DNA from: Gemmatimonadota bacterium
GTDB lineage: Bacteria > Gemmatimonadota > Gemmatimonadetes > Palauibacterales > Palauibacteraceae
Direction: 5' to 3'
DNA: 64,000 nt
Assembly (NCBI GenBank): GCA_022826685.1
Contig: JAJDUL010000049.1
Span: 1-64,000 of the forward strand
In this document: one piece after another, positions 1 through 64,000 of the stretch
Position numbering within the stretch: position 1 is the first letter of the stretch
How the letters are laid out: every line of letters starts with the position of its first letter
The notes under the pieces: generated by a model
The model's input: the letters and a program-made list of their open reading frames with translations, nothing else
What the model was told of the DNA's origin: nothing
Database searches by the model: none
Made by a program: the position numbers and the translations under genes

Positions 1-685
1 ACTCGTTCAGGCCGATCGCGGGTCCCTTCCCTGAGACCCCCGCAGTAGCGCTCTCATCCGGCCCGACGTCGCGTCGATCCAGGTCGCCGAGACGCTGTCT
101 GTCCTCGAGGAGGATGGACCCGTGCTGAAGCACGCCACCGCGGCGACGGCACTGGGCGCTGCCCACGAGCTTGCGGCCGCGCGCGGTGAGTTCTCCCGGG
201 GCCGGATCGCGAAAGCAGCTCGCGGCGGAGATCCGGGAGGCCGCGGCGCCACTCGCCTCCGCGTCGTCGCTCCGAGCCGTGTCGAGCGGGACACCCATGG
301 CGCGCAACGCCTCGGCCAGCGCGCCGTGCACGGTGTGCAGGACGGCACGGGGCCCGCCCCACGCCCGTGCGGGACAGGCGAAAGCGTATGTGATCTCGGG
401 GCCATGGAAGACGGATCGGCCGCCCGTCGGCCGCCGAACGGCGTCGACGCCGGGACGGAGCTCGTCCGGGGAACGTCCGAGCAGCCGGTCGGGCGCCGTC
501 TGATGCCGCCCGAGCGACAGACACCAGGGCTCCCAGCCGTAGAACCGAAGCAGCGTCGAACCCCCCGCGGCGAGTTCGAGCATCGCCTCGTCCACGGCCA
601 TGTTGCGGGCGCCGTCCGCCACGGCGTAGGGGAGTACGATGAACGGGGCTTCCCCGAGCCGGGCACGCGCGCGCCGCGCGGTCAC
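1..685 (-). CDS. Lipoate-protein ligase / octanoyltransferase family (LplA/LipM-like), 3' end cut by window edge
   Basis: BPL/LPL-fold enzyme expected to attach lipoyl or octanoyl groups to the lipoyl lysine of carrier proteins such as GcvH and E2. The family signatures are visible in order: RRPTGGRSVFHG (substrate-binding RRxTGGR loop), a Cys-Phe pair in ISAASCFRDP, the lysine motif GRKLVGSAQ and LQHGSILLE. About 228 codons are present; the C-terminus lies off the left edge. The GTG start overlaps the TGA of the upstream MBL gene (GTGA), so the two are probably translationally coupled. It closes a gcvH-gcvP-MBL operon, which suggests GcvH as one of its substrates. Ligase versus octanoyltransferase cannot be separated from sequence alone. 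Confidence 0.88.
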   Translation of the reverse strand, partial: MTARRARARLGEAPFIVLPYAVADGARNMAVDEAMLELAAGGSTLLRFYGWEPWCLSLGRHQTAPDRLLGRSPDELRPGVDAVRRPTGGRSVFHGPEITYAFACPARAWGGPRAVLHTVHGALAEALRAMGVPLDTARSDDAEASGAAASRISAASCFRDPAPGELTARGRKLVGSAQCRRRGGVLQHGSILLEDRQRLGDLDRRDVGPDESATAGVSGKGPAIGLNE

Positions 686-1374
686 AACTCCAGAGCCTCT
701 CCGGGCTCGAGGATCACGACCTCGGCGGTGTCGCCCACGGCGTCCACGAAGCGGGCCGGATCGACGTCGATCAACTCCCAGGTGCCGTAGTGGTTCGGAA
801 CGGCGATTCGGGGTTCGATCATCTCGATCGCGCGCGCGGCGTCTTCCGGACCCATCGTGAAGTTGTCGCCGATCGGCACCAGCGCCACATCCACTTCTCC
901 ATTCAGAAGCTCCATGTCGCGCGTGAGCCCCGTATCTCCGGCGTGGTAGACGCGCGTGCCGTCCACCGTGAGGAGGATGCCGGCGGCCGTCGTCGTATAG
1001 GCCTCCGCGCCCGGTGCGTCGATCTTCCCGCCGTGGGTCGCCACGGTGAGCTTGACGCGCCCGAAGGGGAACTCGTGGGCGCCGCCGATGTGCATGGGGT
1101 GGGCGTTCTCGTGGCCCTGCACCTCCCCGGCGTACGCCACGATCTCGTAGGTGGCGATGAGCTTCGCGTCGGTCGCCTCGAGGATGTCCCAGGTATCCGC
1201 GATGTGGTCGCCGTGCCCGTGCGAGAGGAGGAGGTAGTCGAGGCGGTCGGTGAAGTGCTCCGGTCCCACGTCGGCCACGGGGTTCCCGGTCAGAAACGGG
1301 TCGATGAGGATCCGCGTTCCGTCCACGGCCTCGATCTCGTAGCAGCTCTGGCCGTGAAAGATGAGTTGTGCCAT
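682..1374 (-). CDS. Metal-dependent hydrolase of the UPF0173 metallo-beta-lactamase family
   Basis: A 230-residue stand-alone metallo-beta-lactamase-fold hydrolase. The N-terminus MAQLIFHGQSCYEIE is typical of the UPF0173 (YtkL-like) group. The zinc motif SHGHGDHIAD (HxHxDH) is near residue 52, followed by the downstream ligands in YHAGDTGLT and VPNHYGT. It has no signal peptide and is probably cytosolic. It lies 16 bases after gcvP and overlaps the lipoate ligase start by four bases, so it is co-transcribed with glycine-cleavage and lipoylation genes. The substrate is unknown; operon position hints at a role near lipoate or one-carbon metabolism, but that is inference only. Confidence 0.85.
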   Translation of the reverse strand: MAQLIFHGQSCYEIEAVDGTRILIDPFLTGNPVADVGPEHFTDRLDYLLLSHGHGDHIADTWDILEATDAKLIATYEIVAYAGEVQGHENAHPMHIGGAHEFPFGRVKLTVATHGGKIDAPGAEAYTTTAAGILLTVDGTRVYHAGDTGLTRDMELLNGEVDVALVPIGDNFTMGPEDAARAIEMIEPRIAVPNHYGTWELIDVDPARFVDAVGDTAEVVILEPGEALEL

Positions 1375-1390
1375 CCGCCTACCTCCCGGT

Positions 1391-4303
1391 CTATGCGCCT
1401 GCCTGGCCTGTGCCGGCGGTCTCGGTTTCGTAGCTCTCGATCGGCGGACACGCGCAGACGAGGTTCCGGTCTCCGTACGCGTTGTTCACGCGGCGCACGG
1501 GCGGCCAGAACTTCCACTCCCGGGTCGAAGGCGCCGGCCACGCGGCTTCCCGTCGCGTGTACGCGTGGTCCCATGTATCCGACGTCACCATCTCCGCGGT
1601 GTGGGGCGCGTTCTTCAGCGGATTGTCCGTCGCATCCAGCGTCCCGTCCGCGATCCTCCGAATCTCCGCGCGAATCGAGATCAGCGCGTCGACGAGTCGG
1701 TCCAGTTCCCGCTTCGACTCGCTCTCCGTGGGCTCGATCATGATCGTACCCGCGACCGGAAAGGACATCGTGGGCGCGTGGAATCCGTAGTCCATGAGTC
1801 GCTTCGCGACATCCTCATCCGTCACTCCCGTCCCCCGCCTCAGCGGACGCAGATCGAGGATGAACTCGTGCGCGACCCGCCCGTGCTCGCCGCGGTAGAG
1901 GACGTCGAAGTGCTCGCTGAGACGACTCGCCATGTAGTTCGCGGCGAGAACGGCCGCCTCGGTCGCCGCTCGCACGCCGTCCCGGCCGAGCATGGCGATG
2001 TAGGCCCACGAGATGAGCAGAATCGAAGCGCTCCCCCACGGCGCCGCGGAGACCGCCGGGATCGCGGCTTCGCCACCCACATCGACGAGTGGGTGTCCCG
2101 GCAGGTAGGGCGCGAGTTCCTCCGTCACGCAGATCGGACCCATTCCCGGGCCCCCCCCGCCATGCGGAATGGCGAACGTCTTGTGGAGGTTGATGTGGAT
2201 GACGTCGGCGCCGTAATCGCCGGGACGGCAGAGGCCGACCTGGGCGTTGAGGTTGGCGCCATCGAGGTATACGAGTCCGCCGTGCTCGTGGACGATGTCC
2301 GTGACTTCCCGGATGGCCGACTCGAACACGCCGTGGGTGGACGGATACGTGATCATCGTCGCTGCCAGCCGGTCGGAGTGTTTCTCCGCCTTGGCGCGGA
2401 GGTCGTCGACGTCGATGTTCCCGTTCTCGTCACAGCGGACGACGACGACCTTCATCCCGGCCATCACCGCGCTCGCGGGGTTCGTGCCGTGCGCCGACGA
2501 CGGGATGAGGCACACATCCCGCGCTCCCTCGCCCCGGTCCTCGTGTCGGGCCGCGATGACGAGCAGGCCGGTGTACTCGCCCTGCGCTCCCGAGTTCGGC
2601 TGCAGCGAGCAGGCGGGCAGCCCGCTCATCTCGCATAGCCACCGCTCCAGATCGTCGAACAGACGTCGATACCCCTCGGCCTGGTCCACGGGGGCGAACG
2701 GGTGCAGAGACCCGAACTCCGGCCACGTGACGGGGATCATCTCGGATGTCGCGTTGAGCTTCATCGTGCAGGATCCGAGCGGGATCATGCTCGTGTTCAG
2801 CGAGAGGTCCCGGGTCTCAAGCCGATGGATGTACCGCAGCATCTCGGTCTCGGAATGGTACCGGTTGAAGACCGGGTGCTCGAGGTAGCCCGAGGCGCGC
2901 GCGAGTTCCGCGGGATAGACGGCCTCCGGAATGTCCGCGGCGACGTCTCCGGCGCCGAGTTCCCGGTCCCCTTCGCCCCCGAAGACCGCGAACAGGTCCT
3001 CCAGGTCCTCTCCCCGCACCGTCTCGTCGAGCGCGATCCCGACCGTCCCATCCTCGAAATCCCGCAGGTTGATGCCCCGCTCGCGTGCCCTGGCGAGGAT
3101 CTCGGCGGATGTGAAACCCGAGGGGATGACCTGAAGCGTGTCGAAGAACTGCTCGTGAACGATCGTGTGCCCGAGCCGCTCGAGTCCCCGGGCGAGGGTC
3201 CACGTCAACTTTCGGACGCGGGTCGCGATGGCGCGGATACCCTCCGGTCCGTGATACACGGCGTACATCCCGGCCATGATCGCGAGCAGCACCTGTGCGG
3301 TGCAGATGTTCGAGGTCGCCTTCTCCCGCCGAATGTGCTGCTCGCGCGTCTGCAGGGCCATCCGGAGCGCCGGGTTCCCGTCCGCGTCGACCGACACTCC
3401 GATGATCCGTCCCGGCAGCTTGCGCTTGAACGCGTCCGTGGCGGCAAGGTAGGCGGCGTGCGGCCCGCCGTAACCCATGGGTACGCCGAAGCGCTGAGAG
3501 TTGCCGACGGCGATGTCCGCGCCGAACTCGCCCGGCGGCACGAGCAGCGCGAGGGCGAGGAGGTCGGCAGCGACCACAACCCCGGCCCCGTGCTCGTGAA
3601 GGGCGTCGCAGAGACCCCGATAGTCGACGACCGCACCCTCCGTGGTCGGGTACTGCAGAAGCGCGCCGAAGGCGTCGTCCGGATCGTGGGCGGCGATGTC
3701 GCCGTGCTGGAAGAGCCGGACCTGGATTCCGAGCGGCCGCGCCCGGCCGCGGACGACGGCGACGGTCTGCGGGTGGCACGCCTCGGACACGAGGAAGACG
3801 TTGCGGTCGTCGCTCCCCCTGCTGCCCCAGAGCATGAGCATCGCTTCCGCCGCGGCGGTTCCTTCGTCCAGCAGCGAGGCGTTCGCGATCGGAAGCCCCG
3901 TGAGGTCGATGACCGTCGTCTGGAAGTTGAGCAGCGCCTCGAGGCGCCCCTGCGAGATCTCGGCCTGATAGGGCGTATACTGTGTATACCAGCCGGGGTT
4001 CTCAAGGATGTTCCGGAGGATGACGCCAGGTGTCAGCGTCCCGTGATACCCCAGACCGAGATAGGAACGGAACGGGCGGTTGGAACGCGCGAGTTCCGCC
4101 GCGTGATCGAGAAGCCTTCTCTCGGTGATCGCTTCGGGCAGGTCGAGGGCGCGACCCAGGCGGATCGGTTCGGGAACGGTCTCGTCGACAAGCTCGCTCA
4201 GGCTCTTTGCGCCGACCACCTCCAGCATCGGCTCCACGTCCGAGGGCGCCAGTCCTATGTGGCGCCCGGCGAACTCGCCGAACGGCTCCATCTCAAACCG
4301 CAT
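1391..4303 (-). CDS. gcvP: Glycine dehydrogenase (decarboxylating), P-protein of the glycine cleavage system
   Basis: Full-length fused P-protein (970 residues), the usual size for single-chain GcvP rather than split GcvPA/GcvPB. It decarboxylates glycine with pyridoxal phosphate and passes the aminomethyl group to lipoyl-GcvH. The N-terminal half begins [10 protein letters not shown] and contains [15 protein letters not shown]. The C-terminal half carries the PLP-lysine region [20 protein letters not shown] and [12 protein letters not shown]. It starts 16 bases after gcvH. A second in-frame ATG four codons downstream (4291) is an alternative start. GcvT is not in the window; the GcvT-like gene at 29.4-30.5 kb is YgfZ. 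Confidence 0.97.
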
Positions 4304-4319
4304 GTTCAGGGGCGGGCCG

Positions 4320-4721
4320 TCAGATCTCGTCCCCGTCGGCGACGAGGGCGGCGTACTGTTCGGCGGTGAGGAGGTCGTTGAGGTCGTCGGGCGCTTCCAG
4401 CGCGAGCCGGATCATCCATCCTTCTCCGTAGGGATCGCTGTTGACGAGACCGGGGTCGGTCTCCAGCGCGTCGTTCACCGCCACGATCGCTCCCGCCGCG
4501 GGGCAGAAGAGTTCGGAGACGGTCTTCACGGCCTCGACGGTCCCGAAGGCTTCCATCTGTCCGAACTCTTCGCCGGGCGCGGGAAGTTCAACGTAGACCA
4601 CATCGCCCAGTTCGCCCTGGGCGTAGTCCGTGATCCCGATCAAGACCTCGCCGTCGACGTCGGTTTCCCGCACGTATTCGTGCTCGGGCGTGTATCTGAG
4701 ATCTTCCGGAATGTCCGACAT
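4320..4721 (-). CDS. gcvH: Glycine cleavage system H protein
   Basis: 133-residue lipoyl carrier of the glycine cleavage complex. It starts [19 protein letters not shown], followed by the lipoyl hammerhead with the lipoyl-lysine motif [12 protein letters not shown] near residue 60. It shuttles the aminomethyl group from GcvP to GcvT and is reoxidised by the L-protein. It is first in an operon with gcvP, an MBL hydrolase and a lipoate ligase. A good sigma70-type promoter sits about 50 bases upstream, leaving a leader too short for a glycine riboswitch. Confidence 0.97.
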
Positions 4722-4774
4722 GCGTACCCTCTGTCTTGCTTCGGATCGAGCGTCTCTGGGCTGGCGGCGTGGGG

Positions 4775-4804
4775 ACTATACCCGAGCCGCGAGCCGGGCG
4801 TCAA
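4775..4804 (-). promoter_or_regulatory. Sigma70-type promoter of the gcvH operon
   Basis: Reading the minus strand, a -35 TTGACG (4804-4799), an 18-base spacer and a -10 TATAGT (4780-4775) precede gcvH. Predicted transcription starts near 4768, giving a leader of roughly 45 bases. Confidence 0.65.
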
Positions 4805-4816
4805 GCAACTCCGCGA

Positions 4817-5494
4817 CTAATCGCCCGAGGCGAGTCTTCGCCGGGCTTTGCGGTCCTTCCTGATCCGCTTCCGTGCGTCCCTCGCGCTCTCGCCCGGGTG
4901 TCGCTCGACGACATCGACGCCTCCCATGCAGACGAGACCGCTGATGCGGATGACGGGAGCGTCCGCGGCCGGTGGCGTGTCCGGCTCCGGCGTGCTCACG
5001 CCCCCCATCAGCGCGATGCCGCCCCACTCGACGCGGACGCCTGGAGGGACGACGATGTCCACGCCTCCCATGAGCGCAAGGAGCCGGACCGAAACCGTCT
5101 CCGTCGCGAACGTCGCCTGCCGAAAATCGAGATCCGTACCCCCCATCACGGTGACGGCGTTGAGCCGGCGGGGCGGGATCCAGCTGCCCTTGCGCTCCGT
5201 CGCCCCCCAGATGGAGACGATGAGGTCGCTCTCCTGGACGGGCCGGGCCGGATCCACCGGCACGGAGGCCGTCGCCACGGGCGCGGGCGCGGCGGGGCGG
5301 GTCTCGCTCCGGAGTGCGGGGAGGTCTCGCTCGAGCGCAACGAGTTCGGCCCGGGTGCGCGCGGCGTACGCGATGTCCAGGCGGCGTTCCAGTTCCGTCG
5401 TGTTCATGGCGTCGCGCGCGAAATGGGCGCAGAGACGATCCACCGTCGCCTGCCGCTCCTCCGGCGACAACGCCTTTTCCGGGCTGTCCGTCAT
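4817..5494 (-). CDS. DUF1707/LiaF-like domain protein
   Basis: 225-residue cytosolic protein without a signal peptide or transmembrane segment. Residues about 10-60 (SPEERQATVDRL...TTELERRLDIAYAARTRAEL) resemble the DUF1707/SHOCT-type helical domain. Residues about 95-215 are a glycine- and valine-rich beta region with repeated short units such as VMGGTDLDFRQATF and LMGGVDIVVPPGVRVE, as in the C-terminal 'toast-rack' domain of LiaF (cell-wall-active antibiotic response). LiaF proteins normally have membrane helices and sit beside LiaSR; neither is seen here. Function unknown, possibly envelope-stress related. Confidence 0.75.
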   Translation of the reverse strand: MTDSPEKALSPEERQATVDRLCAHFARDAMNTTELERRLDIAYAARTRAELVALERDLPALRSETRPAAPAPVATASVPVDPARPVQESDLIVSIWGATERKGSWIPPRRLNAVTVMGGTDLDFRQATFATETVSVRLLALMGGVDIVVPPGVRVEWGGIALMGGVSTPEPDTPPAADAPVIRISGLVCMGGVDVVERHPGESARDARKRIRKDRKARRRLASGD

Positions 5495-5647
5495 CTCCTC
5501 CTCGCCGTCTGGCCGGCCTGATTCTCACGCAAGGTGGCGGGGCCAGCAAGGCAAAAAAACTTGCAGCGCGGGCGAGCGCACGGCATCATGGCGCACAACA
5601 GGTGCTTTCGTGCCCTATCCGTAAACCCTTTGGAAGGAGGTGATCTA

Positions 5648-5713
5648 GTGTCTGCAGGATGTAGAACCGGGTCTGACTCGGCACGGGCAAGCGATCGCCT
5701 CGAGGCAGCGTAA
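5648..5713 (+). CDS. Short 21-residue ORF with ideal ribosome binding site (candidate leader peptide)
   Basis: GTG-initiated ORF encoding MSAGCRTGSDSARASDRLEA plus a final Ala. Its upstream AAGGAGGTGATC (5634-5645) is complementary to the full anti-Shine-Dalgarno tail of 16S rRNA, with seven bases between GGAGG and GTG. The peptide has one Cys and several Arg/Ser/Ala residues but no Lys run that would suggest lysine attenuation. It is followed within 100 bases by a terminator-like hairpin and dapF. Whether it acts as a regulatory leader, a small protein, or only part of a structured RNA is unknown. Confidence 0.45.
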   Translation: MSAGCRTGSDSARASDRLEAA

Positions 5714-5810
5714 CCGGTCTTGAACCGGTGGCGCCCGAGACATGCGCCGACCTGAAAGCTGCGGTGCCTTGCCGGCGTCGCGTCGAGTCAGGTTTCGGTT
5801 GAGACAAGAG

Positions 5811-5845
5811 CCGGCCGTGGGCTTCATGCTCGCGGCCGGCTTCCT
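5811..5845 (+). terminator. Terminator-like hairpin upstream of dapF
   Basis: Inverted repeat AGCCGGCCG / CGGCCGGCT with a 15-base loop, followed by TCCTTTT. It ends about 25 bases before the dapF ATG, so it could end the preceding transcript or act as an attenuator for dapF. Confidence 0.6.
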
Positions 5846-5870
5846 TTTCGCCCTGCCCTTCCTCTGAAAT

Positions 5871-6674
5871 ATGTCGCTATTCAGCAAATACACCGGAGCC
5901 GGCAACGACTTCGTGATCGTGCGCGGCGAGGAACTGGGGCTCCGGGATGCGGGAGCCCTGGCCGCCGCGCTGTGCCCCCGCGCGACGGGCGTCGGCGTGG
6001 ACGGGCTGATCACCGTTCGAAGCCTGAGCGAAGAAGTCGTCCGCCTCCGGTTCTTCAATCGCGACGGCTCCGAGTTTTCCACCTGCGGGAACGGTTCGCG
6101 GTGCGCGGCGCGCTACGCGGTGGACCGGGGGCTTGTGCCCCCCGATCACATCCTCGTGACGGACGACGGTGAGATCCTGGCGCGAGTGCGGGAGGACGGC
6201 GTGGCCCTGGAATACGCGCTTGACGCCCGAGTGGAGCGCGAGCTGCGCGCGCGCGTCGGGACCGGGAATCCGCGGGAACGTGACGCCTGGCTCGTGCGGA
6301 TGGGGACCGGGCACCTCGTCGTCCCCGTCCCGTCGGTGGAGGTGGAGGACTTCGAAGATCTTTGCCGGCCCCTGCGGTGGCGGGAGGATGTCGGTCCGGG
6401 AGGGGCGAATGTGCACCTCGTCGCCCGCGACGGAGGGACGGTGGTCATCCGCACCTTCGAACGAGGCGTGGAGGGGGAGACGCTCGCCTGCGGCAGCGGC
6501 TGCATGGCGGCGGCGTTCGCGCTCCGGGCCGCGGGCGAAGCGGGGGACCGGGTCGAGTTCCTCGTCCGGTCCGGGGCCCCGTTGACGGTGGAGTTCCTCG
6601 AGGCGGGGCGGATCCGCCTCACCGGACCGGCGGTGTTCATCTTCGATGGCGTCTTCCCCGAAGCGACGCGCTGA
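5871..6674 (+). CDS. dapF: Diaminopimelate epimerase
   Basis: 267 residues, normal for DapF. It interconverts LL- and meso-diaminopimelate for lysine and peptidoglycan synthesis. Both catalytic cysteines are visible: FSTCGNGSRCAARY near residue 65 and ETLACGSGCMAAAF near residue 205. The N-terminus FSKYTGAGNDFVIV and the motif GVGVDGL are also typical. No Shine-Dalgarno sequence is visible before the ATG; a terminator-like hairpin sits just upstream. It overlaps mutY by 29 bases. Confidence 0.95.
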   Translation: MSLFSKYTGAGNDFVIVRGEELGLRDAGALAAALCPRATGVGVDGLITVRSLSEEVVRLRFFNRDGSEFSTCGNGSRCAARYAVDRGLVPPDHILVTDDGEILARVREDGVALEYALDARVERELRARVGTGNPRERDAWLVRMGTGHLVVPVPSVEVEDFEDLCRPLRWREDVGPGGANVHLVARDGGTVVIRTFERGVEGETLACGSGCMAAAFALRAAGEAGDRVEFLVRSGAPLTVEFLEAGRIRLTGPAVFIFDGVFPEATR

Positions 6675-7761
6675 CCCGGACGCCTCCGCGGCGGCGGCGC
6701 CGCTGCTGGCGTGGTTCGACGCGCGGCAGCGGGACGACGTCGCGTGGCGCGGAGAGCGGGACCCTTACGCGATCCTCGTGGCCGAGGTCATGGCGCAGCA
6801 GACGCGGGTGGAGACCGCCGCGCCGTACCATCGGCGGTTCATGGATCGCTTCCCCGACGTATGGACCCTCGCGGAAGCGGAGGAGGACGACGTCCTCGGT
6901 CTCTGGGAGGGACTGGGGTACTACGCGCGGGCCCGCAACCTGCGGCGGGCGGCGCGGCGCGTGGTCTCGGAATACGGCGGCCGGATCCCGCGGGCGGTGT
7001 CGGCGCTGCGGACGCTCCCGGGCGTGGGCCCGTATACGGCGGGCGCCGTCGCCAGCGTGGCGTTCGGGCTGCCGGAACCCGCGGTCGATGGGAACGCACG
7101 CCGCGTTCTCTCGCGACTGGGCGATCTCGAGACGGCCTCTCCCTCCGAGCTCGACCGGGCCGCGCGAGCCCTCATCGCCGCGGTCCCGGAGCGGCCGGGC
7201 GATGTGAACCAGGCGCTGATGGACCTCGGGAGCGCGGTCTGTACGCCGCGCGGGCCGACGTGCGGAGCGTGCCCGCTGTCGAGTCGATGCCTCGCACTGC
7301 GACGGGGGACGATCGGGGAGCGGCCCCCGAGGAAGAGGCGCGCCCGGTCCCCCGAGCGGGCCGAGGCGGCGGCCATCGTCCGGCGCGACGGACGGGTGCT
7401 CGTACTGCGGCGGCCGTCGGACGGACTCCTGGGCGGTCTGTGGGATTTCCCCTCCGTCGCGCTGCCCGCGCCAACCCCGACCCCACCGGCGCCCGCGCTC
7501 ACAAGAGTTCTTCGAGAAGGGTTCGGGCTCGACTGCCGCGTGGGTGAGGAGATTCGCGTGCTGCGTCACACGTTCAGCCACTTCCGTCTGCGGCTCACCG
7601 TGCACCGGGCCCGGTGGCGGTCGGGTGAGGTCACGAGCGCCCGGCAGTACCGCTGGGTCGGCCGCGGGGAATTCGGCGACCTCGCTTTTCCCGCCTATCT
7701 CCGACGGCTGATCGACGAGGATGTGTCCCCGAGTTCTGTCTCCCCGAGAAATGCGAGGTAG
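6646..7761 (+). CDS. mutY: A/G-specific adenine glycosylase
   Basis: 371-residue base-excision enzyme that removes adenine opposite 8-oxoguanine. The helix-hairpin-helix region LRTLPGVGPYTAGAVAS is followed by the catalytic Asp in AVDGNARRVLSRL. The iron-sulfur loop VCTPRGPTCGACPLSSRC has the C-x6-C-x2-C-x5-C spacing expected for MutY/Nth. A C-terminal NUDIX-like domain (AAIVRRDGRVLVLRRPSDG) serves 8-oxoG recognition. The start overlaps dapF; the 3' end overlaps the convergent MBL gene by 67 bases. Confidence 0.95.
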   Translation: MASSPKRRADPDASAAAAPLLAWFDARQRDDVAWRGERDPYAILVAEVMAQQTRVETAAPYHRRFMDRFPDVWTLAEAEEDDVLGLWEGLGYYARARNLRRAARRVVSEYGGRIPRAVSALRTLPGVGPYTAGAVASVAFGLPEPAVDGNARRVLSRLGDLETASPSELDRAARALIAAVPERPGDVNQALMDLGSAVCTPRGPTCGACPLSSRCLALRRGTIGERPPRKRRARSPERAEAAAIVRRDGRVLVLRRPSDGLLGGLWDFPSVALPAPTPTPPAPALTRVLREGFGLDCRVGEEIRVLRHTFSHFRLRLTVHRARWRSGEVTSARQYRWVGRGEFGDLAFPAYLRRLIDEDVSPSSVSPRNAR

Positions 7762-8516
7762 GCGCGGATCGTAAGATCGGCCGCCGCGTGGTGGGAGGCC
7801 GGAAGATCCCCGTAGACCGCGGCCCGGATCCGTTCCGGGGTTCGGGCGCCGGCCTGCAGCGCCCGCCGGACGGACGCCACGCGCTGCAGCCGGTGCTTAC
7901 GGCATTCCTCGAGGCGTGCGAGCGCGTCCTCCACGGGTGCGCCGTGCCCCGGGAGCAGGCGCCCGGGACGGAGGGCCGTGAGGCGCGCGAGACTCGCGAG
8001 GTACGCCTCCACGGACCCGTCCGGGTGGACGATCATGGTGCTCCCTTCTCCGAGCACGAGATCCCCCGTGAAGAGGGCGCGCGAGGGTTCGAGCAGGTAG
8101 CAGAGGTGGTCCGCGGAATGACCGGGTGTCGGGATCGCCCGCACGCGGAGTCCCTTCCCCGGCGCCATGGCCTCATCCTCCGCCAGCGCCCGACCCGCCA
8201 ACCCCGTGAGGTCGAGCGTGGCGGCGGAGGCGCGGAGTTCTCCCCAGCGGCCGGCGGCCGCCGCCGCGGACGCTGCGTGGTCGGCGTGAGCGTGCGTCAG
8301 GCAGACCGCCGCCACCGGTCTCCCGGCGATCACATCATCGACACGGCGGAGGTGCGCTTCATCCTGCGGTCCGGGGTCCAGGACGATCAGCGGCCCGGTT
8401 CCGATCACGTATGTCTGCGTCCCGGTCAGCGTGAGCGGGCCCGGATTGTCGGCGCGGACCGCCGTGATGGCCGATCCGTGCCGGACGACGTGAACCGGTC
8501 CCACGCTCGACGTCAC
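7695..8516 (-). CDS. MBL-fold hydrolase (LACTB2/glyoxalase II-like)
   Basis: 273 residues with the zinc motif LTHAHADHAAS (HxHxDH), then PTPGHSADHLCYLLE, FTGDLVLGEGS and LLPGHGAPVEDALARLEECRKHR. The C-terminal winged-helix-like tail is typical of the LACTB2 group, some members of which are ribonucleases or thioester hydrolases. The GTG start overlaps the TGA of the NUDIX gene (GTGA), so it is probably translated with it. The tail is convergent with mutY. No signal peptide; substrate not determinable. Confidence 0.85.
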   Translation of the reverse strand: MTSSVGPVHVVRHGSAITAVRADNPGPLTLTGTQTYVIGTGPLIVLDPGPQDEAHLRRVDDVIAGRPVAAVCLTHAHADHAASAAAAAGRWGELRASAATLDLTGLAGRALAEDEAMAPGKGLRVRAIPTPGHSADHLCYLLEPSRALFTGDLVLGEGSTMIVHPDGSVEAYLASLARLTALRPGRLLPGHGAPVEDALARLEECRKHRLQRVASVRRALQAGARTPERIRAAVYGDLPASHHAAADLTIRAYLAFLGETELGDTSSSISRRR

Positions 8517-9253
8517 CGGCCTTCGTCGTATCCGGGGTCTCCCGGAGCCAGCGGCGTCACGCCCTTCTCGCCGACGCCCAGCCTGACGAGCGCGGGTTCC
8601 ACGTGGACCCCGCTGAGTGCCGCCATCGCCTCCTCGACCAATCGGAAGCCGGCGAGGCGCTCGATCGTCCTTTCGGTCGGGAACATCATGGGCAGCCTAC
8701 CGGCGGAGAAGCGCCGGAGCGCCGAGGCCGGCGTGGTCCAGATCGCCGCCTCGTGTTCCGGCGTCAAGCTCACGCGAGATGGCCGCTCCTCCAGCGAGAG
8801 GAGGAAGAAGCGGGTGTCGAACCGCAGCGCCGAGCCGCGCGGCGTGATCCAGCGCGCGAAGTACACGATGGGTGTGGACGAAAAGTCGAGTTCGAGGCGC
8901 TCGGCCACTTGCGAGAAGCGAACCTGCTCCGAGAGCAAAGCCCGCCGGGCCTCGGCCAGCGCCTCCGGTCCGCAACCGCGCAGCGGCGCCGGCATGATCC
9001 CGGTCTCTTCGAACAGTTCACGCAGCGCCGCCACGCATGCCGCGGCTTCACCCGCGCCCGGAAGTCGGTACGCCCAATTTGCGGAGGCGTCATCCTCGTC
9101 GATCGCACCGCCCGGGAACGCCCACGCCCCGGCTCCGAACCTGGCGTCGCCGGGGCGCTGAAGCAGGAGGAACTCCAGCCCGTCCACCGCCTGGGTAGCG
9201 ACGACGACGGTGGCGGCGGGCCGTGGAGTCATAGCGGCCGTCCCGGGATTCAT
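8513..9253 (-). CDS. NUDIX hydrolase
   Basis: About 246 residues starting at ATG 9253 (an alternative ATG is at 9234; neither has a clear Shine-Dalgarno sequence). It opens with ATVVVATQAVDGLEFLLLQR. The NUDIX box is stretched by an insertion: GGAIDEDDASANWAYRLPG followed by EAAACVAALRELFEETGI, so the REx2EExG core is intact but the loop before it is longer than usual. This organisation resembles the NUDT19/RPP-type coenzyme A diphosphatases and other large-insert NUDIX proteins. It follows a Yip1-like gene by 17 bases and overlaps the next MBL gene, within the dnaA-dnaN train. Confidence 0.85.
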   Translation of the reverse strand: MNPGTAAMTPRPAATVVVATQAVDGLEFLLLQRPGDARFGAGAWAFPGGAIDEDDASANWAYRLPGAGEAAACVAALRELFEETGIMPAPLRGCGPEALAEARRALLSEQVRFSQVAERLELDFSSTPIVYFARWITPRGSALRFDTRFFLLSLEERPSRVSLTPEHEAAIWTTPASALRRFSAGRLPMMFPTERTIERLAGFRLVEEAMAALSGVHVEPALVRLGVGEKGVTPLAPGDPGYDEGR

Positions 9254-9270
9254 GCGGTCCGAAGGGGCGC

Positions 9271-10032
9271 TCAAACCCCGCTTGCCACGCGGGCGATGAC
9301 CAGCAGGACCCCCAGCAGCAGGAAGGCGGCCGGAAGGGCGGCCGCCAGCAGCCATGCCGCGAAGGCTCTTCCGGTCGTGGTCCGGTGTGCCTCCCGCAGA
9401 CCGATCACCGTCAGCACGGCTCCCCAGATCCAGGCCACCAATCCGCCGACGAACGGGATAATGGCGAAGACGGCGGGCCCGCACGCGTAGCAGACTGCGC
9501 GCACCGTAGCCGTGAGGCTTCGACGCCCGGGGACCAGCAGGAGTACGAACAGATGGAGGAGCAGGCTCGTAATGACGAGGGACAGCACCGCCAGGAACGG
9601 GGTGAGGAAAAAGTCCGCAAGCCTGCCGGCGGGGCCGATGGTGTCCGCCGCTCCCGGCAGCGCGATGTTCACCATCTCGGCGATCGCCTCCACGAGGCCC
9701 GGCTGCGCCGTCGGCAGCAACGCGCCCCAGGTGAGCGAGAGCCCCGCTGCGAGGACGCTGATCAGGAGGTAGTAGAGGATTGGGCGCACCGCGGCGCGAT
9801 CGTGCGGTCCACCGGCAAAAAACGCGCCGGGCTCCAGCACGCTCCGGCGCCACGTCTCGATCACGTTCACCGGGAACGGTACCGCAGGGTCCTCCCACGC
9901 GGGCAGGTTGACGTCCCCTGCGCTCTCCCCGTCGCCCGCGCCCTCCCGTTCGGAGCTCGCCGCAGCCTCTCCACAGAACGGACACTGGTCGAACCCGGCG
10001 CTCTCGTGCCCGCACCTCGCGCACGTCGTCAC
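9271..10032 (-). CDS. Zinc-ribbon, Yip1-like multi-spanning membrane protein
   Basis: About 253 residues from GTG 10032, 13 bases after dnaN. The N-terminus has a zinc ribbon, CARCGHESAGFDQCPFCG (C-x2-C-x10-C-x2-C). A linker and a Yip1-family membrane domain with about five or six helices follow (for example ILYYLLISVLAAGLSL and FLAVLSLVITSLLLHLFVLL). Bacterial Yip1-domain proteins are poorly characterised. An upstream in-frame ATG at 10098 would overlap dnaN, so the start inside the intergenic gap is preferred. Co-transcription with dnaN is likely. Confidence 0.75.
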   Translation of the reverse strand: MTTCARCGHESAGFDQCPFCGEAAASSEREGAGDGESAGDVNLPAWEDPAVPFPVNVIETWRRSVLEPGAFFAGGPHDRAAVRPILYYLLISVLAAGLSLTWGALLPTAQPGLVEAIAEMVNIALPGAADTIGPAGRLADFFLTPFLAVLSLVITSLLLHLFVLLLVPGRRSLTATVRAVCYACGPAVFAIIPFVGGLVAWIWGAVLTVIGLREAHRTTTGRAFAAWLLAAALPAAFLLLGVLLVIARVASGV

Positions 10033-10045
10033 TGGTGCTCTCGAC

Positions 10046-11173
10046 TCAGTCGAGGATGCGCAGCGGCATGACGAGGCAGAGGTAATCGGGTTCGCCACTC
10101 GCGGGAGAGAAGGTCGCCGCTCGTTCCGGCGCCTTGAAGGTCATTCGAACGTCCTCCTCCGGCATGTGACGCAGCACCTCAAGGAGGTACGTCGCATTGA
10201 AGCCGATCTGAATGTCCTCGCCCTCGTAGTCCAGCGACAGCGCGTCCTCCGCCTCCCCGAGATCCGGCGTCTGGACCTTGAACCCGAGGTCGCCGGACCG
10301 GAAGGAGAGGCGTACGCGCCTCGTCGAGTCATCCGCCATCACCGCGACGCGCCGCACCGCCGTCTCGAGAGCGGCACGGTTCACGGTCGCGGTCTTGTCG
10401 TTGTCCTTCGGAATGACCTGCTCGTAGTTCGGATACGGTCCCTCGATCAGCGCCGTGAAGACCTCCCGGTCGGCGGACCGGAACGCCAGGTGGTTCTCCG
10501 AACGAGCGATCTGAAGCACCGTGTCGGCGGGGTACAGCTTCTGCACCTGGCTCAGCGCCTTCGGAGGAATGATCAGGTCTGCCTCGGCGGGCGAGCCGCT
10601 GACGTCCAGTTCGCGCGACATCTTCGCGAGGCGGTGGCCATTCGTCGCAACCATCACGGTTGCCGCCTCACGCAACTGCCACAGGATCCCGTTCAGAATC
10701 GGCCGGCTGTCCTCGGTGGAAACGGCGAAACTTGTCCGCTCGATCAGCGTCTGCAGCTCGCCGGCGGACATCTCCCAACCCCCGGCGAAGTCGATCTCCG
10801 GGAAGTCCGGGAACTCGTCGGGGGCCTGCCCGTAGAGGCGGAACTTGCTCCGCCCGCACTCGATATCCACTCCGGCAGACCCTCCGTCGTCGCTTCCGTC
10901 TGCCGCCGCGAATCTTACCGGCGCATCATCGAGCACGCGCGAGATCTCCAGAAGTTGTCTCGCGGGCAGCGCGACGACGCCCGCCTCGGAGACCTCCGCC
11001 GGCACGGACAACGAGACGAAGATGGACATGTCCGTGCCGCTCAGCCGCACGGCATCGTCCTCCGCATGGATCAGGATGTTCGAGAGAACCGGGAGCGCGG
11101 CTCGGGTCGGGACGGCGGCAGCGCTTGCCGCCAGACCCTCCTGGAGTGCCTCTCGGGTGATCGAGAATCTCAT
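10046..11173 (-). CDS. dnaN: DNA polymerase III beta subunit (sliding clamp)
   Basis: 375 residues, normal for the bacterial clamp. It begins MRFSITREALQEGLAASAAAVPTR and ends YLCLVMPLRIL(D), the conserved C-terminal MPxR-type motif that lines the peptide-binding pocket. GGAG lies five bases before the ATG. It is downstream of dnaA, separated by the candidate origin, the classical dnaA-dnaN order. Confidence 0.97.
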   Translation of the reverse strand: MRFSITREALQEGLAASAAAVPTRAALPVLSNILIHAEDDAVRLSGTDMSIFVSLSVPAEVSEAGVVALPARQLLEISRVLDDAPVRFAAADGSDDGGSAGVDIECGRSKFRLYGQAPDEFPDFPEIDFAGGWEMSAGELQTLIERTSFAVSTEDSRPILNGILWQLREAATVMVATNGHRLAKMSRELDVSGSPAEADLIIPPKALSQVQKLYPADTVLQIARSENHLAFRSADREVFTALIEGPYPNYEQVIPKDNDKTATVNRAALETAVRRVAVMADDSTRRVRLSFRSGDLGFKVQTPDLGEAEDALSLDYEGEDIQIGFNATYLLEVLRHMPEEDVRMTFKAPERAATFSPASGEPDYLCLVMPLRILD

Positions 11174-11467
11174 TTCAGCTCCGGCAGTGTCGGTTCGGGT
11201 TTTCCACCGTGGGTTCTACGGTTGCGTATGATATATGTATCAACGGAGTAGTAGTAGAGCCTGTCGAAGTGTCGAAAATCAGGCGTTCCCCATGTTTCTC
11301 GCGGCTTGGGCGAGGTGCGCCCGCTGTGGACACGCGGACATGGTTGTCGAAGCTCCGGCGAAACCTCGTCGCCGAGGCGGAGACGGTGGGCCCGATGGTG
11401 TGCGTATCGTGTGCGCGAGAAGCAGGTCTTCGTCCGATTTTGCACACGGTCGTGGACGGACGGGACA
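11174..11467. other. Candidate chromosomal replication origin (oriC) between dnaA and dnaN
   Basis: 294 bases without a gene. It contains one perfect match to the DnaA-box consensus TTWTNCACA (TTTTGCACA, 11438-11446) and partial boxes TTTTCCACC (11200-11208), TGTGGACAC (11325-11333) and TGTCGAAAA (11270-11278). An AT-rich stretch TATGATATATGTAT (11227-11240) is followed by TAGTAGTAG (11249-11257). AT-rich DNA followed by TAG triplets and box-like repeats matches the DnaA-trio architecture of basal unwinding elements. Flanking dnaA, dnaN, rpmH and parAB/parS support an origin here. Confidence 0.7.
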
Positions 11468-12850
11468 TCAGGTCCGGAACAGCTCTTGCTGCAGCTGGCC
11501 GACGCGGCCGCGAAGCGTGGCATCCGACGCCATGTCCGCCTCGACCTTGTTGACGGAGTGAATGACGGTGGAGTGATTCCTGCCGCCGAAGAGGTGGCCG
11601 ATGTCGGAATAGGGCAGGTCGAGATGCGTCTTGATGAGGTACATGGCGACCTGCCGGGGAACGGTCACGGTCCGGTTCCGCCGCTTTGAGATGAGTGCTT
11701 CCACCGAGACGCCCCAGGAAGCGGCGATGCGGGCGCGGACTTCTTCCGCCGAGACTTCGATCACCTGCTCATCGGCCTCGTTCCCCTCGGGCCCCAGTGC
11801 GTCGCGCGCCATGTCGAGCGAAATCTCGCGTCGCGTGAGAGAGCTGAAGGCGAGGAGCTTGATCAGGGCGCCCTCGAGCTGCCGCACGGAGGTCCGCCGA
11901 CTCCGCGCGACGTACTCGATGACGTCGTCGTCGATTTCGATCCCGTCCTCGTCGGCCTTCTTGCGCAGGATCGCGGAACGCGTCTCCAGGTCGGGGGGCT
12001 GGATGTCGGTGACGAGACCCCACTCGAACCGGGAAACGAGGCGTTCCTGGAGCCCGGGGATGTCCTGCGGCGGCCGGTCGCTCGTGATGACGATCTGCTT
12101 CTTTGCGTCGTAGAGCGCGTTGAAGGTGTGGAAAAACTCTTCCTGCGTCCCTTCCTTGTTGGCGATGAAGTGAACGTCGTCGATGAGCAGTACGTCGATC
12201 CGGCGATAGCGCTCGCGGAAGAGGGCCGTCTGCCCGGTCCTGATCGCATCGATCATCTCGTTCGTGAACTGCTCGGAAGGGACGTAGGCGACCTGGCAGT
12301 CCGGGAGGCGGTCGAGAATCGTGTTGCCGATCGCGTGCATCAGGTGTGTCTTGCCGAGGCCGGTGCCGCCCCAGATGAAGAGCGGGTTGTACGTCGTGGC
12401 CGGTGCGGCGGCGACGCGATCCGACGCCGCCGCGGCGAGTTCGTTGCTGCCGCCAATGACGAAACGTGCGAAGGTGTAGCGTTCGTTCAGCGCCGCCGCT
12501 GCGGGAAGGCCTCCGCGATTCGGCGTCTGCGCGGCCAGCGCGTGACCGGGGTCGCCGGGGTAGGGTTCCGTGATCTCCGGGAAGTCGAGACGCTCCTCGG
12601 CTCCCTTGTGCTCGAAGCGGAGTCGAAGTCTCGCGCCGAGCTCCCGCTCGGAGATGTCCCGCAGAAGCGTCCCGTACTTATCCTCGACCCATTCGACCGC
12701 GAACCTGGTGGGCGCGGAGACGACGAGCGTGTCGTCGGAAAGCGAGACGGCCTCGGTCGATCCGAGCCAGGTGCGATAGGTCTGCTCCGGGAGCACGAGC
12801 TTCGCCGACGCGCGAATCTTGATCCAGGCCTCGTGTGCAGTCAGCTCCAT
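11468..12850 (-). CDS. dnaA: Chromosomal replication initiator protein DnaA
   Basis: 460 residues with all four domains. Domain I starts MELTAHEAWIKIRASAKLVL; a short linker follows; the AAA+ domain has Walker A GGTGLGKTHLMHAIGN and Walker B DVLLIDDVHFI. The DNA-binding domain IV contains MYLIKTHLDLPYSDIGHLFG and GGRNHSTVIHSVNKVE, a slight variant of the usual GGRDHTTV signature. It binds DnaA boxes and opens oriC. A TTGACA/TAAGAT promoter lies about 50 bases upstream, divergent from the rpmH promoter. Confidence 0.98.
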   Translation of the reverse strand: MELTAHEAWIKIRASAKLVLPEQTYRTWLGSTEAVSLSDDTLVVSAPTRFAVEWVEDKYGTLLRDISERELGARLRLRFEHKGAEERLDFPEITEPYPGDPGHALAAQTPNRGGLPAAAALNERYTFARFVIGGSNELAAAASDRVAAAPATTYNPLFIWGGTGLGKTHLMHAIGNTILDRLPDCQVAYVPSEQFTNEMIDAIRTGQTALFRERYRRIDVLLIDDVHFIANKEGTQEEFFHTFNALYDAKKQIVITSDRPPQDIPGLQERLVSRFEWGLVTDIQPPDLETRSAILRKKADEDGIEIDDDVIEYVARSRRTSVRQLEGALIKLLAFSSLTRREISLDMARDALGPEGNEADEQVIEVSAEEVRARIAASWGVSVEALISKRRNRTVTVPRQVAMYLIKTHLDLPYSDIGHLFGGRNHSTVIHSVNKVEADMASDATLRGRVGQLQQELFRT

Positions 12851-12896
12851 CCGTGACGCGCTGGCATGAGAAGAAGACGGTGGGATAGGGGTTCTG

Positions 12897-12926
12897 ATCT
12901 TAGGCGAATCCGCCGGCGAGTGTCAA
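12897..12926 (-). promoter_or_regulatory. Putative dnaA promoter
   Basis: On the minus strand: TTGACA (12926-12921), an 18-base spacer and TAAGAT (12902-12897), with the dnaA ATG about 45 bases downstream. The rest of the 240-base dnaA-rpmH gap shows no other gene. Confidence 0.6.
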
Positions 12927-13004
12927 CGAAGGGACACGCCTCGCGAGGTGGCACGCGGATGGCGGACGGGATCGGGCGCCGGACCCGGCGTCGGGCGCGC
13001 CGAA

Positions 13005-13033
13005 TTGACACTATCCCGCGCCACGTCTAGACT
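13005..13033 (+). promoter_or_regulatory. Putative rpmH promoter
   Basis: TTGACA (13005-13010), a 17-base spacer and TAGACT (13028-13033): a consensus -35 with optimal spacing. It lies about 55 bases before rpmH and probably drives rpmH-rnpA-yidD-yidC. Confidence 0.7.
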
Positions 13034-13090
13034 TCCGGGCTGGCCTCGAAGACCTCGCGAGATGACCGGAAAGCCTCGGGTGAATGTGAC

Positions 13091-13264
13091 ATGGGGAAGC
13101 CCACATACAGCAAGCCGACCAACAGGAAGCGCGTTCGGGATCATGGATTTCGCGCGCGCATGAAGACGAAGGCGGGCCGCCGCACGCTGTCGCGCCGCAG
13201 AAGGAAGGGTCGACGTCGGCTCACCGTCAGTGACGCGTTCCGTCGCAAGCGACGAAGCCGCTAG
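13091..13264 (+). CDS. rpmH: 50S ribosomal protein L34
   Basis: 57-residue, very basic protein. The diagnostic L34 core is visible: [17 protein letters not shown], then [20 protein letters not shown]. It has a short C-terminal basic extension (about ten residues beyond LTVSD). It sits in the conserved origin-proximal order rpmH-rnpA-yidD-yidC, next to dnaA on the opposite strand. It overlaps the rnpA start by 35 bases. Confidence 0.95.
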
Positions 13265-13634
13265 CGGGCGTCGGCCCGAAGGCTATCGACGGCCTCGCGC
13301 GGCTCGGCTGCGCACAGCACGGGAGATTCGCCGAACCATCCGTGCGGGCCGCTCCAGCCGGGGCCGCATCGTGGACGTGTTCTTCGCTCCGTCGACCGCC
13401 GGTCGCTCCAGGATCGGCGTTGTGACACCTCGCCACGGCCGCGGCGCGGTCGCGCGAAACCTCGTACGCCGGCGCCTGACCGAGATCGCCCGCATTCACG
13501 TATTGCCCGCCCTTGAAGCCCGCCGGCTCGATCTGGACCTGGTCGTGAGAGCGAAACCGGCCGCCTACGACGCCTCGTACGAGAGGCTTCGGGCGACGTT
13601 GATGGATTCGCTGGAGACCGTATGCGCAGGGTGA
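13230..13634 (+). CDS. rnpA: Ribonuclease P protein component
   Basis: 134 residues. The GTG at 13230, inside the end of rpmH, is the only ATG/GTG/TTG codon ahead of the conserved fold. The RNR core is recognisable as [15 protein letters not shown], preceded by [13 protein letters not shown] (compare VSRKVGNAVVRN in other RnpA proteins). It is the protein cofactor of RNase P for tRNA 5' processing. The match is divergent, but size, basic character and position between rpmH and yidD support it. It overlaps yidD by 13 bases. Confidence 0.88.
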
Positions 13635-13843
13635 TCATCGGAGCGATTCGCGGCTACCAGCTGGTGGTCTCTCCCTGGCTGCCGGCCGCCTGCAGATACG
13701 AGCCGAGCTGCTCGGAATACGCCTTGACGGCGGTGCGGCGCTTCGGCGCCGTCCGGGGGGTCTGGCTGTGCGTTCGGCGCCTTCTTCGCTGTCACCCCCT
13801 CGGGTCGTGCGGCTACGACCCGGTTCCCGCCCGGGAGCGCTGA
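13622..13843 (+). CDS. yidD: Membrane protein insertion efficiency factor YidD
   Basis: 73 residues with the family pattern YQLVVSPWLPAACRYEPSCS, followed by EYALTAVRRFGAVRGVWL and RCHPLGSCGYDPVP, including its conserved cysteines. Small membrane-associated protein that assists YidC-dependent insertion. The TGA overlaps the yidC ATG (TGATG). Confidence 0.95.
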   Translation: MRRVIIGAIRGYQLVVSPWLPAACRYEPSCSEYALTAVRRFGAVRGVWLCVRRLLRCHPLGSCGYDPVPARER

Positions 13844-15564
13844 TGGAACGCCGTCTGCTTCTCGCCATCGCGCTGATGGTCGGCGTGATGATTCTCTCGA
13901 ACGTGTTCTTCCCGCCGACCGAAAGGCCGCTGGAACCGGTGTCGTCCGACAGCGTGGAGACGCAGGAGACCACGACCGCGGCGGACGAGCTGGACCGCCT
14001 TTCCGCCGAGGAGAGAGCGGCCCGGGAGGTGGCGGAGGTTCTGGCCGAAGCGGAGGAGACGCCGGCGGCTGCGGAAGAGGTGGAGGAAACCGCGGCTACA
14101 GCGGGGGAAGGCTCGATCGTCACGGTTCGGTCGGAGCTGTACGAGTACCGGTTCGACACGCGGGGCGCGCGCCTCGTGGGCGCGACGATGCTCGCGCACG
14201 AGAACTTCGCCGAGGGTGGACACGGCGGCCGCAACGTCGAGCTGGTGCGGCCGGACGATTCGATCCTGGCCTACGCGTTGACGCTTCGTGGCGACACCGT
14301 ATCCCTCGGCTCGATTGGGTTCACCGCGTCGACGCCCACGCTCGAGGTGAGAGATGGGCCCGCGGAGCTGCGTTTCGAGGCGGCGATCGGCGAGGTCACC
14401 TTCGATGTGTCGTACCGCTTCCAGCCGGACGACTACCGGATCGAGGTGGGCGGCGGGCTGCGCGGACTGGGAGATGTGGGGCACGTCGTCCTCGTGAGCC
14501 TCGGCCGCGGGATCGAACGAAACGAGGCCGTGCCCCGGGAGGACAGGGCCGCGATGGCGCTCGTCACCCGTAGCCGCTCCGGACAGATCGCGGCGGAGCG
14601 ACTGGACCGCGTGGACATCGACGAGGCAAGACCGGCCTCCGGCGCTCCCTTCAGCTGGGCCGCATCCAAGTCGAAGTACTGGCTCGCCGCCGTTGTGGCG
14701 CCGCCGGAAGGGCCGGGTATCGGGGGGGTGATGCTGCGGGGCGTGCCCGAGGAGGACGCAGCGGAAATGCAGGCCGCGCTGCCGGTGCCCGCGGGCACCT
14801 CCGGCTTCGAGTTCGCGGCGTACATCGGACCACAGGATTTCTCGCGGCTACAGGCCATGGGGCAGGAACTCCACAACGTGAACCCCGTCGGCTGGCGGTG
14901 GCTCCGGTGGTTCACCCGGCCCTTCGGGAACCTGATTGTCGCGATCCTGATCTGGATGCACGAGTCGTTCGCGCTGGCGTACGGCTGGGTCCTGATCCTG
15001 TTCGGGGTCGGGTCGCGGATCGTGCTGTCACCGCTGTTCCACATCTCGGGACGCGCGCAGATGAAACAGATGGCGCTGCAGCCGGAGATCGAGAAGCTGA
15101 AGGAACGTTACAAGGGCGACCCGCAGCGCCTGCAGCAGGAGCAGATGAAGCTCTTCCGGGAACAGGGGGTCAACCCGCTGGGCGGCTGTCTGCCCATGTT
15201 CCTGCCTCTCCCGATCCTCATCACGCTGTTCTTCGTCTTCCAGAACACGATCGAGTTCCGCGGCGTCCCCTTCCTGTGGCTGCCGGACCTGTCGCTGAGG
15301 GATCCGCTCTTCATCGTCCCGGTCCTGATGGGCGGTTCCATGCTCGGACTGAACTGGATCACGCAGCGGGGCATCCAGACGAACGCGCAGATGAAGATGA
15401 TATCCTACGTGCTGCCCGTCGTCTTCACCTTCTTCTTCGCGAACTTCGCGGCCGGACTGAACCTGTACTACACGGCCTCGAACATCATGTCGCTGCCGCA
15501 GCAGATGTACCTTTCCCAGGCACGAAGGAAGGCACAGCCGCCGCCCTCGCGGAAGAAGGAGTAG
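13843..15564 (+). CDS. yidC: Membrane protein insertase YidC/Oxa1
   Basis: 573 residues starting MERRLLLAIALMVGVMI (ATG overlapping the yidD stop). An N-terminal anchor helix is followed by a Glu/Ala-rich linker and the large periplasmic beta domain seen in Gram-negative YidC. The C-terminal 60KD-IMP domain begins near residue 360 (FGNLIVAILIWMHESFALAY), with QMALQPEIEKLKERYKGDPQ and NPLGGCLPMFLPLPILITLF. The tail RRKAQPPPSRKKE is basic. No mnmE or jag follows; the next genes are on the opposite strand. Confidence 0.97.
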   Translation: MERRLLLAIALMVGVMILSNVFFPPTERPLEPVSSDSVETQETTTAADELDRLSAEERAAREVAEVLAEAEETPAAAEEVEETAATAGEGSIVTVRSELYEYRFDTRGARLVGATMLAHENFAEGGHGGRNVELVRPDDSILAYALTLRGDTVSLGSIGFTASTPTLEVRDGPAELRFEAAIGEVTFDVSYRFQPDDYRIEVGGGLRGLGDVGHVVLVSLGRGIERNEAVPREDRAAMALVTRSRSGQIAAERLDRVDIDEARPASGAPFSWAASKSKYWLAAVVAPPEGPGIGGVMLRGVPEEDAAEMQAALPVPAGTSGFEFAAYIGPQDFSRLQAMGQELHNVNPVGWRWLRWFTRPFGNLIVAILIWMHESFALAYGWVLILFGVGSRIVLSPLFHISGRAQMKQMALQPEIEKLKERYKGDPQRLQQEQMKLFREQGVNPLGGCLPMFLPLPILITLFFVFQNTIEFRGVPFLWLPDLSLRDPLFIVPVLMGGSMLGLNWITQRGIQTNAQMKMISYVLPVVFTFFFANFAAGLNLYYTASNIMSLPQQMYLSQARRKAQPPPSRKKE

Positions 15565-15598
15565 CCCTGGCAGCCCGTCGGGAGTCGGCGCCGCCTCG

Positions 15599-16423
15599 TC
15601 ACCGCACGTGGGAGACGGAAACCCCGACCAGGCGCTCGGACTGCCGGAAGAACTGCTCCGCGCGGGAAGGACCGAAGCCGAGGAGCAGTCCGACCCGCGT
15701 CCCCTGGCCCAGCGCAGCCCCTAGTTCCGCCGCAACGGCAGGCTTCCACTCGAGTTCCGCCCAGCCGACGTAGTTGATCGAAGCATGGAATCGCGCGCGC
15801 GCCCCCGGGGCCGACTCCCAGGCGGCGCCCGCCCGCAGCGAAAGAGGCTCGAAGTCCGGCGTGGCGCGCAGCAGCACGCCCGGGCCACCGTAGACGGTGA
15901 GGCCCGATGCCGGAGATCCCTGGAGCATCACCTCCATCCCCTCGCGGCTCGTGCTGATGGGACGGGTGCCGGTGTCCAGGAGGAACTCGTCCCCGAGATG
16001 CGAACTCACGTGATAGAGTTCGGCCCGAGCCGCGACCTCGCCGAAACGCGCGCGGAGGAGAACGCCGATCCGGTAGTGCACTTCGATGAGGGCCTGATCC
16101 GGACCTCCGAGGTCGAAGCGGGAGAACGCCCCTCCGTGAATCGCTCCTGCGAATTCCACCTCCCCGTCCGGGTCGCGCCGGATCCAGAACCCGAGCCGGT
16201 CGCCGATGTCCGCGAGGGCAATGCCGTCACGGCGGGAGTCGCGCGTCGCGCTCAGCAGCGCAAGACGATGTACGGGCTCGAGGGGGGAGCCGGACGGCGT
16301 ACGGAAGGGATGGCCGTTCGGGTCCCGGATGCCGGATTCGGGGCCGCTCCTTGCCTGGGCGGCAAGGGGAGCTGCCGCAACGACGGATGCCGCCGCGAGG
16401 AGGCAGACCACTAGGTCGCGCAC
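15599..16423 (-). CDS. DUF1207-family secreted/outer-membrane protein
   Basis: 274 residues from GTG 16423, chosen because it yields a clean signal peptide (RDLVVCLLAAASVVAAAPLAAQ). The mature part contains alternating beta segments such as GFWIRRDPDGEVEFAGAI, ALIEVHYRIGVLLRARFGEV and ELYHVSSHLGDEFLLD. The HVSSHLGDEF motif is characteristic of DUF1207 proteins. Predicted outer-membrane or periplasmic barrel-like protein of unknown function. It lies convergent to yidC and downstream of the Fpg-like gene. Confidence 0.75.
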   Translation of the reverse strand: MRDLVVCLLAAASVVAAAPLAAQARSGPESGIRDPNGHPFRTPSGSPLEPVHRLALLSATRDSRRDGIALADIGDRLGFWIRRDPDGEVEFAGAIHGGAFSRFDLGGPDQALIEVHYRIGVLLRARFGEVAARAELYHVSSHLGDEFLLDTGTRPISTSREGMEVMLQGSPASGLTVYGGPGVLLRATPDFEPLSLRAGAAWESAPGARARFHASINYVGWAELEWKPAVAAELGAALGQGTRVGLLLGFGPSRAEQFFRQSERLVGVSVSHVR

Positions 16424-16506
16424 GTCGACAATCCAGGAGCGTGTGGCCCGGAAGCGGCCGGGCAGGCCGTGGCCTGCCGGACCGCCGGCCGAGATGCGCT
16501 GGAGCC

Positions 16507-17304
16507 TCAGGCGGCCGCCTGACACCTCGTGCAGAGGACGGTCTTCCGGCCGGTCACGCGGAGCGACGTCAACGCATGTCGGCACCGCGGACAGGGACCG
16601 CCCGCCGAGCGTGAGTTGATCAGCCACCCCGGATCGGAATGCGCGGCGCTCCAGTGAAGCGTGGCTCGCCTCAGGACCCGCTTCAGGTACCGGTGAAGCC
16701 GATCGAGCTGCTCGGGCTCCAGTTGGCCGACGCGCCGGTCGGGGCGTACGCCGGCCTGGAAGCAGATTTCGTCCGCATAGTCGTTGCCGATCCCCGCAAT
16801 CGCCTTCTGGTTCAGGAGAAGACCCTTGATGGAGGAGCGGGCATTCCCCTCCGCAAGCGCTTCGAAGCGCGCCAGTGTCAGGTCGTCGCTCAGCGGGTCC
16901 ACCCCCAGACTCTGGAGCGATCCCTTCTCGTTGAACTCGCTTCCGGCCACGGCCTGGACCGTCCCCTGAGAGCCGGACGACGAGAAGCGGAGTTCTCTGC
17001 CGGCCGCGAACTGGAACCGGATCCGCGTCCGGTCGGTCGGAGGCGCGGTCTGGGACTCGAGGCGCAGGAGACCATCGTCGCCCATGTCGAACATGAGGCT
17101 GTAGTCGGAACGAAAACGGAGGACGACGTAGCGACCGTGGCGTTCCACGGAATCCACGGCGTGGTTCTCAAGGTGATTCTCGACGATGTCGCGCTCGATC
17201 GATGCGACATCCGGGTCGTCGATTCGGATGATGGAGATCGTTTTGCCGGTCGTGTAACCGGCAATGCGCTCGATCATCCGCTCAACATCGGGAAGCTCTA
17301 TCAT
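16507..17304 (-). CDS. Fpg/Nei-family DNA glycosylase-like protein with non-canonical N-terminus
   Basis: 265 residues from ATG 17304. The N-terminus is MIELPDVERMIERIAGYTTG, where Fpg/Nei enzymes have M-PELPEVE; the catalytic proline at position 2 is therefore isoleucine. The helix-two-turn-helix region (ARSSIKGLLLNQKAIAGIGN, then DYADEICFQAGV) and the C-terminal zinc finger PCPRCRHALTSLRVTGRKTV...CTRC are intact. It probably binds DNA. Base-excision activity through the N-terminal proline Schiff base is unlikely without an alternative nucleophile. A subgroup of the superfamily begins MIELPE, so this may be a recognised non-standard branch rather than an error. Confidence 0.82.
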   Translation of the reverse strand: MIELPDVERMIERIAGYTTGKTISIIRIDDPDVASIERDIVENHLENHAVDSVERHGRYVVLRFRSDYSLMFDMGDDGLLRLESQTAPPTDRTRIRFQFAAGRELRFSSSGSQGTVQAVAGSEFNEKGSLQSLGVDPLSDDLTLARFEALAEGNARSSIKGLLLNQKAIAGIGNDYADEICFQAGVRPDRRVGQLEPEQLDRLHRYLKRVLRRATLHWSAAHSDPGWLINSRSAGGPCPRCRHALTSLRVTGRKTVLCTRCQAAA

Positions 17305-17473
17305 TGCATCACGGCTCCGGTGGGCAAGACTGGGTGCAGGTGGACGTACACCCGTACGAAGGAAATGTGCCCCGTGCTTCATGGGAGGTGGCGAGATGAG
17401 AATCGCCACCAGGTCTCAACGCCGCATCAAGCGGAAGCGAGACTACGGGGGGCCAGCGTGCCGGGAATGAACG

Positions 17474-17498
17474 TAACACCATACCCTGCAACGTGTTA
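17474..17498. repeat. Inverted repeat between pyrF and the Fpg-like gene
   Basis: TAACAC (17474-17479), 13 bases, GTGTTA (17493-17498), in the 217-base gap upstream of the Fpg-like gene. It could be an operator; nothing else is seen in the gap. Confidence 0.3.
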
Positions 17499-17521
17499 TG
17501 GAACGCGCGTCCGAGTGTTGC

Positions 17522-18241
17522 TTAGCTGGCCCGACGCAACCAGGCGGATATTCTCTCCTGAACGGCGGCGGCCGCCCGTGCGGGATCCGGAGCGCTTCGG
17601 ATAGGTCGTCCCATGACGATGTAGTCGGCTCCGGACTCGAACGCGGTCTCGACATCCACGGTCCGTTTCTGGTCGTCGGTCCCGGCCTCCGTCGCCGCGC
17701 GGATGCCGGGGACGACGATGCGAAACCGTTGAGACACCGCGGAGCGAATTCGGGCGGCCTCGTGACCGGAGCTGATGACGCCGGCGCACCCGATACTCTC
17801 CGCCCGACGGGCTCGCGACAGGACGACAGCCCCGACGTCGGCCTCAAAGCCGAGGTCCTCCATGTCGGCCCGGTCGAGACTCGTCAGAACGGTCACCGCG
17901 AGGATTCCGAGATCGCCCGCAGCGGCGTCGCAGGCCGCACGGAGGATCGCGTCGTTCCCGTGTACCGTGACGAAATCCACGTCCCGCGTCCGGAGTTGTC
18001 GGACAGCGGAGCCGACGGTCTGTGGAACATCGAAAAGCTTGAGGTCGGCAAAAACCTTCTTGTCCCTGGAGCGAAGCCAGTCGGCCAGCTCGAAGTATCC
18101 TCCGGAAAGAAAAAGCTCCAGGCCGATCTTGTAGAAGGAAACGGTATCGGCCAGCGAGTCGACGAGCTCTCGCGCCTCTGAAGCGGTTGGAACGTCCAGC
18201 GCGAGGATCAGTCGGTCGGTCGCGGGGATCGTTGCGGCGAT
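17522..18241 (-). CDS. pyrF: Orotidine 5'-phosphate decarboxylase
   Basis: The complete OMP decarboxylase barrel is readable in one frame. N-terminal DRLILALDVPTASEA and FYKIGLELFLSGG precede the catalytic motif VFADLKLFDVP (DxKxxD-type), then FVTVHGNDAILRAA and the phosphate-binding end GADYIVMGRPIRSAPDP. The frame has no ATG, GTG or TTG between an in-frame TGA at 18350-18352 (inside a parS site) and the GTG at 17980, which is within the barrel. GGGAGG (18247-18252) lies five bases before an ATC at 18241, taken here as the likely start; a CTG at 18259 is another choice. It catalyses the last step of UMP synthesis. Confidence 0.85.
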   Translation of the reverse strand: MAATIPATDRLILALDVPTASEARELVDSLADTVSFYKIGLELFLSGGYFELADWLRSRDKKVFADLKLFDVPQTVGSAVRQLRTRDVDFVTVHGNDAILRAACDAAAGDLGILAVTVLTSLDRADMEDLGFEADVGAVVLSRARRAESIGCAGVISSGHEAARIRSAVSQRFRIVVPGIRAATEAGTDDQKRTVDVETAFESGADYIVMGRPIRSAPDPARAAAAVQERISAWLRRAS

Positions 18242-18345
18242 ATCGGCCTCCCGGAACAGGGTGGATCGGTGCTGAACTGCGGCGAGTGGAGGACGAAGCT
18301 CTTTCCCGGCGTACGTGCCTGCAAGGGGCGTCGACCGCGAGCGAT

Positions 18346-18361
18346 GGTTTCACGTGAAACA
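18346..18361. promoter_or_regulatory. parS: parS centromere site 1
   Basis: GGTTTCACGTGAAACA matches the 16-bp ParB-binding consensus TGTTTCACGTGAAACA at 15 of 16 positions. It lies between pyrF and parA, 66 bases from site 2. Confidence 0.9.
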
Positions 18362-18411
18362 TCTCGTTCCTTCGCCGGGAGCCCGATTGGCCCGTCACGA
18401 CCTCCATCGCG

Positions 18412-18427
18412 CGTTTCACGTGAAACA
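18412..18427. promoter_or_regulatory. parS: parS centromere site 2
   Basis: CGTTTCACGTGAAACA, again 15 of 16 against the ParB consensus with only position 1 different. The 380-base pyrF-parA gap (18242-18621) holds both sites and otherwise shows no gene. Confidence 0.9.
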
Positions 18428-18621
18428 AGGGTCCACCCGTCCTCGTGCGGCACTGCACCAGGTTCGCCCGGCTCACGAGAGCCGCGTATATTGGACCACC
18501 TCGCGGGAGAGGACGTTCGGCGGCGCGAAGACCCCATTTGTCCCGCTCCGGCGCCATGACATTAGTTCGTTACGAGGTATACGCTTACAGTGCGTGTCGG
18601 TACAGCGAGGGGCGGATCGAT

Positions 18622-19395
18622 TTGGGCCGGGTGATCGCGATTGCAAATCAGAAGGGCGGGGTGGGCAAGACCACCACGGCGATCAACCTCGGTGCCTCGC
18701 TGGCGATCGCGGAGCGCAACACCCTCGTCATCGATTGCGACCCGCAGGGCAACGCGACATCCGGCTTCGGGCTGCGCAAGGATGGAGGCGTCCCCAGCGT
18801 CTACGACTGCCTCGTAAACGGACAACCGCTTGAGGCCGCCGTGCGGCCGGAAGTCCACTTCCCATGTCTGTCCGTGGTGTCCGCGAGCCGGGACCTGACC
18901 GGTGCCGAGGTGGAATTGATCGATCGGTCGGATCGCCAGCGCATCCTCGGCCGGAAGATCGAGGCGCTGCAGGATGACTTCGAGTACATCCTGATCGACT
19001 CACCGCCGTCCCTCGGACTCCTCACGCTGAATGCACTGGCCGCTGCGGACGCCGTGCTTATCCCGATCCAGTGTGAGTTCTATGCGTTGGAAGGGCTGAG
19101 CCAGCTCCTGAACACCGTGCGGCTGGTACAACGCAGCATCAACCCGGAACTCGAGATCGAGGGGGTGCTGCTGACGATGTACGATTCGCGTCTCAACCTG
19201 GCCAAACAGGTGGCCGCCGAGGCGCGTGAGTACTTCGGAGGCAAGGTCTTCGACACCATGATCCCGAGGAACATCCGGCTCGCCGAGGCCCCGAGTTTCG
19301 GAGAACCGATCGCGCTGTACGACGTCCTGTCGAGCGGAGCCCGCGGATACCTGAGCCTGGCCTGGGAACTGATCGATCGGCACAGGAGTTCGTAG
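18622..19395 (+). CDS. parA: Chromosome partitioning ATPase ParA/Soj
   Basis: 257 residues from TTG 18622, preceded by GAGGGG; this gives the canonical Soj start (M)GRVIAIANQKGGVGKTTTA. An upstream ATG at 18556 would add 22 unlikely residues. The deviant Walker A KGGVGKTT is followed by DCDPQGNATSGFG and DSPPSLGLLTLNA. It forms dynamic gradients on the nucleoid that drive ParB-parS segregation. Two parS sites lie within 300 bases upstream; parB follows after two bases. Confidence 0.97.
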   Translation: MGRVIAIANQKGGVGKTTTAINLGASLAIAERNTLVIDCDPQGNATSGFGLRKDGGVPSVYDCLVNGQPLEAAVRPEVHFPCLSVVSASRDLTGAEVELIDRSDRQRILGRKIEALQDDFEYILIDSPPSLGLLTLNALAAADAVLIPIQCEFYALEGLSQLLNTVRLVQRSINPELEIEGVLLTMYDSRLNLAKQVAAEAREYFGGKVFDTMIPRNIRLAEAPSFGEPIALYDVLSSGARGYLSLAWELIDRHRSS

Positions 19396-19397
19396 GC

Positions 19398-20291
19398 TTG
19401 CCCCGGAGCGACCGGCGTCTCGGGAAGGGGCTTGGGGCCCTGCTGAGCGAAAACCTCGGAACGGAAGGCGTCTCGGCGGAAGCGGAGATTCCGGTCGAAG
19501 CCATCCAGGCGAACCCGTTTCAGCCTCGCGGCGACTTCGATCCGGACCGCCTCGCGGAACTCGCGGCCTCCATCCGCGAGAACGGTCTGCTGCAACCTGT
19601 CGTCGTCAGACCCGTAGGGGAGGCGTTCGAGATCGTCGTGGGCGAGCGACGATTCCGGGCGATTCAGAGTCTCGGATGGACATCGGTTCCAGCCCTGGTG
19701 CGGGAGCTGGACGACGAACAGATGCTGGTCGTGGCCCTCGTCGAAAATCTCCAACGCCATGACCTGTCAGCACTTGAAGAAGCTCGAGGGTATCGTCGAC
19801 TGATGGAGGACTTCGATCTGACGCAGGAAGAAGTAGGGCGGCATGTGGGGCGGGACAGGTCGACCGTGGCGAACGCCCTTCGGCTGCTCGCCCTGCCGGA
19901 GGCGGTGCTGGGCCTGCTCGCGAAAGGGAAACTGTCCGCGGGTCACGGCCGGGCCCTGCTGACGTTGTCCACATCTGAAGAGCAGACCCGCTTTGCGCTG
20001 GAAGCGGTGGAGGAGGCGTGGTCCGTGCGGGAGACGGAACGTCGCGTCCGCCGGGGCCGCCCGACACGCCGGGGGCGGAAGACAGGGCAGAGAAAGTCGA
20101 CAGCGTCGGGCGATCCCTTTGTGAAACGGGCTGAACTGGGGCTTGAGCGAGGGTTCGGGACCCAGGTGCGGATCCGGACGCGGTCGGATGGAGCGGGCGA
20201 GGTCGTCGTGCGTTTCCACGACACGGATGATTTTCTGCGGCTCGTGGCCTTGATGGGTGGCGACGAACTCGCGGCGGAGCTTCGCGAATGA
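19398..20291 (+). CDS. parB: Chromosome partitioning protein ParB/Spo0J
   Basis: 297 residues, TTG start with AGGAG nine bases upstream. The N-terminal CTPase/ParB domain contains NPFQPRGDFDPDRLAELAAS, GLLQPVVVRP and the nucleotide motif GERRFRA. The helix-turn-helix that reads parS is in LTQEEVGRHVGRDRSTVANA. The C-terminal dimerisation part ends with VVVRFHDTDDFLRLVALM. It overlaps the M23 peptidase start (ATGA). Confidence 0.97.
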   Translation: MPRSDRRLGKGLGALLSENLGTEGVSAEAEIPVEAIQANPFQPRGDFDPDRLAELAASIRENGLLQPVVVRPVGEAFEIVVGERRFRAIQSLGWTSVPALVRELDDEQMLVVALVENLQRHDLSALEEARGYRRLMEDFDLTQEEVGRHVGRDRSTVANALRLLALPEAVLGLLAKGKLSAGHGRALLTLSTSEEQTRFALEAVEEAWSVRETERRVRRGRPTRRGRKTGQRKSTASGDPFVKRAELGLERGFGTQVRIRTRSDGAGEVVVRFHDTDDFLRLVALMGGDELAAELRE

Positions 20292-21100
20292 CGGTTCTCC
20301 GGCAATGGACGCTGCAGTTGGTTCGACGGGACGGCCGGCGCGTACGATCCCTGCCACTCGGTCGTGCGCGGGTGCTTCTCTCGGTGGCGGGCGCGCTCGT
20401 CGGCCTGATCGGCCTCGGGTTTCTGGGGGGCTTCCTGACGGCTTCCCGGGTCGAGTCCAGTCGCATACTCGAGCTGGAAGCGGAAGTCGCGGCGCTCGAG
20501 AGCGAGCGCGAACGGATGAGCCAGCTGGCGGGCCGTCTGAACGAACTCGAGCAAGAGTTCGGTCTTCTGCAGGATGCGGTGACCGCTGGCCGGCCGGCCG
20601 GGTCTCCGCCGGTGAACGTCGTCCCCAGGGGAGGCAGCGAGGTCGGGTCACGAACCTCCGCAGAGGCTGCGACCCTGGCCTGGCCCCTCACACAGCGTGG
20701 CTTCGTCACCCGTCACTTCGGCTCACGGCCGGACTATTCCCGTGACGGGCATACCGGGTTGGACATCGCGGTACCGACGGGGTCGTACGTCCGGGCGATC
20801 CAGGCGGGACGGGTCGAGGAGGCGGGGGAAGACCCGATCTACGGAAAGTTCCTGCGGATTGCGCACGCCGATGGGCTAACGTCATTGTATGGCCACAACG
20901 CCTGGCTGTTCGCTGCGGCCGGCGACGAAGTGGAGCGACTCGAGGTCATCGCCCTCGCAGGGAACACGGGAAGATCCTCGGCTCCGCATCTGCACCTGGA
21001 GCTCGCCAGGAACGGCGCACTATTGGACCCTCTCTCGCTGGTGGCGGACCTCAGCGGTCGGGACAACACCGGGGCCCCGGCGGAGAGACAACCGGAGTAA
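20288..21100 (+). CDS. M23-family peptidoglycan endopeptidase with coiled coil
   Basis: 270 residues: an N-terminal transmembrane helix near residues 30-52 (VLLSVAGALVGLIGLGFLGG), a coiled coil (LELEAEVAALESERERMSQL) and a C-terminal LytM/M23 domain. The zinc motifs are complete: HTGLDIAVP (HxxxD) and HLHLEL (HxH). Probably a periplasmic cell-wall hydrolase or regulator. It is translationally coupled to parB and followed by bactofilin, linking chromosome segregation with cell-shape genes as in other bacteria with parAB-bacM-lmdC-like loci. Confidence 0.92.
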   Translation: MTVLRQWTLQLVRRDGRRVRSLPLGRARVLLSVAGALVGLIGLGFLGGFLTASRVESSRILELEAEVAALESERERMSQLAGRLNELEQEFGLLQDAVTAGRPAGSPPVNVVPRGGSEVGSRTSAEAATLAWPLTQRGFVTRHFGSRPDYSRDGHTGLDIAVPTGSYVRAIQAGRVEEAGEDPIYGKFLRIAHADGLTSLYGHNAWLFAAAGDEVERLEVIALAGNTGRSSAPHLHLELARNGALLDPLSLVADLSGRDNTGAPAERQPE

Positions 21101-21112
21101 GGATAGGAGCAA

Positions 21113-21565
21113 ATGGCTAGAGATTCTCGACATGGCGGGCCCACCCGCGAGCTGAGCGACGTCGTCTCGGTCGTCGCGCCCGGAATGACGATCCTCGGGG
21201 ACGTGATGTGCGATGGCACGGTCCGGGTCGAAGGCAAGATCGAAGGCTCGATCAAGGCAACAAAATCGGTTGTCGTCGGCAAGGACGGTCGTATTACCGG
21301 TGATATCGAGACGCAGGATGTCGTAGTGGCCGGTACCGTCATAGGGACCGTGGCGGGAGCCAGCCGCGTGGAGTTGCAGGAAACCTGCAAGATCGAGGGT
21401 GATATTCGGAGCCGCCGGGTGAAACTCGAGGAGGGTGGCCAGATCGAGGGCCGTCTCCACATGACGGGGAAGGCCGCGGACGAAAAGCCGGCCGCCTCCG
21501 CCGGCAAGGGTGCGTCCCCATCAATCCAGCCGCAGAAGCCTCAGCGCGCGGCCGGGCGCAGCTGA
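21113..21565 (+). CDS. Bactofilin cytoskeletal protein
   Basis: 150 residues. The central DUF583/bactofilin beta-helix is evident: SVVAPGMTILGDVMCDGTVR, VEGKIEGSIKATKSVVVGKD, GRITGDIETQDVVVAGTVIG, then CKIEGDIRSRRVKLEEGGQI. The flexible termini are typical. AGGAG precedes the ATG. Bactofilins polymerise without nucleotide and scaffold cell-wall enzymes; the adjacent M23 peptidase upstream fits the known bactofilin-peptidase pairing. Confidence 0.95.
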   Translation: MARDSRHGGPTRELSDVVSVVAPGMTILGDVMCDGTVRVEGKIEGSIKATKSVVVGKDGRITGDIETQDVVVAGTVIGTVAGASRVELQETCKIEGDIRSRRVKLEEGGQIEGRLHMTGKAADEKPAASAGKGASPSIQPQKPQRAAGRS

Positions 21566-21655
21566 AGCGAGGTCTTCGCCCGCCCGGTCTCCCGACCGCA
21601 GCGGTCGCACCGTGCCGGGGTGGGCGATCCGCTTGACGGAATCCCGTAACCGCGG

Positions 21656-22642
21656 ATGAGGGACACCCTCCTCTTCGCCTTCGCGTTTGTGCCCCTCACG
21701 CTCGGCGCGGACTGGCTCGTTCGCGGCGCCGCCGGCTTGGCGCAGCGATTCGGTGTCAGCCCGCTCGTCGTCGGCCTGACGGTCGTCGCTTTCGGCACCT
21801 CGGCCCCGGAGCTGGTCGTAAGCGCGCTTGCATCCCTGGAGGGCCGGGCGGACGTAGCCGTCGGCAACATCATGGGCTCCACGGCCGCGAACGTAGGCCT
21901 GATCGTGGGCGTCGGCGCCTTGATTCGGCCGATCGAGGTCCACCGCAGCGTCATCGTGCGCGAGACGCCCCTCGTCATCGTCGTCCTCTCCCTGGTGATG
22001 GTGCTGTCGCTCAACGACGCCGTCGGCCGACTGGACGGATTCGTGCTCGTAGCCGGTTGGGCGCTGTACCTGTTCTTCCTCCTGAAGTGGGAACGAGTGG
22101 GCCTGTTCGGGAAGACGGATCGGCCCCCCGCTGCGGACGCGCACGGGCCGGGTGCCGGGGGCAACTCCGAGGAAACCGACGTCGCGGCGCCGGGCGTCTG
22201 GTGGTCGCTTGTACGGGTCGGCCTCGGCCTGCCCAGTCTCGCATACGGAGCGAAGTGGCTGCTGGAGGGCGCGGAAGGGATCGCCAGGTCGCTGGCCGTC
22301 CCCGAGGCGGTGATCGCCGCCACGATGATCGCGGTCGGCACTTCGCTTCCCGAGTTGGCTTCGACGCTGGTGGCGGCCTTCCGGCGCATGGGAGACATCG
22401 CGATCGGAAACGTAATCGGCTCGAACATATTCAATCTCGGCCTGGTGCTCGGAACCGCCGCGCTCGTTCGTCCGCTCGTTCTCCATCCAACCATCGTCGT
22501 TGGCTACGTGCTCCCGGCCCTGGCTTTCTCGGTCATCCTCATCCCCCTCGCGCTGCACCGGGGTACGGTGCAGAGGTGGGAGGGCGGCCTGCTCCTGCTC
22601 CTCTATCTCGCCTACATCGTGCTCGTCTGGCTGTTCAACTGA
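21656..22642 (+). CDS. Calcium/sodium antiporter (CaCA family, YrbG-like)
   Basis: 328-residue integral membrane protein with about ten helices in two inverted halves. The alpha repeats are conserved: VVAFGTSAPELVVSA with GNIMGSTAANVGLIVG in the first half, and MIAVGTSLPELASTLVAA with GNVIGSNIFNLGLVLG in the second. The acidic residues of the GTS-PE motifs bind the transported cation. A hydrophilic loop between the halves (about residues 150-180) is Gly/Asp-rich. No operon partner is evident. Confidence 0.95.
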   Translation: MRDTLLFAFAFVPLTLGADWLVRGAAGLAQRFGVSPLVVGLTVVAFGTSAPELVVSALASLEGRADVAVGNIMGSTAANVGLIVGVGALIRPIEVHRSVIVRETPLVIVVLSLVMVLSLNDAVGRLDGFVLVAGWALYLFFLLKWERVGLFGKTDRPPAADAHGPGAGGNSEETDVAAPGVWWSLVRVGLGLPSLAYGAKWLLEGAEGIARSLAVPEAVIAATMIAVGTSLPELASTLVAAFRRMGDIAIGNVIGSNIFNLGLVLGTAALVRPLVLHPTIVVGYVLPALAFSVILIPLALHRGTVQRWEGGLLLLLYLAYIVLVWLFN

Positions 22643-22667
22643 TCCGACCGTCCCCCATCCGATTTTG

Positions 22668-22704
22668 GTTGTCCCGTTGCCAAGCGACAACGTAAAGGGT
22701 TACG
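22668..22704. promoter_or_regulatory. Two palindromes upstream of the AbrB/PIN pair (candidate autoregulatory operator)
   Basis: GTTGTC (22668-22673), 12 bases, GACAAC (22686-22691), followed directly by CGTAA-AGGG-TTACG (22691-22704). They lie 10-46 bases before the antitoxin ATG and overlap a weak promoter-like TTGCCA/TACGGT. AbrB-type antitoxins commonly repress their own promoter at such sites. Confidence 0.45.
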
Positions 22705-22713
22705 GTTCGACTT

Positions 22714-22935
22714 ATGGTCGTTTCGGTAAAGATGAGCAGCAAGAACCAGATCGTGGTCCCAAAAGCCGCGCGGGAGGCGCTCGGCCTTGCACCCGGGGAC
22801 CGGCTCGCGGTGTCGGTCGACGGCGAAACCGTGAGAATGGAAAAGCTGCCGCCGGACGATGACGATCGTCTGCGGGGCCTGCTTCGGGATGTGGTCGACG
22901 CCGGCGATCTCTGGCCCGAACTCGAGGACGTCTGA
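22714..22935 (+). CDS. AbrB/MazE-type antitoxin
   Basis: 73 residues. The SpoVT/AbrB swapped-hairpin fold is clear from MSSKNQIVVPKAAREALGLA, then PGDRLAVSVDGETVRMEKLP. The C-terminal acidic tail (LRDVVDAGDLWPELEDV) probably wraps the cognate toxin. The next gene starts immediately after its TGA. It probably neutralises the PIN protein and represses the pair. Confidence 0.88.
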   Translation: MVVSVKMSSKNQIVVPKAAREALGLAPGDRLAVSVDGETVRMEKLPPDDDDRLRGLLRDVVDAGDLWPELEDV

Positions 22936-23397
22936 TTGGCGGACGCGGCGAACCCCGGCGGTCTCGAGGAACGCCTGACCGGGGCCGAACTCGTTCACGT
23001 CGACGCGCGCGTGTTCGCTCTTCACCTGATCGGCAGGGGCCCGACGAGACAGACCGATATCGTCTTCTCGGGGATTGCGAGCGGCGGCATCAGGGCCCAG
23101 ACGTCGAGTCTGACTCTGTACCAGATCCTCGCCGAGGTGTATCGGCAGGGAAAGCCGGCGTCGGCGCGCGATGTGGCGCGGAACATGCGCCTCTACCCTC
23201 GGCTGGACATCGTGTCGGCCGGCCCCGAGATCGCCATTCAGGCCGCCGAGGTACGGGCGCAGCTTGGAGGTCGGCCGGAACGAGCCCTGCAGATCGCCAC
23301 GGCGCTCGTCTCGGGCGCCGAGGTGTATCTTACATCAGGCTCGGGACTTCGCCGGATTGCCGGCATGCACGTGTTGAACGTCGAAGACTTCGGCTGA
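22936..23397 (+). CDS. PIN-domain toxin-like protein with degenerate active site
   Basis: 153 residues, TTG start directly abutting the antitoxin stop. The PIN fold is suggested by LVHVDARVFALHLIG (first Asp), LTLYQILAEVYRQGKPA (Glu), RALQIATALVSGAEVYLTSG and MHVLNVEDFG. In active VapC-type RNases the third strand-helix reads D-AL-IATAL and the end reads T-N-D; here these are R-ALQIATAL and T-S-G. Two of the four metal-binding acidic positions are therefore missing. It may be an inactive or altered-activity toxin. The reading frame is intact, so it is not a frameshift. Confidence 0.75.
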   Translation: MADAANPGGLEERLTGAELVHVDARVFALHLIGRGPTRQTDIVFSGIASGGIRAQTSSLTLYQILAEVYRQGKPASARDVARNMRLYPRLDIVSAGPEIAIQAAEVRAQLGGRPERALQIATALVSGAEVYLTSGSGLRRIAGMHVLNVEDFG

Positions 23398-23430
23398 GCC
23401 CGCTCCGGGCGCCGGTGCCGCGTTTCACCG

Positions 23431-24171
23431 TTAGCGTCTCCGCACGAGTCTCACGAGCGCCTTCAGCGGGTCGTAGAAGCGGTCGACGACCCGCTCCTTG
23501 AGGGGGATGATCGCGTTGTCCGTGATCGTGATGTGCTCGGGGCACACTTCCGTGCAGCACTTCGTGATGTTGCAGTAACCGATCCCTCCCGCGTCCCGGA
23601 GGAACTCGCTCCGGTCCTCCACATCGATCGGATTGAGGCTGTATCCGGCCGTTCTCACGAGGTAGGTGGGGCCGATGAACTCCTCGTGCTTCCTGTGCGA
23701 CCGGAGGACGTGGCAGACGTCCTGGCAGAGGAAACACTCGATGCACTTCCTCATCTCCTGCGCCCGGTCGATCTCGAACTGCTGCATGCGCCAGCCGTCG
23801 TCCGCATCGCGGGGGCGCGGCCTGAAACGCGGGATGGAGGCGTTGTTCCGGTACGCCTGGGAGACGTCGGCGACGAGGTCCTTGATGACGGGAAAGGCCT
23901 TCATCGGCGTGACCGTGATCGGTTCGTTCTCGCCGTAGTCGGAGAGCCGGGTCATGCACGTCAGGCGGGGGTGCCCGTTGACCTCGCAGCTGCAGGATCC
24001 GCACTTGCCGGCCTTGCAGTTCCAGCGCACCGCGAGATCCGGCGCGTGTTCCGCCTGGATACGGTGGATCGCGTCCAGCACGACCATGCCCTGGTCGGTC
24101 TCCACGGTGTAGGATTCGAGCCGTCCCTCGTCGTCGGACCCGCGGTAGACCTGGAAAGTTCGTTCCGCCAC
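23431..24171 (-). CDS. sdhB: Succinate dehydrogenase/fumarate reductase iron-sulfur subunit
   Basis: 246 residues. The [2Fe-2S] ligands are in CKAGKCGSCSCEVNG and LTC near residues 50-72. The C-terminal [4Fe-4S] and [3Fe-4S] ligands are in CIECFLCQDVCHV and YCNITKCCTEVCPEHI. It passes electrons from SdhA to the membrane quinone site. Last gene of sdhC-sdhA-sdhB, four bases after sdhA. Confidence 0.96.
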   Translation of the reverse strand: MAERTFQVYRGSDDEGRLESYTVETDQGMVVLDAIHRIQAEHAPDLAVRWNCKAGKCGSCSCEVNGHPRLTCMTRLSDYGENEPITVTPMKAFPVIKDLVADVSQAYRNNASIPRFRPRPRDADDGWRMQQFEIDRAQEMRKCIECFLCQDVCHVLRSHRKHEEFIGPTYLVRTAGYSLNPIDVEDRSEFLRDAGGIGYCNITKCCTEVCPEHITITDNAIIPLKERVVDRFYDPLKALVRLVRRR

Positions 24172-24175
24172 CTCG

Positions 24176-25972
24176 CTACACCCCTTCCTCGATGAGCTGC
24201 CTCAGTTCCGCCGGCGGCTCCGACACCGGTTCGGCGTCCGTCACCATCCGTCCCTCGGACGATCGGATGACAAGATTGACCCGCCCGAGCGAGGCGTCGG
24301 AGTCCGGATAATCGATCCGGGTATGCGCGCCGCGGCTCTCCCGGCGCTCGAGCGCCGAAAGGACGACCGCCTCGGCCACGGTGAGCATGACGCGGAGATC
24401 GAGCCAGGTGTGCCAACCCGGGTTGAAGGCTCGCCCGCCGTCGACCGAGCAGCTGTCGAGCGCCCCGCGCAGTCGGTGGACATCCTCGAGGGCGTCGCGC
24501 AGCGCCTCCTCCGTGCGGGCGATTCCGACCTTGTCCTGCATGATCTGCTGCAGTTCCTCCTGCAGGCCGAAGGGATTGCGCCCACCCCCGCGCGCGAAGG
24601 GAGCCGTCGCGCCCGCGACGGCCTCGGACAGCTCGGATGCCGGAATTTCGGCGAGGGATGCGTCTCTCGCCTCTTCCGCGGCCGCGGCGCCGGCGCGCTG
24701 ACCGAACACGATGAGATCCGAGAGGGAATTCCCGCCGAGACGATTGCCGCCGTGCAGGCCCGCGGCCACCTCACCCGCCGCGTACAGCCCGGGAACGCGG
24801 GTCGCGGCCGTCTCGGGGTGTACCTTCACTCCACCCATCGCGTAGTGCGTCGTCGGCCCGACCTCCATCGCATCGGTCGTGATGTCGACGCCCGCCAGCT
24901 CCTTGAACTGGTGATACATGCTCGGGAGCTTGGCCTTGATGTACTCGGGACTCCGCTTCTCCGAGATATTGAGGAAGACGCCGCCGTGCGGACTCCCGCG
25001 TCCGGCCTCGACCTCCGCGACGATCGCCTTCGCCACGACGTCCCGGGTGAGCAGTTCGGGCGGCCGGCGGTTTGCCACGCGGTCGCCTTCCACCCACCGG
25101 TCCGCTTCCTCCTCGCTCTCCGCGTAGTCCCCCTCGAACATCTCGGGGACGTACCGGAACATGAAGCGCTCGCCGTCCCGGTTCGTGAGAACGCCTCCCT
25201 CGCCCCGGACTCCCTCCGTGACGAGCGTGCCGCGCACGCTGGGCGGCCACACCATGCCCGTGGGGTGGAATTGAACGAACTCCATGCCCATCAGTTCGGC
25301 GCCCGCGTCGTAGGCGAGCGCCACCCCGTCGCCTGTGCACTCCCACGAATTGGAGGTCACCTTCCAGGCCTTCCCCAGCCCCCCGGTGGCGAGGACAACC
25401 GTCCGCGCGCGGAAGAGCACGAACTCGCCGGTCGGACGCCAATACGCGAGGGCGCCGGCCACGCGGCCATCCACCACGAGCAGCCGGAACACGGTGCACT
25501 CCATGAAGACGTCGGCCCCTTCGTGCACGGCATGATCCTGAAGGGTCCGGATCATCTCCAGTCCCGTCCGGTCGCCGACGTGTGCCAGCCTCCCGTAGGT
25601 GTGTCCCCCGAACGGACGCTGGTTCATGCGTCCGTCCTCCGCCCGATCGAAGAGGGCGCCCCAGGCCTCGAGTTCTCTCACGCGATCCGGCGACTCCCTG
25701 GCGTGCGCCCGGGCCATGCGCCAATCGCACAGCCCTTTCCCGCCCCGCATGGTGTCGCGGAAATGGACCTGCCAATTGTCTTCGGGGCGGTTGTTGCCGA
25801 GCGCGGCGGCCATCCCGCCTTCGGCCATGACCGTGTGTGCCTTGCCGAGCAGCGACTTGCCGACGAGTCCCACGGATGCGCCGGCCTCGATGGCCGCGAT
25901 CGCCGCGCGGAGCCCTGCGCCTCCGGCTCCGATCACGAGGACGTCATGCTCGTGGCGTTCTGGAATCTCCAT
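24176..25972 (-). CDS. sdhA: Succinate dehydrogenase/fumarate reductase flavoprotein subunit
   Basis: 598 residues from ATG 25972 (MEIPERHEHDVLVIGAGGAG). The longer upstream frame runs into the membrane-anchor gene and is not coding. Motifs are the FAD Rossmann VIGAGGAGLRAAIAAIEAG, the covalent-FAD histidine in KAHTVMAEGGMAAA, the catalytic region FVQFHPTGM and THYAMGGVKVHPE, and the C-terminal GANRLGGNSL equivalent GGNRLGGNSLSDLIVFG. Sequence style (AHTVMAEGG) resembles the mycobacterial Sdh1-type enzyme. It oxidises succinate to fumarate in the TCA cycle. Confidence 0.96.
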   Translation of the reverse strand: MEIPERHEHDVLVIGAGGAGLRAAIAAIEAGASVGLVGKSLLGKAHTVMAEGGMAAALGNNRPEDNWQVHFRDTMRGGKGLCDWRMARAHARESPDRVRELEAWGALFDRAEDGRMNQRPFGGHTYGRLAHVGDRTGLEMIRTLQDHAVHEGADVFMECTVFRLLVVDGRVAGALAYWRPTGEFVLFRARTVVLATGGLGKAWKVTSNSWECTGDGVALAYDAGAELMGMEFVQFHPTGMVWPPSVRGTLVTEGVRGEGGVLTNRDGERFMFRYVPEMFEGDYAESEEEADRWVEGDRVANRRPPELLTRDVVAKAIVAEVEAGRGSPHGGVFLNISEKRSPEYIKAKLPSMYHQFKELAGVDITTDAMEVGPTTHYAMGGVKVHPETAATRVPGLYAAGEVAAGLHGGNRLGGNSLSDLIVFGQRAGAAAAEEARDASLAEIPASELSEAVAGATAPFARGGGRNPFGLQEELQQIMQDKVGIARTEEALRDALEDVHRLRGALDSCSVDGGRAFNPGWHTWLDLRVMLTVAEAVVLSALERRESRGAHTRIDYPDSDASLGRVNLVIRSSEGRMVTDAEPVSEPPAELRQLIEEGV

Positions 25973-25998
25973 GCAAAAGTCCGCTGTGCCCTGTGGGT

Positions 25999-26802
25999 TC
26001 AGAAGAGTCGGGGATCCTCGAACACCCGCATCGCCACCAGCCGGATGTACAGATCCGTTGCGCACACGAAGACGAGGCTGAACCAGGCCCAACTCATGTG
26101 TCGCTTGTTGAACCAGCTCACGCCCAACCACGCCTTGTGGCGAGCCTTGCCGCCGAGTGTGCACGAGTAGCAATCGACGTTGCCGCCGATGAGATGCCGG
26201 AGCGAGTGACAGCCGAACCAGTACCCCGAGAGCAGCACGAGGTTGATCAGAAGGACGATGGATCCGACCCCGATGCCGAAGCCGTCCTCGAAGAAGAATC
26301 CGTGAATCGTGTCGTACGTCAGGAAGAGCCAGATGACGATCGAGGCGTACAGAAAGTAGCGGTGAAGGTTCTGTAGAACCCACGGCAGCCGCGTCTCGCC
26401 CACGTACCTGTCGCCGCGGAACTCACCCACCGCACAGGCGGGCGGATCGAGGAAATAGGCGCGGTAATACGCCTTCCGGTAGTAGTAACACGTCCCCCGG
26501 AACCCGAGGATCACGCCCATCATCAATATGGCCGGAGAGAACGGCCACCACTCGATTCCGAACAGGCGGATCTGCTCGGGACAACTCGCGGCGATGCACG
26601 GCGAGTACAGGGGAGACAGGTACGGGTCGGCGAAGTAGTTGCCGCCCTGCAGGACCGCCCAGGTGGCGTAGCCCCCGAAGAGGCCGAGCCCCAGCGCCAC
26701 GCTCAGGGGTGGCAACCACCAGCGATCGCTGCGGAGCGTCTTGCCGAAACCGCGATCTCGAACCGCGACCGAGCTTTCCATGGTCTTTCGTCGACTCTTC
26801 AT
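25999..26802 (-). CDS. sdhC: Succinate dehydrogenase membrane-anchor subunit (Sdh1-like)
   Basis: 267-residue membrane protein with about five helices, for example WWLPPLSVALGLGLFGGYAT, YFLYASIVIWLFLTYDTIHG, IGVGSIVLLINLVLLSGYWF and MSWAWFSLVFVCATDLYIR. Several helix-associated histidines (NLHRYF, DTIHGF, GCHSLRHLIGG, KRHMSW) could bind heme. Single-gene anchors of this size precede the flavoprotein in the mycobacterial Sdh1 cluster in the same anchor-flavoprotein-FeS order. An ATG at 26781 is an alternative start. Confidence 0.85.
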   Translation of the reverse strand: MKSRRKTMESSVAVRDRGFGKTLRSDRWWLPPLSVALGLGLFGGYATWAVLQGGNYFADPYLSPLYSPCIAASCPEQIRLFGIEWWPFSPAILMMGVILGFRGTCYYYRKAYYRAYFLDPPACAVGEFRGDRYVGETRLPWVLQNLHRYFLYASIVIWLFLTYDTIHGFFFEDGFGIGVGSIVLLINLVLLSGYWFGCHSLRHLIGGNVDCYSCTLGGKARHKAWLGVSWFNKRHMSWAWFSLVFVCATDLYIRLVAMRVFEDPRLF

Positions 26803-26859
26803 GGGGTGGGGCGGGACCTTGGAGGACGCGGCCAGCCTACCGGGCCGTCAGGATGACTG

Positions 26860-28335
26860 TCAAGCGGAGTCGTCCGGGAACCCTTCGAGGTATTCCTGAA
26901 CCCGATTGAGGAAGAACGCCGCCATGGCGCCGTCGACCACTCGATGATCGTAGGAAAGACCGAAGTAGGCCCGGTTGCGGATCGCGATCACGTCATTGCC
27001 GAGTCCGTCCTGAACGACGACCGGACGCTTCTCGATCACGCCCGTTCCGAGGATGGCGACCTGAGGCTGGTTGATGATCGGGGTCCCGAACAGGTTTCCG
27101 AAGACCCCCACATTCGTGATCGTGAACGTCCCGCCCTGGATGTCGTCGAAGTCCAGCGCCTTGTTGCGGGCCTTCTCGGCGAGTTCGTTGGAGCGCTGCG
27201 CGAGTCCCAGCAGGCTGAGCTGGTCCGCGTCCCTGAGCACGGGCACGATGAGTTCGCGGCCGTCGTTGATCGCCACCGCGATCCCGAGATTGATGTTGCC
27301 GTGATACACGATTCGCGATCCGTCCACGGACGAGTTGAGAATCGGGTATTCGCCCAGGGCCTCGATCACGGCCCGATAGATGAAGGGGCCGTACGTGAGC
27401 TTCACGCCCTGATCGGCGAAACGCGGCTTGAGTGCGCGCCGAAGTTGAACGATCCGTTCGAAATCCACCTCGGTAACCGACGTCACGTGCGCGGAAACGC
27501 GCTTGGACATGAGCATGTGTTCCATCGTCCGCAGGCGGACTCTGCTCATCTCCTCGACCCGGTCGCGCTCGCGAATCGGCACGGAACCTAGCCGGACATC
27601 CAGCGTGGCCCCGTGGATCGGGATCCGAAGCGTGCCGGGTGCCGCAGGTTCCGGCGCCGACGTCTCCGGCGGCGTCGGCTCCGAAGCCTTCACTTCGGAG
27701 GCGGGAATCGGCGCCGGGACGGCAGCGGGTGCCGCGGTGGGGGCGGGAGCGGCAGCCGGAGCGGGCGCCGCCTCCGGCCCTCCGGCCGAGATGAACGCCA
27801 GAATGTCATCCCGGGTCACGCGACCGGAGGCCCCCGTCCCGGGCACCTGGTGGATGTCGACGCCGTGCTCCGCGGCGATCTTCCGCACCAGCGGCGTCGA
27901 TCGTGTCCGCAGCCGCTCATCCCGACCTGCGGGCGGCCCGGCGGCCCCCGGCCCCGGGGATGCGGGCGTGGCGTCCGCGGGTGGAGCCGCGGTGATTGCC
28001 GCCGCCGCGGTCGACGTCACGGGTTCTGCGGCGGGCGCATCCGCCGGCGGGTCCGCCACGGGCGCCGACGGTGCCGCGGCTGTCGCGGCCGTGGCGTCCG
28101 TCTCGATGCGGGCGACCACCGTGTCGATCTCGACCGTCTCCCCGCTCTGAACGAGAACCTCGGCCAGCACCCCCGCCGCCGGCGACGGAATGTCCGCGTC
28201 CACCTTGTCCGTGGATATCTCGAACAGGTCTTCGTCACGCTCGACCGCGTCCCCGACATTCTTGAGCCAGCGCGTCAGCGTCCCCTCCGCGATGGACTCC
28301 CCCATCTGCGGCATGATGACATCCACTTTGGACAT
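26860..28335 (-). CDS. 2-oxo acid dehydrogenase E2 (dihydrolipoyl acyltransferase)
   Basis: 491 residues from ATG 28335. One N-terminal lipoyl domain (VIMPQMGESIAEGTLTRWL, lipoyl lysine in EISTDKVDADIPSP) is followed by a long Ala/Pro linker, an E1/E3-binding domain (RSTPLVRKIAAEHGVDIHQV, GTGASGRVTRDDIL), a second Pro/Ala linker and the catalytic domain. The active-site motif is SYDHRVVDGAMAAFFLN. It transfers the acyl group to CoA. The acyl substrate (branched-chain, pyruvate or 2-oxoglutarate) cannot be fixed; pairing with a separate E1-beta argues against 2-oxoglutarate. Confidence 0.93.
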   Translation of the reverse strand: MSKVDVIMPQMGESIAEGTLTRWLKNVGDAVERDEDLFEISTDKVDADIPSPAAGVLAEVLVQSGETVEIDTVVARIETDATAATAAAPSAPVADPPADAPAAEPVTSTAAAAITAAPPADATPASPGPGAAGPPAGRDERLRTRSTPLVRKIAAEHGVDIHQVPGTGASGRVTRDDILAFISAGGPEAAPAPAAAPAPTAAPAAVPAPIPASEVKASEPTPPETSAPEPAAPGTLRIPIHGATLDVRLGSVPIRERDRVEEMSRVRLRTMEHMLMSKRVSAHVTSVTEVDFERIVQLRRALKPRFADQGVKLTYGPFIYRAVIEALGEYPILNSSVDGSRIVYHGNINLGIAVAINDGRELIVPVLRDADQLSLLGLAQRSNELAEKARNKALDFDDIQGGTFTITNVGVFGNLFGTPIINQPQVAILGTGVIEKRPVVVQDGLGNDVIAIRNRAYFGLSYDHRVVDGAMAAFFLNRVQEYLEGFPDDSA

Positions 28336-28367
28336 GGCGTTCTTCCCCGGCGTAGCGCCGCGTGGGT

Positions 28368-29342
28368 TCAGTAACTCAGTTGCAGGCGGGCCATCGAGAC
28401 GATGTCCGCCACCTGGGGTAGATGAGCGTCCTCCAACTCGGCCGCGTAAGGCACCGGCGTGTCGAGCGCCGCGACCCGCCGGATCGGGGCGTCGAGCCAC
28501 TCGAACGCGTGCTCGCAAACCAACGCGGCGACCTCGCCGCCGAAGCCGCCGAACCGCGGTGCTTCGTGCAGCAGGAGCAATCTCCCCGTCTTCTTCACAC
28601 TCTCGAGAATCGCCGCGCTGTCGAGCGGTTGCAGCGTCCTCAGGTCGATGATCTCGATCTCCGCGCCATCCTCCTCCGCCAGCTGCTCCGCCGCCGCCTG
28701 CGCCGTGTGGACCATGGCGCCATACGTGACCAGCGTCAGATCCGTTCCGCCGCGGTGCGTTCGAGCCTTCCCCAGCGGAGTCAGGAACTCCTCGCCCTCC
28801 TCGAGTTCGTCACGGAGTCTTCGGTACAGGTACTTGTGCTCGAAGAAGAGCACCGGGTCCGGATCCCGAATCGCAGCCTTCAGCAGGCCTTTCGCATCCC
28901 TCACGGTCGCCGGGGCCACCAACTTGAGGCCCGGCACGTTGGCGAAGTACGACTCGACATTCTGGGAGTGAAAGGGCCCCGCCCGCACGCCCGCGCCGCA
29001 GGGTCCCCGAATCACCAGCCCGGCCCCCACCCCCGTCCGGTAGCGGACCTTGGCGGCGAAGTTGACGATCACGTTGAACGCCGGCGCGATGAAGTCGATG
29101 AACTGCATCTCGCACACCGGCTTCAGGCCCATCTGCGCCGCCCCGATCGCCGCGCCCACGATCCCCGCCTCGCTGATCGGAGTGTCGATGACGCGATCTT
29201 CTCCGAATTCAGCGAGCAGCCCCTCCGTAATCTTGAAGGCGCCGCCGTAGGCGCCGATGTCCTCGCCCATGACAAAGACATCGGCGTCCGCCCGCATTTC
29301 CTCGCGGATCGCCTGTCGAATCGCCTCAAGATACGTAGCCAC
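28368..29342 (-). CDS. 2-oxo acid dehydrogenase E1 component, beta subunit
   Basis: 324 residues, GTG start. Pyruvate/branched-chain E1-beta signatures: YLEAIRQAIREEM, VFVMGEDIGAYGGAF, FGEDRVIDTPISEAGIVGAA, MQFIDFIAPAFNVIVNFAAK, the RGPCGAGVRAGPFHSQ region, and LTLVTYGAMVHTA. It forms the TPP-dependent decarboxylase together with an alpha subunit. No E1-alpha gene is adjacent: upstream is ygfZ and downstream E2, so the alpha chain must lie elsewhere or be absent. Confidence 0.92.
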   Translation of the reverse strand: MATYLEAIRQAIREEMRADADVFVMGEDIGAYGGAFKITEGLLAEFGEDRVIDTPISEAGIVGAAIGAAQMGLKPVCEMQFIDFIAPAFNVIVNFAAKVRYRTGVGAGLVIRGPCGAGVRAGPFHSQNVESYFANVPGLKLVAPATVRDAKGLLKAAIRDPDPVLFFEHKYLYRRLRDELEEGEEFLTPLGKARTHRGGTDLTLVTYGAMVHTAQAAAEQLAEEDGAEIEIIDLRTLQPLDSAAILESVKKTGRLLLLHEAPRFGGFGGEVAALVCEHAFEWLDAPIRRVAALDTPVPYAAELEDAHLPQVADIVSMARLQLSY

Positions 29343-29397
29343 GGCGCGAAGAATAACCGCGCGCCGTCCGCATCAGCAACGTCTCCCGCTGTGCCCT

Positions 29398-30483
29398 TTA
29401 CTCGTGCGTAAAGGGCACGTCCGTCACGTGCAGCGCGACGCTAGGGTGGTCCATCGACTCCAGCACGGCCCCCGGGGCAATCTCCCGCCTGACGTAGCCC
29501 AGCCCGATGGGTCCGAAACGTGGAGAACGAACCGCGGACGTGACGAGGCCGACCGGCCTGGCGCGGTCGGTGCCGGAGGGCGCCCGAAGGGTGGCTCCCA
29601 CGAGGTCGCGTGCCCGGTGGAGAGCGTCCGGGGCCCAGCGGAGCCCTCGCAGGTGACGGTTCACGTGGCCGCGGTAGTGGATGCGGGCGACGACCTCCTG
29701 GCCGGTGAAGCACCCCTTGGCAAAGCTGATCGCCCGGTCATCCTGGCCCGCCTCCTGGGCCAATCGCTCGGCGCCCAGCTCGGACCCGAACACCGGCAGT
29801 CCCTGCTCCAACCGGAGGATCTCCCAGTCTCCGCGGACGGCGGCGGCCCCCCCGGCCCGCGTCACGGCATCCTTCAGCTGTCTTGAGAGCCGTTCCGCGT
29901 CAACGGCTTCACCGGCCTGATCCACATACACGTCGAACCCGGCTCCCTCGATTTCCTCCCGGCGAACCGCAAGGGCCCCAGCGCCCCCGACATGCACGGT
30001 CGTCGCTTCGAGAGGGGCCAATTCGTCGGGGCGCCGGGCAAGAGAGGCTCCCGCAGCCGCTTCCCAGCGTTCGAGCGCCTCGGACGCGCGCGGTCCGATG
30101 AGCGTATGCACGGCAACATCCGTCACGTGGTGCTGTGCCAGAATCGGCGGCACATACTTCCAAAGGTGATTCATCAGATGCGGCAGGGCATCGCTCGGCG
30201 TATCGAGCCACAGCGCTTCCGTTCCCGCGTCTCCGGCGTCGCGCTCGAAACCCGCCACGGGCAGAATCCGCAGATCGACGACGACGCGGCCGCGGCGGTC
30301 CAGGAGGAAGGAATAGGCGCCCCGCCCCGACGGGACGTCCTTCACATCGTTCGAGGCGAGGCCGTTCACAACCTGTAGCGCCCCCGCACCCGACACGGCG
30401 ACGACGCGGCGCCGAACGTCCGGGAACAGCCCGACGCGCTGAACGGCGGCACGATACCCTTCGGACCCGGAACCCTGCGGCAT
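29398..30483 (-). CDS. ygfZ: YgfZ/GcvT-family folate-binding protein (iron-sulfur cluster maintenance)
   Basis: 361 residues. The diagnostic YgfZ motif K-G-C-x-x-G-Q-E is present as FAKGCFTGQEVVARIHYRG near residue 255, and the N-terminal domain has LQVVNGLASNDV. True GcvT lacks this cysteine motif, so this is not the missing aminomethyltransferase. YgfZ-type proteins use tetrahydrofolate and support certain Fe-S enzymes, including lipoate- and radical-SAM-related ones. Here it begins a run with E1-beta, E2 and sdhCAB, all linked to lipoyl or Fe-S cofactors. Confidence 0.9.
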   Translation of the reverse strand: MPQGSGSEGYRAAVQRVGLFPDVRRRVVAVSGAGALQVVNGLASNDVKDVPSGRGAYSFLLDRRGRVVVDLRILPVAGFERDAGDAGTEALWLDTPSDALPHLMNHLWKYVPPILAQHHVTDVAVHTLIGPRASEALERWEAAAGASLARRPDELAPLEATTVHVGGAGALAVRREEIEGAGFDVYVDQAGEAVDAERLSRQLKDAVTRAGGAAAVRGDWEILRLEQGLPVFGSELGAERLAQEAGQDDRAISFAKGCFTGQEVVARIHYRGHVNRHLRGLRWAPDALHRARDLVGATLRAPSGTDRARPVGLVTSAVRSPRFGPIGLGYVRREIAPGAVLESMDHPSVALHVTDVPFTHE

Positions 30484-30519
30484 CAGGTCGACGCGGCCCG
30501 CCGAATCGGGCGATGCGGC

Positions 30520-30550
30520 AAAAAAAGCTCCCGGGCCGAGACCCGGGAGC
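30520..30550 (-). terminator. Rho-independent terminator of the OmpA-family gene
   Basis: On the minus strand, GCTCCCGGG, a six-base loop and CCCGGGAGC form a perfect 9-bp stem followed by seven T residues. It lies about 35 bases after the OmpA-family stop and upstream of ygfZ. Confidence 0.92.
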
Positions 30551-30583
30551 CTGACTCCAACCTGGCCATCAAGTGCAACTCAG

Positions 30584-31222
30584 CTAATCCGAACCTGATC
30601 CGGCCCACTCGACGACGAACGTCGCGCGCCGGTTCTCGATCCCGTTCTGGCGATCGTCGACCCCGGTGTCCTGGTTTACCAGGCGCGACTCACCCATCGC
30701 CGCGATGCTGATGTTGTCGGCGTTCATCCCCGCGGTCTGCACGAGATAGTCCCTCACGCTCTCCGCCCGCTCCCGGGACAACGTCATGTTGTACGCTTCG
30801 GATCCGGCGGAGTCGGCAGAGCCTTCCACGGTGACTCGGGCCTGCGGGTAGGACCCCTGAATCGCCGCCGCGAACGCATCCAGAATCGGGCGGTCGACCG
30901 CACGCACCTCGGAACTGTTGAAGTCGAAGTGCACCGGAAGGGCCACCGCCAGTCCGGCCCCGTGCATGTCGTCGTCGCTTACGTGTCCTCCGAACTCCTG
31001 CTGCAGACGATCAAGCTGGCTCCGCAGCTCCTCTATGTTGCCCTGAAGCGCCTCCACCGCGGCCGTATTCGCGGCGATGCGGGCCTCGTGATCGGCGAGC
31101 TGCCCGTCTACGGGCTCCATCACGCGATCGAGTTCCCACTGGCGCACGAGCTGCATGCAGCCCGTGGACAGGAACGCTAGAGCCACCACAACCATCGGCA
31201 CCCACACCCTGTTCTGGCGCAT
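30584..31222 (-). CDS. OmpA-family lipoprotein (Pal-like)
   Basis: 212 residues. A signal sequence ends in the lipobox LSTGC (Cys22). A coiled-coil stretch follows (ANTAAVEALQGNIEELRSQL) and then an OmpA C-terminal peptidoglycan-binding domain: VHFDFNSSEVRAVDRPILDA, VEGSADSAGSEAYNMTLSRE, RAESVRDYL and IENRRATFVVEWAG. It probably tethers the outer membrane to peptidoglycan. It is followed by a strong terminator and preceded by a barrel gene on the same strand. Confidence 0.92.
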   Translation of the reverse strand: MRQNRVWVPMVVVALAFLSTGCMQLVRQWELDRVMEPVDGQLADHEARIAANTAAVEALQGNIEELRSQLDRLQQEFGGHVSDDDMHGAGLAVALPVHFDFNSSEVRAVDRPILDAFAAAIQGSYPQARVTVEGSADSAGSEAYNMTLSRERAESVRDYLVQTAGMNADNISIAAMGESRLVNQDTGVDDRQNGIENRRATFVVEWAGSGSD

Positions 31223-31248
31223 CCTGACCTACTCCTTCTTTTCTCGAC

Positions 31249-31920
31249 TCAGGGGAAGTTGACCCGGAGGCCAACCGAGAACGGGATCTCCATCATGGAG
31301 CTGAACCCGTGCACGTGATTGAGTTCGCCATACACGTGCGTCTCTTCCTCGTCCGTCATGACGTAGCGGATGTCGGCCTGCGCGAAGAGCGTGACCATCG
31401 GGACTCCCGTATCCGCATGGCGAGCGAAGTTGAGCCCCGCCTTGATTCCGGCGTTGCCGGAAAAATACGACCCGTTCACCAGGGCCACCGTATGGAGTCC
31501 CGGACGCGGATGGTTTTGCAGCAGGAACGCGTCCGAGTCGAGCGTCGAGACGCCCAAGCCGAAATCGACCGCCAGGGTAGTGCTTCCCATCGGATCCGCG
31601 AGATGATACTCGATCCCGCCCGTCACGTGCAGAATCTGAAAGTTCGGGTCGATCGCCCCCTTCGTACCGAGCATGTCCAGAGCCCCCTCGACCCGCAGCG
31701 CCATACGCGGGCGCAGGAAGTAGGATGCCGCGCCCGAGAACGAGGGACCCGACTCGGCGGCATCGGCGAGCTCGCCCATCGGGATGGCCAGCCCGACTCC
31801 GCCCTCGAAGGACCAGAACATCGGAGAGTAGGGACTCTGGGCTTCGGCCCGGATCGGCAGAAAAGCGAACGCAGCCATTGCGCCAACCGCCAACACCAGC
31901 TTTCTGAACACATCCTTCAT
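31249..31920 (-). CDS. Outer-membrane beta-barrel protein
   Basis: 223 residues from ATG 31920, chosen for its AGGAGG and the signal peptide MKDVFRKLVLAVGAMAAFAF...AEAQ. The mature chain has regular amphipathic strands (MFWSFEGGVGLAIPMGELAD, AASYFLRPRMALRVEGALDM, GGIEYHLADPM, TLAVDFGLGVSTL) and ends IPFSVGLRVNFP, an aromatic C-terminus fit for BAM recognition. An 8-strand OmpX/OmpW-like porin is plausible. Function unknown. The 243 bases upstream show no gene. Confidence 0.8.
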   Translation of the reverse strand: MKDVFRKLVLAVGAMAAFAFLPIRAEAQSPYSPMFWSFEGGVGLAIPMGELADAAESGPSFSGAASYFLRPRMALRVEGALDMLGTKGAIDPNFQILHVTGGIEYHLADPMGSTTLAVDFGLGVSTLDSDAFLLQNHPRPGLHTVALVNGSYFSGNAGIKAGLNFARHADTGVPMVTLFAQADIRYVMTDEEETHVYGELNHVHGFSSMMEIPFSVGLRVNFP

Positions 31921-32163
31921 ATCGACCTCCTGCGAGTTGTGAGGCCGCCGAGGAACGCGCGGGCTGTCTGATTCGCCACGCAAACCAAGCACGAACATCC
32001 AACTGCAACCAGCGGCACCCGGCCTCCGATGTCGCCGGAAAAATCAATCCAAGCTAAGCCCGATGTCGAATAACATGCAAGCACGGCGGCGCGTGCTCCG
32101 GTGCGTGCCGAAGCCTCGTTCCGGGGGGCCGATCAGGCTCGCGGACACACAAAGATCCGCGGT

Positions 32164-33075
32164 TCAGGCGCGCGAGACGTACTCCGCCAATCCCGTCGCC
32201 AAGTCGCGTGGCTGAAACGCCGGAAAACGACGTCGGGCCAGGTCTGAATCCGCGATCCCATCCTGGGTCACGAAGTCCACGGCATCGGGCGAAAGGATCT
32301 GGCCGGGGAGAAGGGCCGCACACGCCGCCGCGAGCTTTACGAGACTCGTCGGAACGTGGAGAATCGTCCGGCGCCGCCCGAGTACCGCCATGGCCGTCCG
32401 AACGACATCGTCCAGCGACATGACATCCGGTCCGCCGGCCTCCAGCGTGAGTCCGTCTCCCGCCGAACCCAGCGTCGCCTCGCACACGAGGTCCGCCAGG
32501 TCATCCACATGAATCGGGGTGATCCGCCCCGCTCCGTCCCCCAGCTGGGGAAAAACGAACGGAATCCCGCGAATGAGCGCGATGAAGCGATTCAGGCTCC
32601 GGTCTTCGGGGCCGTAGACCCATGAGGGTCGGACGATGACGTGGTCCAGGCCCGACTCACGCAGGGACGCCTCCGCCAGCCCCTTTGCGCGATACCAGGG
32701 GCGTGCGGAGGCGGGATCGGCCCCGACCCCGGACAGGTAGACGAGCTTGCGTACGCCCGCCTCCACCGCAGCCTCGACCAGGGCGGCGGTGCCCAGGGCG
32801 TCGACCTCCATGAACGTCCGGCCGCGCGCGGGCGACTCCACGGGATAGCCCGGGAACTGAACGGAGAGGATGGCCGTGTCCACGGCGTGCATCGCCGACG
32901 CGAGCCCGCCGTGCCGACGGACGTCTCCCTCGACGTATTCCGCCGGGAGCCCAAGCCTCGCCGCTCCGGCGGGGCTTCGGGTCAGCACGGCAACCTGCGC
33001 CCCGCGACGGTGCAGCCTCCGGACAAAGGCGCGTCCGAGGAAGCCCGTCCCGCCCGCGACGAGGATCCGAGGCAT
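32164..33075 (-). CDS. NAD(P)-binding SDR/NmrA-like epimerase family protein
   Basis: 303 residues with the Rossmann motif RILVAGGTGFLGRAFVRRLH, then YVEGDVRRHGGLASAMHAVD, KLVYLSGVGADPASA and RPSWVYGPEDRSLNRFI. The catalytic Tyr is shifted (RPWYRAKGLAEASLRES), as in complex-I NDUFA9-like and NmrA-type atypical SDRs. GGAGG precedes the ATG. It probably acts as a quinone- or electron-transport-related assembly protein or a sugar/lipid reductase; not determinable. Confidence 0.85.
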   Translation of the reverse strand: MPRILVAGGTGFLGRAFVRRLHRRGAQVAVLTRSPAGAARLGLPAEYVEGDVRRHGGLASAMHAVDTAILSVQFPGYPVESPARGRTFMEVDALGTAALVEAAVEAGVRKLVYLSGVGADPASARPWYRAKGLAEASLRESGLDHVIVRPSWVYGPEDRSLNRFIALIRGIPFVFPQLGDGAGRITPIHVDDLADLVCEATLGSAGDGLTLEAGGPDVMSLDDVVRTAMAVLGRRRTILHVPTSLVKLAAACAALLPGQILSPDAVDFVTQDGIADSDLARRRFPAFQPRDLATGLAEYVSRA

Positions 33076-33266
33076 CGCTTCACCTCCCGGCTGGCGCCGG
33101 GGCGCGCATCACCTGAACATCCCCCCGATGACGTTCGACATCGTATTGGTGCTCGCCCCTCACGCTGTTCTCGGATACCGGACCAATATCATGATTCGGG
33201 CGTCAAACGGATACTCGCGACGGTGACCACCTTCATCCCGATCTTCTGGCCGGGACGGAGTACGAC

Positions 33267-35312
33267 ATGCTGGAACATCTGCTCGAAACCGAAGTGGCCA
33301 AGCGTCCACCGACCGTGCGCCTCCAGGGGCGGATCCTCTTCCTGACCGAAGACCCGGACCTCATCCGCCGGCAACTCGCGGGGGAGGACCTCGAATGGGA
33401 CCCCTCGATCCCCCTGCGCGACGACATCTCGACCGATGAGATCACGCCGGGCTGGGTCTGCTACCACTTCGACGAGAAGCTGGGGGAATACCCGTACGTC
33501 GGCCTCCTTTGCGGCGACGAGCGCCCGATCGGCCGCAACGACATCCGGAAGGGCGGCTTCGTGTGCTCGGTGTCCGGGAAGAGGCGCGGAAAAGGGTCCA
33601 GCCGGGAGGCTTCGCCCTATGCCGAGCGCGCCGCGGGACTCCGCGTCGTCATCGGAGAGAACATCGAGCGCATCTACGGGGAGAATTGCGCGAACATCGG
33701 CCTCCTCGCATCGACGGATTTCTCCCTGATCGAGAAGATCCGGCACGGCGAGGAGATCCCGCTCGACGCGTTCATCGGAGACGCGGGACGCATTCAGCGC
33801 GACATCATCGAGTACGGCGGATTGCTCGACTACGCCGTGGCGAGGCTGAAGGGACTCGTCACGCTCCCCGGCGTCACGGCCCCGGCGGACCGTCCCCAGA
33901 CGATTGCGGAAAAGATCATCGCCCGGCACTGGGTCACCGACGCGGCCTCCGGCGCGCTGGGCGTTCCCGCCGTGGAACCGGGCGACACCGGCTTCCTGCG
34001 GGCCGATCTTCGCTTCTCCCACGAGTACGTGACCCCCATGGCGTCGACGTTCTGGGAGGATTTCGCGGGCGACGCGGGGCTGAACCACACCGAGTCCATC
34101 GTTTTTTTCCGGGACCACCTCGCGTTCCTCGACGAAGTCATTACGGAGGAGAGGAAGGCGGCCGGCCTGCTCGACGCGGCCCACGCGCTGCACGACCGCC
34201 AGCGGGAGTTCGCCGCCGCGAAGGGCGTGCGCCTGCACGGCGAATTGCCCGACCGCACCGGGAGCGAGGGGATCTGCCACATCATGGTGCAGGACCGCTA
34301 CGCGCTCCCCGGCCAGATCATCATCGGCAGCGATTCGCACACTCCGCATTCGGGCGCGCTGGGATGCGTCGCCTTCGGGGTGGGGACGTCCGCGATCGTC
34401 AACGCCTGGGCGACTCGCGACGTCCGGCTGGAAGTGCCCGAGTCGATCCGGGTCAACATCACGGGCGAGCCGCCACCCGGCGTCGTGGCGAAGGACCTCA
34501 TCCTCGAACTGCTGCGTCACCCGACCGTCAAAAGCGGTGAGGCGATCGGCCGCATCATCGAGTTCACGGGGGAGGCCGTCGAGGCTCTGTCGATCGACGA
34601 GCGCGCGACGCTGACGAACATGGCGGCCGAGGTCGGGGGCTTCACCGGCGTCATCGCCCCGGACGAGAAGGCGGTGGCCTGGATCGCCGGGCGGCGTGGC
34701 GTGCCGGCGGCGGAGGTTCGGGCGCTGTGCGACGGACTGTACAGCGACGCGGGGGCGGATTACGCGGCGACGATCGAGATGGACGCGAGCGGCGTCGAAC
34801 CGATGGTCGCGACCCCCGGCGATCCCGGGAACGGCCAGCCCATCTCGGCCCTCGAAGGAGACGTGAGCCTCGATACGGTGTTCGTCGGGTCCTGCACGGG
34901 GGCGAAGCGGGCGGACTTCGAGATGTATGCCGGGGTGGCGCGGGAAGCGGTGGCGGCGGGGAAGCGGGTGCCCGCCTCCGTCCGGGCCTATGCCCAGTAC
35001 GGTTCAATCGATGTGGAGGCGTGGAGCCGGGAACAGGGCCACGACCAGGCCCTCAGGGATGCGGGATTCGACGTCCTCGCGCCCGGCTGCGGAGCGTGCA
35101 TCAACGCCGGGCCCGGGGTGTCGACGACGGCGGAGCAGGTCACAATCAGTTCGATCAACCGGAACTTCCCCGGCCGCAGCGGTCCGGGGCAGGTGTACCT
35201 CGCGAGTCCGCTGACGTGCGTGGCCTCGGCGATCGAGGGACGGATCGTCGCGTACGGAGACCAGGCGTGGAGCCGGGGGGCCGTGCGCCAGGGAGAGCGC
35301 CGGGCGAACTAG
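33267..35312 (+). CDS. Aconitase-family hydro-lyase with N-terminal swivel domain
   Basis: 681 residues. The swivel (small-subunit/LeuD-like) domain comes first: DDISTDEITPGW, then KGSSREASPYAERAAG (GSSRE) and GENCANIGLLAS. The large [4Fe-4S] domains follow: LNHTESIVFFRDH, IGSDSHTPHSGALG, TNMAAEVGGFTG, FVGSCTGAKRADFE and LAPGCGACINAGPG, giving all three cluster cysteines. AcnB has its swivel before domains 1-3 too, but with an extra HEAT-like domain that is missing here. Substrate (aconitate, isopropylmalate, homocitrate or other) is undetermined. Its stop overlaps the convergent fdhA stop by four bases. Confidence 0.88.
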   Translation: MLEHLLETEVAKRPPTVRLQGRILFLTEDPDLIRRQLAGEDLEWDPSIPLRDDISTDEITPGWVCYHFDEKLGEYPYVGLLCGDERPIGRNDIRKGGFVCSVSGKRRGKGSSREASPYAERAAGLRVVIGENIERIYGENCANIGLLASTDFSLIEKIRHGEEIPLDAFIGDAGRIQRDIIEYGGLLDYAVARLKGLVTLPGVTAPADRPQTIAEKIIARHWVTDAASGALGVPAVEPGDTGFLRADLRFSHEYVTPMASTFWEDFAGDAGLNHTESIVFFRDHLAFLDEVITEERKAAGLLDAAHALHDRQREFAAAKGVRLHGELPDRTGSEGICHIMVQDRYALPGQIIIGSDSHTPHSGALGCVAFGVGTSAIVNAWATRDVRLEVPESIRVNITGEPPPGVVAKDLILELLRHPTVKSGEAIGRIIEFTGEAVEALSIDERATLTNMAAEVGGFTGVIAPDEKAVAWIAGRRGVPAAEVRALCDGLYSDAGADYAATIEMDASGVEPMVATPGDPGNGQPISALEGDVSLDTVFVGSCTGAKRADFEMYAGVAREAVAAGKRVPASVRAYAQYGSIDVEAWSREQGHDQALRDAGFDVLAPGCGACINAGPGVSTTAEQVTISSINRNFPGRSGPGQVYLASPLTCVASAIEGRIVAYGDQAWSRGAVRQGERRAN

Positions 35313-38032
35313 ACGGGCTCGACCCTCACGGGACAGACCTTCAGTTCCGCCGTGTGCGTGATCGGGTCGTAGCCGCCGCCGGTCAGGAAGTTCACCGGCA
35401 CGTCGTTGAAGCTGAACGAGGCAAAGACGGTTCCGGGCGGGGACCGGTCGTTGGCCTCGACCTTGATCCGTACCTGGCCGCGCGGGCTCGACATCATCGC
35501 CCAGCCCCCGTCCTCGAGACCCCATTTCGACACGTCGGACGGGTGCATCTCGAGACTCTCTTCGGACAACAGGTACTCGATCCCCGCGGCACGCCCCGTC
35601 TGCGTTCTCGTGTGATAGGCCGGCAGTCGGCGCCCCGTCGTAAGCCAGATCGGGTATTCGTCCGAGATCGTCTCGGCCGGGTCCCGGTATCGGATCAACT
35701 GGAAGATGCCGCGCCCGTTTTCGAACTCGCCCTTGTGAAGGATGGGCGTGCCGGGATGGCCCGGCTCCGGCACCGGCCAGTGGTACTCGCCGTCCGCGAT
35801 GAGATCCCAATCCAGGCCGGCGTAGATCGGTGAGAGCGAGCAGAGTTCGTTGAACACCTCCTTCGCCGACTCGAACTCGAAACCCTCCAGCCCCATGCGC
35901 TGCGCGATGCGGGACACGCACCACCAGTCGGGCTTCGCCTCGCCCGGCGGATCGACCGCCTTCCGCAGACGCTGCACGCGCCGCTCCGTATTCGAACAGA
36001 CGCCGTCCGTCTCCGCCCAGGCGGTGGCCGGGAGGACGACGTCGGCCAACTGCGCCGTCTCGGTGAGGAAGATGTCGATCACGACGAGATGGTCGAGACT
36101 CCCGAGCGCATGCTCGCAATGCTCCCGGTCGGGGTCCGTGACGACGGTGTTCTCGCCATTGATGATCATGGCGCGGATCCGGTCGCCGCACATGTCGAGC
36201 GCCGTGACCTTCGTGGGCCCCAGTTCCAGGTCCACTTCCCGGCCGTACGCCTCGGCGAACTTCGCCTGGTACACCGGGTCGAGTACGTCCTGGAAGCCGG
36301 GATAGTTGTTCGGCAGCGCCCCGCTGTCTCCCGCGCCCTGGATGTTGTTCTGGCCGCGCATCGGATTGATGCCGGTCCCCTCGCGGCCGACGTTCCCGGT
36401 CATGAGGGCGAGATTGCAGAGGCTCTGCACGTTGTCGACGCCGCAGATGTGCTCCGTGATCCCGAGCGTGTAGTAGATGGCTCCGCGTTCGGCCTTCGCG
36501 TACCAGCGCGCCGCCTCCGCGATAAGCTTCGCGTCCACGCCGGTGATGGACTCGGCCCATTCCGGCGGGTATTCCAGGACGTGCTCCATGAAGTCCCGGC
36601 CCTCCGTCGTGCGGTCGGCCACGAAGTCGTCGTCCAGCAGTCCCTCGCGTGCGATCACGTGGGCCATGCCGAGCAGGAGCGCGACGTCGGATCCCACCCT
36701 CAGCGGCAGGTAGATGTCTGCCATCTCGGCCAGCGCGATCCGCCTCGGATCGGCGACGATGAGCTTGGCGCCCCGCGCCACCGCGCGCTTGATGCGGGTG
36801 GCCGCGACGGGATGGCACTCGGTCATGTTGGTCCCGATGCAGAAGATCACATCGGGCTTGTCCATGTCCGCGAGTGGGTTCGACATCGCCCCCCGTCCGA
36901 TTGAGGCCGCCAGACCGGCGACCGTGGGGGCGTGTCAAGCACGGCTGCAGTTGTCAATCTGGTTCGTACCGAACGCGCCTCGGATGAACCGCTGCATCAT
37001 GTAGGCCGCCTCGTGCGGCGCACGTCCGGAGGCGACGCCGTACACGGAATGCCTGCCGTGATTCTCCACGGCCGCCGTGAAACCCGCCGCCGCGCGGTCG
37101 AGGGCCGTGTCCCAGTCGGTCTCGTGGAGTTCGCCGTCCTCGCCCCGCACCATCGGATAGGCGAGCCGGTCGGGGTGCTGCACGAAGTCGAAGGCGAATT
37201 GTCCCTTGACGCAGAGCGCGCCCTCGTTGGCGGGCCCGTCCATCGCCGGCTGGACGCCGATCAGCGTATCCCCGCGGGACAGCAGGTCGACGGAGCACCC
37301 GACGCCGCAGTAGGGACACACGGTACGCGTCTTCTCGGTCTCCCCCGGCACGTCGGCGTTCGCGAGCGCCTTGATGTCCGCGAGCGCGCCGGTCGGGCAC
37401 GTCTGTATGCACTGCCCGCAGAACGTGCAGGCGGAGTCCCCCAGCAGGCCCTCGAACTCCGTCGTGATCTGCGTGTCGAACCCGCGATTCATGATCGAGA
37501 TCGCGTAGTCGCCCTCCTGTTCGGCGCAGACGCGCACGCAGCGATAGCAGGAGATGCAGTTATCGTAGTCGCGGAGGATGAAGGGGTTGTCGTCGTCGGG
37601 CCGGCTGCGGCCGGACCTGGCCCCGGCGAAACGGCCCGTCCGGGCGTCGTAGCGGTCGAGCAGCACCGCCATCTCCTGCGAGGCGTATCCGGAAAGCGGA
37701 TCGACGTCCGTGTCGCGGTTCTCGGAGGCGAGCATCTCCATGAGCACCCGGCGGTGCATGTCGAGCCGCGCCGAGCGGGTCGTCATCCGCATCCCGGGCT
37801 CCGCCCGCGTGGTGCAGGAGGCGACGGGGTTGCGGGCGCCCTCGAGTTCAACGATGCAGAGGCGGCAGGCACCGAAGGCTTCCAGGCGTGGATCGTAGCA
37901 CAGCGTCGGGATCTCCTTGCGGTGCCGCTCGGAGACCTCGTAAAGGCTCTCGCCCCGACGGACGCCCACCTTCGCGCCGTCGAGCGTGATCTCGAAATCG
38001 AAGCCTGCGCCGTTACCCGAGTTGTCGCTCAA
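35309..38032 (-). CDS. fdhA: NAD-dependent formate dehydrogenase alpha subunit, selenoprotein (in-frame UGA at active site)
   Basis: 907 residues read through TGA at 36935-36937 (residue 366). TTG 38032 is chosen because GGAGG lies five bases upstream. Domains: N-terminal [2Fe-2S] (CYDPRLEAFGACRLCIVELE), two ferredoxin clusters (CISCYRCVRVCAEQEG, CTFCGQCIQTCPTG), a molybdopterin-binding [4Fe-4S] (CPYCGVGCSVDL) and Mo/W-bisMGD domains to the C-terminus. The active site reads NCSRA-UGA-HAPTVAGL, where other formate dehydrogenases have Cys or selenocysteine. The frame continues unchanged on both sides for hundreds of codons, so UGA is best read as selenocysteine. The partner subunit and fdhD are adjacent. 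Confidence 0.92.
36905..36923 (-). promoter_or_regulatory. SECIS-like hairpin in fdhA
   Basis: Eleven bases after the UGA, GGTCGCC-GGTCT-GGCGGCC forms a 7-bp stem (one G-U) with loop GGUCU. E. coli fdhF has an equally placed stem with the same GGUCU loop, recognised by SelB. Confidence 0.88.
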
Positions 38033-38148
38033 ACCCACCTCCGGAGGCCCGGGGCGTTGCGCCGCTGGAAACTGCCGGGCCGACTAAAATGACGTATCGC
38101 GCCCGCCACGACAAATCCGGCCCTCGTCCCCCGTCCGGGAATCTGCTG

Positions 38149-39813
38149 TTAGACGGACCCGGCGACGTGCCTGGAGATGCGATCGGGGAAGTAGCGAATG
38201 AGGCTCTCGGTGATGAGGGGAGCGGCCTGCCCGAGTCCGCACGCGCTCGTCTGCATCATCGTGTCGCCGAGGTCATGCACCTCGTCGATCCAGGCGGCAA
38301 TCTCGAGCGGGCCCTCGCCGTGCAGGCGCTCGGTGAGGCGCTGCGTGCCGATGCGGCAGGGGAAACACTTGCCGCACGATTCCTCGGCAAAGAACTCCAT
38401 GGCGGAATGGGCGACCTCGATCATGTCGCGGGAGTCGTCGAAGACCATGATGCCGCCGGCGCCCAGGAACGACCCCTTCGAGCGGATGTCGGGCTCGTCC
38501 AGCGTGACGGCGAGATCATCTCCCGCCAGGAAGCCGCCCGAGAGCCCCGCCATCGTCACCGCCTGGATCTTCCGCCCGCGCGGGACGCCACCGGCCCAGT
38601 CGTCGATCAGCGTCATCAGGGGGAAGCCCATGGGCACTTCGTAGTTGCCGGGGCGAGCGACGTCCCCGGAGAGCGAGATCACCTTCGTGCCCGCGTGGTC
38701 TCCGATCCCGAGATCCCGATACCAGTCGGCGCCGTGCACGAGGATATGGGGCACGGAAGCCAGCGTTTCGACGTTGTTCACGACCGTGGGAAGATCCTCG
38801 TACCCGTGCGTCACCGGGAAGGGCGGCCGGTTGCGCGGAAACGGGTGCTTGCCCTCGAGACTGTTGAGAAGGGACGTCTCCTCGCCGCAGATGTAGGCGC
38901 CCGCGCCGCGGCGCACCCAGAGGTCGAACGGCCGTCCGGGCCCGAAGGCGTCCGGCCCCAGCAGCCCGCCGGCGCGGGCCTCCTCCAGGGCCGTCTCGAG
39001 GATGCGCATCGTGTCCGGATACTCGTAGCGGAGGTAGATGAACCCGCGCGTGGCCCCCGTCGCGAAGCCGGCGGCGATCATCCCCTCGATCACCGCGTGC
39101 GGGTCGTAGTCCATCAGCGCCCGGTCCTTGAAGCAGCCCGGCTCCCCCTCGTCCGCGTTGCAGACGATGGTCTTGGGCTCCCCCGCGGCCTCCGCCACGG
39201 CCCGCCACTTCCGTCCCGTTGGGAAGCCGGCGCCGCCCCGCCCGGCCAGACCGCTCGCGTCGATGACATCGAGGAGCGCATCGGGCCGCCCGCGGAGGGC
39301 GTTCTCCAGACCGGCATAGCCGCCCGTCGCCCGATAGCCCGCCAGCGTGGCGCGTCCGGGAGATCGGATGTGCGCGAACACACATTCCTCGATGTCCGGC
39401 GGCACCGCGGGCGGAAGGGGAGAAGGCCGGGAGGAGAGTTCCGCAACCGTCGCTCCGCAGAGAACCCGGTCGCGGTCGAGAACCGGAATCGGCTCGTCGC
39501 AGCGACCGGGGCAGGGCATCGCATGCGCGTCCGGCAGCGCGGCCAGCAGTTCGTCGGCCCCCGCGAGAGCGCAGATCGGCCCCGTGCAGACGCGGGGGTG
39601 AGAGTAACCCTCGGGGTCTCGCGAAAAGTGGTGGTAGAAGGTCACCGTGCCGAAGAGGTCGGCGATCGGAATCCGCAGATCCTCGGAGATGGCTCGAAGC
39701 GACTCCTCCGAGAGGAACCCATCCCTCTCGTGGAAGTCATGCAGCAGGGGGAGCAGAGGAGCGGGCCGGGTCCGCCACTTCGCGAGCAGATCCGCGTCCG
39801 AGGGCGTGTTCAT
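38149..39813 (-). CDS. Formate dehydrogenase diaphorase subunit, NuoE-NuoF (FdsG-FdsB) fusion
   Basis: 554 residues from ATG 39813 (an ATG at 39849 is possible). The N-terminal thioredoxin-like NuoE part has RVCTGPICALAG and CPGRCDEP, four [2Fe-2S] cysteines. The C-terminal NuoF part has GRGGAGFPTGRKW (NADH/FMN), GAGAYICGEETSLLNSLEG and the [4Fe-4S] ligands SCGKCFPCRIG and ACGLGQA. It transfers electrons from the FdhA chain to NAD+. It lies about 110 bases before fdhA on the same strand and divergent from fdhD, indicating a soluble NAD-linked enzyme. Confidence 0.94.
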   Translation of the reverse strand: MNTPSDADLLAKWRTRPAPLLPLLHDFHERDGFLSEESLRAISEDLRIPIADLFGTVTFYHHFSRDPEGYSHPRVCTGPICALAGADELLAALPDAHAMPCPGRCDEPIPVLDRDRVLCGATVAELSSRPSPLPPAVPPDIEECVFAHIRSPGRATLAGYRATGGYAGLENALRGRPDALLDVIDASGLAGRGGAGFPTGRKWRAVAEAAGEPKTIVCNADEGEPGCFKDRALMDYDPHAVIEGMIAAGFATGATRGFIYLRYEYPDTMRILETALEEARAGGLLGPDAFGPGRPFDLWVRRGAGAYICGEETSLLNSLEGKHPFPRNRPPFPVTHGYEDLPTVVNNVETLASVPHILVHGADWYRDLGIGDHAGTKVISLSGDVARPGNYEVPMGFPLMTLIDDWAGGVPRGRKIQAVTMAGLSGGFLAGDDLAVTLDEPDIRSKGSFLGAGGIMVFDDSRDMIEVAHSAMEFFAEESCGKCFPCRIGTQRLTERLHGEGPLEIAAWIDEVHDLGDTMMQTSACGLGQAAPLITESLIRYFPDRISRHVAGSV

Positions 39814-39939
39814 GCCGTCATAGTTACCCGCCGACACGAATAGCGGCAAACGACTTCCGGCACCTCATGGGCGTCGGGCACGACCGTCGACAGAGCGCTT
39901 GCTCCGGCACCCCGGAGTTCGACACCGTAACTTCGGCCC

Positions 39940-40776
39940 ATGATTACGCCCCGAAGGAACACCGCCCGCGTCGACATCGATCGCGTGTCCGAAGCCTCGA
40001 GCCGAAGGCGGCGCGACGCCGTCGCGGTCGAAGAGCCGCTCGAGATCCGGATCGCGCCCGCGGATGGGGGAGAGCACCAGGTCGCCGTGACGATGCGGAC
40101 GCCGGGGGATGATTTCGACCTCACGGCCGGGTTCCTCTTCTCGGAGGGGCTGCTGGGGCAGCGGTCCGAACTTGCCGATCTGCGGTACTGCGTCGACGTG
40201 GAAACGCAGGAGTACAATATCGTCACCGCGCACCTGACCGAGACGGCGCGCTTCGACCCGGCCGAGTTGACCCGGAACTTCTATACGACCTCGAGCTGCG
40301 GGGTGTGCGGAAAGGCGTCTCTCGAGGCGATCGAGATTCAAGGCTGCGCCCCCATCCCGGCCGAGGGGCCGACGGTCGCGGCGGAGGTCGTGCGCACCCT
40401 CCCGGAAGCGCTTCGCCGCCGTCAGCCGGTGTTCGAACGGACGGGCGGGCTGCACGCGGCCGGCCTGTTCGACACGACCGGTGAACTGCGTCTCCTGCGC
40501 GAAGACATCGGACGCCACAATGCGCTCGACAAGGTGATCGGCGACCGGTTCCTCCAGGGAGATCTGCCGCTGGGCGATATGGTGCTGGCCGTGAGCGGCC
40601 GGGCCTCCTTCGAGATCATGCAGAAGGCGCTCGCCGCCGGAATCCCGATCGTGGCGGCCGTGGGTGCCCCCTCGAGCCTTGCCGTCGACGTGGCCGCGGA
40701 GTTCGGGATGACGCTGATCGGCTTCGCGAAGCCGACGGGATTCAACATCTACACGGGGCGCCACCGCGTCGGCTGA
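39940..40776 (+). CDS. fdhD: Formate dehydrogenase sulfurtransferase FdhD
   Basis: 278 residues. The catalytic CxxC loop is SSCGVCGKASLEAI near residue 122. Other family features are DFDLTAGFLFSEGLL, TGGLHAAGLFD, REDIGRHNALDKVIG, VSGRASFEIMQKALAAGIP and IGFAKPTGFNIYTG. It delivers sulfur to the molybdenum cofactor of formate dehydrogenase and is required for activity. It is divergent from the fdh structural genes. Confidence 0.96.
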   Translation: MITPRRNTARVDIDRVSEASSRRRRDAVAVEEPLEIRIAPADGGEHQVAVTMRTPGDDFDLTAGFLFSEGLLGQRSELADLRYCVDVETQEYNIVTAHLTETARFDPAELTRNFYTTSSCGVCGKASLEAIEIQGCAPIPAEGPTVAAEVVRTLPEALRRRQPVFERTGGLHAAGLFDTTGELRLLREDIGRHNALDKVIGDRFLQGDLPLGDMVLAVSGRASFEIMQKALAAGIPIVAAVGAPSSLAVDVAAEFGMTLIGFAKPTGFNIYTGRHRVG

Positions 40777-40831
40777 GCCCCGGGTTAATCCGCCTGTTCG
40801 AGGGGCGCTGATTCGCCCTGCCGCGCGAGAG

Positions 40832-43800
40832 TCAGCGCCTCCAGGCCTCGTGCTCCGGCAGGCCGCGGCTCACCAGCACCTCGACGTCCGGGTCCGAAAG
40901 CAGGTTGGACAGGGACGCGCGGGCGAACCCATCCATGAGCGGTCCGCGCAGGATCCCGCGCACCTGCCCGCTGGACAGGTCGCGGACGATGGCCAGGGGC
41001 GCATCCGTCTCCGCGTCCAGCGTAGCCAGGCCGCCGGGTCCCGAGAGCGTCACCTTCGCGAGCGCATCGCCCCATTCCCGCTCGACCGGAAGGGCGAACG
41101 CGAAACGCGATCCGCCCTCGCCGTGAGCCACCTCCGGCATCTCGAAGCTCGTTGAGAACAGCACGCGGCCGTCCCCCGCGGTGCCCCTGAGTTCGTAGGC
41201 TCCGCCCGCCGTCGGCGCGGCGACGGGCGCAGCGACGACGAACGCCGGTTCCAGGAACGGCGCTCCGTCCGGCTCGATCCCTCCCCACAGGAGAAGCGTT
41301 CGGGTCCGGGCCGCCGCCCGTGTCCCGGCCCGTTCGTAGTAGCGTCGGAACTGCGCCGCGTGCGTGAAGAAGTAGTCGCTGATCCAGTTCGGTTCGCAGT
41401 AGCCCATCAGATCCGGGATACTCGGATCGACCAACTCGCGCCGCTCGAAGTCGTACCCCCAGGCGCCGCTCGATCCCTCCGCGTGAGGGAACGCCGGATC
41501 GGCGCCGCCGGCACCCCCGCAGGGCGCGTGACGGAGGCTCATGTTATGGCCCAGTTCATGCACGAACGTATGTCGATTCGGCGCTCCGAAGGCGACCGGG
41601 TATCCGTTGTACGCCACACCCACCGAAACGGACGGCTCCGCCATCGTGCCCAGGTAATAGCCCGTTTCTCCCTCGAGTCGTCGGATCACCAGGGTCTCGA
41701 CCAGCAGGTCGAGGGTGCTCCGGCTCTCCGTCACGACGGGGTCGTGCACGGTGACGCTGAACTCCCCGACCGGGAGCAGCGATCCCACGGGCGCAAGAAG
41801 CTCGCCGTCCGTCGAGAGGCCCTCGGTGATGTCGAGGATCGACGAGTCCGGCACCACGCTCCATAACATCGGAACCACCGTCAGATCGAGCGGAGGCATC
41901 GCGAGCACGTCGACGCGGGAACGCCCCTCGGCGGGGATGCGCTTCGGTACGCCGAGTCCGGGATCCAGCGCTCCCTCCGGATCGATCTCGATCACCATCT
42001 CCAGTCCCGGCTGGATCACCCGGCCGGGCACTTCCTCGTTTGAGGACAAGTCGAGCGAACTCTCGTCCACGGCGACCGGGATCCCGGCGGTCCCGGCCGG
42101 GATGTCCACCCGATGCACTTCCTCGCCGCCGTGGTAGAATCGCGCGCGAACCGCCGGCAGCGTCGCGCCGCCGGCGCCAGCGGAGGCCACGAAGACCCGC
42201 AGGAGGGCGGGATCGCCGGCGATCAACGGGACGGGGTGTGTCCGCGACTGGATCGCCTGGATGAGGTACGCCGCCGATTCCGCCTCTCCAGCCTCGATGC
42301 AGCGCGCCAACCGGCGCTGGGGGCGGCCCTCCAGCCAGGCGAGGAAGGCGGCGTCCGCCGGAGCGCAGAGATCCGTGCCACCGGCCAGGAACACGCCGAC
42401 CGACCCAAGGCGCCCGAGGGAGAGAGGGACCGGGCCGGCGAGTCCCGGATTGTCGTTCAGGACGAGCCCGTTGAGTTTCTCCAGCTCTCCCAGCTCTCCC
42501 GGGAGCGCACCGGAGAGGCGATTCGCAGACAGGTCCAGCCAGGTGAGGGACGCGAGCGAGCGCAGTTCCTGAGGGATCGGCCCCGTCAAGGCGTTGGATC
42601 CGAGAAAGAGGTGCTCCAGAGCGGCAAGGTTGCCCAGTTCCCGCGGGATCGGCCCCCTCAGTTCGTTACTTCCGGCCCTGAACTGTCGAAGGTTCGCGAG
42701 TGAGCCCAGTTCGGACGGGATCGAACCGGAGAGTTCGTTATCGTTCAGCCAAAGATTCGTCAGGTTCGCCAGATCCCCGAACTCCGCGGGAATCGGCCCC
42801 GTCAGTTCGTTGCCGGAGAGCCACAGGGCGGAGACGTTGCGGAGGCCGCCGAGTTCGGCGGGGACGGGGCCGGACAGATCGTTACCCCAAAGCGACAGCC
42901 ACCCGAGATTCGCGAGACTGCCGAGTTCGGCGGGGATGGGGCCGGACAGGCGGTTGTTCGCCAGGCCGAGCCCGGTGAGGGCTGAAAGGCGGCCCAGGCC
43001 CGATGGAATCGAACCCGTCAATCGGTTCGAGGAGAGGTCGAAGGTTCTCAGGGTGGCGAGGTTTCCGAGTTCGGCGGGAATGGGCCCCCGCAACTGATTC
43101 CCCTCAAGCACCAGCTGGCGCAACGCGGCGAGGTTGCCGAGTTCCGGCGGAATTTCGCCTTCGAGCCGGTTCCCGCCGATCAACAGTTGCCGAAGACTGG
43201 CGAGGCCGCCCAGGTCGGACGGTATGGAACCGCGCAGCGCGTTGTCCCCGAGGTCCAGGACCCGCAGTGCGGAGAACCTGCCGATCTCCGCCGGGATTTC
43301 GCCGGCCAGGCCGTTCTCGGGGAGATCGACGCGGAGCACCACGCCGGTGGTATCCGCCTCCACGCCGTGCCAGCTCCCCAGCGGTTCGTTCGTCAGCCAG
43401 TTGTCGTTCCGTTTCCAGCTCGGACCATCGGTGGCGTAGTAGAGCGTCTCCAGAATCTCGCGGGACGTGAGGGAGCACTGCGCGCCGGGGCCGTCGTGGG
43501 AGGCGAGGCCCCGTAACCAGTCCCGGAACCGTTCATCGTCGGGGACGCACAGTTCGGTGTCCACGTAGTGGAACTCGCGCAGCGGCAGTTTCGATAGCGC
43601 AAGCGGAAGCGGCCCCGTGAGCGCGTTGCCGCCGAGGCGCAGTTCCGTGAGCCGGGTCAGCTCCCCGAGGGAGGCCGGGAGGCGCCCTGCGAGTCCGTTG
43701 CCGGCCAGGTCGAGCGCCACCGCGCGGCCCAGGGAGTCGGCACCGACACCGTGCCAATCCTCGAGCACGGAGCCCTCGCCCCAGCCGCTCGAGCGATGCC

Positions 43801-45118
43801 AGTTCTCGCCGCCGGCGGTCCGGTGCAGCCCGGTCAGAACCGCGATATCCCTCCGGTTGCAGTGAGCCTCGAATTCGGCAATCCGGATGTCCTTCGCCCA
43901 GCGCGCGAAGGCCGCCGTGCCCGGGACACAGATGGGCGTCCGCAACGCGGCCACTTCCTTCAGGCGTTCGAGGCGCAGAAAGGCCTGGGGGAGGGGGCCC
44001 GCGATGTCGGTCCAATACAGGACGAACTTCTCCAGGCGATCGAGTTCCGCGAGCTCGCCCGGGATGCCGCCGCTCAGCGGATTCCTGTAGACGTGGAGTT
44101 CCCTGAGCCTGGAGAGCTGCCCGAGTTCCGGGGGGATGGGGCCGGTCAGCCGGTTGATCCCGAGGCCCAGAACCTCGAGGTGCGCCAGCGTGCCGAGTTC
44201 GGGCGGGATCCGGCCGCGTAAGCTGTTGCGGATCAGGTTCAACTCCGTGAGGCGCTTCAGACGGCTCAACTCGACCGGTATAGGACCGACGAGGTTGTTG
44301 GCCTCGAGGTCCAGTTCCGTGACGCGTCCTTCATCGTCCACGCCGACGCCATGCCAGTCCGCGAGCGGGAGGTCCGTCAGCCAGTTTTCGTCGTGGATCC
44401 AGCCAGCCCCGTCCGTGACGTCGAACAGCGTGGTGAGGACGAGTCGGTCGGCATCCGCGCCGGACAGCACCTCCACGCCCGCATCAGCCGAGGCCGCGCC
44501 GGACGTTGCACGGATCGTCGCCATCCCGATGCCGACGCCGATGACGAGCCCGGTAGCGTCCACGGTCGCGATCGATTCGTCGGTCGAACGCCAGACCAGC
44601 CCGAAGTCGGTTACCGGATGACCGTTGGCATCCGAAGCCTCCACCCGCAGGCGGAGTGAGTCCTCGAGCGCCAGGCCGACGGAGGAAGGCGACACCTCCA
44701 GGGCGGTCACGACCTGATCCACCGTTACCGCGGCGGTGCCCGAAGCCCCTTCCGCCGCGGCCGCGATGGAGGCGGTGCCGTTGCGGACCGCCGTCGCGAG
44801 GCCCGCGGCGTCCACGGTTGCCACGGATGGATCGCCACTCTCCCACGTCACCCTGGCGCTGCGCACGACTTCACCATTCCGGTCTCGCACCTCGGCGACG
44901 AGTCGTGCCGTGTCGCCCAGCGCCTCGAACAGCACGACGGACGGGCTGATCGAAATCGAGGTGGGTCGGGCGGGCTCCGCAGGTGGGGATGGAGGGGCGA
45001 CGGCATCTTCACCGCACGACAGGGCGGCGGTCACCGAAACGACGACGGCCAGCCCCAAGCCATGGCGACTCTGTTTTCGGGTGGCTGCCCCGCCGACGGT
45101 GCCCGGGCGATGAATCAT
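40832..45118 (-). CDS. Giant lipoprotein: Ig-like, leucine-rich repeat and metzincin-type protease domains
   Basis: 1428 residues from ATG 45118. Signal with lipobox ALSC (Cys35). Two Big_2-type Ig-like domains span about residues 50-225 (motifs such as ARVTWESGDPSVATVDAAG and VWRSTDESIATVDATG). A long plant-type LRR region with 24-residue repeats (L-x-x-NxLTGPIPxELGxLxxL) covers about 230-870, in three blocks. A C-terminal metallopeptidase-like segment contains HELGHNMSLRH (HExxHxxxxxH, His1187) and the Met-turn DLMGYC near 1238. Likely surface-exposed. Its LRRs probably bind a partner; protease substrate unknown. Start upstream of 45118 would lose the lipobox context. Confidence 0.85.
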   Translation of the reverse strand: MIHRPGTVGGAATRKQSRHGLGLAVVVSVTAALSCGEDAVAPPSPPAEPARPTSISISPSVVLFEALGDTARLVAEVRDRNGEVVRSARVTWESGDPSVATVDAAGLATAVRNGTASIAAAAEGASGTAAVTVDQVVTALEVSPSSVGLALEDSLRLRVEASDANGHPVTDFGLVWRSTDESIATVDATGLVIGVGIGMATIRATSGAASADAGVEVLSGADADRLVLTTLFDVTDGAGWIHDENWLTDLPLADWHGVGVDDEGRVTELDLEANNLVGPIPVELSRLKRLTELNLIRNSLRGRIPPELGTLAHLEVLGLGINRLTGPIPPELGQLSRLRELHVYRNPLSGGIPGELAELDRLEKFVLYWTDIAGPLPQAFLRLERLKEVAALRTPICVPGTAAFARWAKDIRIAEFEAHCNRRDIAVLTGLHRTAGGENWHRSSGWGEGSVLEDWHGVGADSLGRAVALDLAGNGLAGRLPASLGELTRLTELRLGGNALTGPLPLALSKLPLREFHYVDTELCVPDDERFRDWLRGLASHDGPGAQCSLTSREILETLYYATDGPSWKRNDNWLTNEPLGSWHGVEADTTGVVLRVDLPENGLAGEIPAEIGRFSALRVLDLGDNALRGSIPSDLGGLASLRQLLIGGNRLEGEIPPELGNLAALRQLVLEGNQLRGPIPAELGNLATLRTFDLSSNRLTGSIPSGLGRLSALTGLGLANNRLSGPIPAELGSLANLGWLSLWGNDLSGPVPAELGGLRNVSALWLSGNELTGPIPAEFGDLANLTNLWLNDNELSGSIPSELGSLANLRQFRAGSNELRGPIPRELGNLAALEHLFLGSNALTGPIPQELRSLASLTWLDLSANRLSGALPGELGELEKLNGLVLNDNPGLAGPVPLSLGRLGSVGVFLAGGTDLCAPADAAFLAWLEGRPQRRLARCIEAGEAESAAYLIQAIQSRTHPVPLIAGDPALLRVFVASAGAGGATLPAVRARFYHGGEEVHRVDIPAGTAGIPVAVDESSLDLSSNEEVPGRVIQPGLEMVIEIDPEGALDPGLGVPKRIPAEGRSRVDVLAMPPLDLTVVPMLWSVVPDSSILDITEGLSTDGELLAPVGSLLPVGEFSVTVHDPVVTESRSTLDLLVETLVIRRLEGETGYYLGTMAEPSVSVGVAYNGYPVAFGAPNRHTFVHELGHNMSLRHAPCGGAGGADPAFPHAEGSSGAWGYDFERRELVDPSIPDLMGYCEPNWISDYFFTHAAQFRRYYERAGTRAAARTRTLLLWGGIEPDGAPFLEPAFVVAAPVAAPTAGGAYELRGTAGDGRVLFSTSFEMPEVAHGEGGSRFAFALPVEREWGDALAKVTLSGPGGLATLDAETDAPLAIVRDLSSGQVRGILRGPLMDGFARASLSNLLSDPDVEVLVSRGLPEHEAWRR

Positions 45119-45219
45119 GCAAGCCTTCGCTGAACGGTCCGCTCTGAACCAGCCTACGGCGGAGTCGTCCGCCCTCGCAAACAGACGGCCTTCGTGGGGT
45201 GACGTTCCCATGGAACCGC

Positions 45220-46704
45220 TCAGGGGGGCATCGATCTGCCCACCCTGAGCGCGAGATCGACGGCCGACTTCCGCCACCCCGTCAGCGTCGATCTTCGGTA
45301 GGCGTCGGCGGTGCGCTTCACGCCCTCGCTCATCGTCGGATAGGGATGAACCAGCGACCCGAGCGTCCCCAGCTTCACCCCCGCCTTCATGGCGAGCGAG
45401 ATCTCCGCGATCATCGTCCCTGCGCCCGGCGCGAGGACGTGTCCGCCCAGGATCCGGCCCCCCTTCCCGACGACGATCTTGACTCGGCCCATGGCGGCGC
45501 GCTCGGCGATCGCCCGGTCCAGGTTCCCGACGTCGTAAACGTGCGCGGACACCGCGGATCCGTGGCGATCCACGGCTTCGGCTTCGGTGAGCCCGACGTG
45601 GGCGAGTTCGGGCTCCGTGTACGTGCACCACGGGATCACGCCGTAGTCGATGTTCGCGCGCACGGGAAAGAGCGCGTTCTGCACGACGGTGCGCGCCTCG
45701 TGGTCGGCGACGTGCGTGAACAGGAAGCCGCCGATGACATCGCCGGCGGCGAAGATGTGTTTCCTGGACGTGCGCAGCTTCGAATCGACGGTGACCCAGC
45801 CCTTCGCGGTTTCCACCCCTGCCGCGTCGAGTCCCATGTCCTCCGTATTCGGCGCGCGCCCCGCGGCGACGAGCACCTCGTCGACCTCGAACGTCTCGGG
45901 CGCGACCCCCGGATGGTCGCGGCCTGCGTCCCCGGCGGCGGCGATCGTCACGCGCCGCCGGTCTCCCGCCCGGTCGACCCGCGTCACGACATGGCCGGTC
46001 CGGACCTCGATGCCCTCTTCACGCAGCCTGCTCGTCAGGAGTTCTCCCAGCTCCGGCTCCTCGCGCACCATGAGCCGGTCGAGCAACTCCACCACCGTGA
46101 CGTCCGAGCCGAGGCGACGGAAGGCCTGGGCGAGTTCGACGCCGATCGGCCCGCCGCCCACCACGGCGAGCGAGGCGGGGATCGTGTCGCGGTCGAAGGC
46201 TTCGGCGTGCGTGAAGTAACCCGCCTCCTCGAGCCCCGGGATCGGCGGCACGGCCGCCCGGGAGCCGGTGGCGATGACGAACCGTCGCGCGCGGATGCGG
46301 CGGCCGTCCACCTCCACTTCGTGCGGCGAAACGAAGCAGGCCGCTCCCTCGACCACATCGACGCCCATGGCCCGAAAACGCTCCGGATCATCGTGCGGCT
46401 CGATCTCGGCCCGAGCGGCGCGGACGCTGGCGAGAACGTCCGCTCCCTCGATCGTCGGTTGGACGGGCCGCAGACCGTGCGCGGCGGCGTCGCGAAAATG
46501 ATGCGCCACCCGGGCCGAGCTGATCAGGGCCTTGGAGGGCACGCATCCGGTCCAGAGGCAGTCCCCGCCCAGGCGGTCGCGCTCGATCAGCGCCACGCTC
46601 GCGCCCAGCCCCGCGCTCCCGGCGGCCGTCACGAGACCCGCCGTACCTCCGCCGATGGCGACGATGTCGAACATCCCGTCTCGATCCACGTTGCTACTCC
46701 CCAT
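45220..46704 (-). CDS. Pyridine nucleotide-disulfide oxidoreductase (MerA/dihydrolipoyl dehydrogenase-like)
   Basis: 494 residues. FAD motif FDIVAIGGGTAGLVTAAG, redox-active disulfide GGDCLWTGCVPSKAL, NAD motif VVGGGPIGVELAQAFRRLG, and FAD-binding AAGDVIGG. The dimer interface has HPYPTMSEGVK, where dihydrolipoyl dehydrogenases and MerA carry the catalytic His region HAHPT; here HPYPT is preceded by V. It lacks the N-terminal HMA domain and C-terminal Cys pair of true MerA. It could serve as an E3 or as a soluble oxidoreductase. An ATG at 46674 is an alternative start. Confidence 0.88.
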   Translation of the reverse strand: MGSSNVDRDGMFDIVAIGGGTAGLVTAAGSAGLGASVALIERDRLGGDCLWTGCVPSKALISSARVAHHFRDAAAHGLRPVQPTIEGADVLASVRAARAEIEPHDDPERFRAMGVDVVEGAACFVSPHEVEVDGRRIRARRFVIATGSRAAVPPIPGLEEAGYFTHAEAFDRDTIPASLAVVGGGPIGVELAQAFRRLGSDVTVVELLDRLMVREEPELGELLTSRLREEGIEVRTGHVVTRVDRAGDRRRVTIAAAGDAGRDHPGVAPETFEVDEVLVAAGRAPNTEDMGLDAAGVETAKGWVTVDSKLRTSRKHIFAAGDVIGGFLFTHVADHEARTVVQNALFPVRANIDYGVIPWCTYTEPELAHVGLTEAEAVDRHGSAVSAHVYDVGNLDRAIAERAAMGRVKIVVGKGGRILGGHVLAPGAGTMIAEISLAMKAGVKLGTLGSLVHPYPTMSEGVKRTADAYRRSTLTGWRKSAVDLALRVGRSMPP

Positions 46705-46801
46705 GAACGGTCGATTTTCCTTGCCGGGCGTCCCGATTCCGGCTTAGCTTCGCTTCGTGCAGAATCCTACATCCCACGCTGCGGCGTCCCGGTCGGGCTC
46801 A

Positions 46802-48004
46802 ATGAAAAGCCGCGTCCAGCCGCCTCCGATCCTCGACAAGTGTCGTGAACTAGCGACCGTGAACGACCTTCGCGAGGCCGGTCTCTATCCGTACTTCATG
46901 CCCATCGAGGCCTCGCACGACACCTGGGTCGTCATCGACGGCGCCCGCAAGATCATGGTCGGCTCCAACAATTACATGGGGCTCACGCACGATCCGCGCG
47001 TCCTCGAGGCGGCCCGCGACGCCCTCAACAAGTTCGGAAGCGGCAATACGGGCAGCCGCTTCCTCAACGGCAACCTCGATCTTCATGAGCAGCTCGAGGA
47101 CGAGCTCGCAGACTTCACCGGCATGGAGGCGGCGCTCGTATTCTCGACCGGCTACCAGACGAACCTGGGCACGCTGGGTGCGTTGATCGGTCGCGCGGAT
47201 ACGGTCTACATCGACAAGCTGGACCACGCGAGCCTCCAGGACGGCGTACGTCTGGGGCTCGGCCGCACGCGACGCTTCAACCACAACGACTTCGCCACGC
47301 TGCGCCGCATGCTCGAGGCCGAGACGCCCTCGCGCGGCAAGCTCATCGCGGTGGACGGCGTGTACAGCATGGAAGGCGACATCGCCGATCTGCCCACGCT
47401 GGTCGAACTGAGGCGGGAGTACGGCGCGGCCATCCTGGTGGATGACGCGCACGCCGTGGGCGTGCTGGGCGAGACCGGGGCCGGCACCGCCGAGCACTGG
47501 GGGCTCACCGACGAAGTGGACCTGATCCTCGGCACGTTCTCGAAGTCCTTCGCCTCGATCGGCGGCTTCGTGGCGGGCCGCGCGGACGTCATCGACTACC
47601 TCCAGCACAACGCCCGCGCCCTCATGTTCAGCGCGAGCATGCCTCCCGCCTCCGCCGCCACCGTGCTGAAGGCGCTGGAGATCATCCGCGACGAGCCGGA
47701 ACGCCGGGAGCAGCTCTGGAAGAACACGTACAGGATGATGGAGGGCTTCAAGTCGATCGGGTTCGACATCGGGCCGACCGAGACGCCGATCGTCCCCATT
47801 CTCATCGGGCCCATGGAGAAGACCTTCGTGTTCTGGCGCGCCCTGTTCGAGGCGGGCGTCTTCTCGAACCCGGTCGTTCCCCCCGCCGTTCCCGAGGGGA
47901 GTTGCCGTCTGCGCACGAGCTACATGGCCACGCACACGGACGACGACCTCGATTTCGTGCTCGAGCAGGTAGAGCGCGTGGGGAAGAAGCTCGGCGTCGT
48001 CTGA
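46802..48004 (+). CDS. spt: Serine palmitoyltransferase (PLP-dependent alpha-oxoamine synthase)
   Basis: 400 residues from ATG 46802; a GTG at 46757 would add 15 residues. Alpha-oxoamine synthase features: FMPIEASHDTWVVIDGARKI, MVGSNNYMGLTHDPRVLEAA, GSGNTGSRFLNGN, VDDAHAVGVLGE and the PLP-lysine motif LGTFSKSFASIGGFVAG. It condenses serine with an acyl-CoA to a 3-keto sphingoid base. KBL and BioF share the fold; assignment to SPT rests on the N-terminal motif and on the following acyltransferase, SDR and PAP2 genes. Confidence 0.87.
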   Translation: MKSRVQPPPILDKCRELATVNDLREAGLYPYFMPIEASHDTWVVIDGARKIMVGSNNYMGLTHDPRVLEAARDALNKFGSGNTGSRFLNGNLDLHEQLEDELADFTGMEAALVFSTGYQTNLGTLGALIGRADTVYIDKLDHASLQDGVRLGLGRTRRFNHNDFATLRRMLEAETPSRGKLIAVDGVYSMEGDIADLPTLVELRREYGAAILVDDAHAVGVLGETGAGTAEHWGLTDEVDLILGTFSKSFASIGGFVAGRADVIDYLQHNARALMFSASMPPASAATVLKALEIIRDEPERREQLWKNTYRMMEGFKSIGFDIGPTETPIVPILIGPMEKTFVFWRALFEAGVFSNPVVPPAVPEGSCRLRTSYMATHTDDDLDFVLEQVERVGKKLGVV

Positions 48005-48020
48005 ACCGGCGCCTCCCACC

Positions 48021-49151
48021 ATGACGAGTCTCGCTTCCTCCCTGCGCGTCGTCCCCGTCGAGAGCCGCGCCGACCTCAAGCGCTTCATCGAACTGCCGTG
48101 GTCGATCTATCGGGGCGACCCCGACTGGGTCCCCCCGCTGAAAAGGGACATGCGTGCGGCCTTCGATCCCGCGAAACACCCGTTCCACCTGCACTCGGAA
48201 GTCCAGCCCTACCTCGCGTTGCGCGACGGCCGAGCCGTGGGCCGGGTCTGCGCGATCCGGAACCGTAATCATGAGCGCCTGCACGACGAATCGGTGGGGT
48301 TCTTCGGCTGGTTCGAGTGCGTCGACGACCCTGAGGTGGCCGGGGCGCTGCTCGACGCGGTTCGGGCCTGGCTCCGCGAACGCGGCCTCACCGCCATGCG
48401 GGGTCCCACGAGCTTCTCGACAAACGAAACCTGTGGCCTCCTCATCGACGGAGATCCCGGACCGCCTGTCGTCCTCATGGCCTACAATCCGCCGTACTAT
48501 CCCGGGCTGATGGAGGCTGCCGGGCTGCGGAAGGTCAAGGATCTCTTCGCCTGGCTCCTCACGAAGGGCGATTGGCCGCCGCACCTCTTCCGCGCCGAAA
48601 AGGTCGCGACACGCCGGTACGGCATCCGGATCAGGACGCTGAACATGTCGCGATTCGACGAGGAACTCGGCCGCATCCAGCGCCTGTACAACGCGGCTTG
48701 GGAGAAGAACTGGGGTTTCGTCCCCATGACCGAGGCCGAGATGGATCACATGGCGGCCGAACTCAAGCCCATACTCGACCCCGAACTCGCGCTCTTCGCC
48801 GAGACGCCGGAGGGCGAGACCGCCGGCTTCGCTCTCGCGCTACCGGACTTCAACCAGGTGCTGCGCCGGATGAACGGAAGACTCTTCCCCTTCGGGATTC
48901 TCAAGGCGCTCCTCTATAGGCGGCAAATCACGTGCATGCGCGTCATCATCCTGGGCCTTGCCGAGGAATGGCGCGGCAAGGCCGTGGATGTCCTGCTCTA
49001 CCTCTGGCTGTTCAGGAAAGGGATTGCCGCGGGGATGACGTCCGCCGAGCAGTCGTGGATCCTCGAGGACAACCGGAAGATGAACCAGGCCATCGAGCGT
49101 CTCGGCGGCAGGATCTACCGGACCTACCGGCTGTACGAAGCGGCGCTTTAG
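48021..49151 (+). CDS. Acyltransferase of the GNAT/YghO-like type, candidate bacterial ceramide synthase
   Basis: 376 residues. It begins VVPVESRADLKRFIELPWSI and YRGDPDWVPPLKRDMRAAFD, the opening of the YghO-like group to which bacterial N-acyltransferases involved in ceramide synthesis belong. A central GNAT-like core with ERLHDESVGFFGWFECVDDP and PTSFSTNETCGLL follows; the C-terminal half ends with SAEQSWILEDNRKMNQAIER. No catalytic residues can be assigned. It follows spt by 16 bases and touches the next gene; function by context is N-acylation of the sphingoid base. Confidence 0.72.
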   Translation: MTSLASSLRVVPVESRADLKRFIELPWSIYRGDPDWVPPLKRDMRAAFDPAKHPFHLHSEVQPYLALRDGRAVGRVCAIRNRNHERLHDESVGFFGWFECVDDPEVAGALLDAVRAWLRERGLTAMRGPTSFSTNETCGLLIDGDPGPPVVLMAYNPPYYPGLMEAAGLRKVKDLFAWLLTKGDWPPHLFRAEKVATRRYGIRIRTLNMSRFDEELGRIQRLYNAAWEKNWGFVPMTEAEMDHMAAELKPILDPELALFAETPEGETAGFALALPDFNQVLRRMNGRLFPFGILKALLYRRQITCMRVIILGLAEEWRGKAVDVLLYLWLFRKGIAAGMTSAEQSWILEDNRKMNQAIERLGGRIYRTYRLYEAAL

Positions 49152-50104
49152 TGGCATCGGTCTTTCTGACAGGGGGAAGCGGGTTCCTCGGCGGTCATCT
49201 CGCCGAGGCCCTCGTCGCGGCCGGACACCAGGTCACGGCGAGCGTGCGGCGAACGAGCGACACGCGTCATCTCGACCCCCTGGAGCTGAAGAAGGTCGAA
49301 CTCGATCTCGGGGCGGAGGACAAGTCGGAGACGGCCGCGGCACTCGCGGGCTGCGCCACCGTCGTCCATTGCGGCGCACTCACGCGGGCGCGCAACGAGT
49401 CGGAGTTCATGGCCGTGAATGCGGTCGGCACGCGGAGGCTCGCGGCGGCGGCGGCGGACGCGGGAGTCCGGCGGTTCGTCTTCATCAGCAGCCTCGCCGC
49501 CCGGGGCCCGGATGGCGCGGACGGCCCCGTGAGCCCCTACGGCCGGTCGAAAGCCGAGGCGGAGGCCGCGCTCGCCGGCATCCACGGGCCGATGGAGGTC
49601 GTCGTGCTCCGGCCGGGAGGCGTCTACGGCCCGCGCGACTCCGACCTGCTGCCGCTCTTCCGGCTGGCGGCGCGAGGGTGGACCGCGATTCCGCGCAGCC
49701 GTGCGCCCCTGCAGCCGGTGTACGTTGCCGATGTCGTCTCGGCCGTCCTCGCCGCCCTCGAGGCGGCGCAGGCGCCGCTCCCGCTTCCCATCGCGGCGGC
49801 GGAACGCCATACCTGGCGCGCGCTGGCGCGCGCGCTGATGGCCGCTGTGGACCGCCCCGGCCGCGTCCTGCGGCTGCCATCCGCCCTCTTTCTCACCGTC
49901 GGGGCGCTGTCGGAACTCGCGGGCCGCCTGACGGGGAAGGCCCCCGCGTTCGACCGGAGGCGCGCGCGCGATCTGTCCGCATACGCATGGACCTGTGACA
50001 TCGAGTCGAGTCGGAGACATCTCGACCCCTGGCGTCCGCGGATCGGCATCGACGAGGGGCTCGCGCGCACCGCCGAGTGGTATCGCCGCATGGGCTGGCT
50101 GTGA
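49151..50104 (+). CDS. NAD-dependent epimerase/SDR, candidate ceramide reductase (CerR-like)
   Basis: 317 residues, GTG start sharing one base with the preceding stop. Extended-SDR features: VFLTGGSGFLGGHLAEAL (NAD binding), FVFISSLAARGPDG, the catalytic YGRSKAEAEAAL (YxxxK), VLRPGGVYGPRDSDL and VYVADVVSAVLAALE. In Caulobacter an SDR of this type reduces the oxidised ceramide intermediate. Here it sits between the acyltransferase and the PAP2 gene; both boundaries overlap, implying coupled translation. Confidence 0.8.
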   Translation: MASVFLTGGSGFLGGHLAEALVAAGHQVTASVRRTSDTRHLDPLELKKVELDLGAEDKSETAAALAGCATVVHCGALTRARNESEFMAVNAVGTRRLAAAAADAGVRRFVFISSLAARGPDGADGPVSPYGRSKAEAEAALAGIHGPMEVVVLRPGGVYGPRDSDLLPLFRLAARGWTAIPRSRAPLQPVYVADVVSAVLAALEAAQAPLPLPIAAAERHTWRALARALMAAVDRPGRVLRLPSALFLTVGALSELAGRLTGKAPAFDRRRARDLSAYAWTCDIESSRRHLDPWRPRIGIDEGLARTAEWYRRMGWL

Positions 50105-50976
50105 GCGGCGGTGTCCGCAGGCGGCTTCTGCCCGTCGACCGCGTGGCCATCGGCTACTTCGGTTGCACGGGCCTCGTCGCCCTCGTGTTCGGTGGCCTCT
50201 CCGGCGCGGGAATCGCGGCGGCCCACGCGATCGCGGTCTTCGGGATCACGCGACTTGCGGCCTGGCACCCCCGGGCCGGCCTCGCCGCGATCGCAAGGGG
50301 GGCGTACGCCGTACTCATCACGCCCCTCCTGTATGCGGAACTGTCGGTCCTCAACCGCTTTTTCACGCAACGGTATTTCGACGCCACGGTGCAGGCGTGG
50401 GATGCCGCCCTGTTCGGCGGACAGCCGAGCATCGATCTCAGCGCGTGGCTCCCCTGGCTCTCCTTCTCCGAGGTGTTGCATCTGGGCTACTTCGGCTACT
50501 ACGCCATCATCCCCGTCGCCATCCTGGGCGTGTTCGCGACCCGGGGGATCGAGGCCTTCCAGCGCACCGCCCTCGCCGTGGCGTCCGCCTTCTTCGCCTC
50601 CTACCTCATCTTCATGTTCTTCCCCGTCGCCGGCCCCCGATACGAGTTTGTCCAGATCGGCGGCGAGATTGGCGAGGGTACGCTGTTCGGGATCGTGCAC
50701 GGGATCCTGGAGACCGGATCGTCAAAGGGCACGGCTTTCCCCAGTTCCCACATCGCCGCCTCCCTGGCCGGGGTCGTGGCCGCCGGACGCGAGGATCGGC
50801 GCTGGTTCTGGCTCCTCCTCGTCCCGGAACTCGCGTTGACTGCGGGGACGGTGTACGGTCGCTTTCACTATGCGACCGACGCCCTCGCGGGCATCCTGCT
50901 CGGGCTGCTGGTCTGCGCCGTACTGCGCGCACTCGAGGGCGCCCGCGCGGCCGAGGACGGGCAACCCGCGGGCTGA
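50101..50976 (+). CDS. PAP2-superfamily membrane enzyme, Aur1/IPC-synthase-like head-group transferase
   Basis: 291 residues with about six helices, GTG start overlapping the previous TGA. The PAP2/inositolphosphotransferase motifs are in order: FFPVAGPRYEFVQ, KGTAFPSSHIAASLAG (catalytic His) and AGTVYGRFHYATDALAG (His and Asp). These match the C2-C3 pattern of Aur1/Ipt1-type enzymes, which transfer a phospho-head group from a phospholipid to ceramide. As last gene of an spt-acyltransferase-SDR operon it is a plausible sphingolipid head-group transferase; the donor lipid is unknown. Confidence 0.82.
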   Translation: MSGGVRRRLLPVDRVAIGYFGCTGLVALVFGGLSGAGIAAAHAIAVFGITRLAAWHPRAGLAAIARGAYAVLITPLLYAELSVLNRFFTQRYFDATVQAWDAALFGGQPSIDLSAWLPWLSFSEVLHLGYFGYYAIIPVAILGVFATRGIEAFQRTALAVASAFFASYLIFMFFPVAGPRYEFVQIGGEIGEGTLFGIVHGILETGSSKGTAFPSSHIAASLAGVVAAGREDRRWFWLLLVPELALTAGTVYGRFHYATDALAGILLGLLVCAVLRALEGARAAEDGQPAG

Positions 50977-51025
50977 ACGGCGCATCATAGCGTTGGATCC
51001 GGAAGGTGACCTTCAGAGGGATGAC

Positions 51026-51583
51026 GTGGACGAACGCGAACTGATCGCCTGCGCCAAAGCGGGAGAGCGATCCGCGATGGGGGAGCTGTACGAACTCCAC
51101 GCGCGACGCGTCTACACCGTGATTCGCCGCCTCGTGGGCGACGATCACCTCGCGGAGGACCTCTCCCAGGAAGCGTGGATCCGCGCGTTCGAGAAGCTCC
51201 ACCTCTTCCGGGGAGATGCGGCTTTCGGCACGTGGCTCTACCGGTTGGCGACGAACGTGGCGCTCAACCGGCTGCGCCGGTCGGCGAAGCGGCGTCCGGT
51301 GGAATCCGCGGCCGAGCTTCCCCGCGTGGCGCGGGCGCACGACGACGTGATCGTGACGCGACGGGTCCTGACCCGGGCGCTGGACCAGTTGCCGCCGGGG
51401 TACCGGAGGGTCCTCGTGCTGCACGACGTGGAAGGCTGGACGCACAACGACATCGCCGAGGCCCTGGGTTGTTCGCCCGGCACGTCGAAATCGCAGTTGC
51501 ACAAGGCGCGGGCGCGCATGCGGAAGCTCATCGCTCCGGAAGATTCCGGGAACGGCGGTGCACGAGGCGAAGCGCGCCTCTGA
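51026..51583 (+). CDS. RNA polymerase ECF sigma factor
   Basis: 185 residues from GTG 51026 (AGAGGG five bases upstream). Region 2 contains MGELYELHARRVYTVIRRLV, GDDHLAEDLSQEAWIRAFEK and FGTWLYRLATNVALNRLRR. Region 4 contains ALDQLPPGYRRVLVLHDVEG and WTHNDIAEALGCSPGTSKSQ, the HTH. It lies 49 bases after the PAP2 gene, so may read through from the sphingolipid operon, and is followed by an anti-sigma and a PDZ protein. Confidence 0.95.
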   Translation: MDERELIACAKAGERSAMGELYELHARRVYTVIRRLVGDDHLAEDLSQEAWIRAFEKLHLFRGDAAFGTWLYRLATNVALNRLRRSAKRRPVESAAELPRVARAHDDVIVTRRVLTRALDQLPPGYRRVLVLHDVEGWTHNDIAEALGCSPGTSKSQLHKARARMRKLIAPEDSGNGGARGEARL

Positions 51584-51597
51584 GAGGGATAGAAGAG

Positions 51598-52293
51598 ATG
51601 GCGAACCACATGGATGCCGAGCGAATCTCGGCACTGCTCGACGAGCCGTGGGCCGACCGGGACTGCCGGGCCCACCTCGAAACGTGCAGGGAATGCCAGG
51701 CGGAGTTCGAGAGATTGAGCCGGCTGCGCATGGCGCTGTCCGCGCTGCCGGACGAGAAGGCGCCGGCCGGGCAGTGGGCCGCAATCGAAGCCGCGCTCGA
51801 TGCCGGCGAGACCCGCCGCGGCACCCGCTGGATCGGACGCGGCAGTGGCGGCCGTCTTTTCGTCCCGGGACCGCTGCAGGCCGCGGCCGCCCTCGTGCTG
51901 TTTGCCGGCGGCGTGATCGCCGGCCTGCAGTTCACGGGCGGGAGCGTCGCGAGTCCGCCAGGTGCGGCGGGGGATCTTCCTACCGTCGTTTCAACCGAGG
52001 ACGACCGCGCGCTCGTTGACGGGCTCAGCCGGATGGAGTCGTTGCGGTCGCCGCTCAGGCAGGTGGGAGAGGGCGGGACGGACCCCGCTTCGGAAGGCGG
52101 TTCAAGTGCGAGAGATCCGTTGGAGACGGCCCAGCGGCTGGCGAGGCTGGAGGGGTTGATCCGGGCGCTCCGCGACCGCCTCGCGACGAATCCCGACGAT
52201 CCCCTCGCCAGTGCCTACCTGCTGGAACTTGTGGAAACGCGCGATCGGCTCGCGGAGGATCTGGGCCGGGCGAGCGGGACGCGAACCTGGTGA
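51598..52293 (+). CDS. Zinc-binding anti-sigma factor-like membrane protein
   Basis: 231 residues from ATG 51598. An N-terminal ZAS-like motif HLETCRECQAEFERL (H-x3-C-x2-C) marks an anti-sigma domain. A transmembrane helix AAALVLFAGGVIAGLQF lies near residues 97-113. The C-terminal extracytoplasmic part ends in a coiled-coil-like helix (AQRLARLEGLIRALRDRL). It probably holds the preceding sigma factor at the membrane. Stop overlaps the PDZ gene start (GTGA). Confidence 0.85.
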   Translation: MANHMDAERISALLDEPWADRDCRAHLETCRECQAEFERLSRLRMALSALPDEKAPAGQWAAIEAALDAGETRRGTRWIGRGSGGRLFVPGPLQAAAALVLFAGGVIAGLQFTGGSVASPPGAAGDLPTVVSTEDDRALVDGLSRMESLRSPLRQVGEGGTDPASEGGSSARDPLETAQRLARLEGLIRALRDRLATNPDDPLASAYLLELVETRDRLAEDLGRASGTRTW

Positions 52294-53423
52294 CCGCGCC
52301 CTCCTCCCGCTCTCCGGGCCCGCCCGCCGCGGTTCTCGCGGCGGTCCTCGCCGCGGCGGTCCTTGCGCTCACGCCCCCACCCGTTGCGGCGCAGGAGATC
52401 CCGGCGGTCGACGCTCCGGGCTGGATCGGGGTTCGGGTCGACGAGCGATATAACTGCGGCTGGGAGACTTCGGACGACTGGAAGAACTGCACGCTCGTCA
52501 TCCAGGTGCGTGAAATGCAGGAAGATGGGCCGGCGGCGCGTGCGGGACTCCTCGTCGGCGATCGACTCGCCGCGATGAACGGTACGACGATCACCCTCGT
52601 CAATCTGCCCGACCTGCTCGCATCGATCCGCCCGAGCGTCCCGGTACGGCTGCAGGTCACGCGAGACGGGACGGACCGCACGCTGGAGGTCATCCCCGCC
52701 GCGCGGCCCCCGGATGCGGACGACATCCCGATGGTGGGCCGTCGGACGATCGTCGCGACGGCCGGGAACCCGCGGCGTGGCACGTTCGTCCTGTGGTTGA
52801 CGGACTCCGCCGGGCGCGACTCGACCGACCGCGACCGCGCCGGCTTCGCCCTCGCGTTCCGCGATACGGACGAGACCGGTGTGGCGGTGGAGCCCTCCGC
52901 GGTGCGGGTCGTGGACGGCCGACTCAACGTGCTGCCCGTGCGCGACCGTCCGGCGTCGGAGTTGCCGGCGGTTCGCGTTGAAATACTCCGCGACCTGCAG
53001 CGCGAGACGGAATCGGCCTATCGGGACTTCACGCTGGCGCTCCAGAACGTCGGGGCCGTGCGGGCACGCCTCTCGGCGATGGAGTTCCGGCGCCGCGTGG
53101 CGCGTGCCGCTCGGGTGGCACTGCCGGAGCCCGATCTCGCCGTGCGCCTCCATCGCACGTTCGCGGGAGCAGAGTTCGAGCCCGTACGCGACTTTTCCGA
53201 CCGAGCCGGCCTCGACGGCCTCCTCGTCCTCCGGGTCGCGCGGGGCACGGTCACCGCCAGGCTCGGGCTCCGGGCGGGAGATCTCCTCCTGAGAGCGGCG
53301 GACCGTCCGACCCGGGAACTCGAGGACCTCGTCACCGCGCTCGACTCGGATGCCGAGCAGGGTCCCACCGTCGTATGGGTCCGGGGAAATCAGGAGATGA
53401 GCGGGGTCTGGCCCAGCCGCTGA
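52290..53423 (+). CDS. Secreted protein with two PDZ domains
   Basis: 377 residues, GTG start. Signal peptide to about residue 35 (AVLALTPPPVAAQ). First PDZ domain near residues 45-130 (GWIGVRVDERY, PAARAGLLVGDRLAAMNGTT). A middle region without recognisable family (residues 140-280). Second PDZ domain near 285-370 (GLLVLRVARGTVTARLGLRA, GDLLLRAADRPTRELEDLV). No protease triad is visible. It forms an operon with the sigma and anti-sigma, so may sense unfolded envelope proteins, by analogy with RseB/DegS but without homology shown. Confidence 0.8.
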   Translation: MTAPSSRSPGPPAAVLAAVLAAAVLALTPPPVAAQEIPAVDAPGWIGVRVDERYNCGWETSDDWKNCTLVIQVREMQEDGPAARAGLLVGDRLAAMNGTTITLVNLPDLLASIRPSVPVRLQVTRDGTDRTLEVIPAARPPDADDIPMVGRRTIVATAGNPRRGTFVLWLTDSAGRDSTDRDRAGFALAFRDTDETGVAVEPSAVRVVDGRLNVLPVRDRPASELPAVRVEILRDLQRETESAYRDFTLALQNVGAVRARLSAMEFRRRVARAARVALPEPDLAVRLHRTFAGAEFEPVRDFSDRAGLDGLLVLRVARGTVTARLGLRAGDLLLRAADRPTRELEDLVTALDSDAEQGPTVVWVRGNQEMSGVWPSR

Positions 53424-53890
53424 TGGCTCGCCCACGCCCGAGAAAGCCGACCTGGAGCATGCGGAGAGGACCGGTACGCTGCCGGCTCGACGCGCTGGCC
53501 GTCATCGCGGCCTTCCTCCTTGGAATCGGGCCGGGTGCGCCCCTTCAACCCTGTCCGAAGCACCAGGCGGTGCACGGCGAGGAGTCGACGCCCCACACCG
53601 CCACACTCCATGGCACGCATGCGGAGACCGCCCGCGCAGACAGCCACGCGGGGCACTCTCACGCCGATGGTGCCGGCGCCACCACGAACTCGCACCCGCA
53701 TTCGGGCGGACCGTGCGACTGTCTCGCGACATGCCTGACCTGCTGCGGGCCGGCCATAGCGGGATCCAGGCTGCAGACCGCACACCCGACCCCTACCAGC
53801 CCGGCCCCGCGCGGGATGCGGCCCCTCGTCCGCCCGGCACCCGACCCGGCCGCCTACCTCCGACCGTTCGGACAACCGCCCCCCGCCTGA
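53423..53890 (+). CDS. Small His/Cys-rich secreted or membrane-anchored protein, likely metal-binding
   Basis: 155 residues from ATG 53423 (TGATG with the PDZ gene); an ATG at 53459 is also possible. One hydrophobic segment LDALAVIAAFLLGIG is followed by many histidines (PCPKHQAVHGEE, HTATLHGTHAETA, SHAGHSHADGAG, NSHPHSGGP) and a Cys-cluster CDCLATCLTCCG. The pattern resembles DUF2946-type copper/heavy-metal-associated proteins and is followed by a Met-rich barrel gene. No catalytic domain. Function inferred only from composition and context. Confidence 0.6.
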   Translation: MARPRPRKPTWSMRRGPVRCRLDALAVIAAFLLGIGPGAPLQPCPKHQAVHGEESTPHTATLHGTHAETARADSHAGHSHADGAGATTNSHPHSGGPCDCLATCLTCCGPAIAGSRLQTAHPTPTSPAPRGMRPLVRPAPDPAAYLRPFGQPPPA

Positions 53891-54046
53891 CTCCTCGATA
53901 AGAGCCCGTACGAAAACGCCCGATAGCCCAACCCCGTCGGTCAGACAGGGTCGGTGCATCGGGCCCGTTGCCGGATCGACCCAGCCGCTCGCGAGGCGGC
54001 GTGCATCGAACGGCGACGCATCCCCTGTCGAACGAGGAGTCGAACC

Positions 54047-55069
54047 TTGAAGCAATACACGATACTCGGTGCATTCGCGCTGCTGGCCCTTGCCGCGCCG
54101 GTCGCCGCGCAGTGGAACGCCTCGCGCGCGGACAGCCACGCCCCCATCGGCGTCATGGCCGACCACCGCCACGAGGCGGGCGAGGTGATGCTCTCCTACC
54201 GCTACATGACGATGACCATGGAAGGGAGCCGCATCGGCACGGATCCCGTCGCCGACGCGGACATCGTTTCGCCTGGAGGCGGTTTCATGATCACGCCGAC
54301 GCGCATGCCCATGACGATGCACATGTTCGGGGCCATGTTCGCGCCGTCCCATCGCATCACTTTCATGGCGATGCTCCCCTTCACGTCCAGTTCGATGGAC
54401 CACATCACGCGCCACGGCGGGTCGTTCACGACCGCATCGAGCGGCGTGGGCGATCTCAAAGTGGGCGCCATGATTGGCCTGGCCGACTGGGCGAACCAGT
54501 CGCTCCATTTGAACGCGATGGTCGGCCTCCCGACCGGATCGATCGAACAGGTGGACGTCCTCCCCATCAGCGACGGGATGGAGGTTCAGCTTCCCTATCC
54601 CATGCAGATCGGCTCCGGCACCCTCGATCTGCGCCCCGGCCTCACATGGCTGGGCCAGGCCGGCGACTGGTCCTGGGGAGCGCAGGGGAACGCCGTGATG
54701 CGCATGGGGAAGAACGACCGCGACTGGTCACTCGGCAACACGGTCCAGGGCACGGCGTGGTGGGCGCGGGTGCTGAGCCGAAACCTTTCGGCCGGCGTGC
54801 GCCTGGTCGCCACGCGGAGGGGCAACATCGACGGCAGGGACGCGGCGCCGAGCGTGAACCCGGGCATGGTCCCCACGGCGCGAACGGATCTTCGTGCCGG
54901 CACGGTGGTGGAGGGAGGACTGAGCCTCAACCTCTATATCCCTCAAGCCAAGGCCTTTCGGATTGCCGGTGAAGTGCTCTTGCCCCTCGTCCGCGACCTC
55001 GAGGGTCCCCAGCTCGAGACGGATCTGACCTTCGTGCTGGGCCTGCAGATCGTGCCCGTAAGGCACTGA
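54047..55069 (+). CDS. Met/His-rich outer-membrane barrel, transporter-like
   Basis: 340 residues from TTG 54047 (GAGGAG seven bases upstream). Signal peptide LKQYTILGAFALLALAAPVAAQ. The mature chain has barrel strands and a methionine-rich stretch near residues 50-110: YRYMTMTMEG, RMPMTMHMFGAMF, SHRITFMAMLPF, SSSMDHITRHGG. The C-terminal strands end in LTFVLGLQIVPVRH. Met clusters in extracytoplasmic proteins commonly bind Cu(I). It pairs with the preceding His/Cys-rich protein; the role is inferred. Confidence 0.7.
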   Translation: MKQYTILGAFALLALAAPVAAQWNASRADSHAPIGVMADHRHEAGEVMLSYRYMTMTMEGSRIGTDPVADADIVSPGGGFMITPTRMPMTMHMFGAMFAPSHRITFMAMLPFTSSSMDHITRHGGSFTTASSGVGDLKVGAMIGLADWANQSLHLNAMVGLPTGSIEQVDVLPISDGMEVQLPYPMQIGSGTLDLRPGLTWLGQAGDWSWGAQGNAVMRMGKNDRDWSLGNTVQGTAWWARVLSRNLSAGVRLVATRRGNIDGRDAAPSVNPGMVPTARTDLRAGTVVEGGLSLNLYIPQAKAFRIAGEVLLPLVRDLEGPQLETDLTFVLGLQIVPVRH

Positions 55070-55088
55070 CCGGCAGCGCGTTGTTCGT

Positions 55089-55115
55089 ACGGGGGCCGCC
55101 CCGCTCGGCCCCCGT
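55089..55115 (+). terminator. Strong hairpin after the Met-rich barrel gene
   Basis: ACGGGGGCCG, a 7-base loop and CGGCCCCCGT form a 10-bp stem about 20 bases after the barrel stop. There is no clear T run, so it may be a Rho-independent terminator of weak type or an RNA stabiliser. Confidence 0.5.
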
Positions 55116-55162
55116 GCGGCGCTGCAGTGAGAATCCACATGAGATCCCCACGAGCGCGGAGC

Positions 55163-55187
55163 GTATACATACGATGTGGTTGTATAC
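55163..55187. repeat. Palindrome upstream of icd
   Basis: GTATACA (55163-55169), 11 bases, TGTATAC (55181-55187) in an unusually AT-rich patch of the 225-base gap. Candidate operator; overlaps a promoter-like TACAAT (55185-55190). Confidence 0.45.
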
Positions 55188-55294
55188 AATCTGCATGGTT
55201 TGTCATCGGTGAAGGGCGTGCGTACTCTCCCCTCCCGCCGCGCCGATCCCCGGTGAGCGTAAGGAAGATCCCCGAAACCGTTCGAGAGACCCCC

Positions 55295-56545
55295 ATGCCC
55301 GACGCGTCTCCCTCATACGACACCCTGCGCACGCCCTCCGGCGGAACCATCCGCATGGCGGGCGACAGCCTCGACGTGCCCGACCGCCCGATCATTCCCT
55401 TCATCGAAGGAGACGGGATCGGTCCCGACATCTGGCGCGCCGCGAGCGCGGTCTTCGAAGCGGCCGTCGAGAAGGCCTACGGCGGCGAGCGACGGATCGC
55501 GTGGTTCGAGGTGCTTGCGGGCCAGAAGGCGTTCGATCGCACCGGGGACTGGCTTCCCGGGGACACGCTCCGCGCCATCCGGCATCACCAGGTCGCGATC
55601 AAGGGACCGCTCACGACGCCCGTGGGTGGCGGCATCCGGTCGCTCAACGTGGCGCTGCGCCAGCAACTCGACCTGTTCGCGTGCGTCCGCCCCGTGCGCT
55701 GGTTCGAGGGCGTTCCGTCGCCGGTGCGACAGCCGGACCTCGTCGACATGACGATCTTCCGCGAGAACACCGAGGACATCTACGCCGGCATCGAGTGGGA
55801 AGCCGGCAGCGAGGAGGCCCGCCGACTGCGCGCCTTCCTGAGCGACGAGATGGGCGTCTCGACGATCCGTTTCCCGGAGACCAGTTCCTTCGGGGTGAAG
55901 CCGATCTCGCGGGAAGGGACGCAACGTCTCGTCCGCGCCGCGATTCGCTACGCCCGCGACCGGGGATACGGCAGCGTCACGCTGGTCCACAAGGGGAACA
56001 TCATGAAGTTCACCGAGGGCGGTTTCCGCGACTGGGGCTACGAACTCGCGAAGGACGAGTTCGGGGCCCGGGAGTTCGGCGGCGGGCCCTGGTGCAGGAG
56101 CTCGGACGGGATCGTCGTCAAGGATGTGATCGCCGACGCGTTCCTTCAACAGATCCTCACGCGGCCCGCGGAGTACGACGTGATCGCGACCATGAACCTG
56201 AACGGGGACTACATTTCGGACGCGCTCGCCGCACAGGTGGGCGGGATCGGCATCGCCCCCGGCGCGAACATCAACTACGAGACCGGCCACGCGATCTTCG
56301 AGGCGACGCACGGCACCGCGCCGAAGTACGCCGGACAGGACAAGGTGAACCCCGGATCCGTCATTCTTTCCGGGGAGATGATGCTGCGGCATATCGGATG
56401 GAACGAAGCCGCCGACCTTATTGTATCCTCCTTGAGTGGAACGATAAGTGAGAAGCGGGTGACGTACGACTTCGAGCGCCTGATGGATGGTGCGACACTC
56501 CTCAGTTGCAGCGAGTTCGGCCAGGCGATGATCGACAACATGTGA
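55295..56545 (+). CDS. icd: NADP-dependent isocitrate dehydrogenase
   Basis: 416 residues from ATG 55295. E. coli-type Icd features: [20 protein letters not shown], the active-site serine motif [58 protein letters not shown], and C-terminal [20 protein letters not shown] with PKYAG. It converts isocitrate to 2-oxoglutarate in the TCA cycle. It precedes the M16 peptidase on the same strand; the M16 ATG used is 11 bases after its stop. Confidence 0.96.
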
Positions 56546-56556
56546 TGGAGAACGAG

Positions 56557-59310
56557 ATGAGAACGACACGCAGGTTTGCGGCGGTAGCGGGGTTTGTGTC
56601 CGTGCTGGCCGTACCGTGTACGGCCGAGGCCCAGCTTCCAGCGGGCGTCACCGAGGTCGCAAGCGTCGAGGGGATCACGGAGTATCAGCTCGAGAACGGG
56701 TTGCGCTTTCTGCTCTTCCCCGACCAGAGCAACCAGCGCATCACGGTGAACATCACCTACCTCGTCGGCTCGAGACATGAAGGGTACGGCGAGACGGGCA
56801 TGGCCCATCTCCTCGAACACCTCGTGTTCAAGGGGACCCCGAACCACCCGGACATCCCGAAGGAGCTGGACGAGCACGGCGCCTTCCCGAACGGTACGAC
56901 GTGGTTCGACCGCACGAATTACTTCGAGACGTTCCCGGCCACCGACGAGAACCTCGAGTGGGCGCTCGACCTCGAGGCCGACCGCATGGTGAACTCGTTC
57001 ATCGCCCAGGAGGACCTCGATTCCGAGATGACGGTTGTCCGGAACGAGTGGGAAGCGGGGGAGAACAGCCCGCGGGGCGTGCTGCAAAAGCGAGTGCTGT
57101 CCGCCGCCTACGACTGGCACAACTACGGGAACTCCACGATCGGCGCGCGCGCGGACATCGAAAACGTGCCCATCGATCGGCTGCAGGCCTTCTACCGGAA
57201 GTACTACCAGCCGGACAATGCGATCCTCGTCGTCGCCGGGCGCTTCGACCCGGACCGGGCGCTCGAACTCGTGGCCGAGAAGTTCGGTGCCCTCCCGCGA
57301 CCGGATCGCACGGGGGCGAACCAGCTATTCCAGACGTACACCGCCGAGCCCGCCCAGGACGGCGAGCGTACCGTCACCCTGCGGCGCGTCGGCGACGTCC
57401 AGTTCGCCATGGCGGCCTATCACATGCCGCCCGGCTCTCACGAGCACTTCGCCGCCGTCGACGTGATGACGCACATCCTCACCACCCGTCCGGCCGGGCG
57501 CCTCTACCAGGCGCTCGTCGAGCCGGGTTTGGCGGCCAACGCGTTCGCCGGCAACTTCCAGTTGCGCGAGCCGGGCATTCTGTTCGCCGGCACGGAGGTG
57601 CGCGAAGGCGACTCGCTCGACGAAGCCGCCGACGTCATGCTCGCCACGATTCAGGCGCTCGTCGACGAACCTCCCACCCAAGAGGAGGTCGACCGGGCGA
57701 AGACGGACTTCCTCTCGGGCATCGAACTCTCGTTCAACAACCCCCAGGGGATCGCCCTTCAGCTCAGCGAATGGGCGTCGATGGGCGACTGGCGCCTCTT
57801 CTTCCTGCACCGGGATCGCCTCGAGCGGGTGACGCCCGAAGCGGTCCACCAGGTCGCGCAGGCCTACCTGAAGCCTTCGAATCGGACGATCGGCTACTTC
57901 TACCCGACGGACGAGACCCCAGCCCGCGCCGAGATCCCCGCGCCACCGGACGTCGGTGCGCTCGTCGCCTCCTACACGGGGCGCGAGGCGGTGGCCGAGG
58001 GAGAGGCGTTCGAGCCCACGATCGAGAACATCGAGGCCCGGACGGAGCGGTTCGAACTGCCCAACGGCCTCAAAGTGGCCTTTCTCGCGAAAGAGAACCG
58101 CGGCGACGCCGTGAACGTGCGCTTCTCCCTGCGGCACGGGACGGAGAGCGCCCTCATGGGGAAGGCGACCGCCGCCTCCATGGCGGGCTCCATGCTGATG
58201 CGCGGGACGGAGAACCGGTCCCGCCAGGACATCTCCGACGAACTCGATCGCCTCAAGGCCCAGGGAGGCGTGGGCGGAAGTGCCACTTCGGCGACCGGAT
58301 CGTTCACGACTGTGCGGGAGAATCTCCCGGCCGTCCTCCGGCTCGGCGCCGAGATACTCCGGCAGCCGGCCTTCACCCCTGACGAATTCGAACTGCTGCG
58401 CGAGGAACGACTGGCCGGCATCGAGTCGCAGATGTCGGAGCCGCAGGCCCTCGTGGTCCAGGCGTTCCAGCGCCATTTCAGCGAGTATCCGGCGGATCAT
58501 CCCCGCTACTCGCCGACCTTCGAAGAACAGATCGGGCGCCTCGAGGCCGCGACGGTGGACGAGGCGCGCGCGTTCTGGGAGGGATTTTACGGGGCGCAGG
58601 GCGGCACCATGTCCGTCGTCGGCGACTTCGACGCTGCGGAAATCCGCGCGCTGATCGAGGAACTGTTCGGCGACTGGACGGCGAGCGAACCCTACGCCCG
58701 CGTGCCGGTTCAGTACCGCGACATCGCACCGCTGACCCTCGACATCGAGACGCCGGACAAGGCGAACGCCATGATGTTCGCCGGCCTTACGATTCAGATG
58801 CGCGACGATCACCCCGACTACCCCGCCCTGCTCCTCGGCAATCACATCCTGGGTGGCGGCATGAACTCAAGGATGTTCAGCAGGATTCGGGGGGAGGAAG
58901 GCCTGTCGTACGGGGTGGGCTCGAATTACGGCGCGCCCCCGATCGATGACAACGCGCAGTTCATCGCATTCGCGATCTTCGCGCCGGAGAACGCGGACAA
59001 GGTCGTGGCGTCGTTCACGGACATCCTCGACGTCACGCTGGCCGATGGGTTCACGGAAGAGGAATTCGAGGGCGCGAAGCGCGGATACCTCGACCAGGCG
59101 CAGAACGCCCGCTCGAACGACGCCGTCATCGCGAACATGCTGTCGAACAGTCTGTTCCTGGACCGCCCGCTCGCATTCACGGCGGAGCAGGAGGCGGCGA
59201 TCGAGGCGCTGACCGCCGACGACGTGGTGGCCGCGATGCGGCGCCACATCGACCCGGCGAAGCTGACGATCGTCCGGGGCGGCGACTTCGCGAACAAGCT
59301 CGTCCCTTAG
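56557..59310 (+). CDS. M16-family zinc peptidase (fused two-half, secreted)
   Basis: 917 residues from ATG 56557 (GGAG six bases upstream). Signal peptide MRTTRRFAAVAGFVSVLAVP...AEAQ. The N-terminal M16 half has the inverted zinc motif GMAHLLEHLVFKG (HxxEH, His84). The second half (about residues 490-917) resembles the inactive partner (FSLRHGTESALMGKATAASM, no HxxEH) with the Arg-Tyr region GLSYGVGSNY. The pair forms a clamshell for oligopeptides, as in pitrilysin/PqqL-like enzymes. Periplasmic or secreted. Confidence 0.94.
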   Translation: MRTTRRFAAVAGFVSVLAVPCTAEAQLPAGVTEVASVEGITEYQLENGLRFLLFPDQSNQRITVNITYLVGSRHEGYGETGMAHLLEHLVFKGTPNHPDIPKELDEHGAFPNGTTWFDRTNYFETFPATDENLEWALDLEADRMVNSFIAQEDLDSEMTVVRNEWEAGENSPRGVLQKRVLSAAYDWHNYGNSTIGARADIENVPIDRLQAFYRKYYQPDNAILVVAGRFDPDRALELVAEKFGALPRPDRTGANQLFQTYTAEPAQDGERTVTLRRVGDVQFAMAAYHMPPGSHEHFAAVDVMTHILTTRPAGRLYQALVEPGLAANAFAGNFQLREPGILFAGTEVREGDSLDEAADVMLATIQALVDEPPTQEEVDRAKTDFLSGIELSFNNPQGIALQLSEWASMGDWRLFFLHRDRLERVTPEAVHQVAQAYLKPSNRTIGYFYPTDETPARAEIPAPPDVGALVASYTGREAVAEGEAFEPTIENIEARTERFELPNGLKVAFLAKENRGDAVNVRFSLRHGTESALMGKATAASMAGSMLMRGTENRSRQDISDELDRLKAQGGVGGSATSATGSFTTVRENLPAVLRLGAEILRQPAFTPDEFELLREERLAGIESQMSEPQALVVQAFQRHFSEYPADHPRYSPTFEEQIGRLEAATVDEARAFWEGFYGAQGGTMSVVGDFDAAEIRALIEELFGDWTASEPYARVPVQYRDIAPLTLDIETPDKANAMMFAGLTIQMRDDHPDYPALLLGNHILGGGMNSRMFSRIRGEEGLSYGVGSNYGAPPIDDNAQFIAFAIFAPENADKVVASFTDILDVTLADGFTEEEFEGAKRGYLDQAQNARSNDAVIANMLSNSLFLDRPLAFTAEQEAAIEALTADDVVAAMRRHIDPAKLTIVRGGDFANKLVP

Positions 59311-59330
59311 CCGGAAGGACAGTCCGCCGG

Positions 59331-59362
59331 GCTCCCCGGCCCGGGCTCGCGGGCCGGGGAGC
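59331..59362. terminator. Bidirectional hairpin between M16 and S9 peptidase genes
   Basis: GCTCCCCGGCCCG, a 6-base loop and CGGGCCGGGGAGC make a perfect 13-bp stem between convergent genes. It lacks T runs but probably stops transcription from both sides. Confidence 0.6.
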
Positions 59363-59376
59363 GGTGGGCGGCCGGA

Positions 59377-61944
59377 TCAGCGGCCGCCCGTCTGCTCCCG
59401 CTCCACGTTCAGCTGCGTGATGTCCGGGCTCCAGCGGGTGTCGCCCAGCAGGTGCTTCACGAAGTACTCCGCGCGCAGCCAGAACCAGTAGTCGCTCATG
59501 TCCCCGTAGCCGTGCCGCTGGCCGGGGAAGACGAAGTAGTCGAAGCGCTTGTTGGCCCGGATCAGCGCCTCCGCCATGCGGTGCGTGCCCGCGTGGTGGA
59601 CGTTGTTGTCGATGTCCCCCGTCGTGAGCAGCAGGTGCCCCTTCAGATTCGCGGCGAGGTCGGAGTTGCGCTCGATCTCGTACTCGAACGTCACGTTCCC
59701 GCTGTCGTCGACGACTTCACGCACGCCGTGGTGTTTCTCGGACCAGTTCTGGTTGTACACATCGTTGTTGTGGTTCCCGGACGACGAGACCGCGACCTTG
59801 AAGAAGTCCGGGTAGACGAGCATCGCCGCCGTCGACATGAAGCCGCCGCCGGAGTGCCCGTAGATGCCCACGCGGTCGATGTCGATGAAGTCGTGCCGGT
59901 CGGCGAGTTGCTCGATCGCGGTCTTCTTGTCCGCCAGTCCGTAGTCGCGGAGGTTCCCGTAGCCGTAGTTGTGGTACCACTTCGAGCGGGCCGGGTGGCC
60001 GCCGCGGTTCCCCACCGTGATCACGATCATCCCGAACTGGGCCAGCGCCGTCTCGTAGCGCGCCGTCGAGAACGACTTCGCGACGGACTCCGTCTGCGGC
60101 CCGGGATATACGTAGGCGACGATCGGATACGTCTTGTCCGGATCGAAGTCGAACGGCTTGTAGATCACGCCGTACAGGTCCGTCACTCCATCGTCCGCCT
60201 TCACGGTGTAGGGTTCGGGGAACCCGTACCCCGCCTCCTCCAGCTTCGAGAAATCCGCCGTCTCGAGGTCCATGATCCGGCGGCCGTTGGCCGCATGGAG
60301 CGCCGCCGCCGGAGTGGTGTTGACCCGCGAGTAGTTGCTGACGAAGAAGCGGTTCGACTCCCCCATCTCGACGCGGTGATCGAAGTCGCCGGGGTTCAGG
60401 AGCGTCAGCCCGGAGCCGTCGAGGTTCACGCGGTACACGTGCTGGTAGTACGGATCCTCGCCCTCCTCACGCGCGTTGGCCTGGAAGTAGACGACGCCGG
60501 CCGACTCGTCGATCCCGACCACCTGGCGCACGGACCACGGACCCTCGGTGAGGCGGTTGCGAAGCGTGCCGTCCGGCGCGAACCGGTACAGGTGCGCCCA
60601 GCCGTCTCGCTCCGACCACCAAAGCATGTCGCCGGACTCGAGGAGTTCGAGCCGCTGGAACTCCACGTAGGTGTTGAGCCGCTCCTCGAACAGCACGCGC
60701 GCGGCGCCCGTCGCGGCGTCCGCCACCATCACGTCCACGCGGTGCTGGTCGCGACTCTGCCTCACGAAGTGAAGTTCGTCCGAGCCGGGAGAGAGCCACA
60801 GCGAGCGGAACGGCTCCTCGCTGTCCGGATAGCGGAACTGGCGCGCGGAGGTCGTGAAGAGGCGGTGGTCCTTCCACTCCTCCGGTATCGCGACCTCGAC
60901 CATGTTCCGGTCCTGGAGGTCGTAGATGAGAAGCTCGGGCTGGCTCACGGTCTCCTCGCCCGGCATGTCGTACTTGTAGGATTCGAGCTCGGGCCGCTTG
61001 TTGCCGACCATGTGGATGACCCAGAGGTTCCCCACCTCCCGCCTGTCGCGGCGGATGAGGGAGAAGCGGCGGGAATCATGGGCCCACGAGATCGACACCC
61101 GCTTCCGCTCGTCCGCGTTCTCCTTCCGCTCGATGTCCGTGTCTCCGCGCTCGAACACGGCGTAGCTGTAGTGCTCTTCGCCGTCCGTCGTGAGCTGCGT
61201 CTCCTCGACCTCGATCCCCTCCTCCGCTTCGTCCGCCTCGTCCCCGCTCTTCCCGCGGCGCGCCTCGAGGAACTGCTGGTAGTCGTCCCCGCTCATCATG
61301 TGGAGGTTGTGGTCGCGGGCGAAGATGACCGTCTGGCCGTCGGGGGACACGCTGGCCCATGAGGGATGATTGTCGGGCGCCTCCCAGTCCTCGAGTTCTC
61401 GCAGCACCCGCGTGTTCACGTCGTACTCGAAGTGGAACACCTTCTTGCGCGCGCGCCGGCGTTGCTGCTCGCCCTCTTCCTCCTCCTCGTCCAGCTCCTC
61501 CATCTCGGACTCGGTCTCGTCTTCTTCCTCATCCTGCGACGACTCGACCTCGAACTGGAGCGTGTTCACGTCGATGAACTTGATCGCGCGGATCGGGAGG
61601 TGCTGGCCGTCCCAGGGATCGCGCGTGATGCGGGTGAGTTCGGCCGCGATGCGGTCGTTGTCGAAGATCTGCCGCTTCGTCCCGGCCACCGGATCCACGA
61701 TGTGGTAGAAGGAGCCGTCGGAGGTCTCCCATTCGTACCAGAAGGACTCCGAACCCTCGATCCACTGCGGATCGACCGAGGTGGAGTAGACGAGATCCTG
61801 GATCTTGTAAGGCGCGAAGCGCGCCGCGAGGCGGTAGTTCGCCGGGTCTTCGGTGGCCTCCTGCGCGGCGAGCGGCGCCGCGAGCAGGATCACGGCGGCG
61901 AACGGAAGAAAACTGCGGAGACGGGCACGGTATGCGGAGTTCAT
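59377..61944 (-). CDS. S9-family prolyl oligopeptidase (DPP4-like), secreted, with acidic insertion
   Basis: 855 residues. Signal peptide LRSFLPFAAVILLAAPLAAQ. A DPP4-like beta-propeller (about residues 30-580) is followed by the alpha/beta-hydrolase domain. The catalytic triad is visible: GIYGHSGGGFMS (Ser698), TTGDIDNNVHHAG (Asp, about 779) and GQRHGYGD (His, about 810). A charged insertion at about residues 135-170 is mostly Glu/Asp (EEEDETESEMEELDEEEEEG) then Arg/Lys (QQRRRARKK). It hydrolyses short peptides in the periplasm or outside; convergent with the M16 peptidase. Confidence 0.94.
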   Translation of the reverse strand: MNSAYRARLRSFLPFAAVILLAAPLAAQEATEDPANYRLAARFAPYKIQDLVYSTSVDPQWIEGSESFWYEWETSDGSFYHIVDPVAGTKRQIFDNDRIAAELTRITRDPWDGQHLPIRAIKFIDVNTLQFEVESSQDEEEDETESEMEELDEEEEEGEQQRRRARKKVFHFEYDVNTRVLRELEDWEAPDNHPSWASVSPDGQTVIFARDHNLHMMSGDDYQQFLEARRGKSGDEADEAEEGIEVEETQLTTDGEEHYSYAVFERGDTDIERKENADERKRVSISWAHDSRRFSLIRRDRREVGNLWVIHMVGNKRPELESYKYDMPGEETVSQPELLIYDLQDRNMVEVAIPEEWKDHRLFTTSARQFRYPDSEEPFRSLWLSPGSDELHFVRQSRDQHRVDVMVADAATGAARVLFEERLNTYVEFQRLELLESGDMLWWSERDGWAHLYRFAPDGTLRNRLTEGPWSVRQVVGIDESAGVVYFQANAREEGEDPYYQHVYRVNLDGSGLTLLNPGDFDHRVEMGESNRFFVSNYSRVNTTPAAALHAANGRRIMDLETADFSKLEEAGYGFPEPYTVKADDGVTDLYGVIYKPFDFDPDKTYPIVAYVYPGPQTESVAKSFSTARYETALAQFGMIVITVGNRGGHPARSKWYHNYGYGNLRDYGLADKKTAIEQLADRHDFIDIDRVGIYGHSGGGFMSTAAMLVYPDFFKVAVSSSGNHNNDVYNQNWSEKHHGVREVVDDSGNVTFEYEIERNSDLAANLKGHLLLTTGDIDNNVHHAGTHRMAEALIRANKRFDYFVFPGQRHGYGDMSDYWFWLRAEYFVKHLLGDTRWSPDITQLNVEREQTGGR

Positions 61945-62106
61945 GGCAAGACTCGTGGTTGTCGTTTGGAGAGCGGGCGACGAGAGAACGTCGGAGAACG
62001 TGGAGGAGGTGCCGTGGCCTGTCCAGATGGGCGCACCCTGCCGGTGGGGGCCGGTCCGGACGACCGACCCCCGGCAGACAGAGACTTGGTGGAGTTCGTC
62101 GGGCGG

Positions 62107-62514
62107 CTAGTCGCCGCGTCCGAGCATCATCCCGACGACGGCGCCGGCCGCGCCCCACAGGACGCCGGTGACGACGACATCGACGACCACCGAGGCGAGC
62201 GTCGAGGTGTTCATCGCGCCCAACGTCACGAACCCGAAGGCGACGGCGATGAGCGCACCGAGCTTCGCGCCCGCCTGAGCGCCGCCCGCGACGTCCGTCG
62301 CGCCCTTCCAGCCCAGGGCGGTCGCGAGCACGCCCCCCGAGGCGAGTTGGCCTACGGCGATCCAGAGGAAATCGGGAGACTCCTTGATGACGCCGGTGGC
62401 GGACCCCGCGTTGGCTGCGAAGAATCCGCCGAGCACAAGCTCATACAGTACGTAGCCCCCCACGAAAAGGACGACGGCACCGGCGACTGATGCGACGAGG
62501 CACTTCGTGTTCAT
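62107..62514 (-). CDS. Small four-helix membrane protein, unknown function
   Basis: 135 residues from ATG 62514 with GGAGG upstream. About four hydrophobic segments: LVASVAGAVVLFVGGYVLYE, FLWIAVGQLASGGVLATALG, LGALIAVAFGFVTLGA and VVVTGVLWGAAGAVVGMMLG. Topology resembles DUF1761-type proteins, but the match is too weak to name. It lies upstream of the S9 gene on the same strand, separated by 162 bases. Confidence 0.75.
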   Translation of the reverse strand: MNTKCLVASVAGAVVLFVGGYVLYELVLGGFFAANAGSATGVIKESPDFLWIAVGQLASGGVLATALGWKGATDVAGGAQAGAKLGALIAVAFGFVTLGAMNTSTLASVVVDVVVTGVLWGAAGAVVGMMLGRGD

Positions 62515-62885
62515 GGCGTTACCTCCGCCTGAGGGTGGGTGGCCCCCCCTGACACGTCCCGTCCCCGATCCGGCGCAGGCCTGAGACCCGGGTGCCATGA
62601 CGCAGAAGCTGGGCTATTCCTCGTCGGAGCGCCTGGCAGGCAACGACGCCTCGGCACTCTCGGTAGCTCGCCGATTCTGCGTCACGACACCAGCCTGCCG
62701 GATTGAGCATAGGAATCGTTAACGGCAGCGGACAAGAGCGGCCGCCACGTCGCCGCCCTGATGACGCCCCCTTGAGTCCCGCCCCCATCCTGTGACCAAG
62801 AGGCGAACCGCAACGCTCCCGCACGCAACGTTTCCGTGCGAGACGCGGGGCGCATAGGTTGCACATCGACGCTCAGGGAATCGCC
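62515..62885. other. Intergenic region with a long inverted repeat
   Basis: 371 bases without a gene between divergent small genes. It contains the inverted repeat described next. The region 62684-62885 has no other clear element. Confidence 0.5.
62598..62684. repeat. Inverted repeat with 10-bp perfect arms
   Basis: TGACGCAGAA (62598-62607) and TTCTGCGTCA (62675-62684) are perfect reverse complements, 67 bases apart. The interior includes shorter complementary runs. No T-loop or CCA end typical of tRNA is present. A small RNA, a folded leader or a mobile-repeat remnant is possible. Confidence 0.5.
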
Positions 62886-63332
62886 ATGCCCAACTCGAAA
62901 GCCGACACCGCGAAGCCCGCACCCGCCCCCGGATCCTCCGGCACCGGTGCCAAGCCCCGTCCGCATGCGGATCGCCCCGTCTCGACGGACGCCCCGGCCC
63001 CGATGAACGGCGTCACGATCACCCGTTGGAGTCTCGGAATTTCTCTCACCCTCGCCGTCACCATCCTCGGCGGTGCGTTCACCTTCCAATCGGAGCGGAT
63101 TTCCGGCGTCGAGTCCGAGGTCCGGGATCTGCGCGCGGAACTGCACACCGAGATCAACGGCCTCCGCCAGGAAGTCAGCGCCGACATCCGCGACCTCCGC
63201 CACGAGATGCGGACCGAAATCGGCACCCTCCGCCAGGAAGTCCGCACCGACATCGGCGACCTGCGCGACGAGGTCCGCGAACTCGCCGACGTCATCCGCA
63301 CCCGCGACACCCCGGATGCCGACGCCCAGTAG
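62886..63332 (+). CDS. Membrane-anchored coiled-coil protein with repeated LRxE units
   Basis: 148 residues from ATG 62886. A Pro/Ala-rich cytosolic head (KPAPAPGSSGTGAKPRPHAD) precedes a single transmembrane helix LGISLTLAVTILGGAFTF near residue 55. A strongly predicted coiled coil follows, built from near-repeats such as EINGLRQEVSADIRDLRHEM and RTEIGTLRQEVRTDIGDLRD. Resembles DUF1640/hemolysin-XhlA-like membrane coiled coils. The DNA of this part is visibly repetitive. Function unknown. Confidence 0.75.
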   Translation: MPNSKADTAKPAPAPGSSGTGAKPRPHADRPVSTDAPAPMNGVTITRWSLGISLTLAVTILGGAFTFQSERISGVESEVRDLRAELHTEINGLRQEVSADIRDLRHEMRTEIGTLRQEVRTDIGDLRDEVRELADVIRTRDTPDADAQ

Positions 63333-63349
63333 GCCCCCGCCGGTGAGAC

Positions 63350-64000
63350 TTAGAAGCGGTCCAGCCGGGGGTTGACCACGTTGGAGTAGATCGACCCGAA
63401 GGTGTAGGAGAAGCCCACCGACACGCCGTACTCGAAGCCGCTCTGCAGGATGCGCTGCCGCAGGAGCACCTCCTCGGTGGTCGCGTCGCCGGCGGGCACG
63501 TTGAGCTGGTCGCGGATGCGCGAATAGTTCGCGTTCAGCCGCAGCGACAGGCCGCGGAAGATCCGGAAATCGGCCCCCGCGAAGGCCGTGAAGCGGTTCT
63601 TGGACGGATCGTGGAGGAACTGGGAGAAGGTGAGGAACCCGTACGATTCGCCCCACGGCTGGCGGACGCTGAGACGGACTCTGAACCGGTGGTGGGGGAG
63701 GGTCTCCTCGTGCTTCAGGAATACGGTCTGCTCGATGTAGTCGTGGTACCGGAGGCCGATCGTGTACAGAAAATTGAACTGCCTCCGGGTCGACTCCGAG
63801 TAGGGGAAGATGTTGTACTCCAGAGCCGGCCCCACCCGGAGCTGCAGGTCTTCGTTGGCGAAGCTGGAGTGTCCCACTTCGTACGCGGCGCCCGCCGACC
63901 AGTGATCCGACAGGCTCCACACGCTGAGTCCCTCCGCATCGTAGCTCTCGCGGACGCTCGTCACGGATGTCGTGTCCGAAGTCTCGAAGAGCCTCCGGTT
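63350..64000 (-). CDS. Outer-membrane barrel protein, 5' end beyond window
   Basis: Only the C-terminal 216 residues are in the window. Regular amphipathic strands are seen: WSAGAAYEVGHSSFANEDL, VGPALEYNIFPYSESTRRQF, FRVRLSVRQPWGESYGFLTF, SKNRFTAFAGADFRIFRGLS and GVSVGFSYTFGSIYSNVVNP, ending in LDRF with an aromatic terminal residue. This fits an outer-membrane beta-barrel recognised by BAM. Its N-terminal part and start are outside. Function unknown. Confidence 0.7.
   Translation of the reverse strand, partial: NRRLFETSDTTSVTSVRESYDAEGLSVWSLSDHWSAGAAYEVGHSSFANEDLQLRVGPALEYNIFPYSESTRRQFNFLYTIGLRYHDYIEQTVFLKHEETLPHHRFRVRLSVRQPWGESYGFLTFSQFLHDPSKNRFTAFAGADFRIFRGLSLRLNANYSRIRDQLNVPAGDATTEEVLLRQRILQSGFEYGVSVGFSYTFGSIYSNVVNPRLDRF

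Follow-up and report, generated by a model that had tools for sequence, protein, structure and literature searches.

Does the UGA codon that interrupts a formate dehydrogenase gene in a bacterium of the Gemmatimonadota end a broken reading frame, or does it specify a selenocysteine (Sec) in an intact enzyme? The question is raised by a 64,000-nucleotide stretch of DNA (henceforth the window), which lies on contig C21 of a 3.28 Mb genome assembly (90.85% complete, 73 contigs). An earlier reading of this DNA made without database searches (the sequence-only reading) had proposed a Sec formate dehydrogenase at this locus. Having followed up that proposal, we are highly confident that the locus codes for a Sec-dependent, cytosolic, NAD-linked formate dehydrogenase, whose UGA would be read as Sec via a SECIS element downstream of the codon.

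The fdhA gene and its neighborhood

The gene in question, fdhA (35309..38032, minus strand), is predicted to code for a selenoprotein formate dehydrogenase alpha subunit of 907 residues. It opens with a TTG start codon (38032-38030) preceded by GGAGG, runs for 365 codons to a TGA (36937-36935), the single interruption of the 907-codon frame, and continues for 541 codons to a TAG that ends at 35309. The coordinates and codon counts (365, 541 and 907) given by the sequence-only reading are exact, as is its sequence context NCSRA-UGA-HAPTVAGL; that the gene is on the minus strand had gone unstated. The UGA (36935..36937, minus strand) would specify Sec366 of the product (residue 378 in the longer query P0002). 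That ordinary gene calling would split such a gene had also been anticipated, and a plain list of open reading frames indeed yields it as two pieces (36935-38038 and 35309-36886, both minus).

The read-through protein combines 2Fe-2S, ferredoxin-type, molybdopterin and dinucleotide-binding domains (Pfam) and matches the formate dehydrogenase alpha family TIGR01591 over profile positions 1-672 of 672 with 720.7 bits against a cut-off of 666.25; this is the sole family past its curated cut-off among the 25 best of the 41 matched. The UGA falls on the metal-binding Cys/Sec site of formate dehydrogenases, where it is aligned with a Cys of the tungsten formate dehydrogenase 7vw6, the next residue being His; its placement at the active-site position in the sequence-only reading holds. 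PMC13188914, in the part drawn upon here, lists UHxP as the motif around Sec in formate dehydrogenase alpha. The host genome has no second match to FdhA at E<=1e-60.

Directly upstream of fdhA lies fdhB (38149..39849 as its longest frame, minus strand), a NuoE/NuoF-type diaphorase subunit with thioredoxin-like 2Fe-2S, FMN-binding 51K, SLBB and NuoF 4Fe-4S domains. Divergent from it is a gene of the FdhD/NarQ family, fdhD (39940..40776, plus strand), which ends in a TGA stop and whose role we take to be sulfur transfer to the formate dehydrogenase cofactor. Of the named loci, 65 have over 2.5 kb of upstream sequence; in 44 of these, fdhB immediately precedes fdhA on the same strand, in 52 it is present anywhere, and fdhD is present in 21. 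FdhA has a NuoG-like N-terminus and its partner gene is NuoE/F-like, the combination by which we assign the pair to the NAD-linked cytosolic FdhAB/Fds type. On the other side, an aconitase-family gene (33267..35312, plus strand) is convergent with fdhA; we regard it as a neighbor outside the system, and the stop-codon ends of the two genes overlap by four bases (35309-35312). Elsewhere in the window (12317-12373), an Rfam match to AsdA (33.2 bits against 52, E 0.006) is most likely due to chance.

Conservation of the UGA codon and of the frame around it

We collected relatives of FdhA using search peptide patterns that exclude the Sec site and, out of 184 matches, retained the 80 best, which are 67-99% identical to the query. 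By record title, these 80 comprise 43 from Gemmatimonadota, 14 from Verrucomicrobiota, eight each from Poribacteria and Planctomycetota, five from Pseudomonadota, one from Chloroflexota and one with no phylum; three further rows without a phylum in the relatives tree are outgroup rows. The codon at the UGA site is TGA in 80/80 of these best matches, and TGC or TGT, which the sequence-only reading had named as telling against Sec if seen in raw reads, occurs in 0/80. Likewise, 16 N-terminal Cys residues (positions 57-286), His379 and Arg571 are identical in 80/80 of the best 80 of 184; presumably they bind the clusters or take part in catalysis. Among ten distant relatives (at most 47% identity) that were read at this codon, nine have TGT or TGC, one (L125) has TGA and none has TGG. 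Hence, a return to Cys was seen nowhere in the near clade as read; the distant relatives that were read have Cys as a rule.

A sample of the phylum gave a concordant picture, with two candidates scored per genome and stop codons counted by hand rather than located. An FdhA match at E<=1e-180 was found in 104/395 genomes, and in 74 of these 104 at least one match reached 67% identity or more. Every site-covering match of this kind (73/73) has exactly one in-frame TGA, and four such matches that do not cover the site hold none. In the remaining 30 genomes, all matches (31 in total) are of 37-44% identity, with TGA in none and TAG in one. Where genome-search matches were read at the site (L102-L120), the TGA was located at the Sec codon in 19/19. 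The named relatives, the phylum-sample genomes and the genomes of the host genus overlap and are not independent samples.

The dN/dS ratio is low on both sides of the codon. In 12 pairwise comparisons, with relatives picked by hand from the 80 to span the range of identities, dN was 0.004-0.253 upstream and 0.015-0.229 downstream of the UGA. The ratio, computable on both sides in 9/12 comparisons (dS being saturated on at least one side in the other three), was 0.03-0.26 upstream and 0.05-0.21 downstream.

Some further observations concern individual relatives. Two of the 80 carry additional in-frame TGA codons: L063 has one at query residue 8, ahead of the start codon of the window gene, and L098 (a Litorilinea aerophila MAG) has two that lie close to query residues 240-245 within an insertion, which may reflect an assembly error, a real insertion or a broken gene. 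Relatives of 41-45% identity in five genomes of the same order and class (G042, which holds L125, G043, G047, G051 and G056) have one in-frame TGA each, its position at the Sec codon having been read in L125 only; other subfamilies of Sec enzymes thus probably exist in Gemmatimonadota. Partial FdhA matches in six genomes (G001, G107, G177, G189, G222 and G359) have their edges at residues 388-430, just past the UGA, and it may be that a near-identical SECIS stretch shared by co-occurring species breaks metagenome assemblies there.

A SECIS-like hairpin downstream of the UGA

A SECIS element was absent from the sequence-only reading; we found one just downstream of the fdhA UGA. Its apical hairpin (36906..36922, minus strand) has a consensus stem of 6 bp, a GGUCU loop and 18 nt from UGA to loop. 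The surrounding region (36882..36940, minus strand) matches the Rfam family SECIS_3 (RF01989) over model positions 1-59 of 59 with 51 bits and an E-value of 8.3e-9 over the whole window; this score is below the gathering score of 63, and the hairpin is hence not filed in SECIS_3, though it would work like a member. The bacterial SECIS model, as laid out in the part of PMC13188914 drawn upon, has a loop of 3-9 nt with a G within its first two positions, a stem of 4-16 bp, a spacing of 16-37 nt and a minimum free energy (MFE) of at most -7.5. The fdhA hairpin has a loop of 5 nt that begins with GG, a stem of 6 bp, a spacing of 18 nt and an MFE of -13.6 kcal/mol.

The consensus stem and loop were derived from 57 distinct sequences (alignment A2), namely the window, which replaces L022 (identical over 45 nt), and 56 loci distinct over these 45 nt. 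Three of the six pairs are invariant; of two others, one differs in a single sequence and the other loses its pairing in a single sequence. The sixth, formed by columns 21-33, joins the third base of a Val codon to that of an Ala codon, and was followed in 81 sequences (80 loci and the window), of which 65 are distinct over a block of 60 to 62 nt: it is C-G in 42, U-A in 17 and G-C in six, is mispaired in 0/65 and has changed at least nine times on the tree. It is the only always-pairing one among 109 variable third-position column pairs. Overall, 99.7% of the stem cells are paired versus 93.8% in shuffles, with 0/500 shuffles as high. Such compensatory change at synonymous sites, seen here in one pair only, is a sign of an RNA signal that would be selected inside the coding frame.

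Other measures of the RNA were negative or uninformative. The hairpin does not fold more stably than shuffled sequence (z -0.68; second run z -0.44), and the longer lower helix in the window's own fold is not conserved, with 47.4% of its cells paired. A search of the host genome with SECIS_1 (RF00031) gave no match; its control likewise gave 0/14 genomes, and the result is hence uninformative. The Rfam scan of the 64,000-nt window gave no second SECIS at E<=0.1. A SECIS model trained on FdhA, which cannot be expected to find selenoproteins other than FdhA, gave one other weak match in the host genome (E 0.38; 150 of 5055 first-look candidates scored). A strong SECIS match is present in 15/17 genomes of the host genus.

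Sec-decoding genes in the host genome and genus

The sequence-only reading had noted that the window holds no Sec genes and had predicted selA, selB, selC and selD for the host genome, the lack of selB or selC being what would have weighed against it. All four are present, each matched over its curated cut-off and each away from the window's contig. On contig C69 lie the genes for tRNA-Sec (75273-75364; 79.7 bits, with the anticodon TCA by ARAGORN), for SelB (68105-69967; 369.6 bits), which carries the RNA-binding wing domain SelB-wing_3, and for SelA (22831-24162; 498 bits). SelD is encoded on contig C35 (13378-14298, minus strand; 369.1 bits) and itself has one in-frame TGA, in the context GAGUACKLG. 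The tRNA-Sec model at E<=1e-10 matches 2/14 control genomes, namely those of E. coli and M. jannaschii.

Across the 17 genomes of the host genus, SelB and SelD are each found in 17/17, tRNA-Sec in 16/17 (all except G016), SelA in 16/17 (all except G006) and FdhA in 15/17. SelD has one TGA in 15/17, its position having been read in the host genome alone. Two genomes, G012 (85% complete) and G015 (94%), have SelB and SelD with FdhA undetected. For G015, SelD with its TGA is an additional client of the Sec machinery; in G012, whose SelD has no TGA, the absence of FdhA may come from genome incompleteness. Thus, the suggestion that Sec use could serve as a metabolic marker in this lineage stands in part: since 2/17 genomes have SelB without a detected FdhA, the sel genes do not predict FdhA, nor is FdhA the keeper of the Sec trait in all 17 genomes.

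Two kinds of unusual matches were also seen in the genus. The SelD of G006 and G012 scores lower, has no TGA and lies within a 749- or 793-residue open frame, which is perhaps a fusion. Extra SelB-like matches occur in G007 (C8:183302 and 200030), G009 (C5:16436 and 33143), G002 (C52:57416) and G013 (C4:187982); they cover approximately the first 265 of 581 SelB positions with 183-187 bits in open frames of 408-668 aa, and those in G007 and G009 are paired about 17 kb apart.

Alternative readings and a proposed mechanism

If the UGA were a real stop, arising from a nonsense mutation or a sequencing or assembly error, the locus would hold a disrupted gene or else a pair of separate, shorter proteins, of which the second would begin at the ATG at 36886. 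The mechanical list of open reading frames, with two frames that each have their own start codon, is what one would then expect; yet the UGA is kept in all of the best 80 of 184 named relatives under six phylum labels, and dN/dS is low both before and after it. Moreover, in each of the 12 comparisons the 16 codons between the UGA and the ATG at 36886 specify identical residues at 15 or 16 positions, even though as many as 11/16 codons differ. We therefore reject a broken gene or two proteins on codon conservation and dN/dS, and a chance UGA is excluded by the same two lines of evidence; the probability that we would leave to a real stop is very slight. Slighter still is that of a genome-wide reassignment of UGA to a sense codon such as Trp, the sole support for which is that the frame stays open when UGA is read through. 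We reject it, as UGA is the stop codon of the adjacent fdhD; UGA likewise terminates the gene at 32164-33075. The host genome also encodes SelA, SelB, SelD and a tRNA-Sec with a UCA anticodon, and the ten distant relatives have Cys codons or TGA, never TGG, at the site.

Somewhat less remote, though still improbable, is that the Sec enzyme is real and is a different molybdopterin oxidoreductase, or acts as a CO2 reductase in the cell. The families of formate dehydrogenase, nitrate reductase and NuoG are akin to one another and all match FdhA, and similar enzymes run both ways. Nevertheless, TIGR01591 alone passes its curated cut-off among the 25 best families, the best-matching solved structures bear the name formate dehydrogenase, and fdhB and fdhD adjoin fdhA, though none of these points fixes the direction in the cell.

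Strong sequence evidence hence points to fdhA being a genuine selenoprotein gene with a Sec residue. What was computed directly is the reading frame, the conserved codon, the hairpin and its compensatory changes, the sel genes, the domains and the gene order; Sec insertion itself, the metal, the NAD+ acceptor, the cellular location and the direction are proposed from what is typical of the respective families. In the Sec-dependent formate dehydrogenase that we favor, SelD would supply selenophosphate, which SelA would use to make Sec on its tRNA; SelB with Sec-tRNA(UCA) would bind the hairpin with the GGUCU loop just past the UGA and deliver Sec to the ribosome. The Sec would be a ligand of the active-site metal (Mo or W); FdhA would oxidize formate to CO2, with its Fe-S clusters handing the electrons to the NuoE/F-like FdhB, which would in turn reduce NAD+.

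Relation to known systems

The best solved relatives of FdhA are 7vw6 (654.6 bits), the alpha subunit of a tungsten formate dehydrogenase aligned over query residues 20-918, and 6tg9 (630.9 bits), a formate dehydrogenase aligned over residues 22-916. We take the former to be from Methylorubrum and the latter to be of the FdsA type, and both enzymes to have a diaphorase partner and NAD linkage. Unlike the fdhA described here, 7vw6 has a Cys at the site of the UGA, as 6tg9 presumably does too. E. coli formate dehydrogenase H (PDB 1aa6 and others) aligns with query residues 246-919 and leaves the N-terminal 245 residues of the query unmatched; presumably it has no NuoF-type diaphorase partner. 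According to the part of PMC13188914 drawn upon, it is likewise a Sec enzyme with a SECIS element.

A selenoprotein fdhA is also described, in the part of PMC4807772 drawn upon, from another phylum, in the planctomycete P1 from Porphyra; that text also speaks of multiple horizontal transfers of selenoprotein fdhA. In bins of sponge symbionts from various phyla, SelA and SelB co-occur in most, with no client selenoprotein named in the relevant passage and the word "formate" absent from the main text (PMC5649159). Among hadal MAGs, selA, selB and selD are given for 49%, 47% and 50%, respectively (PMC8938466, in the part drawn upon), and formate dehydrogenase alpha is given as the commonest bacterial selenoprotein family, with 822 organisms (PMC5029168, likewise). 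SELO homologues are listed for Gemmatimonadetes, their Sec content being unstated in the portion of PMC3281104 drawn upon. In the part of the open literature searched here, we found no description of a Sec-containing enzyme in Gemmatimonadota. The string "Gemmatimonad" is absent from the main text of three papers on selenium (PMC5029168, PMC13188914 and PMC12013277), as is "formate" from that of the papers on Palauibacterales and relatives (PMC10469786, PMC11596202 and PMC11651109), where the only "selen" is part of an author's name, in PMC10469786. The Sec formate dehydrogenase alpha family and sel genes in sponge symbionts are thus already known; what the fdhA described here adds is a Gemmatimonadota case.

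Lineage history and significance

The relatives of FdhA include proteins from Candidatus Palauibacter denitrificans (96% identical) and P. rhopaloidicola (97%). In a quick tree (LG+G4, run without bootstrap), 41/43 Gemmatimonadota rows, the five Pseudomonadota-titled rows and the window form one starred set of 47; the Pseudomonadota titles, we infer, may be those of misassigned bins. Verrucomicrobiota form one group (14 rows, support 98, starred), as do Poribacteria (eight rows, support 91, not starred); Planctomycetota are not grouped. This pattern fits a long residence of the Sec fdhA in Gemmatimonadota more than a recent transfer.

On a broader scale, it is conceivable, though we hold this tentatively and lean somewhat against it, that a Sec-only lineage of NAD-linked formate dehydrogenases, in which no member read here has gone back to Cys, spans Gemmatimonadota, Poribacteria, Verrucomicrobiota and Planctomycetota. 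Many of its carriers are marine or associated with sponges, and it would be a main client of the sel genes known from sponge symbionts. Were this so, formate oxidation in these bacteria would depend on selenium, and the lineage may have been overlooked because its gene is halved by ordinary gene calling.

The mechanism itself is ordinary and of the textbook kind; the value of the finding lies in a correct annotation and in a lineage trait. The locus offers a clean, testable Sec gene accompanied in its genome by its own decoding genes, in a phylum for which our search found no Sec enzyme described, and an annotation truncated at the UGA would hide formate oxidation.
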